A DNA stretch of 64,000 nucleotides, taken from NCBI GenBank assembly GCA_019635875.1, contig JAHBYP010000003.1, positions 620,001 to 684,000 on the forward strand, written 5' to 3'. The notes under the pieces are model-generated. The model saw nothing but the letters and a program-made list of their open reading frames with translations, did not search any database and had not been told where the DNA came from. Positions within the stretch are counted from its first letter, which is position 1. Every line of letters starts with the position of its first letter. Below, in pieces: positions 1-64,000 of this stretch. The position numbers and the translations under genes were made by a program. This DNA is from Alphaproteobacteria bacterium (GTDB taxonomy: Bacteria > Pseudomonadota > Alphaproteobacteria > Reyranellales > Reyranellaceae).

Positions 1-1227
1 GACGACGTCTTCGAAATCGCCCGGCGCGATCGCGTAGGACAGGTTGAAGCCGTCGCAATCGCCATCCTCGAGCCATGCCTGCAATTGGTCGGCGATGGTC
101 GCGGGCGAGCCCACCAGCACCGGTCCGCGTCCGCCCACCGCGCACCACTCCGCCAGCTCGCGGATCGTCCAGGTGCGCGCCGGGTCGGCCGTGCTGAAGC
201 CCTCGATCGCCGACTGGCCGGCATTGGTCTTGACGTAGCGCAGAGGTTCCTCGGGCCGGTACTTGCCGAGGTCGATGCCGGTCCAGCCCGACAGCAGGGT
301 CAGCGCGCCGTCGTAGCTGAAGAACTCCTTGTAGGACTGCGCCTTGCGCTCGGCCTCCGCGTCGGTCTCGCCCAGGATCACGGTCTGCATGTTGAAGACC
401 AGCACGTCACGCGGATCGCGGCCTTCCGCCGCCACCAGCTCGCGCAGGCGCGTGGTGTAGGATTTCAGGATCGGAATCGTCGCCGCGCCGACGAAGACGC
501 ATTCGGCGTGCCGCGCCGCGAACTGCCGGCCGCGCGACGAGGCGCCGGCCTGGTAGATCACCGGCGTGCGCTGCGGCGAGGGTTCGGCGATGTGGAAGCC
601 GGGCACGCTGTAGTGCCGGCCGGCGTGGGCAATGGGATGAACCTTCGCCGGGTCGGCGTAGACGCCGGAGCGGCGGTCACGGACACTGGCGCCGTCTTCC
701 CAGCTGCCCTCCCACAATTTGTAGCAGACCTCCATGTACTCGTCGGCGATGTCGTAGCGATCGTCGTGCACGTTCTGCGTCGCGTGCCCGGTGTTCTTGG
801 CGCCGCTCTCGAGATAGGAGGTCACCACGTTCCAGCCGGCGCGGCCCTTGGTCAGATGATCGAGCGTGCTCATGCGCCGCGCGAAGGGATAGGGATGCTC
901 GAACGCCGTCGAGCAGGTCACGCCGAAGCTGAGATGCTCGGTGACCATCGCCATCGGCGGAATGATCAGCAGCGGATCGTTGCACGGCACCTGCGCGGCA
1001 TGGCGCAAGGCGTGGTCGGTGGTGCCGCCATAGACGTCGTAGACGCCCAGCACGTCGGCCAGGAAGACGCCGTCGAACCTGCCGCGCTCCAGCAGCTTCG
1101 CCAGCCCGGTCCAGTATTCGAGATCGGTGTAGCGGTCCGTGCGGTTGTCGGGATGACGCCACAGGCCCGGCGCCAGATGGCCGGGCGTGTTCATCGAGAA
1201 GGCGTTGAGGCGGATCTGCCGCGCCAT
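1..1227 (-). CDS. LLM-class flavin-dependent monooxygenase (NtaA/SnaA/DszA type), 3' end outside window
   Basis: Reading the minus strand from the ATG at 1227 gives 409 residues without a stop up to the window edge. The start MARQIRLNAFSMNTPGH, the internal VTSYLESGAKNTG and YDIADEYMEVCYKLWEGSW stretches, and the end DGFNLSYAIAPGDFEDVV are hallmarks of the nitrilotriacetate/DszA monooxygenase family. These enzymes use FMNH2 supplied by a separate reductase to oxidise small organic substrates. Family members run to about 440-450 residues, so roughly the last 30-40 are missing. The gene follows the carboxylesterase by 5 bp and is almost certainly co-transcribed with it. The substrate cannot be inferred. 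Confidence 0.9.
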   Translation of the reverse strand, partial: MARQIRLNAFSMNTPGHLAPGLWRHPDNRTDRYTDLEYWTGLAKLLERGRFDGVFLADVLGVYDVYGGTTDHALRHAAQVPCNDPLLIIPPMAMVTEHLSFGVTCSTAFEHPYPFARRMSTLDHLTKGRAGWNVVTSYLESGAKNTGHATQNVHDDRYDIADEYMEVCYKLWEGSWEDGASVRDRRSGVYADPAKVHPIAHAGRHYSVPGFHIAEPSPQRTPVIYQAGASSRGRQFAARHAECVFVGAATIPILKSYTTRLRELVAAEGRDPRDVLVFNMQTVILGETDAEAERKAQSYKEFFSYDGALTLLSGWTGIDLGKYRPEEPLRYVKTNAGQSAIEGFSTADPARTWTIRELAEWCAVGGRGPVLVGSPATIADQLQAWLEDGDCDGFNLSYAIAPGDFEDVV

Positions 1228-1232
1228 CGCCG

Positions 1233-2816
1233 TCAGCCGATCGCCGCCTTGCGCCACAGCGGTCGCGCCTCGGCGTCGGGATCGTTCACCACGCGGCATT
1301 CGCCGTCGAACACCATCGTCGCGCGCGTCCCGGTGTCGTAGGCCGGCCACGCCGGGATCGAGTCGTTCGACGGATTGCCGGTGCGCGCGAAGGTCGCCCA
1401 GGTCTTCGAGACCCTGTCGGCCAGCGCCTGGGCGCCCGGCTTGTGGTGCTGCTCGCCGATGACGTGCAGCGTGTCGAAGACGAACGGCACGTCGACCGAA
1501 TGCGGCGCCTTGAGCTTGCCGCCATGGGCCGGCGTCTGCCAGTCGAGCCGATAGGTCCACACCGGCGCCTTGCCGCGCAGCGCCTTGGCCTCGGCCTGCA
1601 TGATGGTGCGCACGCCGAAATTCGACGCCGTCAGCGCCGTGATCAGCCGATCGCTCGGGCTCGCCTCGGGATCGCGCTTCTTGTAGTAGGCCAGTACCGC
1701 GTCGGTCTGGCTGCCGGCGACGGCCGAGATGCGCTCGCGCAGATCGTCCTCGGTGATGGCGCGGTTCCACACCGCGTTGTCGGGCGCCAGGAAGATCGCC
1801 GATTCGTCCTTGGTGTCACCGACCATCAGCGGGATGTCGTCGGAAATCGATGGTGCGTTGGGGAAGAACGGGTGCTGCGGCAGCACCGTGCCGTCGATCA
1901 CCGGGCCGAAATTGTAGCGGTCGAGCAGCGGATAGCGCGGCCTGGGCAGGCTGCGCTGCGCCGTGGCGACCGCGTCGAGCATCTTGTCGATCGGCGTCGA
2001 CTGCAGCGCGGCGATGCCGTCCTTGCCCAGGGCGAAGGATTTCAGCACCGCCTCGGCCAGGCGGTTGGTCCGCTCGCGCTCGGCGAAGCGCACGCTGCTG
2101 CCGCTCTGCACGATGGCCTTGTGGAACAGGCGCCTGGCGTCGGGCATCGCCAGCAGCGCGCTGACTTTGCCGCCGCCGCCGGACTGGCCGAAGATGGTGA
2201 CGTTGCCCGGGTCGCCACCGAAACGTGCCGCGTGCTCGCGCACCCATTTCAGCGCCTCGACGAGATCGAGCACGCCGAGATTGCCGGATTGCGCGAAGCG
2301 CTCGCCGCCGATCTGCGACAGGTCGAGATGGCCGAAGATGTTGAGGCGATGGTTGACCGCGACCACGACCACGTCCTGGCGCCGCGCCAGGTTGACGCTG
2401 TCGTAGCGCGGCGAGTTGGCCGAGCCGTAGGAGAACGCGCCGCCGTGCAGCCAGACCATGACCGGCCGCCTGGCGTCATCGCAGCCCGGCGTCCAGACAT
2501 GCAGCGTCAGGCAGTCTTCGCCCACTGGCAGCGTGTCGACCGGTCCCCACACCGTGGCCAGCTCAGGCCGTTGCGGCGCGGCGGCCGCCTGCGGCGAGCG
2601 GCCGGCATAGTTGATCGCCTCGCGCACGCCGCTCCACGGCTCCGGCTTGCGCGCCGGGCGGAAGCGGTTGGTGCCCGCGGTCGAGGCACCGTAGGGAATG
2701 CCCTTGAAGACGTGCACGCCGTGCCGCGTCAGGCCCTGCACCTTGCCGCATGCGGTCTCGACGACGGGCGAGCGCGTGGCTTTCTCTTGGGTCAGGGACT
2801 CGACGTCGCCGGCCAT
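1233..2816 (-). CDS. Type B carboxylesterase
   Basis: An alpha/beta-hydrolase of the carboxylesterase/para-nitrobenzyl esterase family, 527 residues, the usual length. Visible landmarks are the EDCLTLHVW block near residue 100, the oxyanion-hole motif WLHGGAF near 124, the nucleophile elbow FGQSGGGG with Ser near 212 (Gln replaces the usual Glu), and a C-terminal catalytic-His region KAPHSVDVPFVFD. I chose the ATG at 2816 rather than 2822 because GGAGG lies 7 nt before it and only 2 nt before the first ATG. It would hydrolyse a carboxyl ester. Position 5 bp before an LLM monooxygenase and downstream of an MFS exporter suggests a small catabolic or detoxification operon. No signal peptide is evident. 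Confidence 0.9.
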   Translation of the reverse strand: MAGDVESLTQEKATRSPVVETACGKVQGLTRHGVHVFKGIPYGASTAGTNRFRPARKPEPWSGVREAINYAGRSPQAAAAPQRPELATVWGPVDTLPVGEDCLTLHVWTPGCDDARRPVMVWLHGGAFSYGSANSPRYDSVNLARRQDVVVVAVNHRLNIFGHLDLSQIGGERFAQSGNLGVLDLVEALKWVREHAARFGGDPGNVTIFGQSGGGGKVSALLAMPDARRLFHKAIVQSGSSVRFAERERTNRLAEAVLKSFALGKDGIAALQSTPIDKMLDAVATAQRSLPRPRYPLLDRYNFGPVIDGTVLPQHPFFPNAPSISDDIPLMVGDTKDESAIFLAPDNAVWNRAITEDDLRERISAVAGSQTDAVLAYYKKRDPEASPSDRLITALTASNFGVRTIMQAEAKALRGKAPVWTYRLDWQTPAHGGKLKAPHSVDVPFVFDTLHVIGEQHHKPGAQALADRVSKTWATFARTGNPSNDSIPAWPAYDTGTRATMVFDGECRVVNDPDAEARPLWRKAAIG

Positions 2817-2952
2817 CGGCATTCCTCCAGGTTCGTTGGGCTGGAGCCTGCGCCCGCAGTCTACAGCACGTCAACGCCATCGCTGCCTGTGTCTTGAGGC
2901 GCCCCAGCGTCAGCGCCCGACGCGCAACGACGCGTCCGCCTCCGGCGGAATA

Positions 2953-2995
2953 CCTTTCCTTTCCTTTCCCCTTCCTTTCCCTTCCCTTCCTTTCC
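2953..2995. repeat. 43-nt pure pyrimidine tract
   Basis: An uninterrupted C/T run on the + strand, built from irregular CCTTT and CCCTT units, between the MFS gene and the esterase gene. On the transcribed (minus) strand it becomes a GGAAAGG-type purine run upstream of the esterase start. It is the only low-complexity sequence of this kind in the window. Confidence 0.85.
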
Positions 2996-3053
2996 ATCCT
3001 GTGCCGGCACCGTACGAGCACAGGACTCCTCCGGTGCCGGTCCCGGCAGGTGC

Positions 3054-4448
3054 TTACAGCGGTTCCTTGCGCGCCCGGCGTGAGAGGCGCAACCCCGACG
3101 TGGCGATGCCGAGGATGGCGAAGCCGGCGCCGATCAGGATCGCGACCGTCGGCGCCGTCGCGGGCGCGGCGACCAGGCCGAAGACCATGGCGACGATCGC
3201 CGCGCCGAAGGTCTGGCCCATCAGCCGCGCCGTCGACATGATGCCGCCGGCGCTGCCGCTGCGCTCGCGCGGGATGTTGGAGACCATCAGCCGGTTGTTG
3301 GGCGTCTGGAACAGCGCGAAGCCGATGCCGCACAGCGCCGTGCGCCAGGCGATGTTCCAGCCCGAAGGATCGTCGGGCAGCAGCGCCAGCGACACCAGCC
3401 CGCTGCACATGCAGCTGAGCCCGATCGCGCCCAGCAGGCCGGCGGGATGGCGGTCCGCCAGGCGTCCGGCGATCGGCGCGGTGAGCGCGAGGCCGGCCGG
3501 CCACGGCGTCATCAGCAGGCCGGTGTCGACCTGCGAACGGCCCAGCACGTCGTGCAGGTAGAAGGGCAGCGCCACCACGCCGCAGCCCTGCGCCGTGAAG
3601 GCGATCGAGGAGGACAGCACCGAGAGCGCGAAGACCGGACGACGGAACAGGTCGATCGGCAGCATCGGCGTCGTCAGCACCTTCTGCCGGCGCAGGAACA
3701 GCCAGCCGAAGACCAGCGCCGCCGCCACCACGCCCAGCACCACCGGCAGGGGCTGGCCGTGACCGACGCCGTCGACGCCGAAGATCAGCAGGCCGAAGGT
3801 CAGGCCGCTGAGGAAGGCGCTGGGCCAGTCGAAGGGATAGCGCGGCACGCGCACGCGCGGCAGGGTCCAGATCGACAGAACCAGGGCCGCGAGCCCGATC
3901 GGCAGGTTGAAGGCGAACAGCCATGGCCAGGGTGCTACTGCGAGGATCGCCGCGGCGATGCTCGGTCCCGACGCCGAGGAGCCGGCGACGATCAGCGTGT
4001 TCACGCCCATGCCGCGACCGAGCTGCGCGCGCGGGTAGGTGAAGCGCACCAGCGCGGCGTTGACCGCCATGATGCCGGCGGCGCCCAGCCCCTGGAACAC
4101 GCGCGCGATCACCAAGGTCTGCAGCGAATCGGCCAGCGCGCAGGCCAGCGAGGCCAGCAGGAAGATCGCGATGCCGCCGCGATAGACCCGCGTGTAGCCG
4201 ACGATGTCGCCCAGCGACGACAGCGGCAGCAGCGCCACCGTGACCGCGATCTGGTAGGCGGTGACGATCCAGATCGAGGTCGCGGGATCGACGCCGAGAT
4301 CCCGGCCCATCGCCGGCAGCGCGACGTTGGCGATCGCGGTGCTCAGCACCGACAGCGACAGGCCCAGGGTGATGGTGGCGACCGCCCAGTAGCGGCGCGG
4401 GACGGGCAGGCCGTCCTGCGCCTCCAATGCGGAGCGGATATCGCTCAT
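3054..4448 (-). CDS. MFS transporter (DHA2-like drug/metabolite exporter)
   Basis: A polytopic membrane protein of 464 residues with long hydrophobic segments throughout. It carries an MFS motif A-like loop SLGDIVGYTRVYRGG after the second helix and IARVFQGLGAAGIMAVNAALVR typical of the EmrB/DHA2 branch, with probably 12-14 membrane helices. The open frame extends upstream to 4532, but those 28 extra codons are a translation of palindromic repeat A, so the start is placed at the ATG at 4448 (MSDIRSALEAQDG). Proton-driven export of a small compound is the family role. The esterase gene follows on the same strand after about 240 bp. Confidence 0.88.
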   Translation of the reverse strand: MSDIRSALEAQDGLPVPRRYWAVATITLGLSLSVLSTAIANVALPAMGRDLGVDPATSIWIVTAYQIAVTVALLPLSSLGDIVGYTRVYRGGIAIFLLASLACALADSLQTLVIARVFQGLGAAGIMAVNAALVRFTYPRAQLGRGMGVNTLIVAGSSASGPSIAAAILAVAPWPWLFAFNLPIGLAALVLSIWTLPRVRVPRYPFDWPSAFLSGLTFGLLIFGVDGVGHGQPLPVVLGVVAAALVFGWLFLRRQKVLTTPMLPIDLFRRPVFALSVLSSSIAFTAQGCGVVALPFYLHDVLGRSQVDTGLLMTPWPAGLALTAPIAGRLADRHPAGLLGAIGLSCMCSGLVSLALLPDDPSGWNIAWRTALCGIGFALFQTPNNRLMVSNIPRERSGSAGGIMSTARLMGQTFGAAIVAMVFGLVAAPATAPTVAILIGAGFAILGIATSGLRLSRRARKEPL

Positions 4449-4456
4449 CTCAACCT

Positions 4457-4557
4457 GTCGTCCTGAGCGAAGCGAAGGACCTTGCGGTATCGCGACCAGA
4501 CGCAAGCGTGGTGTCGGCTCGCACCACCGCAAGGTCCTTCGCTCCGCTCAGGACGAC
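4457..4557. repeat. Palindromic repeat family A, copy 1
   Basis: Inverted repeat with arms GTCGTCCTGAGCG...AAGGACCTTGCGGT and its complement, separated by about 35 bp of variable loop. It lies between two same-strand genes, 8 bp before the MFS start. Other copies are at 12821, 13147 and 21825. When transcribed it would form a long hairpin. Confidence 0.9.
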
Positions 4558-4565
4558 AATGCATG

Positions 4566-5453
4566 TCAGATCCGCACCTCGCGCTTCAGCGAGGTCTCGT
4601 AGACCCGCATCATCGAGGCGGTGTCCGACGGACCCAGCCCCATGCCGCGCGCCAGCCGCATCAGGTTGTGCGTGGCGGCGGCGAGCGGCGTGGGCGCGCC
4701 GAGCTGGTCGGAGAGCTCGAGCGCGAGGTGCATGTCCTTGTAGGCGAGGTCGAGCGCGAAGGAGGCCTTGAAGTTGCCCTTCATCACGCGGTCCGAGAAC
4801 ATGCGGTAGGCGTTGGAATTGCCGCTGCTGTTGGAGATCACCTGCTGCAGCTTGGCCGGATCGATGCCGGCCATCTCGCCCAGCATCATGCCCTCGGCCG
4901 CCGCCGCCATGTTGCAGAAGGCCATCATGTTGTTGACCAGCTTGGCGATGGTACCGGTGCCCAGCTCGCCCATGTGCAGCACGTTGGCGCCGAACGATTG
5001 CAGCATCGGCAGGTGCGCGTCGAACGCCGCCTTGTCGCCGCCGACCATGATGGCGATGGTGCCGGCCTCGGCGCCAACCACGCCGCCGCTGACCGGCGCG
5101 TCGAGCATGACGATGCCCTTCTCCTTCAGCTTCGCCGCGATGGCGCGCACGTTGGTCAGCGCATTGGTGCTGAGATCGAAATAGACCGTGCCCGGCCTGG
5201 CGTTCTCGAGGATGCCGCCCGGCCCCACGGCCACCGCCTCGACATCCTTGGGCATCGGCAGCGAGGTCATGATCACCTCGTTGGACGCGGCGATCTCGGC
5301 GATGCTCTTGCCGGCGCTCGCGCCGAGATCGGTGCAGGCCTTGACGCTGGCCGGGTTGAGGTCGAACACGGTGACCGTGTGGTTGGTCTTCTTGATGATG
5401 TTGCGGCACATGGGCCCGCCCATGTTGCCCACGCCGATGAAGCCGATCTTCAT
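4566..5453 (-). CDS. 3-hydroxyisobutyrate dehydrogenase-family NAD(P)-dependent oxidoreductase
   Basis: 295 residues, the normal family length. The N-terminal Rossmann motif is GFIGVGNMG (residues 4-12). The substrate-binding signature DAPVSGGVVGAEAGT spans 118-132, and the catalytic Lys is K171 in IAKLVNNMM. The C-terminal helical domain is complete. The family oxidises 3-hydroxyisobutyrate and related beta-hydroxyacids such as tartronate semialdehyde; the specific substrate here is not decided by the sequence. AGGAGGGG sits 6 nt before the ATG. It is upstream of the MFS gene on the same strand, separated by palindromic repeat A. Confidence 0.9.
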   Translation of the reverse strand: MKIGFIGVGNMGGPMCRNIIKKTNHTVTVFDLNPASVKACTDLGASAGKSIAEIAASNEVIMTSLPMPKDVEAVAVGPGGILENARPGTVYFDLSTNALTNVRAIAAKLKEKGIVMLDAPVSGGVVGAEAGTIAIMVGGDKAAFDAHLPMLQSFGANVLHMGELGTGTIAKLVNNMMAFCNMAAAAEGMMLGEMAGIDPAKLQQVISNSSGNSNAYRMFSDRVMKGNFKASFALDLAYKDMHLALELSDQLGAPTPLAAATHNLMRLARGMGLGPSDTASMMRVYETSLKREVRI

Positions 5454-5480
5454 GCCCGTCCCCTCCTGGTTTGGCTGCTG

Positions 5481-5561
5481 CTGTCATTCCGAGCGCAGCG
5501 AGGAATCCTTTCAGTCCCTCTCAATCTAGCGAAAGATTCCTCGCTGCGCTCGGAATGACAG
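5481..5561. repeat. Palindromic repeat family B, copy 1
   Basis: Near-perfect inverted repeat with arms CTGTCATTCCGAGCGCAGCG and complement, and an inner AGGAATC/GATTCCT pair. It fills the divergent gap between the dehydrogenase and the GT87 operon. Related copies lie at 17702 (split by IS30), 19444, 35309 and 53765. Confidence 0.9.
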
Positions 5562-5622
5562 GAATGCGCGATACTTCCGCGCGGCTTGCCTCCTGCAAGG
5601 TTCGCGCCCACACTTCGCGCGC

Positions 5623-6783
5623 GTGAGAATCGGGGACCTGTTCACGGAAGAACGCGTGGCGCGCGTGGCGAAATTCGCCGCGCTGGGCTTCGCGATCGCC
5701 TTTGCCGCGCTGCTCACCCAGTCGCGCGACCTGGTCTTTTCCTCCGGCCGCGCCGTGGGCGCCGACTTCGTCACCTTCTGGGCGGCGTCCGATCTGGCGC
5801 TGTCGGGCCGGCCCGCCTCGGCCTACGACGAAGCCGCGATCATCGCCGCCGAGCGCAAGGCGCTGCCCAAGGCCCAGGACGTCTATCTCTGGCACTACCC
5901 GCCGCCGTTCCAGCTCGTCGTGCTGCCGCTGGCGCTGGTGCCGTATCTCTGGGCCTACGGCCTGTGGCTCGCCGCGTGGCTGGCGATCTATGCCGCGACC
6001 TTTCGCGCCGCGTTCCGCGACCCGGCGCCATTCTGGCTGGCGATCGGCGCCTCGGCCGTCTACGTCAACGCGCTGCACGGCCAGAACGGGCTGATGACCG
6101 CCGCGCTCGCCGCCGGCGGCCTGCTGCTGCTCGAGCGCAAGCCGCTGCTGGCCGGCTTGCTGATCGGTGCGCTGTGCTACAAGCCGCATCTGGGCCTGCC
6201 GCTGGGCCTGCTGCTGCTCGCCGGCGGACATTGGCGCGCCGCCTTTGGCGCGGTGCTGTCGGCGATCGCGCTGTGCGGCTTCTCCGCCCTGCTGTTCGGT
6301 ATCGACACCTGGCAGGCCTTCCTCGCCAACGCCGCAACGGCGCGCGCGGTGCTCGAAGGCGGCGCCGTGCCCTGGCACAAGATGGCCTCGATGTTCGCCA
6401 CGGTGCGGCTGGCGGGCGGCGGCCTCGGACTCGCCTACATCGTGCACGGCGCGGTGGCGGCAGCCGTCCTGGCGATGACGATGCTGGCGTGGCGGCGGCC
6501 CGGCCTGTTCGAGCTGAAGGTCGCGCTGGCCGTGCTGACCGCGCTGCTCGTCTCGCCCTATCTCTTCGACTACGACCTCGCCGTGACCGCACTGGCGCTG
6601 GGCCTGCTGCTGCGCGACGGCTTCGCCCGTGGCTGGCGGCCGGGCATGCGGCCGGCGATCGTCGTGCTGTGGCTGGCGCCGGCGGTGCTGTCCTATGTCG
6701 CCGAGGCGACGCACGTCCAGCTGCAGCCGATCGTGCTGCTGGCGGCGTGGCTGCTGACATGGCAGAGACTGCGCGCGGCATGA
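5623..6783 (+). CDS. GT87 (DUF2029)-type membrane glycosyltransferase, first tandem copy
   Basis: 386 residues with about ten hydrophobic segments. Landmarks shared with GT87 polyprenyl-phosphate mannosyltransferase-like proteins are YPPPFQLVVLPLA, a luminal ALHGQNG loop, CYKPHLGLPLGLLLLAGG, and SPYLFDYDL near the C-terminus. The family transfers a sugar from a polyprenyl-phosphate donor on the periplasmic side of the membrane; acceptor and sugar are unknown here. The GTG at 5623 matches the start of the second copy (MTNLFTEARV versus MRIGDLFTEERV). Its TGA overlaps the ATG of the next gene (ATGA), so the two copies are translationally coupled. Confidence 0.85.
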   Translation: MRIGDLFTEERVARVAKFAALGFAIAFAALLTQSRDLVFSSGRAVGADFVTFWAASDLALSGRPASAYDEAAIIAAERKALPKAQDVYLWHYPPPFQLVVLPLALVPYLWAYGLWLAAWLAIYAATFRAAFRDPAPFWLAIGASAVYVNALHGQNGLMTAALAAGGLLLLERKPLLAGLLIGALCYKPHLGLPLGLLLLAGGHWRAAFGAVLSAIALCGFSALLFGIDTWQAFLANAATARAVLEGGAVPWHKMASMFATVRLAGGGLGLAYIVHGAVAAAVLAMTMLAWRRPGLFELKVALAVLTALLVSPYLFDYDLAVTALALGLLLRDGFARGWRPGMRPAIVVLWLAPAVLSYVAEATHVQLQPIVLLAAWLLTWQRLRAA

Positions 6784-7967
6784 CCAACCTGTTCACCGAG
6801 GCGCGCGTCGCGCTGTTCGCCAAGGCGATCGCCATCGCCTTCCTGCTCGCCTTCATCGCCACCCTGGCGTCGATGCGCGACATGATGCTGTCGCCCAATC
6901 GCGGCTTCGGCGGCGACTTCATCGCCTTCTACGCCGCCGGCACGCTGGCGCGCGAGGGCCGGCCGCAGGCGGCATACGACATGGCGACGATCACCGAGGC
7001 GGAGAAGCGCGCGCTGCCGCAGGCGACCTACGCGCTGATGTACGCCTATCCGCCGGTCTTCCAGATGGTGCTGAAGCCGCTCGCCGGCCTGCCCTATGTC
7101 TGGGCGTACATCGTGTGGGCCGCCGTGCTGTTCGCGCTGCACGTCGCGGTCTGGCGCATCGCCTTCGGCGACACGCCGGCCTTCTGGGCGGCGCTGGGAT
7201 GCTCGGCGGTCTATCTCAACGTGCTGCACGGCCAGAACGGCCTGCTGAGCGCCGCGTTGCTCGGCATCGGCCTGCTGTCGCTCAGGCACCGGCCGCTGCT
7301 CGCCGGCATGGCGATCGGCGCGCTCTGCTACAAGCCGCAGCTCGGCATCTCGGTCGGCCTGCTGCTGATCGCCGGCGGGCAGTGGCGCGCCGTCGGCGGC
7401 GCGGCACTGTCGGTCGCGGCGCTCTGTGCCGCGTCGGCGGCGGTGCTCGGTCTCGATGTCTGGCGCGCCTTCATCGAGCAGGGTGGCGACGCGCGCATGG
7501 TGCTCGAGGGCGAAGGCGGGCCGCTCGACAAGATCGCCAGCGTCTACTCCCTCGTGCGCAAGCTCGGCGCGCCGGTGGCACTCGCCTATGCGCTGCACGG
7601 CATCGTCGCGCTGGGCGTGATGGCGCTGGCGGTTCGCGCCTGGCGACGCGGTGGCGAGGAGCTGCCGCGCATCGCCATGGCGGCGGCGACGGTGCCGCTG
7701 GTCTCGCCCTATCTCTTCGACTACGACCTCGCGGTCATCGTGCTGCCGATCGGCGCGCTGCTGGTCGACGGATTTCGCAATGGCTGGATGCCGGGCATGC
7801 GGGCCATCCTGCCGATCGCCTGGCTCGTGCCGGCGATCGCGCCCAATCTGGCGGAGCACACCGGATTGCAGATCATGCCGCTTGCCAGCCTCGCCCTGTT
7901 CCTGATGGCGTGGCGGCGCTGCGCGACGAAGGCCATCGAGGGCAGCGGACAGGCACGATGGATCTGA
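6780..7967 (+). CDS. GT87 (DUF2029)-type membrane glycosyltransferase, second tandem copy
   Basis: 395 residues, clearly paralogous to the preceding gene along its whole length. It shares LFTEARV, ADFIAFYAAG-like, AYPPVFQMVLKPLAGLPYVWAY, VLHGQNGLL, GALCYKPQLGIS and SPYLFDYDLAV. It starts at the ATG of an ATGA overlap at 6780. The open frame continues upstream to 5586, but that part is only a shadow of the first copy. It ends inside the start region of the TauE/SafE gene (10-bp overlap), so all three genes form one operon. Two diverged copies side by side suggest different donor or acceptor preference, or a heteromer. This is an inference. Confidence 0.85.
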   Translation: MTNLFTEARVALFAKAIAIAFLLAFIATLASMRDMMLSPNRGFGGDFIAFYAAGTLAREGRPQAAYDMATITEAEKRALPQATYALMYAYPPVFQMVLKPLAGLPYVWAYIVWAAVLFALHVAVWRIAFGDTPAFWAALGCSAVYLNVLHGQNGLLSAALLGIGLLSLRHRPLLAGMAIGALCYKPQLGISVGLLLIAGGQWRAVGGAALSVAALCAASAAVLGLDVWRAFIEQGGDARMVLEGEGGPLDKIASVYSLVRKLGAPVALAYALHGIVALGVMALAVRAWRRGGEELPRIAMAAATVPLVSPYLFDYDLAVIVLPIGALLVDGFRNGWMPGMRAILPIAWLVPAIAPNLAEHTGLQIMPLASLALFLMAWRRCATKAIEGSGQARWI

Positions 7968-8695
7968 CGTTTTTTGCCATCGTGGTCGGTGCGTTTCTTC
8001 TTGCCGGCGTGGTCAAAGGCACCGCTGGCATGGGACTGCCGCCCACCGCCGTCGCGCTGACGACGCTGGTGCTGCCGATGAGCGATGCGCTGGCACTGCT
8101 GACGGTGCCGACCCTGGCGACGAATGTCTGGCAGGCGTTCTGGGGCGGCCATTTCCGCACAATGCTGCGTCGCTTCTGGGTCATGGGTATCGCGATCACC
8201 ATCGGCATCTTCGTTTCCGCGCTGACTCTGCGCAGCCTGGGCTCGCCGCTGTCGGTCGGACTGCTCGGCGTGATCCTCGTGATTTTTTCGTTAACCGCCT
8301 TCGTCGCGTGGCGGCCATATGTGTCGCCACGACACGAATGGTGGGCCAACCCGCTGAGCGGCGTGGCGACGGGACTCGTCGGCGGCGTGACCGGCATGGC
8401 AGCGGTGCCGTTCCTGCCCTACATGCAGTCGCTGTCGCTCACGCGCGACGAGTTGATTCAGGCGCTGGGCATTCTCTTCGTGGTGTTCACGGCCGCGTTG
8501 ATGATCGCACTCGCGGATGCTGGTGCATTCACGATCACCAACGGCGTCGGCACTTTGGTAGCCACTGCACCGACATTTCTCGGCGTTTGGCTTGGACAAA
8601 GATTGCGTCGCGCAGTGTCGCCTGAAGCGTTTCGCAAGTTGTTCCTCGCCGTGATGTTCGGCGTCGGCGCATATCTTTCGCGCGGTCTTTTCTGA
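7958..8695 (+). CDS. TauE/SafE-family membrane permease
   Basis: 245 residues with about eight hydrophobic segments and the two-repeat architecture of the sulfite-exporter TauE/SafE family. The first half has AGVVKGTAGMGLPPTAVAL and the second half the matching GLVGGVTGMAAVPFLPYM. Members export sulfite, sulfoacetate or other organic anions, or take up related compounds; the substrate cannot be told from sequence. The ATG at 7958 lies within the last codons of the second GT87 gene (10-bp overlap), so expression is coupled. Base composition toward the 3' end is slightly AT-richer than in the neighbours. Confidence 0.85.
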   Translation: MDLTFFAIVVGAFLLAGVVKGTAGMGLPPTAVALTTLVLPMSDALALLTVPTLATNVWQAFWGGHFRTMLRRFWVMGIAITIGIFVSALTLRSLGSPLSVGLLGVILVIFSLTAFVAWRPYVSPRHEWWANPLSGVATGLVGGVTGMAAVPFLPYMQSLSLTRDELIQALGILFVVFTAALMIALADAGAFTITNGVGTLVATAPTFLGVWLGQRLRRAVSPEAFRKLFLAVMFGVGAYLSRGLF

Positions 8696-8747
8696 GACGA
8701 TTTTTCCACAGCAGTGCGAATCGCAATCGTCATGCGCCTCGTCAGCG

Positions 8748-8871
8748 TTCAATCAGGATTTGTTGGCATGGTGGTCGTGCACATCGGCGGTTCTGCCCCA
8801 ACGGGCCGACCGGTGGGCGACACACCCCCTTGGGCGCTCGTCTTTCCGTCAGACGAGCGCCCATTTTCTTT
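8748..8871 (+). ncRNA. Candidate structured RNA ending in a terminator
   Basis: The 224-bp gap between the TauE and DUF3616 genes holds a compact run of potential stems. There is a small GGC/GCC hairpin at 8786-8797, a GGGCCGACCGGTGGGC segment at 8803-8818 that can fold on itself, and a perfect 13-bp terminator stem at 8831-8863 followed by T-rich sequence. The wording ATGGTGGTCGTGCACATCGG upstream reminds me of conserved alphaproteobacterial leader RNAs such as the speF motif, but I cannot verify that match. The gene that follows is not an ornithine decarboxylase. It could be a small RNA, an attenuator for the DUF3616 gene, or the trailer of the upstream operon. Confidence 0.35.
8831..8871 (+). 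terminator. Rho-independent terminator
   Basis: Perfect 13-bp stem TGGGCGCTCGTCT / AGACGAGCGCCCA around a 7-nt loop, followed by TTTTCTTT. It ends either the GT87-TauE transcript or a short RNA of its own, and lies 49 bp before the DUF3616 start. Confidence 0.85.
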
Positions 8872-8919
8872 GCGCGTTGCAGAAGGCATAACCGTCGCAC
8901 GCGAAAGGCGGAGCCGCGC

Positions 8920-10077
8920 TTGCTCGACAATCTGTCGCCTCTGGCGGAGTCCATCGCGCTCGATCTCGGCAAGCATGCCGGGAAGAGGACCGCGATCCAG
9001 AACCTGTCCGGCGCCGCGTTCATCGGCGAGCATCTCTATCTCGCCAATGACGAAGGCAGGCACCTGCTGCGCCTGACGCGCGATGCGCCGCGACGCTACG
9101 GCACCTGCACGGCGATCGGCATCGCCGATCTCTTCAAGCTGCAGGATGGCGAGGTCGACAGGAAGGAGTTCGATCTCGAGGCGCTGGCCGTCGACACGCG
9201 CGACGGCAGAACCGTGCGCCTGTGGCTGATCGGCTCGCACGCGATGGGCCATGACGAGCCGCCGGGCAGCGACCTCAGGCGGCTGGGCCTGAGACGCCAG
9301 CGCAACCGCCTGCTGTTCGGCTGCATCGAGGTCGACGAACAGGGCGCGCATGTCGAAGGTTCGGGCCGTCACCTGCGCATCAGCCCGATCGGCGGCACCT
9401 GGACGACCCGCTTCCTGTCGGCACTGCGCGAGGCGCCGCCCAGCGCCGGCGGCTTCGTGCGCGAAGCCTCGGCGCTGGCGCACCTGACGATCCCAGAGAA
9501 GGTCGCCGGAAGCATCGGCTGGTTCACGCCCTACACGATGGCCAGCACGAAGGAGAACGGCCTTGACGTCGAGGGCCTGGTCGTCCGCCGCCGCGGCGAG
9601 GATGCGTCGAAGGTGGTGGCCCTGGTCGGCCTGCGCGGACCGGTGATCGACGGCTTCGCGGTCGTCATCGAGGTCGAGATCCGCGATCACAACAGGCGGA
9701 GGCTGAAGCTGGAGGGCGCGCCGCGCTTCCACCTGCTGAACCTGCAGGGCTTCGGTGTGCGCGACCTGGAATGGCGCGGCGACGATCTGCTGATCCTTGC
9801 CGGTCCGACGATGACCAGGCAGACGGAGTCGGAACTGTTCTGCTGGCGCAACGCCTGGAACGCGATGGGCGCGCGCGGCCCGGTCGCCAATGTCCTCGAG
9901 GTCGACACGATCGACCGGCTCGGTCCGCTGCCCATGAAGGACGACGGTGGTCCCGAGGCGATCGCCACGATCACGCCCGGCAGTGACGGCTACATGCTGC
10001 TGCGCGACGGCATCAAGGGCGAGCGCCTCGACGGCTCGACCTACCATGCGGAAGTCTACCGCATCGCGGAGCCGTGA
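8920..10077 (+). CDS. DUF3616-domain protein
   Basis: 385 residues from a TTG at 8920, which has AAAGGCGGAG about 7 nt upstream. The frame is open back to 8830 but that part runs over the terminator hairpin. The sequence has the repeating short beta-strand character and the NLSGAAFIGEHLYLANDEG opening of DUF3616 proteins, which look like beta-propellers of unknown function. GLDVEGLVVRR, LVGLRGPVIDGFAVVIEVEI and LNLQGFGVRDLEWRGDDLLILAGPT are the core family blocks. There is no signal peptide with this start. Downstream, after 38 bp, is a tyrosine phosphatase on the same strand. No function is assigned. Confidence 0.8.
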   Translation: MLDNLSPLAESIALDLGKHAGKRTAIQNLSGAAFIGEHLYLANDEGRHLLRLTRDAPRRYGTCTAIGIADLFKLQDGEVDRKEFDLEALAVDTRDGRTVRLWLIGSHAMGHDEPPGSDLRRLGLRRQRNRLLFGCIEVDEQGAHVEGSGRHLRISPIGGTWTTRFLSALREAPPSAGGFVREASALAHLTIPEKVAGSIGWFTPYTMASTKENGLDVEGLVVRRRGEDASKVVALVGLRGPVIDGFAVVIEVEIRDHNRRRLKLEGAPRFHLLNLQGFGVRDLEWRGDDLLILAGPTMTRQTESELFCWRNAWNAMGARGPVANVLEVDTIDRLGPLPMKDDGGPEAIATITPGSDGYMLLRDGIKGERLDGSTYHAEVYRIAEP

Positions 10078-10115
10078 CGGTGGACAGGCCGCGCCGCGCT
10101 GGCTAAGGACGGCGC

Positions 10116-10676
10116 ATGTCCGAACTCACCCCGTTCAAGGTCACCATCTGCGGCATTCCCGATCTGCCGCAGCACGGCGGCAGCGGCGTCAGCCATGTGC
10201 TGTCGCTGATCGACACGCAGCATGTGCTGCCCGAGGCGCTGGGCAGCTATGGCGAGATCGACCACGAGCTGGTGCGCTTCGACGATGTCGTCGCCGAGTT
10301 CCCGGGCTTCGTCGCCTGCAGCGAGGCCGACGTGCGCCGCATCCTCGCGCTGGGCGAGCGCATGCGCGAGGCCGGCGAGCGCGCGCGGCATCTGCTGGTG
10401 CATTGCCACGCCGGCATCTCGCGCTCGACGGCCTCGGCAGCGGTGCTGATGGCGCAGTTCAATCCCGGCCGCGAGACCGAGGCGTTCCTGAGGATCCTCG
10501 ATCTGCGTCCACACGCCTGGCCCAACACGCGCATCGTCGAGTTCGCCGACCGCCTGCTGGCGCGCAACGGCGCGCTGCTCGACGGCCTGGTCGCCTATCG
10601 CCGCGCGCTGCTGGCGCGCAAGCCGCATCTGCGCCAGGTGATCGTCAATATCGGCCGCGGCCACGAGCTGCCTTAG
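10116..10676 (+). CDS. Tyrosine/dual-specificity phosphatase-like protein
   Basis: 186 residues. The active-site P-loop is HCHAGISRS (residues 96-104), giving nucleophile C97 and Arg103 of the CX5R signature. A candidate general-acid Asp lies upstream in VRFDDVVAEFPGF. Size and fold fit the compact cysteine-phosphatase superfamily often annotated as protein tyrosine phosphatase in proteobacteria. It may act on phosphoproteins or small phosphate esters. It sits 38 bp after the DUF3616 gene and 2 bp before a palindromic repeat of family C, so it is probably the last gene of a two-gene unit. Confidence 0.85.
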   Translation: MSELTPFKVTICGIPDLPQHGGSGVSHVLSLIDTQHVLPEALGSYGEIDHELVRFDDVVAEFPGFVACSEADVRRILALGERMREAGERARHLLVHCHAGISRSTASAAVLMAQFNPGRETEAFLRILDLRPHAWPNTRIVEFADRLLARNGALLDGLVAYRRALLARKPHLRQVIVNIGRGHELP

Positions 10677-10678
10677 CC

Positions 10679-10851
10679 CTTCTCCCCGCGAAGGTCAGGG
10701 GCCGCGGACGGCCCCGAGGGAGAAGGTGCCGAGCGAAGCGAGGCGGATGAGGGGCTTCCTCGCGCAACAACATCGACTGATTTCGTTGGGACTCTGCGAA
10801 GCCCCTCATCCGCCCTTCGGGCACCTTCTCCCCGCCTTTGCGGGGAGAAGG
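10679..10851. repeat. Palindromic repeat family C, copy 1
   Basis: About 173 bp. The arms CTTCTCCCCGC...GAGAAGGTGCC...GCGGATGAGGGGC and their complement flank a variable centre. Nested mini-hairpins (CTTCTCCCCGC/GCGGGGAGAAG) lie at each end. It sits between the convergent phosphatase and SDR genes. Other copies are at 33515 and 55829 (split by IS110). Confidence 0.9.
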
Positions 10852-10855
10852 AAAA

Positions 10856-11659
10856 CTACCGCCCGCGCAGCGGCAGCGCGCCCAGGTGCATGCCGGCGTC
10901 GACGATCATGAACTCGCCGGTGACGTTGCTGGCGCTGGTCAGGAAGAACACCGCGGTCTCGGCCATCTGGTCGGGCGTGCCGGCCTGGCGCAGCGGCGTG
11001 CTGCTCTCCTGCTGCGCCAGCGCCGCGTCGTAGCCCTCCTTGCCGAAGACGCCCAGCAGCCAGCGGCCCTGGATGAAACCCGGGCAGATCGTGTTCACGC
11101 GCACCGCCGGTGCCAGCCACTTCGCCAGCGCCAGGGTGAGCGTGTTGAGCGCGCCCTTCGAGCACATGTAGGGGATCGATGAGCCGACGCCCATGACGCC
11201 GGCGACCGAGGAAATGTTGACGATCGAGCCGCGCTCCTTCTTGTCCTCCCACTGCTTCTTCATGACCGGGAAGACGGCGCGGGCCATCTGGTAGGGGCCG
11301 ACCACGTTGATGCGGTTGATGCGCTCGAAATCCTCGGCATTGACGCCGTCGAGATCGCCCTGCGCCTGGGCCTTGGTGGTGCCGGCATTGTTGAGCACGC
11401 CGTCGACGCGGCCCCACTCCTTCACGGCGGACTCGACCAGCCTCTTGCAGTCGGCATCCTGCCCGACATCGGCCTGCACCAGGATCGCGCCCACGCCCTT
11501 GGCCTTGACGGCCGCCATGGTCTCGTCGGCTTCCGCCTTGCTGCGCGTGTAGTTGACGACGATGTTCCAGCCCAGACCGGCGAGCTGGACCGCCGCAGCG
11601 GCGCCCAGCCCGGTTGCCGATCCGGTCACGATCGCGACCTTCCCCTTCTGTGCGGCCAT
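10856..11659 (-). CDS. SDR-family oxidoreductase (FabG-like)
   Basis: 267 residues of a classical short-chain dehydrogenase: cofactor motif TGSATGLG (13-20), NNAG, the NISSV serine strand, and the YMCSK catalytic Tyr/Lys pair, followed by NTICPGFIQG. An NAD(P)-dependent alcohol/ketone oxidoreductase of unknown substrate. AGGAGGAAGAC directly precedes the ATG. It ends 5 bp after palindromic repeat C and lies downstream of a DUF1127 gene on the same strand. Confidence 0.9.
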   Translation of the reverse strand: MAAQKGKVAIVTGSATGLGAAAAVQLAGLGWNIVVNYTRSKAEADETMAAVKAKGVGAILVQADVGQDADCKRLVESAVKEWGRVDGVLNNAGTTKAQAQGDLDGVNAEDFERINRINVVGPYQMARAVFPVMKKQWEDKKERGSIVNISSVAGVMGVGSSIPYMCSKGALNTLTLALAKWLAPAVRVNTICPGFIQGRWLLGVFGKEGYDAALAQQESSTPLRQAGTPDQMAETAVFFLTSASNVTGEFMIVDAGMHLGALPLRGR

Positions 11660-11702
11660 GTCTTCCTCCTGCGATTGGCGTGCGGCCGCACCCTAGCGCA
11701 GG

Positions 11703-11954
11703 TCACGCCCGCCAGTCGCGCAGATCGCGCCAGAAGGGCTGGGCGATTTCGTATGCCACGAGCTCGGGCGCGATGCCGACGTCGCGCAGGCTGCGCGCGT
11801 CGATCCGCGTCAGCTCGCGCCTTGCCGCGCGGCGCTCGTGCCAGAGGCGCAAGGTCTCGATGATCCGCGCGGTCAGGGTCGGTTTCGCCTCGCGGGCGAT
11901 CAGCGACTGGAAGGTCGGGATGTCGACCTGGAGATCGGACCTGAAGTGAGACAT
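11703..11954 (-). CDS. DUF1127 small protein
   Basis: 83 residues from the ATG at 11954, which has AGGAGG 5 nt upstream; the longer frame to 11987 lacks this. The C-terminal half contains the DUF1127 motif WHERRAARRELTRIDARSLRDVGI-like, an arginine-rich amphipathic stretch with the conserved L..ID.R.L.D.GI core. In alphaproteobacteria short DUF1127 proteins have been linked to RNA turnover and phosphate or carbon metabolism. The N-terminal 40 residues are not family-specific. It is divergent from an SDR gene, with about 98 bp between starts. Confidence 0.85.
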   Translation of the reverse strand: MSHFRSDLQVDIPTFQSLIAREAKPTLTARIIETLRLWHERRAARRELTRIDARSLRDVGIAPELVAYEIAQPFWRDLRDWRA

Positions 11955-12052
11955 GGATGCCTCCTGACCAATGGGTCTGTCGTGCATCCGAGATAGGCCG
12001 CTATCATCGGGCTCTCAATTACGCGCCAGATCATGCGGCGAGGGGATTGCTC

Positions 12053-12817
12053 ATGGACGGATTATTTTCGCTTGCAGGCCGCGTCGCCCTGGTCACCGGC
12101 GCGTCGCGCGGGCTGGGCCGCGACTTCGCGGTCACGCTCGCCCAAGCCGGCGCCACCGTGATCTGCGCCGCGCGCACCGCGCCCGATCTCGAGGCCACCG
12201 TGGCGTCGATCGTCAAGGGCGGCGGCAAGGCCGAGTCGCTGGCGCTCGACGTCAACGACGAGGCCGCCGTGGTGAAAGCGGTGGCCGACATCGTCGCGCG
12301 CCATGGCCGCATCGACGTGCTGGTCAACAATGCCGGCATCACCGTGCGCAAGCCGGTGGTCGACCTGCCGCGCGAGGACTGGCAGCGCGTGGTCGACACC
12401 GACCTCACCGCGCCCTTCATGCTGGCGCGCGAATGCGGGCGGCACATGCTGCGCCGCAAGAGCGGCCGCATCGTCAACATCTCCTCGATCCTGGGCATTC
12501 TCGGCCGCGAGACGGTGGCGGCCTATGTCGCCTGCAAGCACGGGCTGATCGGGCTGACCAAGACGCTGGCGGTCGAGCTCGGCCCCGACGTGACGGCCAA
12601 CTGCATCTGCCCGGGCTACATCCGCACCGAGTTCAACGTCGTGCTGCAGCAGACCAAGAGCTTCAACGACATGCTGGAGCAGCGCACCGCGGCGCATCGC
12701 TGGGGCAGGCCCGAGGACCTGCGCGGCGCGCTCCTGCTGCTGGCCTCGGATGCCGGCGCCTACATCACCGGCCAGTCGATCGTCGTCGACGGCGGGATGA
12801 CGACGATCCTGGCGTGA
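12053..12817 (+). CDS. SDR-family oxidoreductase (gluconate 5-dehydrogenase-like)
   Basis: 254 residues of a classical SDR: TGASRGLG cofactor motif, DVND, NNAG (VLVNNAGIT), NISSI, YVACK catalytic pair, and a C-terminal ITGQSIVVDGGMT. The best general resemblance is to 2-keto-gluconate/gluconate 5-dehydrogenase-type SDRs (MDGLFSLAGRVALVTGAS), but the substrate is not determinable. The ATG at 12053 has GAGGGGA upstream. The last 47 codons were duplicated in tandem downstream (13003-13143). Confidence 0.9.
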   Translation: MDGLFSLAGRVALVTGASRGLGRDFAVTLAQAGATVICAARTAPDLEATVASIVKGGGKAESLALDVNDEAAVVKAVADIVARHGRIDVLVNNAGITVRKPVVDLPREDWQRVVDTDLTAPFMLARECGRHMLRRKSGRIVNISSILGILGRETVAAYVACKHGLIGLTKTLAVELGPDVTANCICPGYIRTEFNVVLQQTKSFNDMLEQRTAAHRWGRPEDLRGALLLLASDAGAYITGQSIVVDGGMTTILA

Positions 12818-12820
12818 GAT

Positions 12821-12945
12821 GTCGTCCTGAGCGCAGCGAAGGACCTCGCGGTCGATCGGCCAGGCAACTACAGCGTCGGATGATCTCCGGCGCCGCAGGC
12901 ATCTGGTCGCTCCACCGCGAGGTCCTTCGCTGCGCTCAGGACGAC
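12821..12945. repeat. Palindromic repeat family A, copy 2
   Basis: Arms GTCGTCCTGAGCGCAGCG...GGACCTCGCGGT and complement with a central loop of about 50 bp. First of two copies carried by the tandem duplication. Confidence 0.9.
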
Positions 12946-13002
12946 AGGGAAGCCTCAGCCCTCGACGCCGAAGGCCTTGCGCAGGGCGTTGAGCCCCTGC
13001 TG

Positions 13003-13143
13003 GAGCAGCGCACCGCGGCGCATCGCTGGGGCAGGCCCGAGGACCTGCGCGGCGCGTTGCTGCTGCTGGCGTCCGACGCCGGCGCCTACATCACCGGCCA
13101 GTCGATCGTCGTCGATGGCGGGATGACGACGGTCTTGGCGTGA
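13003..13143 (+). pseudogene. Duplicated 3' fragment of the upstream SDR gene
   Basis: 47 codons (EQRTAAHRWGRPEDLRGALL... to GGMTTVLA, stop) copy the C-terminus of the SDR ending at 12817, with the frame intact and substitutions mostly at silent positions. It has no start, no cofactor domain and no catalytic residues, so it is a fragment rather than a gene. Its reading frame is preserved only because of its recent origin or chance. Confidence 0.85.
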
Positions 13144-13146
13144 GTT

Positions 13147-13271
13147 GTCGCCCTGAGTGCAGCGAAGGACCCCGCGGTCGATCGGCCAAGGAACTACGGC
13201 GTCGGATGATCTCCGGCGCCACAGGTATCTGGTCGCTTCACCGCGAGGTCCTTCGCTTCGCTCAGGACGAC
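13147..13271. repeat. Palindromic repeat family A, copy 3
   Basis: Second duplication-borne copy. The arms are slightly more diverged (GTCGCCCTGAGTGCAGCG) than in the copy at 12821. Confidence 0.88.
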
Positions 13272-13281
13272 GGGGGAAGTC

Positions 13282-14124
13282 TCACCCCTCGACGCCGAAG
13301 GCCTTGCGCAGGGCGTTCAGTCCCTGCTGGTGCGGCGTCCACATGCGGCCGCCGACCAGGCCGCCATCGACCACCAGATCATGGCCGTTGATGAAGCTCG
13401 ACTCGTCGGAGGCGAGGAACACCGCGGCCTGGGCGATGTCGTCGGGCAGGCCGGCGCGCGGGATCGGCTGGTTGGCGGCGAACACGCCCTTCATCGTCTC
13501 GGCGGTCTTCTCGGCGTCTTCGTGCGAGAGGCCCAGGGCCTTGCCGAAGATGCCGGTGGCGATGCCGCCAGGCGAGATCGAGTTCACCCTGACGTTCTTC
13601 TCGCCCAGCTGCATGGCGACGCAGACGGTGAGGTGGTTCACCGCCGCCTTGGCCGCGCTGTAGATCATCGAGCTCGACATGCCGGCGCGCCGCGCCGCCA
13701 CCGAGCCGTTGTTGATGATGCTGCCGCCGCCCTGCTTCAGCATCACGGGCGTGACGTGCTTCATGCCCAGCATCACGCTGCGCACCAGCGAGGCCATCGC
13801 TGCGTCGAAGCCGTCGACCGGGATGGTCTCGATGCCGCCCACCGGCGCCGGCCCGCCGGCGTTGTTGAACAGGCAGTCGACGCGGCCCCATTTCGCCACG
13901 CACGCGTCGATCAGCGCCTGGAACTCGCTCTCCTCGGTGACATCGGTGCGCTGGAACAGCAGGCGCTCGGGCCCGAGCTCCTCCTGCAGCGCCGCGCCGA
14001 GATCGGCGCGGCGGCCGGCTGCCACGACGCGCGCGCCCTCGGCGACGAAGATCTCGGCCGTGCGGCGGCCGATTCCGCTGGTCGCACCGGTGACGATGCA
14101 GACCTTGCCGTCAAGGCGCGCCAT
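13282..14124 (-). CDS. SDR-family oxidoreductase
   Basis: 280 residues: TGATSGIG cofactor motif, FNNAGG, a NNGSVAARRAG strand with the catalytic Ser, YSAAK catalytic Tyr/Lys, and SPGGIATGIFGKALG. The C-terminal INGHDLVVDGGL is followed by a short tail. The family oxidises or reduces secondary alcohols with NAD(P). It lies last in a minus-strand group after two small secreted-protein genes (5-bp gap to the nearer). The last 40 bp of the gene have a partial copy in the tandem duplication. Confidence 0.9.
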   Translation of the reverse strand: MARLDGKVCIVTGATSGIGRRTAEIFVAEGARVVAAGRRADLGAALQEELGPERLLFQRTDVTEESEFQALIDACVAKWGRVDCLFNNAGGPAPVGGIETIPVDGFDAAMASLVRSVMLGMKHVTPVMLKQGGGSIINNGSVAARRAGMSSSMIYSAAKAAVNHLTVCVAMQLGEKNVRVNSISPGGIATGIFGKALGLSHEDAEKTAETMKGVFAANQPIPRAGLPDDIAQAAVFLASDESSFINGHDLVVDGGLVGGRMWTPHQQGLNALRKAFGVEG

Positions 14125-14129
14125 GCCGG

Positions 14130-14492
14130 CTATTTCCTGGTCAGCTGCTTGGCGTCGAACTTGCAGTAACCGTCGAGCAGCACGTTGCCGCCGGCCGGCG
14201 TGATGCGGCCACGCACCTGCATCGTGTTGCCATCACCGACCCTGGCGGTGGTCCGGAAGTTGCCGCCGGCGTCCATCGCCACCGCATTCCAGAAGCGCTG
14301 CGTGCGGCCTTCCTGCATGAAGGTGCCGCTCACCTGGTTGCCGGTGACCGACACGTCGATGGTCATCTTGTAGCGCGTGCAGCTGCCCTGGCCCTGGCCG
14401 TAGCCGGTCCAGGTGTACTGGGTCTGCGCCAGTGCCGGCGCTGCGCTCAGCAGCCCGGCGACGGCGATGCAACAGACGATGACGGCGCGCAT
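14130..14492 (-). CDS. Small secreted protein, paralog of the upstream gene
   Basis: 120 residues with a clear signal peptide (MRAVIVCCIAVAGLLSAAPALAQ, cleavage after ALA). The mature part is about 97 residues with beta-strand character, two cysteines (GSCTRYKMTIDV and DGYCKFD), and the pattern M-x-I-D-V-S-V-T-G-N-x-V-x-G-T-F-x-x-x-G-R. It resembles the neighbouring protein at 14525-14896 throughout. I do not recognise a named family; a disulfide-stabilised periplasmic beta-sandwich is plausible. A purine-rich GGGGGAGGGG precedes the ATG at 14492. Confidence 0.8.
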   Translation of the reverse strand: MRAVIVCCIAVAGLLSAAPALAQTQYTWTGYGQGQGSCTRYKMTIDVSVTGNQVSGTFMQEGRTQRFWNAVAMDAGGNFRTTARVGDGNTMQVRGRITPAGGNVLLDGYCKFDAKQLTRK

Positions 14493-14524
14493 GAGACCCC
14501 TCCCCCTTCTCGATGGACCCTCGA

Positions 14525-14896
14525 TCAGCGCACGGGCGCAAGCTTGAAGTCGAAGATGCAGTAGCCGTCGAGCTTGACGGTGACCAGGCCGGGCGTGACC
14601 TTGCCCGTCACCCTCATCCGGTTGCCGCCACCGACGATGGCCTCGGTGACGAACGTGCCGTCCGGCTTGGCCGTAGCGGCGAAGTTGCGCTGGTCCCGGC
14701 CCGCCTGCTGGAAAGTCGCCTTGATGTCCGATCCGTTGACGGTCAGGTCCATCTTCATGGCGTAGGTCGGACAGCGCGTCGATCCCAGCTGATTCTGGCC
14801 GGAACTGACCGAGCCCGCGTAATTCTGCTGCGCCAGGACCGGCGTCGCGGCCAGCACAGCGGCGGCCATCAGGGATCCAAGAACGACACTTCGCAT
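14525..14896 (-). CDS. Small secreted protein, paralog of the downstream gene
   Basis: 123 residues: signal peptide MRSVVLGSLMAAAVLAATPVLA, then a mature domain with cysteines in TRCPTYAMKMDLTVNGSDI and LDGYCIFDFK. The spacing of strands and cysteines matches the 120-residue protein that follows 32 bp downstream, indicating tandem gene duplication. GGAGGCATC stands just before the ATG. Function unknown; export to the periplasm is the only firm prediction. Confidence 0.8.
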   Translation of the reverse strand: MRSVVLGSLMAAAVLAATPVLAQQNYAGSVSSGQNQLGSTRCPTYAMKMDLTVNGSDIKATFQQAGRDQRNFAATAKPDGTFVTEAIVGGGNRMRVTGKVTPGLVTVKLDGYCIFDFKLAPVR

Positions 14897-15024
14897 GATG
14901 CCTCCTCAATGGATGGTCAGCGGCAATGAACCATGATCGGACCATGCCTCCCGACCAGCCCAGAATCCATAACATTGTGGCGGGATCGGGCTATAACGTC
15001 GCCGCCGCGTTACGCAAGGTTACC

Positions 15025-15833
<809 letters not shown>

Positions 15834-15837
<4 letters not shown>

Positions 15838-16769
15838 GGGCGATCATCGCGCGCGCCGTCGAGCTCATCCGGCGCGGCCGTCTGGTCGCCTTCCCGACGG
15901 AAACCGTCTACGGCCTGGGCGCCGACGCCACCAATGATCGCGCCGTCGCCGCCATCTTCGCGGCCAAGGGCCGGCCCGCCTTCAACCCGCTGATCGCCCA
16001 CGTGCTCGACGCCGCCGAGGCGCGCCGCCACGTCGTGTGGAACGACACCGCCGGGCGGCTGGCCGCCGCCTTCTGGCCCGGCCCCCTCACCCTCGTCCTG
16101 CCCCGCGTCGAAGGCTGCCGCCTGTCGCTGCTGGCCTCCGCCGGCCTCGACACCGCGGCCGTGCGCGCGCCCTCGCACCCCATCGCCCGCGAGCTGATCG
16201 CCGCATCGGGCGTGCCGATCGCCGCGCCCAGCGCCAACCGCTCCGGCGCGATCAGCCCGACCCGGCCGGAACACGTCGTGGAGTCGCTGGGCGACGCGGT
16301 CGATCTGGTGATCGATGGCGGGCCCTGCGATGTCGGCCTCGAATCCACGGTGCTCGATCTCAGCACGCCCAGGCCGACCTTGCTGCGCCCCGGCGGCACG
16401 ACGCGCGAGGCCATCGAGGCGCTGATCGGACCCGTCGATGCCGGACCAGCGATCGGCGTCGCCGGCACGCTGCATGCGCCGGGCCAGCTCGAAAGCCACT
16501 ACGCGCCCAGCGCCACGGTGCGGCTCAACGCGACAGCGGCGGAACCCGGCGAGACGTTGCTGGGATTCGGCCGGATCGACGGCGCGCTCAATCTCAGCCC
16601 GAGCGGCGATCTCCTCGAGGCGGCGGCCAATCTCTTCGCCATGCTGCGCCAGCTCGACGCATCGGGCGCCACGCGGATTGCCGTGGCCGCCATCCCGCAG
16701 CAGGGTCTGGGCATCGCCATCAACGACCGCCTGCGCCGCGCCGCCGCGCCGCGGCCGTCAACGCAGTAG
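15834..16769 (+). CDS. sua5: L-threonylcarbamoyladenylate synthase (Sua5 type)
   Basis: 311 residues. The YrdC domain occupies about residues 1-190 with VAFPTETVYGLGADA, KGRPAFNPLIAHV, a CRLSLLASAGLDTAAVRAP strand, SANRSGAISPT and GLESTVLDLS. A C-terminal Sua5-specific domain follows, joined by a linker containing APGQLESHYAP. It makes threonylcarbamoyl-AMP from threonine, bicarbonate and ATP for the t6A modification of ANN-decoding tRNAs, an essential housekeeping step. It is translationally coupled to cysQ (4-bp overlap). Confidence 0.93.
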
Positions 16770-16781
16770 AAGGTCCTGCAT

Positions 16782-17693
16782 ATGACCGACGATGAGATTC
16801 TCCAGGCGCTCGACTGTGAATACCCCTTCCCACGTGACGCCTTGCTCGCGGCGATCGCCAATCGCGCGACCATCGCGCCGCGCCTGATCGCCGAGCTCGA
16901 CCGCTATGTGGCTGACCCGGAGGATCAGGCCAATCGGCCGTGGCGGCTGCTCTTCGCTTTCTACCTGATGGGCGAATGGCGCGAGAAGGCGGCCTATCCC
17001 TCGCTGTGCCGGCTGTTGCGCCTGGCGTACGAGGACATCGAGAAGGTCATCGGAGATGGCCTTACAGAGAGTGCACATCGGGTGCTGGCGTCTGTCTTCG
17101 ACGGCGATCCGCAGCCGCTCTACGATCTAATCCACGATGCGGAAGCCGATGAATTTGCCCGATCCTGCGCATGCCACGCGCTGACGATGGTGAGCGCACG
17201 AGGCGACTTGCCGATCGCCGAGGCCGAGCGCTTCCTGCGTGACGCGTTCGATACGCTGCGTCCTCGTGATGTCAACTACGTATGGTCCGGATGGCAGGAA
17301 GCCGTTGCCCTGCTCGGGCTGGAAACACTCGCTCCGAAGGTGCGCCAGGCCTTCGACTCCTTCATCGATCCGTCGTGGCTCACCTACAGGCATTTCGAGG
17401 AGGACTTGCGAACCGCTGTCGCCGACGGCCGCGCGACAGCCAAGGGCCGCAGCAAACGCTGGACGCTGTTCGACGACACCGTCACCGAGTTGGGCAGCTG
17501 GCATTGCTTCAGCGCGGCGCACCAGCGCGAGCGCAAGCGCGACGCGGTGCGCATGGAGCGCAGGCTTGACCGGATCGCGCGTGAGTCACGCGAGGGCTGG
17601 CCTCAGACCAATCCCTACCGTCACGTCGGGCGCAACGATCTTTGTCCCTGCGGCAGCGGGCAGAAGTTCAAGCGATGCCACGGGAAGAGCTGA
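16782..17693 (+). CDS. DUF1186-like protein with C-terminal SEC-C zinc motif
   Basis: 303 residues. The N-terminal about 250 are helical repeats (DDEILQALDCEYPFPRDAL, RPWRLLFAFYLMGEWREKAAYPSLCRLL) typical of DUF1186 proteins. The C-terminus ends in a SEC-C motif, GRNDLCPCGSGQKFKRCHG, whose Cys-X-Cys...Cys-His set binds zinc and is known from SecA. Such proteins are uncharacterised; SEC-C may mediate protein or ribosome contact. It starts 12 bp after the Sua5 gene and is likely co-transcribed. AT content is a little higher than in the flanking genes. Confidence 0.82.
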   Translation: MTDDEILQALDCEYPFPRDALLAAIANRATIAPRLIAELDRYVADPEDQANRPWRLLFAFYLMGEWREKAAYPSLCRLLRLAYEDIEKVIGDGLTESAHRVLASVFDGDPQPLYDLIHDAEADEFARSCACHALTMVSARGDLPIAEAERFLRDAFDTLRPRDVNYVWSGWQEAVALLGLETLAPKVRQAFDSFIDPSWLTYRHFEEDLRTAVADGRATAKGRSKRWTLFDDTVTELGSWHCFSAAHQRERKRDAVRMERRLDRIARESREGWPQTNPYRHVGRNDLCPCGSGQKFKRCHGKS

Positions 17694-17750
17694 GATTCCC
17701 CCTGTCATCCCGAGCGCGGCGAGGGATCCCGCAAAACCACATAGATCCCC

Positions 17751-18785
17751 CTGAGTTCACAAACGAAGTGCAACACCAGACTAAGGTGTTGCCATGGGAA
17801 AACACTACAGCCATCTCACGCTCGAAGAGCGCTGCACGATTGCCCAGCTTCAACAAGCCGGCTATCCGCAGTGCCAGATTGCAGCAGCTCTGGATCGCTC
17901 GCCATCGAGCATCTCTCGCGAGCTGAGGCGCAACAGCGGCAGGCAGGTCGGCTACAAGCCGAGCTATGCCCAGCAGCAGACCCGCGCCCGGCGCTGGCAC
18001 GGCTCGCGCCTGGAACGCGACGAGGAGCTGTGCGAGCTGGTGCTCGGCCAGCTCGCGCGCGGCTGGTCGCCCGAGCAGATCGCCGGCCGGCTCAAGCAGC
18101 AGAAGGCCGCCGTCACCATCAGCCACGAGAGCATCTACCGCTTCATCTACAGGCAGATCCGCCGCACCAACGACGGCGCCTGGCGCCACCTGCTGCCCCG
18201 CGGCAAGTACCGGCGCGGCCGGCGTGCCCGGCACAAGCGCCCCGCCGAGGACCTCATCAAGCGCCGTGTTTCCATCGCTTTGCGCCCCCTATCCGTCGCC
18301 ACCCGCCGCGTCTTCGGCCATTGGGAAGGCGATCTCATGGCCTTCGCCACCCCCGGTCAGGCCATCCTTGTCGCCCACGAGCGCAAGTCTCGCGTGACCA
18401 TTGGCGCACGCCAGCCCGGCAAGGCCTCCAAACCCCTCGCCAAGCGTCTTCACGCCTGGTTCCAGCAGCTCGATCGCCGCCTGCGACGCTCCCTCACCAT
18501 CGACAACGGCAGCGAGTTCGCTCAGCACCACGTGCTGACCGACCACCTCGACATGCGCACCTTCTTCTGCGACCCGCATAGCCCGTGGCAGAAAGGCGGC
18601 GTCGAGAACGCCATCGGTCGCCTGCGCAGGTTCCTGCCCAGGAAGACCAACCTCGACACCATCACGCCCCGGCTTCTCGACGCCGCCATCGCCGCCTATA
18701 ACAACACACCCCGCAAGTGCCTCCAGTTCAGGTCACCGGCCGAGGTCTTTCTCTCCACCGTGTTGCGCTTCGAATGTGAATCCAC
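17751..18785 (+). mobile_element. IS30-family insertion sequence, about 1.03 kb
   Basis: A single transposase frame is bounded by imperfect terminal inverted repeats of about 26 bp: left 17752-17777 and right 18759-18784. They share TTCACA, CGAAG and GCAACAC at the same spacing. The ends abut the two halves of a family B palindrome, so any target duplication is short and C-rich (2-3 bp); exact ends are ambiguous by 1-2 bp. The element appears intact. Confidence 0.88.
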
Positions 18786-18807
18786 ACCCTCGCTCCGCTC
18801 GGGATGA
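17794..18807 (+). CDS. IS30-family transposase
   Basis: 337 residues. The N-terminal helix-turn-helix (HLTLEERCTIAQLQQAGYP...SPSSISRELRRN) is followed by a DDE catalytic core: GHWEGDLM (first Asp), TIDNGSEF (second Asp), and WQKGGVENAIGRLRRFLPR (Glu). It catalyses transposition of the element. The reading frame has no stop within the IS: the last residues TPSLRSG are encoded by the flanking palindromic repeat, which supplies the TGA at 18805. The catalytic core is unaffected. Confidence 0.92.
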   Translation: MGKHYSHLTLEERCTIAQLQQAGYPQCQIAAALDRSPSSISRELRRNSGRQVGYKPSYAQQQTRARRWHGSRLERDEELCELVLGQLARGWSPEQIAGRLKQQKAAVTISHESIYRFIYRQIRRTNDGAWRHLLPRGKYRRGRRARHKRPAEDLIKRRVSIALRPLSVATRRVFGHWEGDLMAFATPGQAILVAHERKSRVTIGARQPGKASKPLAKRLHAWFQQLDRRLRRSLTIDNGSEFAQHHVLTDHLDMRTFFCDPHSPWQKGGVENAIGRLRRFLPRKTNLDTITPRLLDAAIAAYNNTPRKCLQFRSPAEVFLSTVLRFECESTPSLRSG

Positions 18808-18817
18808 CAGCTTTGGT

Positions 18818-19414
18818 CTACCCCACCAACCACGGCTTGCGCGCCCAGTCGAGCGCCAGGTCGAGGCGGTCGTTGCCCCAGAACAGCTCGCCGCCGACGA
18901 TGAAGCTCGGTGCGCCGAAGATGCCCAGCGCGACGGCGCGATCGACGTCGGCACCCAAGCCCTTCTTGTTGTCGTCGGCGAGCGCGGCCCGCAGCGTCGC
19001 CTCGGCGTCGAATCCGGCGCGCGCCAGAACGTCGCGGATGACGTCGGTCTCGGCGATCTCGCGGTCCTCGGCGAAGCTGGCGCGGTAGATCGCCAGGGTG
19101 AGCGCCGGGCGTCGCTCGGCCGGCACCGCGCGGCAGACACGTGCGCCGAGCAGGCCGTTGCGCGGGTAGGTCGACGGCCAGCGCAGAGGCAGGCCCTGGC
19201 GCGCCGCCAGCCGCTCGACGTCGCGGCGGCGATAGCTGCGCTGGGCCGGCGGCGCGTTCTGCAGCGGCGACGGGTTGTCCGGCCGCAGGCGCAGGATCGG
19301 GCCGATGATGAACGGCACCCACTCGACGGCGATGTCGCGCATCGCGGCCAGCCGCTCGGCCGCCAGCCAGGAATACGGGCTGGCGAAGTCGTACCAGAAT
19401 TGCATCGGCGTCAT
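18818..19414 (-). CDS. 2-hydroxychromene-2-carboxylate isomerase-like (DsbA/kappa-GST fold)
   Basis: 198 residues. It starts MQFWYDFASPYSWLAAERL, with Ser in the position of the catalytic serine of NahD-type isomerases, and ends with GIFGAPSFIVGGELFWGNDRLDLA, the diagnostic family C-terminus. These thioredoxin-fold enzymes use glutathione to isomerise 2-hydroxychromene-2-carboxylate in naphthalene catabolism. Many relatives act on unknown substrates, and no aromatic-degradation neighbours support the naphthalene role here. It is convergent with the IS30 transposase. Confidence 0.85.
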   Translation of the reverse strand: MTPMQFWYDFASPYSWLAAERLAAMRDIAVEWVPFIIGPILRLRPDNPSPLQNAPPAQRSYRRRDVERLAARQGLPLRWPSTYPRNGLLGARVCRAVPAERRPALTLAIYRASFAEDREIAETDVIRDVLARAGFDAEATLRAALADDNKKGLGADVDRAVALGIFGAPSFIVGGELFWGNDRLDLALDWARKPWLVG

Positions 19415-19443
19415 GCGGCCATGGTGACGCCGCCGGACTCATC

Positions 19444-19511
19444 TGTCATCCCGAGCGCAGCGAGGGATCCAGCAAAACCGCATAGATCCCTCGCTGCGCT
19501 CGGGGTGACAG
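19444..19511. repeat. Palindromic repeat family B, copy 3 (intact)
   Basis: Arms CTGTCATCCCGAGCGCAGCG and complement around GGGATCCAGCAAAACCGCATAGATCCC. It is the intact reference for the IS30-interrupted copy 1.7 kb upstream, and lies in the divergent gap before the FAD oxidase gene. Confidence 0.9.
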
Positions 19512-19572
19512 GAGACTCCAACCCGCCCGCATTCGCCTCTAGACTGTCCGCCTCCGGAGGAAACCAAGACTC

Positions 19573-21072
19573 ATGCCCGACACCTACATCTCGCCGCCCT
19601 CGTCCGCGTTCCACGAGGCGCTCGCCGCCATCGTCGGCGAGAAGGGCCTGGTCACCGATCCGCAGGCGGTGCAGTTCCACACCACCAACTGGCAGGGCCT
19701 GGCGCCGGGACGCGCCGCCGCCGTGGTCAAGCCGGCGAGCACCGAGGAAGTCGCCGCCATCGTCAGGCTGTGCAACCAGCACAACGTCAAGATCGTGCCG
19801 CAGGGCGGGCTGACCGGGTTGATGACCGCCGGCATCCCGGTGCGCCAGGGCGACGAGATCGTCGTGTCGCTGGCGCGCATGAACCGCATCCTCGACGTCA
19901 ACCCGCAGGCCTACACCATGACGGTCGAGGCCGGCGTGGTGCTGCAGACCATCCAGCAGACGGCGATGGACAACGACCGCCTGTTCCCGATCAGCCTCGG
20001 CGCGCAGGGCTCGTGCATGATCGGCGGCAACCTCTCGACCAATGCCGGCGGCGCGCAGGTGCTGCACTACGGCAACACGCGCAGCATGGTGCTGGGCCTG
20101 GAAGTCGTGCTGCCCGACGGCCGCATCTGGGACGGCATGCGCGCGCTGAAGAAGGACAACACCGGCTACGACCTCAAGGACCTCTTCGTCGGCGCCGAAG
20201 GCACGCTGGGCATCATCACCAAGGCGGTGCTCAAGGTCTTCCCCAAGCCCAAGGACGTCGCCACCTGCTGGCTGGCGATCCCGAACCCAAAGGCCGCCTT
20301 CGAGCTGCTGGCCGAGGCGCGCATGGCCTCGGGCGACTGCGTGACCTCGTGCGAGCTGGTGCATGGCATCGGCTACGAGAGCGTGCTGAAGCACGTGCCC
20401 AACCTGCAGCGGCCGATCGAGGGCTCGCCCGAATGGCAGCTGCTGATGGAATGGTCCTCGACCCGCGCGCCCAGTGGCAATGGCGCCGGCGGCATGGCCG
20501 AGCGCATGGAGGAGTTCCTCACCGGCGCCTTCGAGCGCGGCCTGGCGGTCGACGGCACCATCGCCCAGTCCGAGGCGCAGGCGCGCAACATGTGGGCGAT
20601 CCGCGAGGGCCATGCCGAGGCCGGCCGCCGCGATCCCAACCCGAGCTGCTCCTTCGACATCTCGGTCGCGGTGCATGACATCCCGGACTTCATCGAGCGC
20701 TGCAACGCCGCCTGCGTGCAGGCCGTGCCGGGCATCCGGCCCAAGCCGATGGGTCACATGGGCGACGGCAACCTGCATTACTCCTTCGGCGCACCGCTCG
20801 ACGTGACGACGCGCGAGGCCTTCCTGCCGATGGTCAAGATGCTCGACCGCATCGTGCACGACATGGTCAACGAGATCGGCGGCTCGATCTCGGCCGAGCA
20901 CGGCATCGGCTCGGTCAAGCTGCTCGAGCTCGAGCATTACCGCTCCTCGACCGAGCTCGACATCATGCGCGCCATCAAGAAGGCGCTCGATCCTAAAGGC
21001 CTGATGAACCCGGGCAAGGTGATCCGCGTCGATCCCGGCGAGCCGGTGGCCGAAGCCTTTCCGATGCGCTGA
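19573..21072 (+). CDS. FAD-binding oxidoreductase, GlcD/D-2-hydroxyacid dehydrogenase type (copy 1)
   Basis: 499 residues. An N-terminal PCMH-type FAD domain carries PQGGLTGLMTAGIP, GSCMIGGNLSTNAGGAQVL and GNTRSMVLGLEVVLPDGR. The FAD-oxidase C-terminal domain carries PMGHMGDGNLHY and SAEHGIGSVK with the metal and substrate residues. The family oxidises D-lactate, glycolate or D-2-hydroxyglutarate and passes electrons to quinone or ETF. GGAGGAAACC lies upstream of the ATG. A close paralog sits at 22007-23467. Confidence 0.92.
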   Translation: MPDTYISPPSSAFHEALAAIVGEKGLVTDPQAVQFHTTNWQGLAPGRAAAVVKPASTEEVAAIVRLCNQHNVKIVPQGGLTGLMTAGIPVRQGDEIVVSLARMNRILDVNPQAYTMTVEAGVVLQTIQQTAMDNDRLFPISLGAQGSCMIGGNLSTNAGGAQVLHYGNTRSMVLGLEVVLPDGRIWDGMRALKKDNTGYDLKDLFVGAEGTLGIITKAVLKVFPKPKDVATCWLAIPNPKAAFELLAEARMASGDCVTSCELVHGIGYESVLKHVPNLQRPIEGSPEWQLLMEWSSTRAPSGNGAGGMAERMEEFLTGAFERGLAVDGTIAQSEAQARNMWAIREGHAEAGRRDPNPSCSFDISVAVHDIPDFIERCNAACVQAVPGIRPKPMGHMGDGNLHYSFGAPLDVTTREAFLPMVKMLDRIVHDMVNEIGGSISAEHGIGSVKLLELEHYRSSTELDIMRAIKKALDPKGLMNPGKVIRVDPGEPVAEAFPMR

Positions 21073-21812
21073 GCGCCCACCTGCTCAGAACGATCCTAGT
21101 CGGCGCCACGCTGGCCTTCGCCGGCGCGGCACAGGCGCAACCTGGCGCCGCGGCGTGGAATGCCGGCAGGCTCTACATACCGGCGTCGCTCTCGACCTCG
21201 AGCAAGGCCTGCGACAGCGCGCCCGCCGGCGCGTGCGCGCGGCAGATCACGCCCGGCCGCCATCCGGTGATCGTGTTCCTGCATGGCTGCCGCGGCCTGC
21301 GCCGGCCGACGCCGTTCCTCGAGCTGGGCGCCATCGTCGTCGAGCCTGACGGCTTCTCGACCGGCCTGCGCTGCACCACCGACCGCGCGAAGCTCGCCGC
21401 GGTCGTCGCGGCACGTCACATCGACGTTGCCTACGCCGCCGCCCAAATCGCCGCCGCGCCGTGGGCTGACGGGCGACGGCTGGTGCTGGCCGGCTACAGC
21501 AATGGCGGGCAGACCGCCGCGACATACGCCGGCAACGAGTTCCGCGCCCGCGTGCTGATCGCGTGGACCTGCAACAACCAGCACGACCCCTCGCAGAACG
21601 GCGTGAGGGGCCGCGGCGCGGTGCTGGCGCTGATCGCCACCACCTACAGCCTCTACGAGCGGCTGGGCATCGCGGGCGATTGCGGCGAGGCGGTGAAGGA
21701 CCGCGGCCCCGGCTCGCGCTCGATCCTGATCGACAGCTCCTCGCACGACGTGCTCGACCACGCCATCACCCGCGAGGCGGTGGCGCGGTTCATTCCGTTC
21801 GTGCTGCGATAG
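21069..21812 (+). CDS. Secreted alpha/beta-hydrolase without an ATG start
   Basis: In frame upstream of the GTG at 21267 the sequence reads a signal peptide (LLRTILVGATLAFAGAAQAQ) and a cysteine-containing mature start, so the gene must begin near 21069-21081. No ATG or GTG lies between the in-frame stop at about 20994 and the signal peptide. A CTG at 21069 overlapping the preceding TGA (CTGA) is the best candidate. The domain has VIVFLHGC, the nucleophile motif LAGYSNGGQTA, and SSSHDVLDH with a candidate catalytic His. It resembles dienelactone hydrolase/PHB depolymerase-like enzymes; the substrate is unknown. Coupling to the FAD oxidase is likely. Confidence 0.65.
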   Translation: MSAHLLRTILVGATLAFAGAAQAQPGAAAWNAGRLYIPASLSTSSKACDSAPAGACARQITPGRHPVIVFLHGCRGLRRPTPFLELGAIVVEPDGFSTGLRCTTDRAKLAAVVAARHIDVAYAAAQIAAAPWADGRRLVLAGYSNGGQTAATYAGNEFRARVLIAWTCNNQHDPSQNGVRGRGAVLALIATTYSLYERLGIAGDCGEAVKDRGPGSRSILIDSSSHDVLDHAITREAVARFIPFVLR

Positions 21813-21824
21813 CACAATCAGGCC

Positions 21825-21924
21825 GTCGTCCTGAGCGCAGCGAAGGACCCTGCGGTATCGCGGGCACATTGAAGCGCCGATCCGTTCGCACCACCGCAGG
21901 GTCCTTCGCTGCGCTCGGGACGAC
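21825..21924. repeat. Palindromic repeat family A, copy 4
   Basis: Arms GTCGTCCTGAGCGCAGCG...GGACCCTGCGGT and complement. It lies 12 bp after the hydrolase stop, between two same-direction genes. Confidence 0.9.
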
Positions 21925-22006
21925 AGGGGCCATCCGATTGTCCCAACGGGGCAATGCGGACAAGTTCGTCGCCGACAGGGACAATGGCGAACCATAAATT
22001 CAGGGC

Positions 22007-23467
22007 GTGCCGGACACCTACACGACAATCCCCGCCGCCGTTCCCGCCTCGGTGCTCGAGGCGATCCGCCGCGTCGTGGGCGACAAGGGCTTCACCGCCG
22101 ATCCCGCGGAGATGGAGCCGCATGTCGTGGAGTGGCGCGACAACTACCATGGCCGCGCCGCCGCCGTCGTGAAGCCGGCCAGCACCGAGGAAGTCGCCGC
22201 CGTGGTGAGGATCTGCCACGAAGCAGGCGTGCCGGTGGTGCCGCAGGGCGGCATGACCGGGCTGGTCGGCGCCGGCATCCCGCACGAGCATGGCGGCGAG
22301 ATCGTGCTGTCGATGCGGCGCATGAACCGCATCCTCGAGGTCAACCCGATGGCCTTCACCATGACGGTCGAGGCCGGCGTGGTGCTGAAGACCATCCAGG
22401 AGACCGCGGCGGCGCATGATCGCCTGTTCCCGCTCAGCCTCGGCGCCGAGGGCAGCTGCGCCATCGGCGGCAATCTCTCGACCAATGCCGGCGGCGTGCA
22501 GGTGCTGCATTACGGCAACGCGCGCAGCCTGGTGCTCGGGCTCGAGGTCGTGCTGCCCGACGGGCGCATCTGGAATGGCCTGCGCGCGCTGAAGAAGGAC
22601 AACACCGGCTACGACCTGAAGAACCTCTTCATGGGCGCCGAGGGCACCCTGGGCATCATCACGCGGGCGGTGCTGAAGATTTTCCCGGCGCCCAAGGACG
22701 TCGCCACCGCCTGGATGGCGGTGCGCGATCCCGCCGCCTCGGTCGAGCTGCTGTCGCGCGCGCACGAGGCGAGCGAGGACAACGTCACCTCCTGCGAGCT
22801 GATGAGCCGCCAGGGACTCGACTTCGTCTACAAGCACATCCCCGGCTGCGGCGATCCGCTGGCCGGCCGCCATGACTGGTACGTGCTGCTCGAATGGTCC
22901 TCGACGCGCGCCGTGCCCGAGGGCGGATCGGGCATGAGCGAGCGCATGGAGGCTTTCCTCGGCGAGTTGCTGGAGGAAGGCCTGGTGCTCGACGCCACCA
23001 TCGCGCAGTCGACGACGCAGGCGCAGGCCTTCTGGAAGATCCGCGAGAGCCATTCCGAGGCGCAGAAGATCGAGGGCCCCTCGATCAAGCACGACATCTC
23101 GGTGCCGGTCGGCGAGATTCCCGCCTTCATCGAGCGCGGCATCGCGGCGATGAAGCGGATCGTGCCCGACCTGCGGCCGGTGCCCTTCGGCCATGTCGGC
23201 GACGGCAATCTGCACTTCAATGCCCAGGCGCCCGAGGGCATGGGCAAGGAAGCGTTCTTCGCCCACTATGGCGCGATCAACCGCGCAGTCTACGACATCG
23301 TGCGCGAGGTCGCGGGCTCGATCTCGGCCGAGCACGGCATCGGCCGCTTCAAGCTCGAGGAGCTCGAGCACTACCGCTCGCCGGTCGAGCTCGACGTCAT
23401 GCGTGCCATCAAGCGCGCGCTCGACCCGCAGAACCTGATGAACCCGGGCAAGGTGATCAGGGTCTAG
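22007..23467 (+). CDS. FAD-binding oxidoreductase, GlcD/D-2-hydroxyacid dehydrogenase type (copy 2)
   Basis: 486 residues from a GTG that gives VPDTYTTIPAAV, matching the MPDTYISPPSSA start of copy 1. All blocks of the vanillyl-alcohol-oxidase-type FAD fold are present: PQGGMTGLVGAGIP, NLSTNAGGVQVLHYGNARSLVLG, PFGHVGDGNLHFNAQ and SAEHGIGRFK. It is colinear with copy 1 but has diverged at substrate-side positions (for example HFN for HYS, and IKHDISVPVGEIPAF for SFDISVAVHDIPDF). The two probably oxidise different D-2-hydroxyacids. The substrate is not determinable. Confidence 0.92.
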   Translation: MPDTYTTIPAAVPASVLEAIRRVVGDKGFTADPAEMEPHVVEWRDNYHGRAAAVVKPASTEEVAAVVRICHEAGVPVVPQGGMTGLVGAGIPHEHGGEIVLSMRRMNRILEVNPMAFTMTVEAGVVLKTIQETAAAHDRLFPLSLGAEGSCAIGGNLSTNAGGVQVLHYGNARSLVLGLEVVLPDGRIWNGLRALKKDNTGYDLKNLFMGAEGTLGIITRAVLKIFPAPKDVATAWMAVRDPAASVELLSRAHEASEDNVTSCELMSRQGLDFVYKHIPGCGDPLAGRHDWYVLLEWSSTRAVPEGGSGMSERMEAFLGELLEEGLVLDATIAQSTTQAQAFWKIRESHSEAQKIEGPSIKHDISVPVGEIPAFIERGIAAMKRIVPDLRPVPFGHVGDGNLHFNAQAPEGMGKEAFFAHYGAINRAVYDIVREVAGSISAEHGIGRFKLEELEHYRSPVELDVMRAIKRALDPQNLMNPGKVIRV

Positions 23468-23526
23468 GCACGGCGCTGCGCCCGCGGGCGCGGCGCGTGC
23501 CGAGGCGCGTTTTTTGTTGCCTCAGA

Positions 23527-23545
23527 AATGTTATGTTATAACATT
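23527..23545. promoter_or_regulatory. Putative Zur box upstream of the COG0523 operon
   Basis: The palindrome AATGTTATGTTATAACATT has perfect 8-bp arms AATGTTAT/ATAACATT, 29 bp before the start codon. It matches the Zur operator pattern known in proteobacteria. The flanks are AT-rich in an otherwise GC-rich region. Zinc-loaded Zur would repress here. Confidence 0.8.
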
Positions 23546-23574
23546 GTCACTCCCATCAACGTCACGAGCGACGC

Positions 23575-24789
23575 ATGACTTCGGCCGCATCTCGTTTGCC
23601 CGTCACCGTGCTGTCCGGCTTCCTCGGCGCCGGCAAGACGACGCTGCTCAACCGTGTCCTGCACAATCGCCGCGGCCGGCGCGTGGCGGTGATCGTCAAC
23701 GACATGAGCGAGGTCAACATCGACGCCGCGCTGGTGCGCGACGGCGGCGCCGGGCTCAGCCGCACCGACGAGAAGCTGGTGGAGATGTCCAACGGCTGCA
23801 TCTGCTGCACCCTTCGTGACGACCTGCTGCGCGAGGTGCGCCACCTCGCGACGCAGGGCCGCTTCGACTACCTGCTGATCGAATCGACCGGCATCTCGGA
23901 GCCGATGCCGGTGGCCGCGACCTTCGACTTCCGCGACGAGGATGGCGCGAGCCTCGCCGACGTGGCGCGCCTGGACACCATGGTCACGGTGGTCGACGCC
24001 TTCAACTTCCTGCGCGACTACGCCGGCACCGGGTTCCTGCGCGATCGCGGCCAGACCGCCGGCGACGGCGACGCGCGCACCATCGTCGACCTGCTGGTCG
24101 AGCAGGTCGAGTTCGCCGACGTCATCGTGCTCAACAAGGCCGACCTCGTCCCGCCCGAGGATCTGGGCACGCTCGAAGGCATCATCCGCGCCTTCAACAC
24201 CCGCGCGCGCATCGTGCGCAGCGTCAGGGGCGACGTGGACCTCGAGGACGTGCTCGACACCGGCCTGTTCGACATGCGGGAGGCGTCGATGGCGCCGGGC
24301 TGGCAGCAGGCGCTGCTCGGCAATCCGCTGCCCGAGACCGAGGAGTACGGCATCTCGAGCTTCGTCTACCGCGCCCAGGCACCGTTCCATCCGGCACGGC
24401 TGATGGCATGGCTGCGGCGCGAATGGCCCGGCGTGATCCGCTCCAAGGGCTTCTTCTGGCTGGCGACGCGGCCGGCCTTCGTCGGCGTCTGGTCGCAGGC
24501 CGGCGCGGTGACGCGCCACGAGAAGGGTGGCCGCTGGTGGGCGAGCGTGCCGCGCAGCCGCTGGCCGCGCGACCGCGCGGCGCGGCGCATGGTGCTCGAC
24601 CACTGGAAGGAGCCGTTCGGCGACCGCCGGCAGGAGATCGTGCTCATCGGCAAGGACATGGACCGCGCCGCGCTCACGGCGGCCTTCGACGCCTGCCTGC
24701 TGAGCCCGAGCGAGATCGCCGCCGGCGCGGCGGTCTGGAAGTACCTGCCCGACCCCTTCCCGGCCTGGACCGAGGAGATCGTGCAATGA
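23575..24789 (+). CDS. COG0523 (CobW/P47K) GTPase, putative zinc metallochaperone
   Basis: 404 residues. Walker [10 protein letters not shown] (15-23), the metal-binding GCICC motif (C75, C77, C78) in [14 protein letters not shown], and the G4 motif VLNKADL, then the CobW C-terminal domain. COG0523 proteins of the zinc branch use GTP hydrolysis to deliver zinc to client enzymes under zinc limitation. The Zur-type palindrome 29 bp upstream and the coupled DUF1826 gene support this branch over cobalamin or nitrile-hydratase roles. The stop overlaps the next start as ATGA. Confidence 0.9.
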
Positions 24790-25472
24790 GCGCGGCCGCG
24801 CAGGCGATCCGCCCGCATGTCGCATGCGGCGACACGCCCGCAGCGCTCTCGGCGATCACCTCGCCCGCCGTCAACCTCGCGCTGTGGCAGCGTCGCCTTC
24901 CCCGCGCGCTGGAGGCCAGCGTCGCGGCGCATCGCGCCCGCCCGATCGCTGGCGAGGTCTGGTTCGACGCCTGCGACTCGGCGGCACGGACCGACGGGCA
25001 CTTCGCCGTGCTGCTGCGCGACATCGCGACAGCCGACCAGGCGCTGTGGCGCGCCGACATCGAGCCGCTGGTCGGCGCCTTCGCGCGGCTGAGCGCCGCA
25101 CACGTCGTGCGCGCGACGCTCGAGACGGTGACCGGCGCGGGCTGCCGCAAGTTCCACGTCGACCATGTCGGGCTGCGCCTGCTGTGCACCTACGACGGCG
25201 GCGGCACGCAGTGGCTGCCCGACGCCGCCGTGCGACGCGGCATGCTGGCGGTGGGCGACAACGACAATATCGTCGCCGACGCCCGATCGGTCGAGACGAT
25301 GGCGCGCGGCGATGTCGGGCTGTTCAAGGGCGAGGCGTGGCCCGGCAATGCCGGACGCGGCATCGTGCATCGCTCACCGCCGCCGCCCGAGGGCGGACAT
25401 CGCCGCGTGCTGCTGTGCCTCGACGCCGGCATGGTCGACCACTCGCGGCTCGGGCGGGCGGTTCTTGTCTGA
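24786..25472 (+). CDS. DUF1826 protein of the zinc-limitation operon
   Basis: 228 residues. Recognisable DUF1826 blocks are [31 protein letters not shown] and [20 protein letters not shown]. The family is found mainly beside COG0523 GTPases under Zur control, and its biochemical role is unknown. The His/Asp-rich FHVDHVG segment could bind metal. It is translationally coupled to the GTPase by a 4-bp overlap, and its own end overlaps the next small gene. Confidence 0.85.
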
Positions 25473-25734
25473 GCCCGCGACCAGCCTGACCCGGGCGATC
25501 GAGGCCATGCACAAGGCCGACACAGATCGTGCGCTGGCCCATGTGCGCCGCGCCCGCGCCGCCTGCGCCGACGAGTGGCTGCCGCGCGACGCGGTACTCG
25601 ACGCGCTGCTGCTCGCGGTGATCGAGGAGGCCCGCGATCCGGCGAGCGCGCATCTCGTCGCCGCCCATCTCGGCAAGGCCGCACGTTTGCTGTCGCTGCT
25701 CTCGGCCAGCCAGCCCGACGGCGCGACGCACTAG
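25465..25734 (+). CDS. Small helical protein at the end of the COG0523-DUF1826 operon
   Basis: 89 residues from a TTG at 25465 overlapping the DUF1826 stop by 8 bp (an internal ATG at 25507 is the alternative). The product is predicted largely helical (LTRAIEAMHKADTDRALAHVRRARAACADEW, DALLLAVIEEARDPASAHLVAAHLGKAARLL). I recognise no named family. Coupled position makes it a candidate accessory factor of the zinc operon. The 247 bp that follow contain no further supported gene. Confidence 0.6.
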   Translation: MSEPATSLTRAIEAMHKADTDRALAHVRRARAACADEWLPRDAVLDALLLAVIEEARDPASAHLVAAHLGKAARLLSLLSASQPDGATH

Positions 25735-25981
25735 GAGCTGCGGCTGACGGCGACGTTTGAACCGTCGTGGTGTAGCGCCCATGCCGCGCGATCACGCGCC
25801 ATGCCACGATACGTTCGCCGCCGATATTGCGTTCGGTTCAGCCGACAAACCGCCGAAAGACGAATCTGAATGCCCGCACTGCCGCGAGTTCGGCTCGACG
25901 ACCGGCTCCTTGGCAGCACGCGATGAGCACGGATGCGCCGTGCGTACCGCTCGACCCGCCATCAGCAGCAGGACCCACGAC

Positions 25982-26689
25982 ATGCGAGATGACAAGGACG
26001 CCGGCTCGAAGAATTTCCTGGGCGCCTTCTCCGATCCGGAAACCGTCGCGCGCTATGCCGACGGGCCACGCCGCTTCGTGCCGGGCCTCGATGCCCTCTA
26101 CACCATGACGGGCCTGTTGCTGGCGGAGCAGATGTCAATCGATCCATGCGTGCTCGTTCTCGGAGCCGGCGGGGGATTGGAGCTGAAGGCGCTCGCCGCA
26201 GTCCATCCGGCGTGGCGGTTTGTCGGCGTCGACCCGTCGGCACTGATGCTGGACGAGGCACGACGCACCCTGGGGACGCTCGGCAACCGGGTTGACCTTG
26301 TCCAAGGTTATGTCGGCGATGCGCCCGAGGGACCGTTTGATGGAGCCGTCTGTCTCTTGACAATGCACTTCATTGAAGCCGCGGAGCGACAGCAAACGGC
26401 GGCGGAGATCAGACGGCGGCTGAGGCCGGGCGCTCCCTTCGTCGTAGCGCACGGCAGCTTTCCGCAGGGCCCTTCCGAACGGTCACGCTGGTTGTCGCGC
26501 TATGCGGCTTTTGCGGTCGCATCGGGCGTCGAGATCGAGCAAGCCGAGAAGTTCCGGAAGGCTGTCGAGACGAGCGTGCACATGTACAGCCCCGAGCAGG
26601 ACGAGGCCATTTTGCGCGCCGCCGGCTTCGTCGACGTAAGCCTGTTCTATGCCGCCTTCACGTGGCGCGGCTGGATAGCCCACGCTTGA
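25982..26689 (+). CDS. Class I SAM-dependent methyltransferase
   Basis: 235 residues from the ATG at 25982 (AGCAGGA upstream). The frame runs back to 25757 but the extra 75 codons match nothing. Motif I is VLVLGAGGGLELKAL, motif post-I is FVGVDPSALML, followed by DLVQGYVGDAPEGPFDGAVCLLTMHF and RRLRPGAPFVVAHG. The start SKNFLGAFSDPETVARYADGPRRFVPG is typical of a small-molecule methyltransferase group. The substrate is unknown. It sits between the zinc operon and the TonB receptor and converges with the receptor gene; whether it belongs to that regulon is uncertain. Confidence 0.85.
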   Translation: MRDDKDAGSKNFLGAFSDPETVARYADGPRRFVPGLDALYTMTGLLLAEQMSIDPCVLVLGAGGGLELKALAAVHPAWRFVGVDPSALMLDEARRTLGTLGNRVDLVQGYVGDAPEGPFDGAVCLLTMHFIEAAERQQTAAEIRRRLRPGAPFVVAHGSFPQGPSERSRWLSRYAAFAVASGVEIEQAEKFRKAVETSVHMYSPEQDEAILRAAGFVDVSLFYAAFTWRGWIAHA

Positions 26690-26775
26690 CGCCATGGGCG
26701 ACAGGATCAGACACGCTCTCGCAGAATGCGAAGCCTGGCCGAGAAGCGGCGACAGCACCGTCAAGCGGCTCTTTC

Positions 26776-28962
26776 CTAGAACCGGGCACGCAGACCGAGC
26801 TCGAAGGTGCGCGGCCGGCCGAGGATGACGTAGTTCGCGTCGGTGGCCCACGCCGCGTAGACCGTGTCGGTGACGTTGTGGACGCGGAAGGTCACGTCGG
26901 CATTGGGCCGGAATGCCCATGTGACGAAAATGTCGGCGATCGCCGCGCCGGGCAGCCGCACAGTGTTGGCGTCGTTGGCGGTGATCGACGAGCGGTAGTT
27001 CACGAGTCCGCCGACCGTCCAATCCACCACGGGCGCCCAGGTGACGCCGCCGTTGAGCACCCAGCGCGGCACGTTGGGCGGCTGATTGCCGGCGAAGTTC
27101 GCGGCGCCCGAGCGGAACTCGTCGTAGCGGGCGCTGACCATCGCGGCGTTGGCGAAAAGCCGCAGCGAGTCGACCGGTCGGAAGCTGCCGCCGATCTCGA
27201 AGCCGGTCGACGACTGCCGCCCGATCTGCACCGTGTTGCCTGTGGCGGGATCCGTCGTCGGGATATCCCTCTTCTCGATGCGGTAGACCGCCGCGGTAAC
27301 CTCGCCGCGGCCGCCGCCGAAGCCCTGCTTGAAACCGACCTCGAACTGGCGCGCGCTGGTCAGGCTGAAGGGCGTATCGCTGGCGCCCAGCGTGAACAGC
27401 GCGAAGCGCGGCTCGACCGCGGTGGCGAAGGCGGCGTAGGCCGTGCCCTCCTTCCACACGTCCCACACCGCGCCCACGCGCCAGGTCGTCGGCGCGAAGC
27501 TGCGCTGGTAGCGCTGGTTGGCGGGCTGGCGATCGTAGTCGACCCACAACCAGTCCTGGCGCATGCCGCCGACCAGCTTGAAGCCGGGGAACAGCTCGAC
27601 CCGCAGCTCGGCGAAGCCGGCGAGCTGGCGCAGCTTCGCCTGGACATGCTGCGTGCGCGCCGTGCCGTGCGTGAAGAAGTCGGTCGCCGGCGGGCTGTAC
27701 GGGTCGACGAGCTGCAGCGACGTCACCTCGTTGCGCGGGCTGTCCCAGCGCGTGTCGGCGTACTCGACGCCGGCCACCGCCGCCACCGCGCGGCCGGCGA
27801 CGGTACCGTTGAAGGCCGCCTCCAGGCGGTTGCCGGTGAAGCGGTGATCGTATCCGAGGTTCTCCCAGGTCTGTCGGCAGACCTGGTCCGCGCCGGTGGC
27901 GTTGACCAGCGTCGATCCGCGGAAGCTGCAGGTGCCGCCGGCCGGGATGTAGGCGAAGCGATAGGCGTTCACCCAGTCGCGATACGCCTGGTAGTTCCAG
28001 AGCTGGTTGCGCAGGCTGAAGCCGTCGCCGAGTTCGGCTTCGGTCTTCCAGCGCAGCCACAGCACGCGGTCGTTGTAGCGGTTGTTCGGCAGGTTGTTGT
28101 AGTTCACGTCGCGCAGCGATTTGTCGATCGCGCCGCGCACCAGCGGCGTGCCCCAGTAGGCGTCGTCGATGTCCGAGCGCAGGTAGTCGAAGTCGAGCCC
28201 GGTGGCGATGTGATCGGTGACCTGCCAGCGGATCGCGCCGCTGATGTTGCCCGAGCGCAGCTCGCTGCCGTTCACCGTCCCGCGCTCGGCATTGATCACG
28301 CCGTCGAGCCGCCACGTCAGCGAATCGCCGATCCGCCCGCCCTTGCCGACGCCGACGCGCAGGCCGGCCGGCATGCTGAGCGTGGTCGTCACCTCCAGCG
28401 GCTGAGGCTGCCCTGACGGCGCCTTGCGCACGAGATTGACCGCGCCGCCGATCGCGCTTTCGCCGAACATCACCGAGGCCGGTCCGCGCAGCACCTCGAT
28501 GCGATCGAACATGAAAGCATCGTAGGTGCGCGTCGTGATCGTCGTCGACGAGACGCGGATGCCGTCATAGAGCAGCGCGAAGCCGTTCTCTGTGAAGCCG
28601 CGCGCCGACATCACGCCAGCGGCGCCGGGCCGCACGGCGGCGGTGAAGCCGGTCATGCCCTCGAGCGCCTCGATCCACGTGCGCTTGCCGCGCTCCTGGA
28701 TCGTCGCCTGGTTGATCGATTCGACGCCGCCCGGCACGTCGCGCGCCGTGCCCGGCAGGCGCGAACCGGTGGTGTTGGGTGCGTCGAGATCGGTGGTCGA
28801 CGTCACCCGGTCGCGGGGAACCAGACGTTCGTCGACCACGATGCGATCCAGCCGTAGAGGACCAGGTGTGCCCTGGCCCAACGCCGCTCCGGTTCCCGCC
28901 GCCAACGCCCAGAATGTCATCCCGACCACGGACAGGCGCATGCCCGATATCCCAAACGCCAT
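26776..28962 (-). CDS. TonB-dependent outer-membrane receptor, probably for zinc or a zincophore
   Basis: 728 residues from the ATG at 28962 (GGAG 6 nt upstream; a TTG at 28974 is less likely). Signal peptide (LSVVGMTFWALAAGTGAALG), plug domain with VPGGVESINQATIQERG and DRIEVLRGPASVMFGESAIGGAVNLV, and a beta-barrel ending in FELGLRARF with the terminal Phe needed for outer-membrane insertion. It resembles siderophore receptors, but its promoter carries a Zur-type palindrome rather than a Fur box, so zinc or a zinc chelate is the more likely ligand. That ligand is an inference from context. Confidence 0.88.
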   Translation of the reverse strand: MAFGISGMRLSVVGMTFWALAAGTGAALGQGTPGPLRLDRIVVDERLVPRDRVTSTTDLDAPNTTGSRLPGTARDVPGGVESINQATIQERGKRTWIEALEGMTGFTAAVRPGAAGVMSARGFTENGFALLYDGIRVSSTTITTRTYDAFMFDRIEVLRGPASVMFGESAIGGAVNLVRKAPSGQPQPLEVTTTLSMPAGLRVGVGKGGRIGDSLTWRLDGVINAERGTVNGSELRSGNISGAIRWQVTDHIATGLDFDYLRSDIDDAYWGTPLVRGAIDKSLRDVNYNNLPNNRYNDRVLWLRWKTEAELGDGFSLRNQLWNYQAYRDWVNAYRFAYIPAGGTCSFRGSTLVNATGADQVCRQTWENLGYDHRFTGNRLEAAFNGTVAGRAVAAVAGVEYADTRWDSPRNEVTSLQLVDPYSPPATDFFTHGTARTQHVQAKLRQLAGFAELRVELFPGFKLVGGMRQDWLWVDYDRQPANQRYQRSFAPTTWRVGAVWDVWKEGTAYAAFATAVEPRFALFTLGASDTPFSLTSARQFEVGFKQGFGGGRGEVTAAVYRIEKRDIPTTDPATGNTVQIGRQSSTGFEIGGSFRPVDSLRLFANAAMVSARYDEFRSGAANFAGNQPPNVPRWVLNGGVTWAPVVDWTVGGLVNYRSSITANDANTVRLPGAAIADIFVTWAFRPNADVTFRVHNVTDTVYAAWATDANYVILGRPRTFELGLRARF

Positions 28963-28972
28963 CCCCAACTCC

Positions 28973-28993
28973 AATATGATACGTTATAACATT
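28973..28993. promoter_or_regulatory. Putative Zur box in the divergent TonB receptor / AztD-like promoter
   Basis: A 21-bp AT-rich palindrome whose right half GTTATAACATT is identical to part of the box at 23527; the left half AATATGATAC is a diverged arm. It lies 11 bp upstream of the receptor ATG and 37 bp upstream of the AztD-like ATG, so a single site could control both directions. Confidence 0.75.
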
Positions 28994-29029
28994 GTCCTTA
29001 TAGTGGTGTTTCCGTTGGGAATCCAAGTC

Positions 29030-30217
29030 ATGCGTGGCGCCGCGTTCGCTCTCCTTCTTCTCCTATTGCCGAGCCTGCCGTCACCGGCCACAGGGCAGGC
29101 CAGCGTCGCCGCGTGGCGCGGTGTCGTGGCCGACCACGCCACGGGTCGGCTCTGGATCGTCGACCTCGCAACCGGTCGGATCCTGGCGACGGAGGAACTG
29201 CGTGCCTCCGCCCGTCTTCACCGCGGTGCCAGCGGACGCTATGTCGTCGCGACCCTGCCGAGCGCGGACGAGGTCCGCCTGGTCGACAGCGGCGTGGTGC
29301 TCGAAGGACACGACGACCATCGCGACATCGCGATTGGCGCGCCACGGCTGTTGCGTCCCGCCCTGTCCGGCCGCAAGCCCTCGCACATCAGTACCGGCCA
29401 TCGCGACATCGCGGTCTTCTTCGATGGCGACGGCATGGCCGTTGTGCTGGACGAAGACGCTTTCGCGCGTGGCGACGTCAGCCGCCAATGGCGCGTCGCG
29501 TCGGGCGCGCCGCACCACGGTGCCGCCGTGCCCGTGGGACGCCAGCTCGCAATCAGCGTCCCGACGCCATCGCAAGCGCTGCCGGACGCGGTTGTGCTCC
29601 GGGACAGGACCGATCAGCCGAAGCATCGGCTGGAATGCCCGAAGCTGCATGGCGAGGCGCGCAGCGGTGCCCATGTCGCGTTCGGCTGCGCCGACGGCAT
29701 CGCGGTCTACGAGCAGCGGCGCGTTCGCCTCGCCGCCGTCAAGCTCGCCTATCCGCCGGACATCGCTGACGGCCGCAAGGTCCGCTGGCTCGACGGCGCG
29801 CTGGGCTACAGCCTGTTCTTCGGCGATTTCGGGCCGCGCGCCGTGGTCTCGATCGATCCGGGCCGCGTCGACGGTTTCGCCGTGATCGACCTGCCCGGCC
29901 GACGCATCGCGCAGACATTGCTGCACGACCCCGGCGACACGGCGTTCGTGCTGATGGAGAGCGGCGAGCTCGTGCGCATCGACACCTTGAACGCACGCAT
30001 CACGCATCGGACCGGCGCGACCGGCCGCTATGCCGCCAACGACGACACCGCCCGGCCGCGCCTCTCGGCCGCCGGTCCCTTCGTCGCGGTGAGCGACCCG
30101 GCCGCGGGCGAGATCGTCGTCCTCGACGCCACGACACTGGCCGAGCGGCGGCGCATCCGGCTTGGCGGCACGCCGTTCGATATCGTGGTCACCGGCGGCA
30201 GCGGGCGCAGCCACTAG
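29030..30217 (+). CDS. aztD: AztD-like periplasmic zinc chaperone (beta-propeller)
   Basis: 395 residues starting at ATG 29030 with a signal peptide (FALLLLLLPSLPSPATGQ). The mature part is an all-beta repeat protein of roughly eight blades with conserved histidines (GHDDHRDI, SHISTGHRDIAVFFDGDG, GAPHHGAAVP, CPKLHGEARSGAHVAFGCADG). This fits AztD, the periplasmic metallochaperone that hands zinc to AztC in the AztABCD system of Paracoccus. Known members carry a His-rich flexible N-terminus, which is short or absent here. No aztABC genes are adjacent. Divergence from the receptor across a Zur-type box supports a zinc role. The family call is from memory of sequence patterns. Confidence 0.68.
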   Translation: MRGAAFALLLLLLPSLPSPATGQASVAAWRGVVADHATGRLWIVDLATGRILATEELRASARLHRGASGRYVVATLPSADEVRLVDSGVVLEGHDDHRDIAIGAPRLLRPALSGRKPSHISTGHRDIAVFFDGDGMAVVLDEDAFARGDVSRQWRVASGAPHHGAAVPVGRQLAISVPTPSQALPDAVVLRDRTDQPKHRLECPKLHGEARSGAHVAFGCADGIAVYEQRRVRLAAVKLAYPPDIADGRKVRWLDGALGYSLFFGDFGPRAVVSIDPGRVDGFAVIDLPGRRIAQTLLHDPGDTAFVLMESGELVRIDTLNARITHRTGATGRYAANDDTARPRLSAAGPFVAVSDPAAGEIVVLDATTLAERRRIRLGGTPFDIVVTGGSGRSH

Positions 30218-30288
30218 CGGGCGCCGCGAAGTGCCGGGTTCCACTCGACACACCGCCTCGGCCGAGCGATTCGATGTGCAAGCGTGGG

Positions 30289-30313
30289 TACCTTCCCTCA
30301 CCGGGGGAAGGTA
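30289..30313. repeat. Solo hairpin related to family D repeats
   Basis: TACCTTCCC-tcacc-GGGGGAAGGTA, a 25-bp inverted repeat matching the outer hairpin of family D palindromes, alone in the 225-bp gap before the terminase gene. I see no other feature in that gap. Confidence 0.7.
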
Positions 30314-30442
30314 AGGGATGCTGTCCTGCCGAGCACCGCTAGGAATCTAAATAATCCCTGTCCCACTTGCACCAAAGGGGCGTCGGCGACACGCGTAGGG
30401 GTTAAAATTGCTCCCGGCGGCGAGAGGCGTAGCTTCGCCGCC

Positions 30443-31399
30443 ATGAGCACGGAAACCACACCCCCGCTTTCGCCGCGCCACGAGCGCTTCGTCCTGGAGT
30501 TCCTCAAGGACGGCAACGCCACCCAGGCCTATGTCCGCGCCGGCTATTCGCCGCGCGGCGCCCAGCCCAGCGCCTCGCGCCTGCTGCGGGACCCCAGGAT
30601 CGAGGCCGCCATCGCCGCCGGCCGGGCGCGCATGGCCCAGGCGCTGGAGGTCGACGTCACCCGCCTGGCCCAGGAATACGCCAGGATCGCCTTCGCCAAT
30701 GTCGTGGACTTCCTCACCGTCGAGGCCGACGGCCGGGTGCGCGTCGACCTGATGAAGGCGAGCCAGGCGCAGTGCGCCAGCATCGTCGAGCTGAAGGTCA
30801 GCAACCATGGCAAACAAGAGCAGACCGTGACCCTGAAGCTCGGCAAGCTGCAGGCGCTGAACATGCTGACGAAGCAGGTCGGCCTGCTGGTGGCCAAGCC
30901 GAAGCCGGGGCTGACGCCGGAGGATCGCGAGCGCTACGAGGAGCGCATCGCCGGCTACGAGCGCGGGCTCGACCATAGAGATGAAGAGAAACGGCGCTGG
31001 CGCCAGGAGCTCGAGGAGGTGCGCGCGGCGCTCAAGGCGGCGCACGCCACCATCGACGCCGCCAACCTGATCCGCCCCGGCCCCGGCAAGCCGCCGCCAG
31101 AGTCGCCTACGGAGACGCCGCCCGCCGAGCCGCCACCCGCCGAGTCGCCGCCTGTCGAGACGAAAGCCGAGCCGCAGCGCGCGGTGGAGCCGGGCATGCC
31201 GACGACGCCGCCGCCGGATTACACGCCCGGCCATCTCAACGGCAAGATGATCCAGCGCAGCGGGACCCGGCTCGGGCCGAATTGGGCCGACGCCCTGCGC
31301 GACATGAAACCCGGCGGCTTCGACCCGCCCGGCTGTTCCAGGCAAGCCGAGGACTCCAGCGAGGAGATCGCCGCCCACATCCGCGCGGCATTACGGTGA
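30443..31399 (+). CDS. Orphan phage terminase small subunit-like protein
   Basis: 318 residues. The N-terminal domain LSPRHERFVLEFLKDGNATQAYVRAGYSPRGAQPSASRLLRDPRIEAAI is a Terminase_2 (small-subunit) DNA-binding domain. A helical part with a coiled-coil-like DRERYEERIAGYERGLDHRDEEKRRWRQELEEV follows, then a proline/glutamate-rich linker and a conserved-looking tail YTPGHLNGKMIQRSGTRLGPNW. Terminase small subunits recognise phage DNA for packaging. No large terminase, portal or other phage gene lies in the window, so this is either a domesticated or a remnant gene. The start is ATG 30443; upstream codons overlap a repeat. Confidence 0.78.
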   Translation: MSTETTPPLSPRHERFVLEFLKDGNATQAYVRAGYSPRGAQPSASRLLRDPRIEAAIAAGRARMAQALEVDVTRLAQEYARIAFANVVDFLTVEADGRVRVDLMKASQAQCASIVELKVSNHGKQEQTVTLKLGKLQALNMLTKQVGLLVAKPKPGLTPEDRERYEERIAGYERGLDHRDEEKRRWRQELEEVRAALKAAHATIDAANLIRPGPGKPPPESPTETPPAEPPPAESPPVETKAEPQRAVEPGMPTTPPPDYTPGHLNGKMIQRSGTRLGPNWADALRDMKPGGFDPPGCSRQAEDSSEEIAAHIRAALR

Positions 31400-31436
31400 A
31401 GCGGCGATGACGGGTCTGGCACCGCGCCCTGCCCGA

Positions 31437-32237
31437 TCAGCGCGAGGCGATGTATTCCCCGTTCAGCCCCAGCACGCGCGACATCTCCTCGGCGCCCTCG
31501 CGCACGGCGGCGACCAGCGTGGCGCGCTTGCGGCGGGCGCGGTCGGCTGGCGCTGCGATCATCAGCGAGGCGACGACCTTGCGCTGCGCGTCGAGCACCG
31601 GCGCGGCGAAGCCCCACAGGCCCATGAACATCTGGTCGCGCGTCTCGGCCACGCCGGCGCGGCGCACCTCGGCGATGATGTCGAGCAGCGCCGCCCTGGA
31701 TGTCGTGGTCTGCGGCGTGTGCGCCGGACGCGGCGCGCGCGCGAGGTAATCGCGAACAATGGTCGGATCGCTGAAGGCCAGCACGGCGCGGCCCGAGGCG
31801 GTGCAGTAGAGCGGCCGGCGCAGGCCGATCGTTGCGGCGTAGCGCACCGCCTGCGGGCCGTCGGCGATGGCGATGTAGCGCACCTCCAGATGATCCTCGG
31901 TCGGCACTGCCAGCAGCACCGTCTCCTCGGCCTTCTTCACCACGGGCGCCAGCAACGGCGAGAGTCGTCGCTCCAGGGTGTCGCCGCCGCCGATCAGCGC
32001 GCCCAGGCGCAGCGCCGCCGGGCCCAGCCGATAGACACCGCCGGCATTCTCGACATAGGCCTCGCCCTCCAGCGCGCGCAGCATGCTGAACAGGCTGGTC
32101 TTGGGCAGGCCGAGGGAACGGCCGAGATCGGCCAGCGCCAGCCCGTCGGGCTGGGTGGCAAGCGCCTCGATCACCCGCATGGCGCGCGCGGGCGCGCGCG
32201 GCGGGCCGGCCGATATCCCTGTTGCGTCTCGGGGCAT
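31437..32237 (-). CDS. IclR-family transcriptional regulator
   Basis: 266 residues: N-terminal winged helix (RAMRVIEALATQPDGLALADLGRSLGLPKTSLFSMLRALEG) and an IclR effector-binding domain (VRYAATIGLRRPLYCTASGRAVLAF, DIIAEVRRAGVAETRDQMFMGLWGFAAPVLD). IclR regulators respond to small carboxylates or aromatics. It is divergent from the amidohydrolase gene and shares the intergenic palindrome at 32261, so it most likely controls the amidohydrolase-thiolase-DUF35 cluster and itself. Confidence 0.9.
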   Translation of the reverse strand: MPRDATGISAGPPRAPARAMRVIEALATQPDGLALADLGRSLGLPKTSLFSMLRALEGEAYVENAGGVYRLGPAALRLGALIGGGDTLERRLSPLLAPVVKKAEETVLLAVPTEDHLEVRYIAIADGPQAVRYAATIGLRRPLYCTASGRAVLAFSDPTIVRDYLARAPRPAHTPQTTTSRAALLDIIAEVRRAGVAETRDQMFMGLWGFAAPVLDAQRKVVASLMIAAPADRARRKRATLVAAVREGAEEMSRVLGLNGEYIASR

Positions 32238-32260
32238 ACCGTGTCCACAATTCCTCTACC

Positions 32261-32273
32261 GGAACAATGTTCC
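32261..32273. promoter_or_regulatory. Candidate IclR-family operator
   Basis: GGAACAATGTTCC, a perfect inverted repeat with a 1-nt centre, in the 71-bp gap between the divergent regulator and amidohydrolase genes. A second half-site-like CAGAAC follows at 32280. Palindromes of this length are typical for IclR-type dimers. Confidence 0.6.
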
Positions 32274-32308
32274 GATATCAGAACAGCTGTCAAGGCGGGA
32301 GGAACGCC

Positions 32309-33508
32309 ATGAACCACATCGTCGTCAACGAGCCCAACAAGTGGCGCCTGGAAACTCCGGGCTCGGCGGGCTGGCAGCGCAGCCCGAGGCCGGGCGCGGC
32401 GAAGAAGTACTTCATGGTGTCGGCCGACTGCCACGCCAACGAGCCGGCCAATCTGTGGGCCGAGCGCATCGATGCCAGGTACCGCGAGCGCCTGCCACGG
32501 GTGATCACCGACAAGGACGGCGTGAAGTGGCGCGTCTCGGAGGGCCATCGCCCCGACCGCCTGCGCATCCACGAGATGGAGGGCGAAGACGACGCGCGCA
32601 ACAAGGCCGGCGTCGACCCCACGCTGCGCATTGCCGACCATGACGGCGACGGCATCGACGTCGAGCTGCTGTTCCCCAACAAGGGCCTGTCGATGTGGGC
32701 GACGCAGGACGCGGAGTTCGCGCAGGCGCAGTGCCGGGTGTGGAATGACTGGGCGTGGGAGCAGTTCGAAGCGCACCAGGATCGCGTGGTGATCGCCGGC
32801 GCCATTGCCACCGCCGATCTCGAGGGCTCGATCGCCGAGGTGCAGCGTCTCGCCAAGCTCGGCTTCCGCTGCCTCACCCTGCCGTGCAAGCCGGTGTGGG
32901 GCCATCACGACATCGACCATCCCAACTACAACCTGCCGCATTTCGACCGGCTGTGGGCGGCAATCCAGGATGTCGACCTGCCGATCACCTATCACATCTC
33001 GACCGGCCGCGATCCGCGCGCCTCGCGCGGCAACGGTGGCGCGGTGATCAACTATGTCACCCACTCGCTGTCGCCGACCATCGAGCCGGTCGCCAACATG
33101 TGCGCATCGGGCGTTCTGGAGCGCTTCCCCAAATTGCGCTTCGCCACCATCGAGGCCGGCATCGGCTGGATCCCGTGGCTGCTCGACGCCATGGACGAGG
33201 CCTATCGCAAGCATCACTTCTGGGTGCGACCCAAGCTGCAGGGCCTGCCCAGCGACTACTACAAGGCGCACGGCTACGCCTCGTTCCAGGAGGACCCCGC
33301 CGGCCTGGCGCTGTGCGAGTCGCACGGGCTGTCGAAGAACTTCATGTGGGCCAACGACTACCCGCACCACGAGGGCACCTGGCCGCACTCCGCCGAGGCG
33401 ATCGAGCGCACCATGGGCCATCTGTCGGAAGCCACCCGCGCCGACATCCTCGGGCTCAACGCCGCTCGGTTCCTGAAGCTCGAGGTGCCGGCGAAGTACA
33501 GGGCGTAA
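32309..33508 (+). CDS. Amidohydrolase-2 family metal-dependent hydrolase
   Basis: 399 residues from ATG 32309 with GGGAGGAACGCC upstream. TIM-barrel amidohydrolase-2 landmarks are MVSADCHANEP (in place of the usual D-x-H-x-H strand), CLTLPCKPVWG, LPITYHIS (metal His), RFATIEAGIGWIPWLLDAMD, and MWANDYPHHEGTWPHS with the catalytic Asp. Relatives hydrolyse or decarboxylate cyclic and aromatic acids. It is the first gene downstream of a palindromic operator shared with IclR, and a thiolase/DUF35 pair follows, so a role in catabolism of a CoA-linked or cyclic carboxylate is plausible. Confidence 0.88.
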   Translation: MNHIVVNEPNKWRLETPGSAGWQRSPRPGAAKKYFMVSADCHANEPANLWAERIDARYRERLPRVITDKDGVKWRVSEGHRPDRLRIHEMEGEDDARNKAGVDPTLRIADHDGDGIDVELLFPNKGLSMWATQDAEFAQAQCRVWNDWAWEQFEAHQDRVVIAGAIATADLEGSIAEVQRLAKLGFRCLTLPCKPVWGHHDIDHPNYNLPHFDRLWAAIQDVDLPITYHISTGRDPRASRGNGGAVINYVTHSLSPTIEPVANMCASGVLERFPKLRFATIEAGIGWIPWLLDAMDEAYRKHHFWVRPKLQGLPSDYYKAHGYASFQEDPAGLALCESHGLSKNFMWANDYPHHEGTWPHSAEAIERTMGHLSEATRADILGLNAARFLKLEVPAKYRA

Positions 33509-33514
33509 TCTTTT

Positions 33515-33667
33515 CTTCTCCCCGCGCAGGCGGGGAGAAGGTGCCGAGCGCCAGCGAGGCGGATGAGGGGCTTCCGCAGCCTCTCGACAACGAAGGTGGT
33601 TGTCCCGCGATCGCGAAGCCCCTCATCCGCCCTTCGGGCACCTTCTCCCCGCCTGCGCGGGGAGAGG
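33515..33667. repeat. Palindromic repeat family C, copy 2
   Basis: Arms CTTCTCCCCGCGCAGGCGG...AGAAGGTGCCGAGCG...GCGGATGAGGGGC and complement. It separates the amidohydrolase gene from the thiolase-like gene on the same strand. Confidence 0.9.
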
Positions 33668-33691
33668 GACTCTCTGCATCAAGGAGTACCC

Positions 33692-34873
33692 ATGACCGAC
33701 CGCACGTTGCGCGGCAGGGTGGCCATCGTCGGCATCGGCGAGACGCCCTACTACAGGCACGGCAAGTCGCCCGATCCCGAGTTCGTGCTGGCGCTCAAGG
33801 CGATCCTCGCTGCGGCCAGGGACGCCGGCATCGATCCGCGCCGCATCGACGGCTTCGCGTCGTACAGCAACGACCGCAACGATCCCTCGCGGCTGGCGGC
33901 GGCGCTGGGCCTGCCCGAATTGCGCTTCTCCAACATGCAATGGGGTGGCGGCGGCGGCGGCGGGTCGGGCGCCGTGGCCAATGCGGCGGCCGCGGTCGCC
34001 GGCGGTCTGGCCGATTGCGTCGTGGTCTTCCGCGCGCTGGCGCAGGGGCAGTTCCAGCGTTTCGGTGCCGCGCCGCCGGGCGGCGTCGCGACGGGCGAAG
34101 CGGCGCTCAACGCGCCCTACGGCGTGATGTCGCCGGCGCAGCGCTACGCCATGCGTGCGATGCGCTTTCTCCATGAGAACAGGATCGGCGACGGCGCGCA
34201 GCGCGCCATCGCGCTGGCCTCGTATGCGCATGCGCAGAAGAACCCCCGCGCGGTGATGCATGGAAGACCGCTGACGGCGGAGGCCTACGACGCCTCGCGC
34301 TGGATCGTCGAGCCGTGGCGGCTGTTCGACTGCTGCCAGGAGAACGACGGCGCCGCCGCGCTGATCATCGTGCCGGCGGAGCAGGCGAAGGACTTCGCCA
34401 GGAAGCCGGCCTACCTGCTGGGTGCGGCGCTGGGCTCGGAGTACCGCAACGGCGCGCGCGGCCACAACGCGCCGCTCTACGCCACCTCGAGCTTCACCAC
34501 GGTGGCGCCGCATCTCTACGCCATGGCCGGCGTGAAGCCCTCGGAGGTCGACGTGCTGCAGAGCTACGAGAACTTCACCGGCGGCGTGCTGATGAGCCTG
34601 GTCGAGCACGGCTTCTTCAAGGCCGAGGAGGCCAACGACTTCCTCGTGCCCGAGAACCTGTTGGCGCCTTCCGGCAAGCTGCCGCTCAACACCAGCGGCG
34701 GCAATCTGGCGGAGTGCTACATGCACGGCCTCGAATTGCAGGTCGAGGCCGTGCGCCAGCTGCGTGGCGAGTCGACGGCGCAGGTCAGGGACCCGGAAAT
34801 CTCGATGGTGATCTCCGGCCCGATGGTGACGCCGGTGTCGAGCATGATCCTCGGTTCGGCGGAGACGCTGTGA
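33692..34873 (+). CDS. Thiolase-like protein (Ltp/SCP-x type), no N-terminal catalytic Cys
   Basis: 393 residues from ATG 33692 with AAGGAG 6 nt upstream. The fold is that of acetyl-CoA acetyltransferase/lipid-transfer thiolases (VAIVGIGETPYYRHGKSPD, VDVLQSYENFTGGVLMSLVEHGF, SGGNLAECYMHGLELQVEAVRQLRG). Where thiolases carry the nucleophilic Cys, this protein has the glycine run MQWGGGGGGGSGA. Such proteins, paired with a DUF35 partner, act as retro-aldolases in steroid side-chain degradation (Ltp2-ChsH2). Its stop overlaps the DUF35 start (TGATG), consistent with a stoichiometric complex. Confidence 0.85.
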   Translation: MTDRTLRGRVAIVGIGETPYYRHGKSPDPEFVLALKAILAAARDAGIDPRRIDGFASYSNDRNDPSRLAAALGLPELRFSNMQWGGGGGGGSGAVANAAAAVAGGLADCVVVFRALAQGQFQRFGAAPPGGVATGEAALNAPYGVMSPAQRYAMRAMRFLHENRIGDGAQRAIALASYAHAQKNPRAVMHGRPLTAEAYDASRWIVEPWRLFDCCQENDGAAALIIVPAEQAKDFARKPAYLLGAALGSEYRNGARGHNAPLYATSSFTTVAPHLYAMAGVKPSEVDVLQSYENFTGGVLMSLVEHGFFKAEEANDFLVPENLLAPSGKLPLNTSGGNLAECYMHGLELQVEAVRQLRGESTAQVRDPEISMVISGPMVTPVSSMILGSAETL

Positions 34874-35307
34874 TGTCCTACCTCAAGCCCGGCCTGCCGG
34901 CTCCCGTCGCCGAGAATGACGGCCTCGATGCGCCCTACTGGGAGGGCACGCGGCGCGGCGAGCTCATGGTGCAGCGCTGCAAGGCCTGCGGCACCTGGCA
35001 ATGGGGTCCGGAGTGGATCTGCCACAAGTGCCTGTCCTTCGATATGTCCTGGGTAAGGGTCGAGGGACGCGGCAGGATCTACAGCTGGGAGCGTCCCTGG
35101 CACCCGGTCCATCCGGCGCTGAAGGACCAGGGTCCCTACATCGTCGTGCTGGTCGAGCTGCCGCACGCCGGCAATATCCGCATGCTGGGCAACCTGCTCG
35201 GTGATCCGAAGCAGGCGGTACGCATCAGCGCCGAGGTCGAAGCCGTCTTCGAACCGCACGACGACGCCAAGCCGCCCTTCACCCTGGTGCAGTGGAAGTA
35301 CGCTTAG
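34873..35307 (+). CDS. Zn-ribbon/OB-fold DUF35 protein
   Basis: 144 residues. The N-terminal rubredoxin-like zinc ribbon is CKACGTWQWGPEWICHKC (two CxxC pairs), and the OB-fold follows with GRGRIYSWERPWHPVHPAL and PYIVVLVELPHAGNIRMLGNL. DUF35 proteins bind CoA esters and partner thiolase-like enzymes. One-base overlap with the thiolase-like gene points to co-translation. It ends 1 bp before a family B palindrome. Confidence 0.88.
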   Translation: MSYLKPGLPAPVAENDGLDAPYWEGTRRGELMVQRCKACGTWQWGPEWICHKCLSFDMSWVRVEGRGRIYSWERPWHPVHPALKDQGPYIVVLVELPHAGNIRMLGNLLGDPKQAVRISAEVEAVFEPHDDAKPPFTLVQWKYA

Positions 35308-35308
35308 T

Positions 35309-35371
35309 CTGTCATCCCGAGCGTAGCGAGGGATCCAGGCGAATCACCAGATCCCTCGCTGCGCTCGGGGT
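35309..35371. repeat. Palindromic repeat family B, copy 4
   Basis: CTGTCATCCCGAGCGTAGCGAGGGATC with a short loop and complementary right arm; the terminal part of the right arm is degraded (GGGGTTGGAC). It sits between the convergent DUF35 and methyltransferase genes. Confidence 0.85.
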
Positions 35372-35377
35372 TGGACA

Positions 35378-36229
35378 CTACGCCTTGCTCAGCAGCGCCG
35401 CCGATTGCAGGTGCAGGCGCTGCGACAGCCCCTCGGGCAGCGCCTGGGTGGCGCGCTCGATGGCGTCGACCAGGCCGTAGGGCAGGATCGGCGAGAGGTG
35501 GCGGGTCTTGAGATTCTCGGCCGTCAGCGGATTGTTGAAGAAGGAGAGGCGATCGACCTTCAGCCCCGCCTTCGCGGCGAGTGTCACGATCTCGTCGGGA
35601 TAGAGCAGGAAGATGTGGCCGTCGGCGTCGGGCTTGAACTGCAGCGCCTCGAACTGCGAGGGATCGGGACAATCGGAGAAGCGCGGCAGGGTGTTGCGGA
35701 AGTAGCGGCCGTTGGGCGTGGTCAGCACGATCACGCCGCCGGGCTCGAGGAAGCCCGCCAGCTTGCGCAGGAAGTCGTCGGGGTGCGCCACGTGCTCGAT
35801 GATCTCGGTGGCCACGACGGCGTCGAAGCGGCCGACCTGCTCGGGCGGCAGCTCGAAGAGATTGCCGGGCAGGAAGCGGATGTCGCCGCGGTCGGTCTTG
35901 AGCCTGACATAGCCCACGAGATCGTCGCGCAGGTCGTTCCACGTCACCTGGTAGCCGAGCTCGGCCAGCACGATGGAGAAATTGCCCTGCCCGGCCGCGA
36001 GGTCGAGCACGCGCCCGCCGCCGGGCTTGGCCTGCAGCACGTAGTCGACGGCGCGGGCGAAGCGGTTGCGGTAGGCGACGCGGTAGCCGCGCGCGCTCCT
36101 GCCCGGCCATACCGAATCCACATCGTGCCCGTAGGAGTATCGCCAGGAATCCGGCCAGGACGGGTCCAGGGGGGGCCGCTTGATGTGGCCGAACAGGCGT
36201 TCGTGGAAACGGCGGGGTTCACCCGTCAT
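35378..36229 (-). CDS. Class I SAM-dependent methyltransferase
   Basis: 283 residues. Motif [22 protein letters not shown], acidic loop [12 protein letters not shown], motif [29 protein letters not shown] and motif [24 protein letters not shown] place it in Methyltransf_11/23-type enzymes such as those acting on surface glycans or quinones. The N-terminal [17 protein letters not shown] is unusual and might be substrate-specific. It is divergent from rfbB (89-bp gap), so a role in the adjoining sugar/polysaccharide locus is possible. Confidence 0.85.
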
Positions 36230-36318
36230 CAGGATCGGCCACCCAGTCGAAGGTCCACGTTGTTTTCCTAGTACCGTCTTGCGAGGATGCCAGTCTACCC
36301 CATGAAAGCTCTCCGGAC

Positions 36319-37392
36319 ATGAAGGTGATCGTCACGGGCGGGGCCGGCTTCATCGGCTCCGCGGTGGTGCGCCACATCGTGCGCCAGACTGACTGGCAGG
36401 TCGCCACCATCGACAAGCTGACCTATGCCGGCAACCTGGAGTCGCTGGCCGAGGCGCGCGAGCACAACAGGCATCGCTTCCACCGCGCCGACATCTGCGA
36501 CCGCGCGGCGATGGACCGCATCCTGCAGGTGGAGCAGCCCGATGCCATCCTGCACCTCGCGGCCGAAAGCCATGTCGACCGCTCGATCGACGGCGCCGCG
36601 CCCTTCATCCAGACCAACATCGTCGGCACCTGGACCCTGCTCGAAGCCGCCACGGCCTACTGGCGCACACTGCCCGAGGAACGCCGCGCGCGCTTCCGCT
36701 TCCAGCACATCTCGACCGACGAGGTGTTCGGCTCGCTCGGACCCGAGGGCTCCTTCCGCGAGGACACGCCCTACCAGCCCAATTCACCCTATTCCGCCAG
36801 CAAGGCCGGCTCCGATCATCTCGTGCGCGCCTGGCATCACACCTACGGCCTGCCGACGCTGGCCACCAACTGCTCCAACAATTACGGCCCCTATCACTTC
36901 CCGGAAAAGCTGATCCCGCTGGTGATCATCCGCGGCCTGCGCGGCGAAACGCTGCCGGTCTACGGCAAGGGCGAGAACGTGCGCGACTGGCTGCATGTCG
37001 AGGATCACGCCGAGGCGTTGCTGGCGGTGCTGCAGAAAGGCCGCGTCGGGCAGAGCTACAACGTCGGCGGCAACGAGGAGCGGCGCAACATCGACGTCGT
37101 GCAGGGCATCTGCCGCGCGCTCGACGAGTTCCTGCCCGACTCGGGCCATCGCCCGCACGCCGGGCTGATCCGCTTCGTCGCCGACCGGCCGGGCCACGAT
37201 CTGCGCTACGCCATCGACGCCGGCAAGATCGCGTCGGAACTCGGCTGGCGGCCGAGCCGGTCCTTCGACGAGGGGCTGCGCCAGACCGTGCGCTGGTTCC
37301 TCGACAACCGGGGCTGGTGGGAGCGCGTCATGAGCGGCGCCTATCGCGGCGAGCGCCTGGGCGTCAGCCGCGCGCCCGCCACCCCGAGATGA
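36319..37392 (+). CDS. rfbB: dTDP-glucose 4,6-dehydratase
   Basis: 357 residues, the normal length. NAD-binding motif [13 protein letters not shown] (5-17), active-site [10 protein letters not shown] with the Asp-Glu pair, [15 protein letters not shown] catalytic Tyr/Lys, and [18 protein letters not shown]. It converts dTDP-glucose to dTDP-4-keto-6-deoxyglucose, the precursor for the FdtA/FdtB products encoded on the other strand. Its last 29 bp overlap the 3' end of the convergent flippase gene. Confidence 0.95.
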
Positions 37393-38854
37393 CGGCACGC
37401 ACCTCGTTCCAGCGCCGCGGCCCGGCGAGCACCACGGGCACGACGAGCGTGCCCAGCGCCAGCGGCACCGAGACCTGCCAGTTGGTCGCGCGGTCGTGCC
37501 AGGTCGCCACGGCGCAGATCACCACCATGACGAGGCCGCCCAGCCAGATCGCCTGGGTGCGGCTCAGCAGACGCACGCCAAGCGCCGCGCGCGCGTACCA
37601 CATGCCGCCCAGCATGGTGCCGAGCTGCACCACGGCGAAGGCGATGCCGATGCCGTTCAGGCCGGTCAGCCATTCCGGCGGGTGCGGGCTGAGCGCCAGC
37701 ACGACCAGCCCGGAGAAGCTGCCGTACCAGGCGATCTCGGTGATCATCATCACGCGAACCCGCGCCGCCGAGACCGCGACGTTGAAGTAGAGCACCTGGA
37801 AGACGCGGAAGTAGTTGCCGATCAGCATCCAGGTCAGCGCATCGGCCGCCGGCAGGAAGCGGCGCGAGAACAGCAGCTCGAGGATCAGGGGCTGGAACAG
37901 CAGCGCGCCGCCGATCAGCGGGATCGAGCACAGCGCCAGCATCTCGATGGCGTCGTTGACCGTGCGGCTGCGCTCCTCCTCGCTCGCGGCGCCGGCCATG
38001 GTGGGCAGCAGGTAGGTGGTCGCCGCCGACATCAGCAGGCCGACGTTCTGCAGCGCCAGCGTCCAGGCCGCCTGGAACAGGCCGTGCAGCTCCTGCCCGC
38101 CGGTCTCGACCAGCAGCGCGCGCATCGCCATGAAGCAGGTCGCCGACAGGGCACCGGCGCTCAGGCCGGCGGCGAAGAAGCGCAACTGGTGCGCCATGTC
38201 CGCGCGTTCGGGCCGGCGCGAGAAGGCCTCGAGCACCGGCGCCATCCAGCCGAGCCGGTGGACGTACCAGGTCGCCACTGCGAATTGTGCCACGATCGGC
38301 AGCAGCACGAAGCCGATGAAGGCGAGCTGATAGCCGCCCACCGCCAGTCTGGCCAGCGGCCAGGCGATGAGCGCCAAGGTCAGCGAGCCCAGCACCTGCA
38401 CGATCGCCAGCCGGCCGATGGCGCGCGAGACGTTGATCAGGCCCTGCAGGGTGACGCCGACGATGGCGATGCCGACGGTGAGTGCCAGGCAGCGCACGCC
38501 CAGGACGATGTCGGGCGAGGAGTCGCGAAAGACGTGCTCGGCGATCAGCGGCGCGGTCAGCAGCAGGGTCATCGAGGCGAGCACGGCGCCGCACAGCGAC
38601 AGCCAGATCGACGCCACCACACGCCGCCGCCGCGCCTCGCCCTGGACCGAGCTCAGCGCCTGGATCTGGCCGGCGCCGGCGCCGAAGATGCCGAGCCCGG
38701 TCGCCATGTCGTGCACCTGGCGATAGGTCGCCAGCAGGCCGATGCCCGTCGGCCCCAGAGTCACCGCGAAGATCTTGTTGGCGATCAGGCCGAAGAACAG
38801 CCCGGCGAGGCCGGCCCCGCCGGATGTCACCATCGCCTTGAATAGCTTCAGCAC
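37364..38854 (-). CDS. Wzx-type polysaccharide/O-antigen flippase
   Basis: 496 residues with about 12-14 membrane segments. It starts from GTG with [45 protein letters not shown], the N-terminus typical of Wzx/MOP-superfamily O-antigen translocases related to WzxE. Such proteins flip undecaprenyl-diphosphate-linked glycan units to the periplasm. It lies at the end of the rmlA-fdtA-fdtB run, and the Fuc4NAc/Fuc3NAc-containing glycans are common clients in other bacteria. That client is an inference. Confidence 0.88.
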
Positions 38855-38866
38855 CGGACCAGGCCC

Positions 38867-38929
38867 CGTCGTCCCGAGCGGAGCGAAGGATTGGGAGCGC
38901 CGGCGCTCCCAGAAGAACCCGGGACGACA
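38867..38929. repeat. Palindrome related to family A, with an 18-bp perfect inner palindrome
   Basis: Outer arms CGTCGTCCCGAGCG... and GGGACGACAG recall family A, but the centre is GGGAGCGCCGGCGCTCCC (38894-38911), a perfect palindrome. It lies between the aminotransferase and flippase genes on the same strand. Confidence 0.7.
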
Positions 38930-38938
38930 GTCATGCCG

Positions 38939-40036
38939 CTACACCGCCGCGCGGATCGCGTCGGCGACGCGGTCGATCTGCTCGACCGTGGCGTGCGGGC
39001 CGATCGGCAGGCTGAGCGTGGTCTCGGCGATGCGCTCGGCCAGCGGGAAATCGCCCTGCTTCATGCCCAGCCCGCGATAGGCCTGCTGCAGATGCGGCGG
39101 GATCGGGTAGTGGATCAGCCAGCCGATCTTGGCCCGGTCGAGCGCGTCGGTGATGCGCCTGCGATCGGCGCAGCGCACGGTGAAGAGATGCCAGATCGGC
39201 TCGGCCCATTGCGGCACGTAGGGCAGCTCGACGCCCGGGATGCCGCGCAGCCTCTCGAGGTAGCGGACGGCGAGCACGCGGCGGCGCTCGTTGAAGACGT
39301 CGAGGGTCGGCAGCTTGGCGCGCAGGATCGCCGCCTGCATCTCGTCGAGCCGGGAGTTCACGCCGGTCTCGAGGTTCACGTACTTCACCTTCGAGCCGTA
39401 GTTGCGCAGGGTGCGCAGCCGGTCGGCGAGCCGATCGTCGTCGGTGGTGACCGCGCCGGCATCGCCCATGGCGCCGAGGTTCTTGCTCGGGAAGAAGCTG
39501 AAGGCGCCGGCATCGGCGAGGCAACCGGCGCGCCGGCCCTTGTAGCGCGCGCCCTGCGCCTGGGCGACGTCCTCCAGCACCTTGATGCCGTGCCTGCGGC
39601 CGAGCTCCATCAGCGGGTCCATGTCGCTGGCCTGGCCGTACAGATGCACCGGGATGATTGCCCTGGTGCGCGGCGTGATCGCCGCGGCGACGCGCTCGGG
39701 GTCGAGGTTGGCGGTGCGGATGTCGGGCTCGACCGGCACCGGCCTGGCACCGCAGGCCGTGGCCGCGAGCCAGGTGGCGATGTAGGTGCTCGACGGCACG
39801 ATCACCTCGTCACCGGGCCCGATGTCCCAGGCGCGCAGGACGAGCTCGAGCGCCTCCAGCCCGTTGCCCAGGCCGACGCAGTGCTTCACGCCGCAGAAGG
39901 CGGCGAACTCCTGCTCGAAGGCCGCGACCTCCTTGCCCAGGATATACCAGCCGGAATCCGCCACGCGCGCCATCGCAGCGTCGATCTCGGGCTTGAGCTC
40001 GAGGTAGACGGCGCGCAGGTCGAGGAACGGGATCAT
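38939..40036 (-). CDS. fdtB: DegT/DnrJ/EryC1/StrS sugar aminotransferase (FdtB-like)
   Basis: 365 residues. PLP-enzyme landmarks are IPFLDLRAVYLELKPEIDAA, GLGNGLEALELVLRAW, a PSSTYIATWLA loop, LEDVAQAQGARYKG (Asp156 for the PLP nitrogen), and FFPSKNLGAMGDAG with the Schiff-base Lys185. FdtB adds an amino group at C3 of the keto sugar made by FdtA. Its ATG overlaps the FdtA stop (ATGA), strongly supporting that pairing. Whether the product is Fuc3N or Qui3N depends on the FdtA stereochemistry. Confidence 0.88.
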   Translation of the reverse strand: MIPFLDLRAVYLELKPEIDAAMARVADSGWYILGKEVAAFEQEFAAFCGVKHCVGLGNGLEALELVLRAWDIGPGDEVIVPSSTYIATWLAATACGARPVPVEPDIRTANLDPERVAAAITPRTRAIIPVHLYGQASDMDPLMELGRRHGIKVLEDVAQAQGARYKGRRAGCLADAGAFSFFPSKNLGAMGDAGAVTTDDDRLADRLRTLRNYGSKVKYVNLETGVNSRLDEMQAAILRAKLPTLDVFNERRRVLAVRYLERLRGIPGVELPYVPQWAEPIWHLFTVRCADRRRITDALDRAKIGWLIHYPIPPHLQQAYRGLGMKQGDFPLAERIAETTLSLPIGPHATVEQIDRVADAIRAAV

Positions 40037-40443
40037 CGCGCCTTCACCTCGCGGCGGAACGTGTCGTAGTCACGGATGTAGTCGGCCTCGGCGTAGTTGG
40101 CCGATGCCAGGACCAGCACGACCGTTGAGGCGGCGAAATCCACCAGCTCGTGCCAGACCCAGGGCTCGACCAGCATCGCACGATCCGGCCGGTCGAGCCG
40201 CACGGTTTCGCGCGTCGTGCCGTCGTCGAGCACGAGGTCGGCGCCGCCGGCGAGCGCGACCATCGCCAGTCGCACCTCGCGATGGGCGTGATGGCCGCGC
40301 GGCTGGCCCGCCGGCACGCCATGGATCCAGAAGGCGCGCCGGATGGGGAAGTCGAGGTCGATGCCGGTCTCGATGAAGCTCACCGTGCCGCGCGGATCGG
40401 ACGAGCCGCGCACGTCGATCCAACGGCAGCCGCCGACGGTCAT
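40033..40443 (-). CDS. fdtA: dTDP-4-keto-6-deoxyglucose 3,4-ketoisomerase (FdtA/WxcM-like cupin)
   Basis: 136 residues from ATG 40443. The open frame continues to 40503, but those 20 residues are read from palindromic repeat E. The cupin holds RGTVSFIETGIDLDFPIRRAFWIHGVP followed by RGHHAHREV, the catalytic histidines of FdtA/QdtA ketoisomerases, and WVWHELVDF. It moves the keto group from C4 to C3, providing the substrate for the coupled aminotransferase. Confidence 0.87.
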   Translation of the reverse strand: MTVGGCRWIDVRGSSDPRGTVSFIETGIDLDFPIRRAFWIHGVPAGQPRGHHAHREVRLAMVALAGGADLVLDDGTTRETVRLDRPDRAMLVEPWVWHELVDFAASTVVLVLASANYAEADYIRDYDTFRREVKAR

Positions 40444-40450
40444 GGCTTGC

Positions 40451-40571
40451 CCCCCTCTCCCCGCGCGCGGGGAGAGGGTCGGGGTGAGGGGTTCGTGCGA
40501 CACGCCGCGGCCGCGGTCCTTGATTCCCAGCCCCTCACCCCAACCCTCTCCCCGCTAGCGGGGAGAGGGAG
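40451..40571. repeat. Palindromic repeat family E
   Basis: Outer hairpins CCCTCTCCCCGCGCGCGGGGAGAGGG and its partner at the other end, joined by GGTGAGGGG / CCCCTCACC arms. Only copy of this family in the window; it sits between rfbA and fdtA within the sugar operon. Confidence 0.9.
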
Positions 40572-40597
40572 AGATGAAGGCAGGTGACTCGTGCGGC

Positions 40598-41326
40598 TCA
40601 TCGCGCGATCTCGTTGGCGGTGTCGTACAGCAGCTTGTTGGCCTCGAGCAGCGACTCGAAGGTGCCCGCGTCGGTCCAGGCGCCGGGATAGATCTCGTAC
40701 TGCAGCTGGCGGCGGGCGATGTACTCGTTGTTGACCGAGGTGATCTCGTACTCGCCGCGCGCCGAAGGCTTGATGGTGCGGATGATGTCGAAGACCTGGC
40801 CGTCGTAGAAATAGAGCCCGACCACGGCGAACGAGGTCTTGGGCCTGGCCGGCTTCTCCTCGATCTCGAGGATGTGCTGCTCGTCGAGCGCGGCCACGCC
40901 GTAGCGCTCCGGGTCGTGCACGCTCTTGATCACCACGCGCGCGCCTATGTCCTGCCTGCGGAAGGACTCGACGATGGGTGCGATCGAGTTCTGGAAGACG
41001 TTGTCGCCGAGGAAGACGCAGATCTTGCCGCCGCCGGCGAAGCCCTCGGCCAGTGACAGCGCGTTGGCGATGCCCAGCGCGCCGTCCTGCACGCGGTAGG
41101 TCAGCCCGCAACCCAGCTCGACGCCCGAGCCGAGGCAGTTCACCATCTCGCCCATGTGGTCGACGCTGGTGACCACCAGGATGTCGCTGATGCCCGCGGC
41201 CACCATGTGGCGGATCGGGTGGTAGATCATCGGCTCGCGGCCCACCGGCAGCAGGTGCTTGTTGGTGGCTTTGGTCAGCGGATAGAGCCGCGTGCCCTTG
41301 CCGCCGGCCAGAATGACGCCCTTCAT
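40598..41326 (-). CDS. rfbA: Glucose-1-phosphate thymidylyltransferase, short form
   Basis: 242 residues. Nucleotidyltransferase motif GGKGTRLYPLTKATNKHLLPV with the catalytic Arg/Lys, FLGDNVF metal-site Asp, EIEEKPARPKTSFAVVGLYFYD and EITSVNNEYI. It makes dTDP-glucose from glucose-1-phosphate and dTTP. Classic RmlA proteins are about 290 residues; this shorter type lacks the C-terminal allosteric extension and is common in 3-amino-sugar clusters. It is the first gene of the minus-strand sugar group. Confidence 0.92.
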   Translation of the reverse strand: MKGVILAGGKGTRLYPLTKATNKHLLPVGREPMIYHPIRHMVAAGISDILVVTSVDHMGEMVNCLGSGVELGCGLTYRVQDGALGIANALSLAEGFAGGGKICVFLGDNVFQNSIAPIVESFRRQDIGARVVIKSVHDPERYGVAALDEQHILEIEEKPARPKTSFAVVGLYFYDGQVFDIIRTIKPSARGEYEITSVNNEYIARRQLQYEIYPGAWTDAGTFESLLEANKLLYDTANEIAR

Positions 41327-41433
41327 GCGCTCCCCCGGGAAACCGCCGCAAGCTCACGCACCCGGCGGCCGAAAGCAACCGTGTAGCACAGGCCGGGGGG
41401 CGCAACTGCGGCGCAATCCGCCGCGCTCCGGCG

Positions 41434-41766
41434 TCAGCGCCGGCGGAAGATCATCCCGCCGTGATGCAGGGTATTGTGGTCGACAAAGGTGCCGTCGGCA
41501 GTGAAGCCGGTGTCGTCCCAGTAGTCGATGTGGCTGCCGGTCACCCTGTAGCGCCCCTGATAGGCGCTCTGGCGCGTACCGCGCGCTTCGTCGTAGCGGC
41601 CGTTCGGCAGCAGCTCGTGCCGGACATGGCCATCGTCGGTCACCCACATGCCGACATAGGGATGAGGTGTCGACTGGCTTTGCGCCTGGCCGGTGCCGGG
41701 AGACAGGCTGGCCGCGAGCAAAGAGCTCGCGATCAGGCCGCGCAGGATCGCCGATCTGCTGGTCAT
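41434..41766 (-). CDS. Atu4866-family secreted small protein
   Basis: 110 residues from ATG 41766. A signal peptide (LRGLIASSLLAASLSPGTGQAQ) is followed by the Atu4866 domain HPYVGMWVTDDGHVRHELLPNGRYDEARG...YQGRYRVTGSHIDYWDDTGFTADG. The family has a known small beta-barrel structure from Agrobacterium but no known function. It is divergent from a LysR regulator, a common arrangement suggesting that the regulator controls it. Confidence 0.85.
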   Translation of the reverse strand: MTSRSAILRGLIASSLLAASLSPGTGQAQSQSTPHPYVGMWVTDDGHVRHELLPNGRYDEARGTRQSAYQGRYRVTGSHIDYWDDTGFTADGTFVDHNTLHHGGMIFRRR

Positions 41767-41816
41767 GTCGTTCAGCCTCCTCGTGTTGCGATGGGCGGTG
41801 ATGTAGTGGCTGGTAT

Positions 41817-41866
41817 TAGGATAGGCAATTTGCTCAATCCTCATCATTTTGTTAAGATTACCTAAC
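41817..41866. promoter_or_regulatory. Candidate LysR operator region
   Basis: The 102-bp divergent gap contains AGGAT (41818-41822) paired with ATCCT (41837-41841), and GTTA...TAAC within GTTAAGATTACCTAAC (41851-41866). These are inverted arms at LysR-like spacing in AT-rich sequence close to the LysR start. No binding site is proven. Confidence 0.4.
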
Positions 41867-41868
41867 CA

Positions 41869-42783
41869 ATGAATCTCGACTTCGGCGGCATCGCCGTCTT
41901 CCTTGCCGTAGCCGAGGCGCGCAGCTTCCGCGCCGCCGCCGACCGGCTCGGCGTGACCCGCTCGGCCGTGAGCCAGGCGATCCGGCGCCTGGAGGACCGG
42001 CTGGGCGTCGCGCTGGTCCATCGCACGACGCGCAGCGTCAGCCTCACCGAGGCCGGCGAGCGCCTGCAACGCCGCGTCGCGCCGGCGCTGGCCGAAGTCG
42101 AGATCGCACTGGACGCGACGCGCGATCGCGAGGCGACGCCCAGTGGATTGCTGCGGCTGGCGGTGTCCTCGATCGCGGAGCGGTTTCTCTCCGGCGCGCT
42201 GCTCGCCGGCTTCACCCACGCCCATTCCGGCGTGCAGCTCGACGTCACCGTGACGGACGAGGAGTTCGACATCGTCGCCGAGGGCTACGACGCCGGCATC
42301 CGGCTGGGCGAGGTGATCGAGCAGGACATGATCGCCGTGCCGGTCTCGGGCGATCAGCGCCAGATGGTCGTGGCGGCGCCGTCATACCTGCAGCGCTTCG
42401 GTGCGCCCACGCATCCCACCGAGCTGTCGAGACATTGCTGCATCGGCTGGCGCCCGTCGCCCGAGGTCGCACCCTATCGCTGGGAGTTCGAGGAGAGCGG
42501 CCGCGCGTTCGATGTCGCGGTCGATCCCCGGATCACCACCAACGACATGTGGCTGATGATCCGCACCGCCTGTGCCGGCGGCGGCCTCACGTTCGGCATG
42601 GAGGAAACCTTCAGGCCGTACCTCGAGCGCGGCGAGCTGGTGCCGCTGCTGGAGAAGTTCTGCCCACCCTTCCCCGGCTTCTTCCTCTATTTCGCCAACC
42701 GCCGGAATCTGCCACCCAAGCTGCGCGCGCTGATCGACCATGTGCGCTATCGACCGAAGACCGCCCGTCGCCGGCGATCGTGA
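41869..42783 (+). CDS. LysR-family transcriptional regulator
   Basis: 304 residues. N-terminal winged helix (FLAVAEARSFRAAADRLGVTRSAVSQAIRRLEDRLGVALVHRTTR) and a LysR substrate-binding domain (PSGLLRLAVSSIAERFL, YDAGIRLGEVIEQDMIAVPV). It resembles the CrgA/PA0477-like group that often represses an adjacent gene. Divergent orientation suggests control of the Atu4866-family gene. Its stop is followed immediately by the convergent EamA transporter gene. Confidence 0.92.
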   Translation: MNLDFGGIAVFLAVAEARSFRAAADRLGVTRSAVSQAIRRLEDRLGVALVHRTTRSVSLTEAGERLQRRVAPALAEVEIALDATRDREATPSGLLRLAVSSIAERFLSGALLAGFTHAHSGVQLDVTVTDEEFDIVAEGYDAGIRLGEVIEQDMIAVPVSGDQRQMVVAAPSYLQRFGAPTHPTELSRHCCIGWRPSPEVAPYRWEFEESGRAFDVAVDPRITTNDMWLMIRTACAGGGLTFGMEETFRPYLERGELVPLLEKFCPPFPGFFLYFANRRNLPPKLRALIDHVRYRPKTARRRRS

Positions 42784-43698
42784 TCAACCCCGGAACCTGC
42801 GCCACTGCATATAGGCCACGCCAGCCATCACGATCGCGCCGCCGAGAATCTGCTGGCCGGTGGGGTGGATGCCGAAGGCCATCGCGATCAGCACGGCGAA
42901 GACCGGGACGGCGTTCTGCCACAGCGAGCCGGCGGCGATGCCCAGCCGGCTCACGCCGATATTCCAGGTCACGCCACCGACGGCGGTGGCCAGGATCGCG
43001 ATGGTCACCAGCATGACCACGGCCTCGGTGCCAGGCTCGGTATTGGGCGGTCCGGCGATGCCGGCCATCCGACACAGCGACCACAGGACGACGCTGCAGC
43101 CCACGGCCGACAAGGTGGAGACATAAGTCCGGCGGATCTGGGTCTCCGCTGATACGAACCATTTCTGGGCGGCCAGCGAGTAGAGCGCCCAGAAGATGAC
43201 GCTGAGCGCGATCAGCGGCTCGCCGCCCTGCAGGCTCAAGCCGGCGGCGTCGGCCCGGCCCAGCACGGCAATGGTGCCGCCGATCGCGGTCAGCAACGCG
43301 GCGACCCAGAAGCCCTTGTCGAACGGCGTGCCGTTGAACGCGCGCAGGAACAGCGCCGTGTAGACCGGCGAGCCGACCATGACGGCGGCGGCGGTGATGG
43401 CGTTGGTGTAGCGCAGGCCGACATTGTAGACGAGCAGGAACAGGCTGATGCCCAGCCCGAGCATCACGAAGCGGCCGACTGAAATCGGGATGGCGAGCGC
43501 CCTGACGCCCTGCAGCGCCACGACGATCGCCGCCAGCGCCACGGTGCCGATCAAGACGCGCCAGATCTGCATCCAGTAGGGATCGAAGGTGCCGAAGAGC
43601 ACCGCCGTCACCGGCACGTTGGCGCCCCAGAAGATCGACGTGATCAGGAACGCCGAGAGGCCGACCAGCGTGTCGCGCGGCGTCGGCGCGCCATTCAT
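42784..43698 (-). CDS. EamA (DMT) family transporter, second copy in tandem
   Basis: 304 residues, ten hydrophobic segments in two EamA repeats (FWGANVPVTAVLFG and YSLAAQKWFVSAET). ATG 43698 overlaps the stop of the upstream EamA gene (ATGA). The C-terminus GQQILGGAIVMAGVAYMQWRRF matches that of its neighbour (ALQVLGGVVVLSGIVYMQSRQF), showing duplication. Drug/metabolite export or uptake is the family role; the two copies may function as a pair like SMR or PecM-type heteromers. Confidence 0.88.
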   Translation of the reverse strand: MNGAPTPRDTLVGLSAFLITSIFWGANVPVTAVLFGTFDPYWMQIWRVLIGTVALAAIVVALQGVRALAIPISVGRFVMLGLGISLFLLVYNVGLRYTNAITAAAVMVGSPVYTALFLRAFNGTPFDKGFWVAALLTAIGGTIAVLGRADAAGLSLQGGEPLIALSVIFWALYSLAAQKWFVSAETQIRRTYVSTLSAVGCSVVLWSLCRMAGIAGPPNTEPGTEAVVMLVTIAILATAVGGVTWNIGVSRLGIAAGSLWQNAVPVFAVLIAMAFGIHPTGQQILGGAIVMAGVAYMQWRRFRG

Positions 43699-44609
43699 GC
43701 GCGCGCCCGCGCGAATTGCCGCGACTGCATGTAGACGATGCCCGACAGCACGACCACGCCACCCAGCACCTGCAGCGCCGTCGGTGGCCGGCCGATCGCC
43801 CAGGAGGTCAGCACGGTCACCACGGGCGCGGCGTTCATGTGCAGCGACGCCACGGGCAGCGACAGCCGGCTGACGCCGTAGTTCCACATCAGCACCGCGA
43901 TGGCGACGCCGAAGACGCAGACCCAGATCAGGTAGCCGATGCTGAGCGGGCTGATCGTGTCAGGCAGGCCGCCGGCCAGGCCGGCGCCGTACATCGCGGC
44001 GTAGCCCGCGAACATCCACAGTCCGGCGGCGCTGGAGGTGATGGCGCTCAGGCCGATCTGGCCGCGATCGCCCAGCCATTGCTGGGCACGGATCGAGTAC
44101 CACTGCCAGCAGACTTGGGCGAGGATCAGGAGCGGCTCGCCGCCTTCGAAGCCGAAGCCGCGCTCGGCGAAGCCAGGCGCGCCGATCACCACCAGCGCCG
44201 CGCCGGTGAGGCTGAGCGACAGCGCGATGACGAAGCCCGGCGCCGGCTTCGCGCGCAGCAGCAACCAGGCCATGACGGTGGCGATCACCGGCCCGGTGTT
44301 GAGCACGATCGCCGCCGTCACAGGATGCGAGTGGCGCACACCGAAGGTGAACAGCACCGAGAAGGCGCTCATGGCGAGGCCCAGCGAAGCGAGCTGGCCT
44401 ACCCTCATCGGCCTCGGATTATTTCGCGGTGCCGTCGCCAGCATCCACGCCACCCACAGCACCGGCAGACCCAGCACGTAGCGCAGCGCCGAGAGCAGCC
44501 AGAGGTCCATGACCTCGGTCAGCTCCTTGAGGATCGGCGTCATCGAGCCCCAGATCAGGCAACAGCCCATCAGGCCGGCCGAGGCCAGGAGCATGGATCC
44601 ACGGTTCAT
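43695..44609 (-). CDS. EamA (DMT) family transporter, first copy in tandem
   Basis: 304 residues, about ten membrane segments (CCLIWGSMTPILKELTEV, RHSHPVTAAIVLNTGPVIATVMAWLLL). It starts at ATG 44609; the upstream extension to 44702 is palindromic repeat D. The 4-bp overlap with the second copy implies coupled translation. Substrate not determinable. Confidence 0.88.
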   Translation of the reverse strand: MNRGSMLLASAGLMGCCLIWGSMTPILKELTEVMDLWLLSALRYVLGLPVLWVAWMLATAPRNNPRPMRVGQLASLGLAMSAFSVLFTFGVRHSHPVTAAIVLNTGPVIATVMAWLLLRAKPAPGFVIALSLSLTGAALVVIGAPGFAERGFGFEGGEPLLILAQVCWQWYSIRAQQWLGDRGQIGLSAITSSAAGLWMFAGYAAMYGAGLAGGLPDTISPLSIGYLIWVCVFGVAIAVLMWNYGVSRLSLPVASLHMNAAPVVTVLTSWAIGRPPTALQVLGGVVVLSGIVYMQSRQFARARA

Positions 44610-44620
44610 TGGGAGTCTTC

Positions 44621-44747
44621 TACCTTCCGCCGGAGGGGGAAGGTGGCGCGCAGCGCCGGAAGGGGGATGTCGATGACAAACGGCGGAGTCCGGCTTCGAC
44701 ATCCCCCATCCGCCCTTCGGGCACCTTCCCCCTCCGGGGGAAGGTAG
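44621..44747. repeat. Palindromic repeat family D, copy 1
   Basis: Outer hairpins TACCTTCCgccGGAGGGGGAAGGT and GCACCTTCCCCCTCCGGGGGAAGGTA with inner arms GGGGGATGTCGA / TTCGACATCCCCC. Other copies are at 47102 and 49071. Confidence 0.9.
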
Positions 44748-44751
44748 GACA

Positions 44752-45603
44752 TCACGAACGCCCCGCGATCTCCTCCAGCACCGGCAGGATGAAGCTGCGG
44801 AACAGCGGCGGGTTCTCGCTCATCGGGAAGTGGCCGAGGCCCTTCATGATGGTGATCTTCGCGCCGGGCACGGCCTTGCCGACCTCCAGCGTGTACTCGG
44901 GCTTGCATGAGTAATCGTACTCGCCGGTCAGCAGGTAGAGCGGGCACTTGCCCGTGTCGATGCGATGCAGCCGGTCCTGCAGATCGCCGTCGACCGTGTA
45001 GAAATGCAGGTCGCCGAAGAAGATGCCCGGCCCGCCCTGCATATAGTGCCACAGCGTCTCCCAGCGCTCGGCCTCCGGGCTCATCGGCGCCATCAGGCCC
45101 GACACCGCGCCCAGCGCCGCCTCGCTGTGGTCGACCTCGGGATGGTTCAGCCACGAGATATCGTAATAGGCGCTGGGTGTCGCCGACGATTGCAGGCCGA
45201 TGATGGCGCGGAAGACATGCGCGTGATCGGCCGCCAGCCCCAGCACGACGCGCCCGCCGATCGAGCAGCCCATCACGACAGGCCGGTCGAGCTCCAGCGC
45301 CTTCGCCACGGCGACGATGATGTCGATGTAGAACTCGCGGGTGAGCTTGTACTGCTCGTGATGGAAGCCCTCGGGCGGCGAGGACTTGCCGTGCCATGGC
45401 AGGTCGAAGGCGATCACGCGATACTTCGACGTGATGGTCGCGTCGTTCATCAGCGCGCGATACTGGCGGCCGTCGGAGCCGGCGGTGTGCAGACAGAGCA
45501 GCGGGATACCCTGCCCCGCCTCCTCGACATAGAGCCGGTAATCGCGACCCTTGAACGGGAAGCGCAGGTAGCGGCCGACGATGGGCTCGAACTCGACGCT
45601 CAT
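44752..45603 (-). CDS. Alpha/beta-fold hydrolase
   Basis: 283 residues from ATG 45603. LLCLHTAGSDGRQY oxyanion region, nucleophile elbow VMGCSIGGRVV, acidic residue in YLLTGEYDYSCKPE, and catalytic His in GLGHFPMSENP. The last gene of a three-gene minus-strand operon with an alcohol dehydrogenase and an SCP2-like protein (4-bp overlap with the latter). It may hydrolyse an ester or C-C bond of a metabolite oxidised by the dehydrogenase. Confidence 0.87.
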   Translation of the reverse strand: MSVEFEPIVGRYLRFPFKGRDYRLYVEEAGQGIPLLCLHTAGSDGRQYRALMNDATITSKYRVIAFDLPWHGKSSPPEGFHHEQYKLTREFYIDIIVAVAKALELDRPVVMGCSIGGRVVLGLAADHAHVFRAIIGLQSSATPSAYYDISWLNHPEVDHSEAALGAVSGLMAPMSPEAERWETLWHYMQGGPGIFFGDLHFYTVDGDLQDRLHRIDTGKCPLYLLTGEYDYSCKPEYTLEVGKAVPGAKITIMKGLGHFPMSENPPLFRSFILPVLEEIAGRS

Positions 45604-45968
45604 GCCGCACCTGCCTGCCCGCGCAGCGCGCCCAGCACGCCCTTCACGTACATGATGCGCGCCCAGAGCTGGCGCAGGTCGCCCTCGGCGCGCAGCTCGC
45701 CCTGGCGCATCAGGCCGAACAGGTCCTGGTAGTAAGGCGGCGGCACCGATTGCCAGAAGCGCTTCCAGCCCTCCTCGCCGCCGCGCAGCGCGAAGCTGTA
45801 GGCGGGCATGCGGAACGGTCCCTTCTCGACCCGCGCCACCTTGCCGTCGTCGATGTGCAGCAGCCATTCCTGCGCGCCGACGGCGACCAGGAAGGTCGTC
45901 TTCAGGCCGCGGCCGCGATACTGCAGCATCGCGTCGGCGTTCACGAGCTGGGGCAGGCGCTCGAGCAT
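45600..45968 (-). CDS. Small SCP2-like lipid-binding protein
   Basis: 122 residues. YRGRGLKTTFLVAVGAQEWLLHIDDGKVARVEKGPF and LRQLWARIMYVKGVLGAL have the beta-strand/helix pattern of SCP2 sterol-carrier-like domains. These bind lipids or acyl-CoA and often accompany hydrolases or dehydrogenases in catabolic operons. It overlaps the dehydrogenase stop by 1 bp and the hydrolase start by 4 bp. No catalytic motif is visible. The SCP2 assignment is by pattern only. Confidence 0.65.
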   Translation of the reverse strand: MLERLPQLVNADAMLQYRGRGLKTTFLVAVGAQEWLLHIDDGKVARVEKGPFRMPAYSFALRGGEEGWKRFWQSVPPPYYQDLFGLMRQGELRAEGDLRQLWARIMYVKGVLGALRGQAGAA

Positions 45969-47071
45969 CAGTCGAAGACCACGACGCCGCGCGCCACCTC
46001 GCCGCCCATCATGGCACGGAAGCCCTCGTTGATCTCGTCGAGCTTGTAGGTGCGGCTGATCAGGCCGTCGATGTTGATCCGCTTGTTCATGTAGTGGTCG
46101 ACCAGCACCGGGAAATCGACGTTCGGCCGCACCGAGCCGTAGAAGGTGCCGGAGATCGTCTTCTCGGTGAACACCAGGTTGAGCGGCGAGTAGGCTGCGC
46201 GCATGGTCGCGGCCGGCACGCCGACCGTCACCGCATGTCCCGCCGGCGCCAGCGAGTCGAAGGCCAGCGCCTGGGTCTTGTCGATGCTCACCGCGTCGAA
46301 GGCGTAGTCGACGCCCAGCCCACCGGTCAGCTCCTTGATGCGTTTGACCGCGTCGTCCTTCGTGCTGTTGACGGTATCCGTGGCACCGAACTTGCGCGCC
46401 ATCTCCAGCTTGTTGTCGAGCAGGTCGCAGGCGATGATCTTGCGCGCACCACTGAGCATTGCGCCCTGGATGGCGTTCAAGCCCACGCCGCCGCAGCCGA
46501 TCACCAGCACCGTGGAGCCGGCCTCGATCTTGGCATGGCGCGTCACCGCGCCGACGCCGGTGGCGACGCAGCAACCGACCAGCGCCGCCTGCGGCCAGGG
46601 CATGTCCTTGCGAATCGGCACCAGCATCTCCGACGGCACGACGACGTGCTCGCTGAAGGTGCCGATGCGCGCCATCTGGTTCACACCGGTCGTGCCCTGC
46701 GACAGCCGCAAGGTGCCGTCGAACAGCGCCGACGGCGGCGAGTTCAGGCGGCCGATGCACAGCACCGTGCGGCCCGCCGTGCAGTAGCGGCAGCGTCCGC
46801 AATGCGGGCGGAATGAGAAGACCACGTGGTCGCCCGGCTTCACCGAGGTCACGTCGGACGCAACCTCCTCGACGATGCCGGCGGCCTCGTGACCAGGCAC
46901 GACGGGCAGCGCAGTCGGCCAGTCGCCGTTCATCACGTGCCAGTCGCTCTGGCAGACGCCGGCGGCTTTCATCTTAACCCGCGCCTCGCCGGCCTTGGGC
47001 GGCGCGAGGTCGAGCTCGACCACCTGCAACGGCTTGTTGACCTCGAACAGCACGGCGGCCCGCGTTTTCAT
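45968..47071 (-). CDS. Zinc-dependent alcohol dehydrogenase
   Basis: 367 residues from ATG 47071 (GGAGG 6 nt upstream; an in-frame start at 47083 lacks this). Catalytic zinc ligands C40 and H61-E62, structural zinc cysteines C91, C94, C97 and C105 in CGRCRYC...C, and Rossmann motif VIGCGGVGLNAIQGA. It belongs to the class III-like medium-chain branch that oxidises alcohols or aldehyde adducts with NAD+. First gene of an operon with the SCP2-like protein and hydrolase. Confidence 0.92.
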   Translation of the reverse strand: MKTRAAVLFEVNKPLQVVELDLAPPKAGEARVKMKAAGVCQSDWHVMNGDWPTALPVVPGHEAAGIVEEVASDVTSVKPGDHVVFSFRPHCGRCRYCTAGRTVLCIGRLNSPPSALFDGTLRLSQGTTGVNQMARIGTFSEHVVVPSEMLVPIRKDMPWPQAALVGCCVATGVGAVTRHAKIEAGSTVLVIGCGGVGLNAIQGAMLSGARKIIACDLLDNKLEMARKFGATDTVNSTKDDAVKRIKELTGGLGVDYAFDAVSIDKTQALAFDSLAPAGHAVTVGVPAATMRAAYSPLNLVFTEKTISGTFYGSVRPNVDFPVLVDHYMNKRINIDGLISRTYKLDEINEGFRAMMGGEVARGVVVFD

Positions 47072-47101
47072 TGCTCCCTCCAAATTGGTGGCGCGATCCT
47101 A

Positions 47102-47226
47102 CTACCTTCCCCCGGAGGGGGAAGGTGCCCGAAGGGCGGAAGGGGGATGTCGAAGACGAACGCAGGAGTCCGTCTTCGACATCCCCCTTCCGGCGCTGCG
47201 CGTCACCTTCCCCCTCCGAGGGAAGA
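47102..47226. repeat. Palindromic repeat family D, copy 2
   Basis: CTACCTTCCCCCGGAGGGGGAAGGTGCCCGAAGGGCGG... and complement, with inner ATGTCGAAGACG / CGTCTTCGACAT arms. Located between folB and the alcohol dehydrogenase gene. Confidence 0.9.
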
Positions 47227-47232
47227 AACTTC

Positions 47233-47634
47233 TCATCGTCTCACGCGCGTGGCTTCGTAGCCTGCCGCGGCGACATCCGGATAGACGTCCGTTTTGGCAC
47301 TCGAAACGCGCGCCACCAGGACCTGCGGCCGGGTCAGGCACAGGTCGAGGATGGCGTGCACCAGGGTTTCCTGCAGGTTGAAGCGCCGGCTCGCCACCAA
47401 CGCCACGACGCCTTTGCGCACGAAATCGTAGTCGAGCACGTTGGCGATATCGTCGCCGAGATCGCCCTTGTGCACCTCGACCCACAGATCGATGTTGATC
47501 AGTAGCTTCTGGCGCGCGGCCTTCTCGAAATCGTGGATGCCGATATCGGCCATCACCTTCAGATCGCGCAGGAAGATGCGGCGGGTCTCGCCGTCGCGCC
47601 GCAGCAGGTTGGAGGCGTGGTCCTCGGCGCTCAT
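47233..47634 (-). CDS. folB: Dihydroneopterin aldolase-like protein FolB
   Basis: 133 residues from ATG 47634. The FolB/FolX fold is visible as DLKVMADIGIHDFEKAARQKLLINIDLWV, DYDFVRKGVVALVASRRFNLQETLVHAILDLCL and KTDVYPDVAAAGYEAT with the catalytic Lys. FolB cleaves 7,8-dihydroneopterin to the folate precursor, and FolX epimerises the triphosphate. Here it is translationally coupled to a pteridine-reductase-like SDR (ATGA overlap), which would also fit a FolX/FolM-style tetrahydromonapterin role. Confidence 0.85.
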   Translation of the reverse strand: MSAEDHASNLLRRDGETRRIFLRDLKVMADIGIHDFEKAARQKLLINIDLWVEVHKGDLGDDIANVLDYDFVRKGVVALVASRRFNLQETLVHAILDLCLTRPQVLVARVSSAKTDVYPDVAAAGYEATRVRR

Positions 47635-48434
47635 GACCTGCCGGCCTTGCCTGCCTTCGGATCGAAGGCGATGTCGCGCGGGCGGCCGACGAGATGCTCG
47701 CCGCTGTCGACGATCAGCGTGTCGCCGGTGAAGGACGGCGTCGCCAGGATGAAGCGCAGGGCGCGCACCAGATCCTCGGGCTCGACGCCGACGCGCAGCG
47801 GATTGGCGGTGTGCTGCCGGCGGAAGCGCTCGTCGGTCTGGCTGCCGCTGCGCAGGGTCAGGCCGGGCGCGATGCCGGCCACGCGCAGGCGCGGCGCGAA
47901 GGCCTGGGCCAGCATCGTCGTCAGGCCCTGCAGGCCGATCTTGCTCAGCGAGTATGTGAGGAAGTCCGGATTGAGGTTCCAGAGCTTCTGGTCGAGGATG
48001 TTGACGATCACGCCGATCTCGCCGTCCGGCAGCTGCCGCGCCAGCGCCTGCGACAGCAGCAGCGGTGCGCGCAGGTTGACGGCCATGTGGCGGTCGAACA
48101 GCGCGGCGCCGGCATGCGGCGCGGCGTCCAGCGCGAACAGCGAGGCGCTGTTGACCAGGCAGCTGAGCGCCACGCGCTTGGCCCGGCACCTGTCGATCAA
48201 GGCGTCGGCCTGCTTCGCCGAGGCAAGGTCGGCACGCACCGCGCTCGCCTTGCCGCCCGCGGCGACGATATCGGCCACGGTCTGCTTCGCCTCCGCCGCC
48301 GAGGCGTTGTGGTGCACGAAGACGAACCAGCCGTCGCTCGCCAGCGCCAGCGCGAAGGCGCGGCCGATACGCTTGCCGGCGCCGGTGACGAGGGCCGCCC
48401 TCGTGGGGACGGCTTTCATCGGGCGGGAGGGCAT
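47631..48434 (-). CDS. Pteridine reductase-like SDR (FolM type)
   Basis: 267 residues. Cofactor motif TGAGKRIGRAFALAL carries the Arg typical of pteridine reductases (TGxxxRxG). CLVNSASLF replaces the usual NNAG, as in PTR1/FolM, followed by YSLSKIGLQGL with the catalytic Tyr/Lys. These enzymes reduce dihydropterins or dihydrofolate with NADPH. Direct coupling to folB supports a pterin substrate. An alternative ATG lies at 48419. Confidence 0.82.
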   Translation of the reverse strand: MPSRPMKAVPTRAALVTGAGKRIGRAFALALASDGWFVFVHHNASAAEAKQTVADIVAAGGKASAVRADLASAKQADALIDRCRAKRVALSCLVNSASLFALDAAPHAGAALFDRHMAVNLRAPLLLSQALARQLPDGEIGVIVNILDQKLWNLNPDFLTYSLSKIGLQGLTTMLAQAFAPRLRVAGIAPGLTLRSGSQTDERFRRQHTANPLRVGVEPEDLVRALRFILATPSFTGDTLIVDSGEHLVGRPRDIAFDPKAGKAGRS

Positions 48435-49049
48435 CTACTTCCTGCAGACATAGGCGAAGGCCGGCGGCACGTTGCCCCAGACGATGCGCGTGCGCGAGAC
48501 GTCGCTGAAGATGGCGTCGAATCGCCGCCGCAGGGCGCGCGCGGCCGGCAGCGGCAGGCCCTGCAGATAGGCGAAGGTGATGAACAATCCGTCCTTCACC
48601 AGGAAGCGGCTGACATGGCCGAAGGCGCGCTCCTGCACCTCCACCGGCAGCGACGCCCAGGGCAGGCCGCAGACGATGGCGTCGATCGACTCGATGCCGT
48701 GCTGGGCCAGGATCTTGTCGAGGTCCTCGACGCTGGCGGCGACGAAGGTGAGCCTGGGGAATTCCTGGCGCAGGTGATCCACGAACGCGGCGTTGAGCTC
48801 GATGCCGAGATACCTGTGCTGCGGCGTCAGGTGCGGAACGATGGCATGGGTCAGCGCGCCGGTGCCGGCGCCGAACTCGACGATCACCTTCGCCTTGGCG
48901 AAATCGATCGGCTCGACCATCGCCTCGCCCAGCGCCCGCGAGCTGGGCAGCACCGCGCCGACGGCACGCGGCGCGCCCATGATCTGTCCGACAAATAGCC
49001 GCGCCGCGCGAAACATGGGGCCATTAACTAGGCTTGGCCGCCGCGACAT
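48435..49049 (-). CDS. PmtA-like SAM-dependent (phospholipid) methyltransferase
   Basis: 204 residues from ATG 49049 (49016 is an alternative). [31 protein letters not shown] is the N-terminus typical of Rhodobacter-type phosphatidylethanolamine N-methyltransferase PmtA and KsgA-like relatives. Motif I is [16 protein letters not shown] and motif IV is [13 protein letters not shown]. It could methylate phosphatidylethanolamine en route to phosphatidylcholine. It is adjacent to the FolM-like gene with no gap but no obvious functional link. Confidence 0.8.
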
Positions 49050-49070
49050 GCCAGAGAAAAGCGCCCAATC

Positions 49071-49193
49071 CCTTCCCCCGGAGGGGGAAGGTGCCCGAAG
49101 GGCGGATGGGGGATGTCGAGAACGGACACGGGAGTCCGTCTTCGACATCCCCCATCCGTCGCTACGCGCCACCTTCCCCCTCCGGGGGAAGGT
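49071..49193. repeat. Palindromic repeat family D, copy 3
   Basis: CCCTTCCCCCGGAGGGGGAAGGTGCCCGAAGG... with inner GTCGAGAACGG / CCGTCTTCGAC arms and a closing CCTTCCCCCTCCGGGGGAAGG hairpin. It lies in the divergent gap before the LhgO-like gene. Confidence 0.9.
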
Positions 49194-49209
49194 ACATAGA
49201 GTGCCCGCC

Positions 49210-50328
49210 ATGGCGTACGAGACGGTTGATTGCGTGGTGGTCGGCGCGGGGGTCGTCGGCCTGGCGGTGGCGCGGGCGCTGGCGATGGCCGGGCGCGAGG
49301 TGATCGTGCTGGAGGCCCGCGAGGGCATCGGCACCGAGACCTCCTCGCGCAACAGCGAGGTGATCCACGCCGGCATCTACTATCCCAGGGGCGGCAATAT
49401 CGCCCGGCTGTGCGTCGAGGGAAGGCGCCTGCTCTACCGCTATTGCGACGAGCACGGCGTGCCCTACAACAATTGCGGCAAGTTCATCGTCGCCACGACG
49501 GAGGCCGAGCGCGAGACCCTGGCTTCGATCAAGGCACGCGCCGAGGCCAATGGCGTCGAGGGCATGGAGTTCCTCAGCGCCGCCGAGGCCATGGCGATCG
49601 AGCCGCAGCTGAGCTGCACCGGCGCGCTGGTCTCGCCGACCACCGGCATCATCGACAGCCACCGCTTCATGGTGGCGTTGCAGGGCGACGCCGAGGAAGC
49701 CGGCGCGATGATCGCCTTCCACAGCCCGATGGAACGCGGCCGCGTCGTCGAGGACGGCATCGAGATCGATGTCGGCGGCGAGCAGCCGATGACCCTGCGC
49801 ACGCGCCTGCTGGTGACCAGCGCCGGGCTGCACGCGCCCGACCTCGCACGCAGGATCGAGGGCGCGCTCTACAACACGCTGCCCACCGCCTACTACGCCA
49901 AGGGCAATTATTTCCGTCTGAGCGGCAAGGCGCCGTTCTCGCGCCTCATCTACCCCGTGCCGGTGCCCGGCGGGCTGGGCGTGCACATCACCGTCGATCT
50001 CGGCGGCCAGGCGCGCTTCGGCCCCGACGTCGAGTGGATCGAGGAGATCGACTACGAAGTCGATCCGGCGCGCGGCGACAAGTTCTACGCCGCCGTGCGC
50101 CGCTACTGGCCCGACCTGAAGGACGGCGCGCTGCAGCCCGACTATTCCGGCATCCGGCCCAAGATCGTGCCGCCGGGCGCGCCGGCGCAGGACTTCACCT
50201 TCCACGGCCCCGAGACTCATCGCATTCCCGGCCTGATCCACCTCTTCGGCATCGAATCGCCGGGGCTGACGGCCTCGCTCGCCATCGGCGATCACGTGCT
50301 GGCGATGACGGAGCCAAGCCATGCGTAG
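49210..50328 (+). CDS. LhgO-like FAD-dependent oxidoreductase (DAO family)
   Basis: 372 residues. FAD motif [18 protein letters not shown] with the following acidic residue in VIVLEARE, then [21 protein letters not shown] (the block shared with L-2-hydroxyglutarate dehydrogenase LhgO), [26 protein letters not shown] and the terminal [18 protein letters not shown]. The family oxidises L-2-hydroxyacids and feeds electrons to the respiratory chain. It overlaps the DctP-type gene start by 8 bp. Confidence 0.9.
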
Positions 50329-51361
50329 CATGAGGGCGCTTGCGGCTGCCATCGCACTGGTGGCCGGGGTGGCGATCGCCCAGGCGCAGGATCTGCCGAA
50401 GCTCCAGTTCAAGGTGGTGGGTTCGTTCGGCAACCTCACCAGCTGGCAGAAGATCGAGAAGCCGTTCTGGGACGCGCTGCCGAAGGAGTCGGGCGGGGCC
50501 TTCACCGCCAGCGCGCAGTCGATCACCGGGCTCGGGCTCAAAGGTAGCGAGGTCATGGGCCTGCTCAAGCAGGACCGGTACGACTTCGCGCACGGGCTAC
50601 CGACCTATGTCGCCAACGATCCCTGGCTCGAGGCGGTCGACATCGCGGGCGTGGCGCGCGATCTCGATATGGCGCGCAAGATCACCACGGTATGGGCGCC
50701 GCGCCTCGATGCGCGGATGGACAGGGACTACAACGCCAAGTTCCTGAACTGGTACGCCTTTCCGACACAGATGATCCATTGCAAGACGCCGATCAAATCG
50801 CTCGCCGATCTCAAGGGGAGGAAGGTGGGTGTGCAGGACGTGTCGCAGGGTGACCTGGTCGAGGGCCTTGGCGCCATCGCCGTCACCTTGCCGTTCGGCG
50901 ACGGTGTACCCGCACTGCTGCGGGGCGCAGTCGATTGCGCCATCGCCAGCACATCGGCGACCAACGAGGTGGGCTGGCACGAAGTGGTGACGCACGTCAT
51001 CGACATGCCGGTCGGTTTTTCTATCGCTTACACCGCCGTCAGCAAGGCGACGTGGCGTGGCCTCAACGGCAAATCGCGCGACTTCCTCGTGGCGCAATTG
51101 ACTGCATTCGAGGACAGGGCCTGGAAGGTAGTCGCCGACGAGGCCGCAATGGGCCGGGCATGTATCATGGGGGCCATTTGCCGCGACGGTAAGGCGGGCA
51201 AATTGGTAAGGGTTCTACTTTCTCCCAACGACCGTAAGGCGTGGGAGAACGTGGTTGCCGATATTGTGCTGAAGCGCTGGGCCAGGCGCTGCGGCGCCGA
51301 CTGCGTCGCGGTGTGGAACGACACCGTGGGCAGGATGGCGGACGTGACGGCGGCGCCGTGA
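50321..51361 (+). CDS. TRAP transporter DctP-family solute-binding protein
   Basis: 346 residues with signal peptide ([20 protein letters not shown]). DctP landmarks are [58 protein letters not shown] and [29 protein letters not shown] periplasmic receptor for carboxylates or similar acids. The membrane components DctQ and DctM are not adjacent. Base composition in its last third is AT-richer than in the neighbours. It is coupled to the LhgO-like gene, so the ligand may be that enzyme's substrate. Confidence 0.87.
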
Positions 51362-51364
51362 GAT

Positions 51365-52057
51365 TCAGCTCACCAGCGGCACGACCTCGATGTCGTAGGC
51401 GTGCGTGATCCTGCGGTTCAGCACCGGATCCTCGAGCTCCATCTCGAACCGCGACGACGGGCGGATGCCGCCGATGGCGTTGAAGGTGCCGCAGGACATC
51501 GCCGTGCCCGCCGGCAGGTGCTTCGATCCGCCGGTGTATCGGGTGACCAGGTCGCGCGGCGCGCGGATGTTGCCGGCCGGGCCTTCCTGGTAGAGCACGC
51601 GCCGGCCGGCCTCGCTAATCCAGGCGCGCAGCATCGGCCGGTCCCAGTGCGCCTCGACCTCCTCGTAGCGCCAGGCCACGCGGCCGCAGATCTTGGGACA
51701 GAGCTGCTTGCTGAGCGCCACCGACCAAGCTTCGGCCTTGCGGTCGGTGTGGTCGGAGGCGACGGTCACCCACAGCCGGTCGCTGGTGCCGATCAGCATC
51801 GGCTCGACCTCGCCGGACGTGTCAGGGCCGACGACCTGGATGCGCTCGGCCTGCATCAGGCGGTCGACCGACATGCGATAGAACAGCGGCACGGTGCTGG
51901 GGCGCGGCACGCCGATCGCCTGCAGCTCCTCGATGTGATGCTCCAGCGCCGCGCTCTCGCGGCCGGTCCAGCCGGCGACCACGAGATCGGCGATCTCGGC
52001 GCGCACTTGCTCGACCGCGCCCCTGGCGTGGCCCTCGAAGACGAGCGTGACGGTCAT
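51365..52057 (-). CDS. DUF2848 protein
   Basis: 230 residues. The family block VAGWTGRESAALEHHIEELQAIGVPRPSTVPLFYRM is clear, as are WSVALSKQLCPKICGRVAWRYEE and AGTAMSCGTFNAIGGIRP. DUF2848 proteins resemble fumarylacetoacetate-hydrolase-like folds and commonly lie beside DUF1445 and SDR genes. No biochemical function is established. It is 7 bp downstream of the DUF1445 gene. Confidence 0.85.
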   Translation of the reverse strand: MTVTLVFEGHARGAVEQVRAEIADLVVAGWTGRESAALEHHIEELQAIGVPRPSTVPLFYRMSVDRLMQAERIQVVGPDTSGEVEPMLIGTSDRLWVTVASDHTDRKAEAWSVALSKQLCPKICGRVAWRYEEVEAHWDRPMLRAWISEAGRRVLYQEGPAGNIRAPRDLVTRYTGGSKHLPAGTAMSCGTFNAIGGIRPSSRFEMELEDPVLNRRITHAYDIEVVPLVS

Positions 52058-52064
52058 GCCTGGA

Positions 52065-52877
52065 TCAGAGCACCGCGAGCTGCGCGTTGAGCAGGTCGGT
52101 CACCAGCATGTAGCCCGGCGCATGCGTGATGCAGAACTCCGGCTTCACCGTGGCGATCACCGATTGCGGGGTGACGCCGCAGGCCCAGAACACCGGCAGC
52201 TCATCGTCGCGCACCTCGACCGGATCGCCGTAATCGGGCCTGGCGATGTCCTTGATGCCGATCATCTCGGGCTTGCCCAGATGCACCGGCGCGCCGTGCA
52301 CCGTGGGGAAGCGCGTCGTGACCTGCACGGCGCGGATCGCGTCCGCCGGTCTGAACGGGCGCATCGACACCACCATCGGGCCGTGGAACGGGCCAGCCGG
52401 CGCGGTGGCGATGCTGGTGCGGTACATCGGCACGTTGCTGTTGCAGCTGATGTGGCGGATATCGAGGCCGTTCTCGATCAGCGCCTCCTCGAAGCTGAAC
52501 GAGCAGCCGAGCGCGAAGGACACCAGATCGTCGCGCCAAACCGCGCGGATGTCGTCGACCTCGTCGACCAGCTCGCCCTTCTTCCACACGCGGTAACGCG
52601 GGATGTCGGTGCGGATGTCGAGGTCGGCGCCCAGCGCGGGCAGCCGCGGATCGCCGGGCTCCGACGCCGCCAGCAGCGGACAGGGCTTGGGGTTGAGGTG
52701 GCAGAAGCGGTGGAAGTCGGCCGCCAGCGCCGCCGGCAGGATCGCCAGGTTGGCCTGCACGTAGCCCGGCGCCATGCCCGCGGTCGGCCGGCGATGCGCA
52801 CCGGCGCGGATCTTCAGGCGGGCGGCGTGGCCGGTCTCGCGGGCCGTCGCGCCCAGGGCGCTCATCGTGGTGTCCAT
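52065..52877 (-). CDS. DUF1445/D-glutamate cyclase-family putative hydro-lyase
   Basis: 270 residues. Family blocks are [66 protein letters not shown] and [33 protein letters not shown]. Mammalian D-glutamate cyclase converts D-glutamate to 5-oxo-D-proline; bacterial relatives are annotated as putative hydro-lyases. Close spacing with DUF2848 downstream suggests one pathway. Confidence 0.87.
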
Positions 52878-52923
52878 GGCGGACCTCCGGGATACTGGGA
52901 CTGTGGCCCCTATCGTGCCATGC

Positions 52924-53739
52924 CTACACCGTCACGTCGACCGCGCCGCCGTCGACGCGTATGTTCTGGCCGTTGATGAAGGCGGCGCGGCTGCCGGCGA
53001 GGAAGGCGACCAGCTCGCCCACTTCCTCGGTGGTGGCGATGCGGCCCACCGGGTTGGGCATGTCATGCGCCGCCAGCCGGCGCAGCAGCGCATCGGGGTC
53101 GGGGTCGGCAGCCTCGGGCCAGTTCTCCTTCGTGCCGCGGCGGCGGGCGTTCTCGATCACCTCGGCCGTCGCAATCAGCCCTGGGCTGACGAGGTTGACG
53201 GTGATGCCCGTGCCGGCCAGCTCCTTGGCCAGGCCCACGGTCATCACCGGCAGCGCACCCTTGGCGGCGTAGTAATGCGGCATGCGCGCGTTGGGCCGCG
53301 TGCTGCCGATGGTGCCGACGAAGACGATGCGGCCCCAGCCGCGCGCCTTCATGCCCGGCACCAGGGCGCGCACCAGCCGAACGCCCGAGACCACGTTCTT
53401 CTCGTAGATCGCGAGCCAGTCGGCATCGGTCGCGGTCGACCAGAAGCCGCGCTCGGCGGTACCGTAATTGTTGACCAGCACGTCGACCTCGAGCCGCGCC
53501 GCGACCAGCGCGGCGATCACCGCCTCGGCCCCGTCGGCGCTCGCCACGTCGCCAGCGGCGATGGAGACCTTGCCGCCGTCCTTCTGAATCTGCGCCGCGA
53601 TGCGCTCGCAGGCGATCTCGTCGGCGCCGCTGACCACGACATGCGCACCCTCGCGCGCCAGCACGCGGGCGATGCCGGCGCCGGTGCCGCGACTCGATCC
53701 GGTGACCAGCGCCACCTTGCCGGCGAGCTCAAGATCCAT
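52924..53739 (-). CDS. SDR-family oxidoreductase
   Basis: 271 residues. TGSSRGTG cofactor motif, [10 protein letters not shown] in place of [13 protein letters not shown] with the catalytic Ser region weakly conserved (Thr/Gly), [19 protein letters not shown] with Tyr/Lys, and [18 protein letters not shown](P)-dependent, substrate unknown. First gene of a minus-strand group with DUF1445 and DUF2848. Confidence 0.88.
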
Positions 53740-53764
53740 GGCCGATGACCTCAGTTGGGCACCA

Positions 53765-53833
53765 CTGTCATCCCGAGCGCCGCGAGGGATCTTCGCCCTG
53801 ACGAAAGATTCCTCGCTGCGCTCGGAATGACAG
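53765..53833. repeat. Palindromic repeat family B, copy 5
   Basis: CTGTCATCCCGAGCGCCGCG...GGGATCTTCGCCCTGACGAAAGATTCC...CGCTCGGAATGACAG. Mixed arms combine the GGGATC and GGAATC subtypes. It lies between the TauD and SDR genes. Confidence 0.88.
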
Positions 53834-53835
53834 CT

Positions 53836-54726
53836 TCATGCCGCGTGCCGGTTCGTGTCCTCGCCCACCGCGATCGGCTTCTCGCCGCGGATGGTGGTGC
53901 GGCGCAGCTCGCGGCGGTAGCCGGCGTAGTCGTTGATCGCGAAGTGCTTGAGGCAGCGATTGTCCCAGATCGCCATCGCGCCCGGCGACCAGGTGAAGCG
54001 GCAGACGAACTCCGGCCGCACGGCGTGCCCGTAGAGGAAATTCAGGAGCGGCAGGCTCTCGCGCTCGGTCATGCCCTCGAAGCGCACGGTGTAGGCGACG
54101 TTGGCGAACAGCGCGCGCCTTCCCGACTCGGGATGCACGCGCACGATGGGGTGCACCATCTCGGCCATCGCGCTCTCGTCGTGGCGCACCTTCATGCTGC
54201 GCGCGTTGCGGTTGTCGTGGAACGCCGCACCCTTGGCATAGCCCTTGGCCCAGTACACCGCGCGCATCTTGTCGAGCGTCTGGCGCAGGCCCTCCGACAG
54301 GGTTTCGTAGGCGAGGTACTGGTTGGCGAACATGGTGTCGCCGCCATAGGGCGGCAGCTCGCGCGCGTGCAGGAAAGTGAAGGCCGGCGGCGTCTCCAGA
54401 AAGCTCCAGTCGGAATGCCAGTTGCCGCCGAAGGTCGGGTTCTTGCCCTCGTCCGCCTCCTTGGCGACCTTCAGCACACTGGGATGCGTCTCCTCGCCCT
54501 CGACGAAGGGATCGCGGCCGAACGTCCCGAAGTAGCCGGCGAAGCGCGCCTGGTCGAGATCGGTCATGCCTTCCTGGCCGCGCAGGAAGACGCAGCAATG
54601 CTCGATCAGGGCCTTGCGGATCTCGGCCACCGTCTGCTCGTCGAGCGGCTTCTTCAGATCGGGCCCATCGATCTCCGCGCCGCAGCCGCCGGCCAGGCGT
54701 CGCACAGCGATACGCTGATAGGTCAT
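53836..54726 (-). CDS. TauD/TfdA-family 2-oxoglutarate-dependent dioxygenase
   Basis: 296 residues from ATG 54726 (GGGAGCGACC upstream). The Fe(II) facial triad is visible as WHSDWSF (His and Asp) and the distal His in NRCLKHFAINDYAGYRRELRRTTIRG, with the 2-oxoglutarate-binding Arg close by. The family hydroxylates taurine, 2,4-D and many other acids, releasing sulfite or a leaving group. The substrate is unknown. It is divergent from the nitronate monooxygenase gene. Confidence 0.9.
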   Translation of the reverse strand: MTYQRIAVRRLAGGCGAEIDGPDLKKPLDEQTVAEIRKALIEHCCVFLRGQEGMTDLDQARFAGYFGTFGRDPFVEGEETHPSVLKVAKEADEGKNPTFGGNWHSDWSFLETPPAFTFLHARELPPYGGDTMFANQYLAYETLSEGLRQTLDKMRAVYWAKGYAKGAAFHDNRNARSMKVRHDESAMAEMVHPIVRVHPESGRRALFANVAYTVRFEGMTERESLPLLNFLYGHAVRPEFVCRFTWSPGAMAIWDNRCLKHFAINDYAGYRRELRRTTIRGEKPIAVGEDTNRHAA

Positions 54727-54849
54727 GGTCGCTCCCTCCGGCCGTCGGTACTGGTCAACGGCCGTTGCTTCGGTACAAGGTACGCGCCGCAGCGGGGCGC
54801 GTCGATGGGCGCTTCCGCGCGTCGAAATCGGGGCAGGGAACCGCTCACC

Positions 54850-55824
54850 ATGATCAAGACTCGCTTCACCGAGATGTTCGGCATCCAGCACCCGATCGTG
54901 CAGGGCGGCATGCAATGGGTCGGCCGCGCCGAGCTCGCCTCGGCGGTCTCCAACGCCGGCGCGCTGGGCATCATCACCGGGCTGACGCAGCCGACGCCGG
55001 AAGATCTCTCCAGGGAGATCAAGCGTTGCCGCGAGATGACCGACAAGCCGTTCGGCGTGAATCTCACCATCCTGCCCACCCTCGTGCCGCGTCCCTATGG
55101 TGAGTACATCGACGCCATCGTCCAGTCGGGCGTGAAGATCGTCGAGACCGCCGGCAACAACCCCAAGCCCTTCCTGCCCAAGTTCAAGGACGCCGGCATC
55201 AAGGTGATCCACAAATGCACCTCGGTGCGCCACGGCGTCACCGCCGAGCGCGTCGGCGTCGATGCGATCTCGATGGACGGCTTCGAGTGCGCCGGCCATC
55301 CGGGTGAAGACGACGTGCCCAACCTCGTGCTGCTGCCGGCGGCGGCCAACGTGATCAAGATCCCGATGCTGGCCTCGGGCGGCTTCGCCGATGCGCGCGG
55401 CCTGGTGGCGGCGCTGGCGCTGGGCTGCGACGGCATCAACATGGGCACGCGCTTCATGGCGACCAAGGAAGCGCCGATCCACCAGAACGTGAAGGAGAAG
55501 ATCGTCGGCTCCGACGAGCGCTCGACCGCGCTGATATTCCGCACCCTGCGCAACACCAGCCGCGTCTACGGCAACTCGGTGGCCAGGAAGGCGATCGAGA
55601 TGGAGGCCGAGGGCAAGACCATCCAGGAGATCGGTCCCATCGTCTCGGGCGCCAAGGGCCGCGTGGTCTACGAGACCGGCGATCTCGAGCACGGCGTGTG
55701 GTCGGCCGGCACCTGCATGGGCCTGATCAACGACATCCCGAGCTGCAAGGAGCTTGTCGAGCGCATCGTGCGCGAGGCCGAGGACATCATGCGGGGCAAG
55801 TTCCAGAAGATGATGGTGGCGTGA
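54850..55824 (+). CDS. Nitronate monooxygenase-family FMN enzyme
   Basis: 324 residues from ATG 54850. TIM-barrel FMN enzyme: HPIVQGGMQWVGRAELASAVSNAGALGIITG, VIHKCTSVRHGVTAERVGVDAISMDGFECAGHPGEDDVPN with the His shared by nitronate monooxygenases, MLASGGFADARGLVAALALG and GTRFMATKEAPIH. It oxidises alkyl nitronates or related compounds. No nitro-specific neighbour is present. Its stop is followed by a family C repeat interrupted by an IS110 element. Confidence 0.9.
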   Translation: MIKTRFTEMFGIQHPIVQGGMQWVGRAELASAVSNAGALGIITGLTQPTPEDLSREIKRCREMTDKPFGVNLTILPTLVPRPYGEYIDAIVQSGVKIVETAGNNPKPFLPKFKDAGIKVIHKCTSVRHGVTAERVGVDAISMDGFECAGHPGEDDVPNLVLLPAAANVIKIPMLASGGFADARGLVAALALGCDGINMGTRFMATKEAPIHQNVKEKIVGSDERSTALIFRTLRNTSRVYGNSVARKAIEMEAEGKTIQEIGPIVSGAKGRVVYETGDLEHGVWSAGTCMGLINDIPSCKELVERIVREAEDIMRGKFQKMMVA

Positions 55825-55936
55825 TTTCCTTCTCCCCGCGAAGGCGGGGAGAAGGTGCCGAGCGCCAGCGAGGCGGATGAGGGGCTTTCTCGCGCAACAC
55901 CCGGCGATGTCGTTGTTGACGCGCCGCGAAGCCCCT

Positions 55937-56114
55937 TGTGTATCGGGAAAGGACTAGAGTTCGCGAGCGGACGGCCGTTAGCAGCGGCCGTCCGCCGCGA
56001 AGCAGAGACCGTATTGCCCCTAGGCCCGAAGACCGTGGATGAGCATGGTCCGCTTCGTGTCTTCCTCGACCCGAACAGTTGAACGGGCTGCGAGCCCGAA
56101 CGAGCAAGGAAGGG
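55937..56114 (+). ncRNA. Candidate IS110 bridge RNA (left-end non-coding region)
   Basis: The 178 bp before the transposase carry a perfect 11-bp stem GCGGACGGCCG / CGGCCGTCCGC (55967-55995, 7-nt loop) and a second hairpin around GGGCTGCGAGCCC near 56084. IS110-group elements are known to encode a structured bridge RNA in the left non-coding end that pairs with donor and target DNA. Assignment here is from position and structure only; loop-to-target complementarity was not resolved. Confidence 0.5.
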
Positions 56115-57080
56115 ATGACGAAGATGGCACGGAACGAGGGTCTTGTCGGCCTCGATGTCTCGAAGGAATGGCTCGATTGTCACGTGCTGCCGAGCGGCGA
56201 GACGTGGCGCATGCGCAACGACGCGGCGGGCCACGCCGCGCTGATCGAACGGCTGGGCGCGCTGGGCGTGCGGTGCGCGGTGCTGGAAGCCTCGGGCGGC
56301 TACGAGAAGACGGCGGTATCGGCGCTGTGGGCGGCCGGGCTGCGGGTGCGGGTGGTCGATCCCAAGCGGGTGCGCCACTTCGCCAAGGCGCTGGCTCGGG
56401 CCAAGAACGACCGCATCGATGCGCAGGTAATCGCCCGCTTCGGCCTGGCCACGGCGGACGATCGCGACACGACGATCCTGCCCGATGCCCGGCGCGCGGC
56501 GCTGGGCGAGCTGCTCGCCGCGCGCCACGATCTGCTCGATCACCGCACGGCGCTGCGGCAGCAGCAGCGCAGCATCGCCGCCGATGTCGCCCAGATCATG
56601 GCCCAACCGCTGGCGGCGCTCGAGCAGGCGCTCGCCACGCTGGACGGCAAGATCGCCGAGGCCATCGCCGCGCACACGCCGTTCGCCGCCTTGGCGCGCC
56701 GCCTCGGCAGCGTGCCCGGGCTGGGGCCGGTGGCGATCGCCGCCCTGATCGCCTGGCTGCCCGAGCTCGGCAAGCTCTCGCGCCGCAAGCTGGCGCGTCT
56801 CGTCGGCGTCGCGCCCTTCGACGACGACAGCGGCCCGCGCCGCGGCGTGCGCGTCATCCAGGGCGGGCGCACCAAGCTGCGCAACGTGCTCTACATGTCG
56901 GCCATGGTCGCCGCCACCACCGCCTGCAACCCGACCCTCAACGCCCACTACACGGCGCTGCGGGCCAAGGGCAAGGCCGCCAAGCTCGCCATCATTGCCT
57001 GTCTGCGCCGCCTGCTCGGCATGCTCAACGCCATGGTCGCGCGCGACCAGGACTGGCAACCCGCGGCGCTCGCCGCCTGA
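56115..57080 (+). CDS. IS110-family transposase (DEDD/serine recombinase type)
   Basis: 321 residues from ATG 56115 with AAGGA upstream. N-terminal RuvC-like DEDD domain: GLDVSKEWLDCHV (Asp), LEASGGYEK (Glu), KNDRIDAQVIARFG (two Asp). C-terminal Transposase_20 domain: VPGLGPVAIAALIAWLPELG and GVAPFDDDSGPRRG, which contains the conserved Ser, then RTKLRNVLYMSA. Full length and apparently intact. Confidence 0.93.
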   Translation: MTKMARNEGLVGLDVSKEWLDCHVLPSGETWRMRNDAAGHAALIERLGALGVRCAVLEASGGYEKTAVSALWAAGLRVRVVDPKRVRHFAKALARAKNDRIDAQVIARFGLATADDRDTTILPDARRAALGELLAARHDLLDHRTALRQQQRSIAADVAQIMAQPLAALEQALATLDGKIAEAIAAHTPFAALARRLGSVPGLGPVAIAALIAWLPELGKLSRRKLARLVGVAPFDDDSGPRRGVRVIQGGRTKLRNVLYMSAMVAATTACNPTLNAHYTALRAKGKAAKLAIIACLRRLLGMLNAMVARDQDWQPAALAA

Positions 57081-57128
57081 GCCTGCCGAGCTGTCGGCGC
57101 AATGCGCCGACGGCTTGCCGAGCCCAAC

Positions 57129-57215
57129 GAACCGGGGCAGCGGCCGGGTCAAGGCCGTAGCCGCGCCAGCGGGCGCGCGAACGCGCGCGCCTTGACGCGG
57201 TCGCTGCTCCGGTTC
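57129..57215. repeat. Large inverted repeat in the IS110 right end
   Basis: Arms of 27 bp (57129-57155 and 57189-57215), GAACCGGgGCAGCG... versus complement with three mismatches, around a GC-rich 33-bp loop. It sits downstream of the transposase and would form a strong stem-loop in RNA or extruded DNA. A smaller perfect hairpin GTCGGCGC-aat-GCGCCGAC precedes it near 57092. Confidence 0.85.
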
Positions 57216-57295
57216 ACTCAACCTCTCCACAATACAGTTGCTCATCCGGCGCTTCGCGCCACCTTCTCCCCGCCTTCGCGGGGAGAAGGATAAGC

Positions 57296-60200
57296 TCAAT
57301 AGTCCCATTCCATCTTGATGCCGACGCGGCCGGTCGAGCGGCCGGACTTGTCGGCGCCGACATCGGCTTCGATCTTGGTGTTGCGCATGATGTCGATCTC
57401 GACCACGCCGCGGCTGGAGTCCGCCGTGGCACCCTGCTTGGCGCCAACGTAGATCCCCGGGGCGACGTAGCGGCCGGCTTCCAGCGTGATCGAGGCGGGA
57501 TCCTCGTTCGCCGAATCGACCGCCAGACGATCGAGGCCCAGGCCGCCGCGGATGCGCGCCAGGAAGCCGCGCCCCTGCGAGACGCCGGTCAGCTCGGCCA
57601 GGGCCTGCGCCGCCGAGACCAGCTCGAAGGGACTGAGCTTTGAGCCGGACTTGCCGAACAGCAGCGTCGCCATCACCTCGTCCGGCGGCATCTCCGGCGA
57701 CGAGCGCAGCTCGATCCTGGGCGCGCGGCTGGTGCCGGAGATCACGATCTCGGCGGTGCCGCCGTTGATCGGCGCCGAGGCGACGAAGTCGAGCAGCGGC
57801 TCGATGGTTTCGAGGTCGATCAGGCTGACATTGCCGCGCGTGAATCTCAGACGCTTGCCGGCCAGGTTGAAGTCGCCGCGCCGCAGGCTGAGATTGCCGA
57901 CCACGCCGGGCTTCGAGGCGTCGCCCGAGACCTGGAAGCGCCCGCCCACCTCGGCGTCCAGCCCGCGGCCGCGCACGAACACCGCGCGCGGCGCGTCGAT
58001 GGTCAGCGCCAGGTTGACCGCCGCGCCGCGCGGCGGCCCAGTCGGCACCGGCTTGCCGGCGCGCACCGGACGCGGCGGCGGTGGCTGCTTGATGGCGCCG
58101 GGCTTGTTGATCTCGCGCACCGGCAGGGTTGGATAGCTCGCCACCTGGCTCGCGCCGATGGTGAGCTCGGCACGGTCGATGGTGACCGGCCCGCTGACCG
58201 TGAGGCCGTTGGTCGCCGCACCCGTCACGCGCAGGTTCGACGAGATCGTGGCGACCAGGTCGTCGCGATTGACCAGCGCGGCGCGGCGCGTGGTGACCTG
58301 AAGATCGACGGGGAAGCCACGCGCCGCGTCGAGCTGCACGGTGCCCGTGGCATTGATGTCGCCGCTGCCGCCGGTCGAGGCGACCAGGCGCTCGATCGCC
58401 AGCGCATTGCCGTTGAGCCGCAGGACGGCGTCGCCGCCCTGCAGGCGCAGACCCGCGACCGGCAGGGTGAGCGCGATGCCTCTCAGGGTGACATTGCCCT
58501 GCCCGGTGATCGAGTCGCCGGCAATCCTCAGGCTCACGTCGGGCGTCGCCGTGCCGCGCAGTCCCTGCACCGTCGAGCCGACCAGGGGCGCGAAGGGCCC
58601 GAGATCGAGCGTGCCGGCGATGGCGGCGTTGGTGGGTCCGCCCGCGAGCGACGCATCGCCCTTGATGGTCAGCCGACTTGCCGCGCCGGCCGCGACCTGT
58701 GTGTCGAACGTGGCACGATTGCCGGAGAGTGCCGCTGACCCGGTGACGTTCAGCGCCGGCAGCAGCTCGGTCATCGGCCGGCGCAGGCGCATGGCGGCAA
58801 TGGTGAAGGTCGACTCGACCCGCGGCGCGGCCAACGCGCCCCGCACCCGCGCCTTGGCCTGCAGCGTGCCGACCATATCGACGCCGGGCGCGATCTTGCC
58901 GATCGCCACCAGCGGGAAGCCGGCGATCTCGATGCCCAAATCGCTCTGACCTGAATCCAGCGTGCCGGCGACATTGACGCGACCGTCGGCGATGCGAAGC
59001 GACGTCGGCTCGACCACGACCCGCGATCCCTCGATGCGCGCCTTCGATGCCCCGGCCAGGGCGATCGGCAGGTCCGCGAACCGGCCGGTGGCACGCGCCA
59101 GCTCGATGACGAATCCATCGGCGAACTCGCGCAGCTTCGCCGCGAGTTGCGCATTGGTGCGCGGTCCCCTGGCGTCCACCGTCACATCGAGCGCCGCGCG
59201 TTCACCGCCGACGGTCAGCGCCACCTGGCTCAGCTCGTCGATGCCGCGCAGGCCGGTGGCGCGCGCGCTGCCCTCGATGCCGGCGCGGCCCAGCGGATCG
59301 ACGAGCGTGGCATCCACGTCCAGGGCCGCGGCCTCGAAGCCGCCGCCCTGCAGGCCCTTGCCGCGCACCACCGTCTTCACGCGACCGCCGGGCACCTCGT
59401 TGTCGGTGGTGACGTCCAACTCCACCGAGCCCGCGAGCTTCTGGCCGATGACGCGGCCGATCTCGGCAAGGTCGCCCAGCCTGGCGCGCGCGCTGCCCGT
59501 CGCGCTGCTGGCGGTGACCGTCAAATCCTTCGAGTCGATGGTCGAGCTGGCCCAGCGCGCGTCGATCGTCGGCACCGTCAGTGTGCCGTCGGCGGCGCGC
59601 GCGAAGCGGGCGTCGATACGCAAGGGCTGGTCGGCGAGATCGCCGCTGGCGTTGAGCGCCCCGGATACCGCCTCGCCTCGCACTTGCGCGTCCAGCGACA
59701 GCGCGAGGCGACCGGCACGCAGCGTCTCGTGCACAAGATCCACCGCATCCGCCGACAGCTTCACCGCGATTCCGTCGGGGCGCATCGCGACCGTCGCCCT
59801 GGCATTGACCGCACCGGCGAACCGCCGATCGATCGCCGCCAGGCGTGCCGCCGCCAGCGACGCCTCGATATCGCCGTCCTGGCCGCGCCCCTGGCCGGAC
59901 ATCTCGAAGGCCAGCGCGTCGCTTTCGATGCGCAAGGCGCGCAAGGTCCAGCGCTGATCCGGCTGCGCCGTTGCCGCGCCGCTCAGCCGGATATCCGGCG
60001 TGGTCACGCCGGTGGGCACGCCCTCGACGGACAGGTTCTGCAGGATGCCCCGCCACTCCACGCCGGCCTGCCCCTGCGCCATGCGCACCGTCACGTCGAC
60101 GGTGCCACGACCGGTGATTGGCCGGCCGGCGAGCGTCGAGATCGTCGCGGCGTCGGCGATGGCGAGCCTCGCCCTGGCCTCGCCGCTGCGGCTGGCGGGT

Positions 60201-61612
60201 TGGTAGGCTCCAGCGCCCTTGAGCGAGGCGAACGCCGAGGCCAGCTCCGCCGCGTCGACGACGATCCGTCCATCGGGCTGCAGCGCGGTCTTGGCGCTGA
60301 AGTCGACCCGGGTCGGCGGCATGCCGCGGCCATCGACCGTGGGTGCCGTGACGTCGAGGGCATGGCCGCTCAGCGTCATGGTGGCCTGCATGCGGGCGCC
60401 GATGTCGCGCGCCTCGGCATCGATGGTGACATCCGCGTCGCGCGCCGAGGCGCCGTCCGGCCCGTTGATCTCGGCGGCGCGAATGCGCGCGTTGAGGCGC
60501 GGCTTCGCGGTCGTGCCGGAGAGGCGCAGATCGAGGCCAAGATCGCGCCAGGTCGTGCCAGCCAGCAAGTCACGCAAGCCGCCCGCCTCGGCGGCGGCCA
60601 GCGTGATTTCGCCGTCGATCCTGCGGTCCTTCAGCCCGTACTTGCCCGTCGCGCGCAACCGGATCGGTGCGGCAACGGCCGTGAGCTCGCGCACGTCGAG
60701 CAGCGCATCGCTGATCGTCGCCTGCCCGTCGATCCGCAGCGGTTGGCGCACGATGCGCGCCAGCGGCCCGTCGGGCAGGCCGGGCGCGGCGGCCTCGAGC
60801 TTCAACGCAATCGCCGTCACATCGCCCTGTGGCCGCCAGACCAGCGAGCCCCGCGCAGACATCGCATCGCCGCCCTCGAAGGTCAGCTCGGCGTTGCCCT
60901 GCCGCTCGTCGCCGTTGGCCACCAATCGCGCCGAGACTTCCTTGAGGTCGGGACGGCCGACCAGGCTGGCGATCAGGCCCGACTCGCCTTCCTGCAGCGA
61001 CACGCTGGCGGCGACGACGCGTCTGAAGATGTCATAGCGACCGTCGATCGACAGCCGCCCCTCGCGGCCGTCGGTGCGTTCCAGCAGCAGCCTGACGTCG
61101 CTCTGGCCGGTGTCGGCGGCGACCGAGGCATTGCCCGCCAGCTTCCAGCGCGAATCCATCGGCGCGGCGGGCGCGCGGACATGGATCTCGTCGACCGCAA
61201 GCGCCTTGAGATCAACACCTATCGGCAGGCTGAAGCCGCCGCCCGACGATGGCGGCGCCGGCTCGCCCGGCGCGTCGGGCTGGCGCATCATCTCGACGCG
61301 CCGGGCCGCCAGGCGGTCGATGCGCAGCCGGTCGCTGAACAGCGAGGTGAAGGCCCAGTCGACATGCGCCTGGTCGATCCGCAGCCACACGCCGCGGCGG
61401 TCGGCGAGCTCGATACGATCGATGGTGAGGTTCGTCGGGAAATAGCCGTGCGAGCCGCTGATCGCGACCCGCATGTCGGGTGACGACGCCATCGACGCGA
61501 CGGCGCCCATCAGCCAGCGCTGGCCCAGCCGCGTCTGCAGTCCAGCGAACACAACGACCGCGACCGACACCAGGCCGATCGCTGTGAGAGCGATGGCCCG
61601 CCGCACGCGCAT
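57296..61612 (-). CDS. tamB: Translocation and assembly module protein TamB
   Basis: 1438 residues. An N-terminal membrane anchor (AIALTAIGLVSVAVVVFAG) precedes a very long periplasmic beta-taco of AsmA-like repeats, ending in the conserved DUF490 region (SGTSRAPRIELRSSPEMPPDEVMATLLFGKS, ITLEAGRYVAPGIYVGAKQG, terminal GIKMEWDY). It spans the periplasm, couples to TamA, and is implicated in outer-membrane protein assembly and inter-membrane lipid transport. It overlaps the tamA stop by 1 bp. Length is in the usual range. Confidence 0.95.
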   Translation of the reverse strand: MRVRRAIALTAIGLVSVAVVVFAGLQTRLGQRWLMGAVASMASSPDMRVAISGSHGYFPTNLTIDRIELADRRGVWLRIDQAHVDWAFTSLFSDRLRIDRLAARRVEMMRQPDAPGEPAPPSSGGGFSLPIGVDLKALAVDEIHVRAPAAPMDSRWKLAGNASVAADTGQSDVRLLLERTDGREGRLSIDGRYDIFRRVVAASVSLQEGESGLIASLVGRPDLKEVSARLVANGDERQGNAELTFEGGDAMSARGSLVWRPQGDVTAIALKLEAAAPGLPDGPLARIVRQPLRIDGQATISDALLDVRELTAVAAPIRLRATGKYGLKDRRIDGEITLAAAEAGGLRDLLAGTTWRDLGLDLRLSGTTAKPRLNARIRAAEINGPDGASARDADVTIDAEARDIGARMQATMTLSGHALDVTAPTVDGRGMPPTRVDFSAKTALQPDGRIVVDAAELASAFASLKGAGAYQPASRSGEARARLAIADAATISTLAGRPITGRGTVDVTVRMAQGQAGVEWRGILQNLSVEGVPTGVTTPDIRLSGAATAQPDQRWTLRALRIESDALAFEMSGQGRGQDGDIEASLAAARLAAIDRRFAGAVNARATVAMRPDGIAVKLSADAVDLVHETLRAGRLALSLDAQVRGEAVSGALNASGDLADQPLRIDARFARAADGTLTVPTIDARWASSTIDSKDLTVTASSATGSARARLGDLAEIGRVIGQKLAGSVELDVTTDNEVPGGRVKTVVRGKGLQGGGFEAAALDVDATLVDPLGRAGIEGSARATGLRGIDELSQVALTVGGERAALDVTVDARGPRTNAQLAAKLREFADGFVIELARATGRFADLPIALAGASKARIEGSRVVVEPTSLRIADGRVNVAGTLDSGQSDLGIEIAGFPLVAIGKIAPGVDMVGTLQAKARVRGALAAPRVESTFTIAAMRLRRPMTELLPALNVTGSAALSGNRATFDTQVAAGAASRLTIKGDASLAGGPTNAAIAGTLDLGPFAPLVGSTVQGLRGTATPDVSLRIAGDSITGQGNVTLRGIALTLPVAGLRLQGGDAVLRLNGNALAIERLVASTGGSGDINATGTVQLDAARGFPVDLQVTTRRAALVNRDDLVATISSNLRVTGAATNGLTVSGPVTIDRAELTIGASQVASYPTLPVREINKPGAIKQPPPPRPVRAGKPVPTGPPRGAAVNLALTIDAPRAVFVRGRGLDAEVGGRFQVSGDASKPGVVGNLSLRRGDFNLAGKRLRFTRGNVSLIDLETIEPLLDFVASAPINGGTAEIVISGTSRAPRIELRSSPEMPPDEVMATLLFGKSGSKLSPFELVSAAQALAELTGVSQGRGFLARIRGGLGLDRLAVDSANEDPASITLEAGRYVAPGIYVGAKQGATADSSRGVVEIDIMRNTKIEADVGADKSGRSTGRVGIKMEWDY

Positions 61613-63462
61613 CAGAAGGCCTGCCCCAGACTGATGTAGAGACCGAAGCGGTCGTCGCCGGCGCGTCGGTTGATCGGGAAGCCGACATCGACGCGGATCG
61701 GCCCGAAATCGGTGTAGTAGCGGCCGCCGATGCCGGCGCCGATGCGCGGCGTGATCGAGAAGTCGGGGAGCTTGCCGGGATAGGCGCTGCCGACATCGAT
61801 GAAGGCGACCACGCCGAACGATTCACCGATGCGCTGGCGCAGCTCGAGACTGCCTTCGATGATGCTGGCCCCGCCGATCGGCGTGAAGACGGCATTGCGC
61901 GGGCCGGCGGTCTGGTAGGCGAAGCCGCGCACCGAGCCGCCTCCGCCGGCGTAGAACAGCTTGTCCGGCGGCACCGCATCGGTGCGCACGCCGGGGATCG
62001 AGCCGATCGAGGCGCGGGCGGCCAGCACCGTGCGACCGCCGCCCAGCACATCGAGGTAGCCGCTGCCGGTCAGGCGCATGATGGTGAAGGGTTTGCCGAG
62101 CTCGCCGACATCGAGATAGGGCGTGACCTTGGCGTTGACCTTCCAGCCCTTGGTCGGCTCCAGCTCGCTGTCCGTCCGATCCCAGGTGACGCCCAGCGGG
62201 ATGCCGAGCAGCTGGTAGTTCCGCGTCACGCCGAAGCGTTCAATGACCGAGTATTCGAGATTGAATCCGGCGGTGACGCGCCATTCCTGGGAAATGCGGC
62301 GATCGAGACCGCCCTGGATCTCGGTGGCGCGCCGCCGGTAGGCGTCGAGGATCTCGCGCAGCACCTCGACCTTGGCGGTCGCATCCTGGCCGGCGACCCA
62401 CCAGTCGGGCTTCAGGAAGGCGGCCGACACGGCGAAGCCGGTGTTGCGGAAGCTGCGGCTGTTCAGCCCGCCACGGCCGATATTGTTGATCTCGGCCGAC
62501 AGCCGCACGCTCTCGGCCTGGCCGAACAGGTTGCGGTGCATCCAGAAGCCGTTCACGGCGAAGCCACGCTGCGTCTCGTACCCGACGCCGAAGCCGATGG
62601 TGCGCGGCGGCCGATCCTGCAGGTCCACGGCCAAGGGCAGCTCGCCATCGGGATTGAGCTCGGGTGCCGCCTTCACCCGCACGGCACTGAACACCCCCAG
62701 CGCGCCCAGCCGGTCGCGCAGCTTCTTGACCTTGTCCGGATCGTAGGGCTCGCCCTGCTTGAACGGCACGCGCCGCTGCAGGAACACCATGTCGATGCTT
62801 TCCGAGCCGGCGAAACTCACCGGCCCCATCTTCGCCTTCGGGCCAGCGTCGAAGACATAGGTGACATCGACCTTCTGCGTGGCATGGTCGACCACCACCT
62901 CGCGCTCGCCGGCGACGGCCAGGGCGTGGCCACGCTTGCGCAGCTGCACCAGGATATCCTCCTCGGTGCCGAGGATCTGCGCCGCATCGGCCGCATCGCC
63001 GGGCGCCAGCCGCAGCGATTTGCGCTCGATATCCTGCGCGCCCTGGATGTCGATCTTGGCCATACGGAACACCGGTCCAGTCTCGACGCGAAACGCCACC
63101 GACAGCTTCTGATCCGGAGGTAACGCCTCAAGCGTGTCGAGCGTTGCCGGGTCCTCGACCGAACGGCCGGCGATCGTCGCGGTGATGGACGCGCCGTAGT
63201 AGCCCTTCGAGCGCAGCGCCAGGGTCACGCGCCGCAGATGCGTGCGGGCTCGCTGCAGCGCGCCGGCGCCGTCGACGGCTCCCTGCCCCTTCTCGGCCTC
63301 CTCGATCAGCTCCCTGAGCTCCTTGCCCATCGACTCGTCGCCCGTCACGTTGACGGCGACATCGAGCGTGTGAGCCAGGGTCGGCCGGCCAAGCCCGAGG
63401 GCGAACAGAAGGAACAATCCGGCGAGACGGGGGACATGAGAGCACGGCCAGACTCGTCTCAT
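61612..63462 (-). CDS. tamA: Translocation and assembly module outer-membrane protein TamA
   Basis: 616 residues with a signal peptide (LFLLFALGLGRPTLA), N-terminal POTRA domains (ALRSKGYYGASITATI, FRMAKIDIQGAQDIERKSLRL, LGALGVFSAVRVKAAPE) and a BamA-type 16-strand barrel ending GLYISLGQAF with terminal Phe. It is the outer-membrane partner of TamB. GGGAGCGACC precedes the ATG. The tamA-tamB order and overlap are the standard arrangement. Confidence 0.95.
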   Translation of the reverse strand: MRRVWPCSHVPRLAGLFLLFALGLGRPTLAHTLDVAVNVTGDESMGKELRELIEEAEKGQGAVDGAGALQRARTHLRRVTLALRSKGYYGASITATIAGRSVEDPATLDTLEALPPDQKLSVAFRVETGPVFRMAKIDIQGAQDIERKSLRLAPGDAADAAQILGTEEDILVQLRKRGHALAVAGEREVVVDHATQKVDVTYVFDAGPKAKMGPVSFAGSESIDMVFLQRRVPFKQGEPYDPDKVKKLRDRLGALGVFSAVRVKAAPELNPDGELPLAVDLQDRPPRTIGFGVGYETQRGFAVNGFWMHRNLFGQAESVRLSAEINNIGRGGLNSRSFRNTGFAVSAAFLKPDWWVAGQDATAKVEVLREILDAYRRRATEIQGGLDRRISQEWRVTAGFNLEYSVIERFGVTRNYQLLGIPLGVTWDRTDSELEPTKGWKVNAKVTPYLDVGELGKPFTIMRLTGSGYLDVLGGGRTVLAARASIGSIPGVRTDAVPPDKLFYAGGGGSVRGFAYQTAGPRNAVFTPIGGASIIEGSLELRQRIGESFGVVAFIDVGSAYPGKLPDFSITPRIGAGIGGRYYTDFGPIRVDVGFPINRRAGDDRFGLYISLGQAF

Positions 63463-63594
63463 GGTCGCTCCCTGTTCAGGTGCGGGATGCGGCCAAGGCG
63501 GACACCCCTCTGCGCCCGCAGCCTAGCGCCGCGGACCCCTCCCTCGTACAGAAATGTGCCGCCCCGGGCGAGGCCAATGCGGCGATCGCGCTCT

Positions 63595-63993
63595 TCAGCC
63601 GGATGACTGGCGCGAACGCCGCGCGATCACGTGGGCAATGACGGCCGCGGTCGGTCCGATCAGCGTGACCGGCAGGGCGAGTATCGCCAGCGCCAGGCCC
63701 ATGCACTTCCAGCCCCGTGCGTAGCCCAGCAGGCATTCATACTCGGACAGGATGTATCCCAGGACCACAATCAGCACCGGATTGAACAGCCAGGCCGCCA
63801 GCCACAGCTTCCAGCCCGGCGCCGCGAGACCCGGCCACCGCCGACAGATCGATCCGCCGATGGCCGCGCCGACGCCACCGACCAGCGTCCCGAGAACGAC
63901 GACGCCGATGTCCCGGTGTCCCATGAACAGCAGCAATGGCACGAAGCACGCCAACGCCGTCGTGGCGACATAGGTGGTGTCGAATGCGCGCAT
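63595..63993 (-). CDS. Small integral membrane protein of unknown family
   Basis: 132 residues with four hydrophobic segments (TALACFVPLLLFM, GVVVLGTLVGGVGAAIGGSI, LWLAAWLFNPVLIVVLGYIL, GLALAILALPVTLIGPTAAVIAHV) and cysteines in ICRRW, YECLLGYARGWKCMG. ATG at 63993. I recognise no named family. The 132-bp gap to tamA holds no other gene. Confidence 0.65.
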   Translation of the reverse strand: MRAFDTTYVATTALACFVPLLLFMGHRDIGVVVLGTLVGGVGAAIGGSICRRWPGLAAPGWKLWLAAWLFNPVLIVVLGYILSEYECLLGYARGWKCMGLALAILALPVTLIGPTAAVIAHVIARRSRQSSG

Positions 63994-64000
63994 GCTCAGA

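Follow-up and report, generated by a model that had tools for sequence, protein, structure and literature searches.

The window, the whole 64,000-nucleotide stretch of alphaproteobacterial DNA analysed here, contains an intact IS110-group insertion sequence of 1304 bp that very probably moves by the bridge-RNA mechanism of IS621, a reading to which we assign a probability of about 0.93. The mechanism is already known (Durrant 2024), and the element is a further IS621-like member, set apart as a variant by the structure of its right end. The element, its core and the repeat that it interrupts are located as follows:

55937..57240, plus strand: IS110-group element without its core, delimited by an identical second copy and by the junctions
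55935..55936, plus strand: left copy of the CT core
57241..57242, plus strand: right copy of the CT core
55928..55936, plus strand: left half of the interrupted target, GAAGCCC-CT
57241..57290, plus strand: right half of the interrupted palindromic repeat, CT-CATCCG and its hairpin
55875..55885, minus strand: facing intact repeat head, GCCCCTCATCC

The boundaries proposed in the first-pass annotation (55937-57240) are borne out by one further copy in the same genome (G000:C7), identical at 1304 of 1304 bases, since on either side of the CT core the flanks of the two copies diverge and have only repeat sequence in common. The count of two refers to a genome of 17 contigs, in which copies at contig ends may escape notice. 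Both copies lie at the same position of the same palindromic repeat, GAAGCCC-CT-CATCCG. At the left junction GAAGCCC and CT are followed by TGTGTATC, and at the right junction ACAGTTG is followed by CT and then by CATCCG; the core is therefore CT and the empty site GAAGCCC-CT-CATCCG. Such a short core at the insertion, without a long target duplication, is a trait of the IS110 group. The earlier proposal that the target could be reconstructed exactly also proved correct: CCCCTCATCCG, as inferred, heads a repeat present about 140 times in the genome. In the 6.2-Mb genome the word GCCCCTCATCC was counted at 136 places, of which 67 are forward and 69 reverse; most form facing pairs separated by about 55 bp. 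The same word read backwards occurs a single time, and GAAGCCCCTCATCCG occurs 140 times when at most one mismatch is allowed.

The region has a single IS110 transposase open reading frame:

56115..57080, plus strand: DEDD/Ser transposase, with an alternative start at 56124

Its product matches PF01548 (E 1e-19) and PF02371 (E 1.7e-13), the DEDD domain and the C-terminal domain with the catalytic serine that are found in the IS110 group, and among solved structures it is related to those of IS621 (8wt6, with E 1.8e-19 for residues 6-298) and ISCro4. By alignment, its D, E, D and D and the Ser of a DSG motif lie opposite D11, E60, D102, D105 and S241 of IS621, all of which are essential residues (PMC11208158). 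The full DEDD and C-terminal Ser motifs that had been read from the sequence at first pass are thus intact.

The predicted bridge RNA occupies most of the left end and has the following parts:

55967..56114, plus strand: predicted bridge RNA, both putative ends approximate
55967..55995, plus strand: 5' stem-loop of 13 bp with a 3-nt loop (predicted fold)
56007..56050, plus strand: target-binding loop, closed by GACCGT/ATGGTC, with a small inner hairpin at 56023-56034
56014..56021, plus strand: left target guide TTGCCCCT, of which the GCCCCT part matches the target
56037..56043, plus strand: right target guide GGATGAG, the complement of CTCATCC
56070..56114, plus strand: donor-binding loop, closed by CCC/GGG, with an inner hairpin at 56084-56098
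56075..56081, plus strand: left donor guide ACAGTTG, identical to the right terminus at 57234-57240
56104..56108, plus strand: right donor guide GCAAG, which pairs with CTTGT (core and left terminus; one G-T pair)

None of 200 shuffled sequences folds as well as the left end (z -4.2). A folded left end had been claimed before, with a perfect 11-bp stem and a second hairpin; the folding stands, and the stem is 13 bp long in the predicted fold. Searches of Rfam at the gathering and at a relaxed threshold gave nothing credible for either end of the element and, as no family matches, the test of the bridge RNA rested on the comparison of relatives. The 5' stem-loop, the target loop and the donor loop are common to the six left ends nearest in layout, in whose consensus 16 of the 34 pairs are changed on both sides in at least one sequence, and 83% of the cells pair, compared with 74% in shuffles and 40-55% with slid partners. 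The structured left-end RNA of the IS110 group, with a 5' stem-loop and two internal loops, is thus predicted here with the support of covariation. The 3' strand of the donor loop, GCAAGGAAGGG (56104-56114), doubles as the probable ribosome-binding site of the transposase, an overlap kept in the compared relatives, and because of it folding of the left-end RNA could hide the translation start.

Relatives with transposases approximately 34-47% identical were gathered from genomes and plasmids. Their ends and targets were defined by alignment of copies for multi-copy elements in three other genomes (3, 5 and 5 copies), and by the same terminal motifs for single-copy elements. The core is CT in every element with ends so defined, and the donors vary on ACAGTTG-CT-TGT. 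Each left end was scored against each insertion site (n=18), using windows of 8 bases for the left guide and 7 for the right guide, limited spacing and half credit for G-T pairs. Seventeen of the 18 elements rank their own insertion site first, the exception being the relative Deino. The guide scores sum to 231.5, compared with a mean of 185.7 (sd 4.5) and a maximum of 206.5 in permutations, none of which was as good in 100,000, a figure that overstates the statistical weight because the permutation takes related elements as independent. An earlier scoring of 12 elements gave the same answer. Differing guides, in short, match differing sites across relatives. Moreover, the last seven bases of the right end recur exactly in the element's own left end in 18 of 18 cases, in five versions (ACAGTTG, ACGGTTG, ACAGTCG, ACGGTCG and ACAATTG). 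Loops that are complementary to target and donor, and that covary with them, are found in the IS110 group, and the bridge-RNA candidate of the first-pass annotation is supported by this comparison, as its loops fit the target (GCCCCT/GGATGAG) and the donor (ACAGTTG/GCAAG) and track the site across the 18 elements. Neither of the two outcomes named there as refuting was observed, the single further copy in the genome being inserted in the same repeat and not in unrelated sequence. In the window element the two 5'-most of the eight bases of the left target guide mismatch the target (TT vs AA), and the right donor guide has only five matching bases, one of them in a G-T pair.

Scanning genome contigs with the single transposase protein gave only distant matches (24-40% identity), which were left out, and a search for an Azospirillum transposase in the order of G141 found none. 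Among the relatives, genome G726 has four copies of one element (L105, L106, L108 and L109), which have the left target ACGCCC-CT in common and differ somewhat to the right of the core; its donor guide, ATAGTTG, and its right end, ATGGTTG, have both moved away from ACAGTTG.

Could the target instead be recognised by the protein alone, the left-end matches being due to chance or remnants? Palindromic repeats could be protein sites, and one short match is weak when taken alone, given that 13 of 3000 random CT sites score as well as the site of the window element. However, in 18 elements a change of target goes with a change of guides, and a change of right terminus with a change of donor guide, which makes recognition by protein alone very improbable. 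An equally small chance attaches to a guide RNA lying in the right end, as in the IS1111 group. With its 160 nt the right end is long, and no part of the element folds more strongly, but it has only short hairpin loops, none of which fits target or donor; all guide matches of the 18 elements fall in the left end, and both the left-end layout and the specificity are retained in relatives whose right ends measure about 15 nt. Assignment to the IS1111 group by a guide RNA downstream of the transposase gene was also rejected, the guides being upstream and the right end being free of guide loops. No repeat pair joining the two ends of the element, comparable to the 7-17 bp sub-terminal inverted repeats of the IS1111 group, was listed by a general repeat scan.

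According to the preferred reading, movement guided by a left-end bridge RNA as in IS621, an element that is presumably still active would be excised as a circle, its right and left ends being joined around the CT core. The joined ends would constitute a promoter, from which a bridge RNA of about 150 nt would be transcribed from the left end and bound by the recombinase. The first internal loop (GCCCCT, GGATGAG) would pair with the two strands of the host repeat GAAGCCC-CT-CATCCG, the second (ACAGTTG, GCAAG) would pair with the joined ends of the element, ACAGTTG-CT-TGT, and the RuvC-Tnp recombinase would exchange strands at CT. The putative promoter has two boxes, both sequence matches only:

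55955..55960, plus strand: -10-like box TAGAGT
57238-57240 + CT + 55937, in the circle: -35-like box TTGCTT

In 20 of 20 elements, as judged with our own scoring matrix, the right end joined through CT to the left end gives a better sigma-70-like match than the inserted left junction, and in the window element no promoter-like match is as good as the one that would arise at the joined ends of the circle. Two types of putative promoter were distinguished. In the type that includes the window's, the -35 box TTGCTT spans the core, with the -10 box some 18 bases inside the left end; the other type has TTGAC in its right end and the -10 box some 2 bases inside the left end. Excision reconstitutes a promoter in IS621 (PMC11208160), and the match at the junction agrees with that published reconstitution. 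On the linear sequence, a consensus scan detected no promoter and one weak terminator-like site on the minus strand, at about the level of shuffles.

The element shares with IS621 of E. coli (PMC11208160, PMC11208158) the DEDD/Ser recombinase, the CT core, insertion in a palindromic repeat and the layout of the left-end RNA, here predicted, in which a 5' stem-loop is combined with a target loop and a donor loop (PMC11208160); where IS621 has a promoter across the joined ends, it has a promoter-like sequence match. It differs in the repeat and the guides, in a right target guide of 7 bases compared with 4 pairs in the IS621 structure, and in a right end of 160 nt with a conserved Y-shaped structure. 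The IS1111 group and its seekRNA (PMC11187229) are likewise RNA-guided DEDD transposases, but the guide RNA of our element is upstream of the transposase gene. Compared by description, ISPpu9 (PMC8450116) is another member of the IS110 family that inserts in palindromic repeats and has structured RNA regions on both sides of the transposase gene; in contrast to the element studied here, its Ssr9 is a small RNA with its own promoter.

Two structures were identified in the right end, which has a z of -9.0 against shuffles:

57081..57123, plus strand: first right-end hairpin, directly after the stop codon, with a similar hairpin in relatives
57129..57215, plus strand: conserved Y-shaped right-end structure

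The 27-bp inverted repeat reported earlier for this end does have arms of 27 nt, with one mismatch, and these lie inside a larger structure, previously unrecognised, which is a conserved three-way junction of its own. An 87-nt Y-shaped palindrome is common to ten related right ends, with 93% of cells paired, 15 of 35 pairs changed on both sides, and a covariation score of 0.41 (0.13 in shuffles and 0.03-0.08 with slid partners); an alignment of the right ends by sequence only recovered the same Y core. The outer arms vary freely while keeping their pairing, and the inner GTCAAGGC/GCCTTGA and the two side hairpins largely keep their sequence. No description of this structure was found in bridge-RNA papers of the open-licence literature; according to one survey, 26 of more than 350 listed elements have long noncoding regions on both sides (PMC11187229). 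The Y-structure is lacking in many relatives, whose right end measures about 15 nt, and on the transposase tree, where it may have arisen once or more than once, its distribution needs 2 changes, compared with 7.2 in shuffles. A host-genome repeat as the source of the right end was rejected, the only match elsewhere being one of 39 bp at 82%.

A model of the Y-structure, built from five right ends, was used to search 385 Alphaproteobacteria, 76 near genomes and 398 genomes of the phylum. All matches of at least 64 bits are IS110 right ends, including eight outside the model set (one in G040, one in G141, two in G603 and four in G726); the G040 contig starts at the structure, and only the right terminus is visible. 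Six matches at 46-58 bits have mixed contexts. One of them, L088, is again an IS110 right end, and another, L079, comes after a different transposase that is IS110-like; L086 and L087 are preceded by a relaxase-like gene, and L078 and L080 stand free. Four of these six (L078:1501-1585, L080:1501-1584, L086:1501-1581 and L087:1501-1581) have the inner GTCAAGGC/GCCTTGAC motif with unrelated, near-perfect outer stems, away from any intact IS110, two of these structures being situated 29 nt after the relaxase-like gene. The motif may be wider than the IS110-group element studied here. A pattern scan of viral contigs gave six matches. Only one, L102, fits the model, and its end resembles that of an IS110 right end; the remaining five, unmatched by the model, were discarded.

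Regarding its role, a subset of alphaproteobacterial IS110 bridge-RNA elements might possess, in addition to the bridge RNA, a second covarying module at the right end, with the GTCAAGGC/GCCTTGAC core, that takes part in the bridge-recombination cycle, for example as a mark of the transcript end or as junction-like DNA bound by the recombinase; we regard this proposal as tentative. The position of the Y-structure between the stop codon of the transposase gene and the junction, together with its constant orientation, suggests a transcript end or an insulator, and the most likely reading, itself put forward with reserve, is that, in the transposase transcript, it forms a 3' end or an insulator shielding the junction promoter from transcription. 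The main alternative, which we consider unlikely, is that it acts as DNA, a cruciform or junction-like site for the RuvC-like recombinase in excision or circle formation. The long inverted arms, the conserved inner sequence, the distance of 15-30 nt from the recombining end and the RuvC-like fold of the enzyme are consistent with this, and the stem counts of 5 G-T to 2 A-C, too few to weigh heavily, do not clearly favour RNA. On the other hand, the orientation relative to the transposase is constant in all IS110 cases, though these are related, two copies of the motif lie 29 nt past the stop codon of a relaxase gene, a 3'-UTR position, and many relatives without the Y-structure seem complete. 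Improbable in our estimation is a small RNA acting on the left-end RNA or on transposase expression, as proposed for Ssr9 of ISPpu9, which is encoded downstream of the transposase gene on the same strand (PMC8450116). In its favour, the inner CCTTG could pair with CAAGG of the donor loop, but this complementarity covers five bases, CAAGG is common, and the region has no promoter-like match on the linear sequence. As the part of the system amenable to a direct deletion test, the Y-structure offers a way into these questions.

The guides of the relatives also fit repeats that are abundant in their hosts. The target word of the G052 element is found 62 times in G052, 98 times in the genome of the window and not at all in two distant hosts, and that of the G355 element 148 times in G355, compared with 0-3 times in five other genomes. 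With an intact element, two identical copies and about 140 candidate sites, the element is a clear natural instance of targeting by a bridge RNA beyond the enterobacterial example, and the fit of the relatives' guides to other host-abundant repeats makes the group useful for studying the co-evolution of guides and host repeats. The genome of the window has at least two abundant families of palindromic repeats, AGATCCCTCGCTGCG (98 places) and GCCCCTCATCC (136), and counts of the window target vary widely among close relatives, two genomes of one genus having 20 and 154 places. The genome of the window also has four copies (L003-L006, on G000 C1, C2, C4 and C8) of a second, distant IS110-like element, with 32% identity over part of the protein, and three of these copies have a GATCCCTCGCTGCGCTCGGGATGA repeat at one flank.
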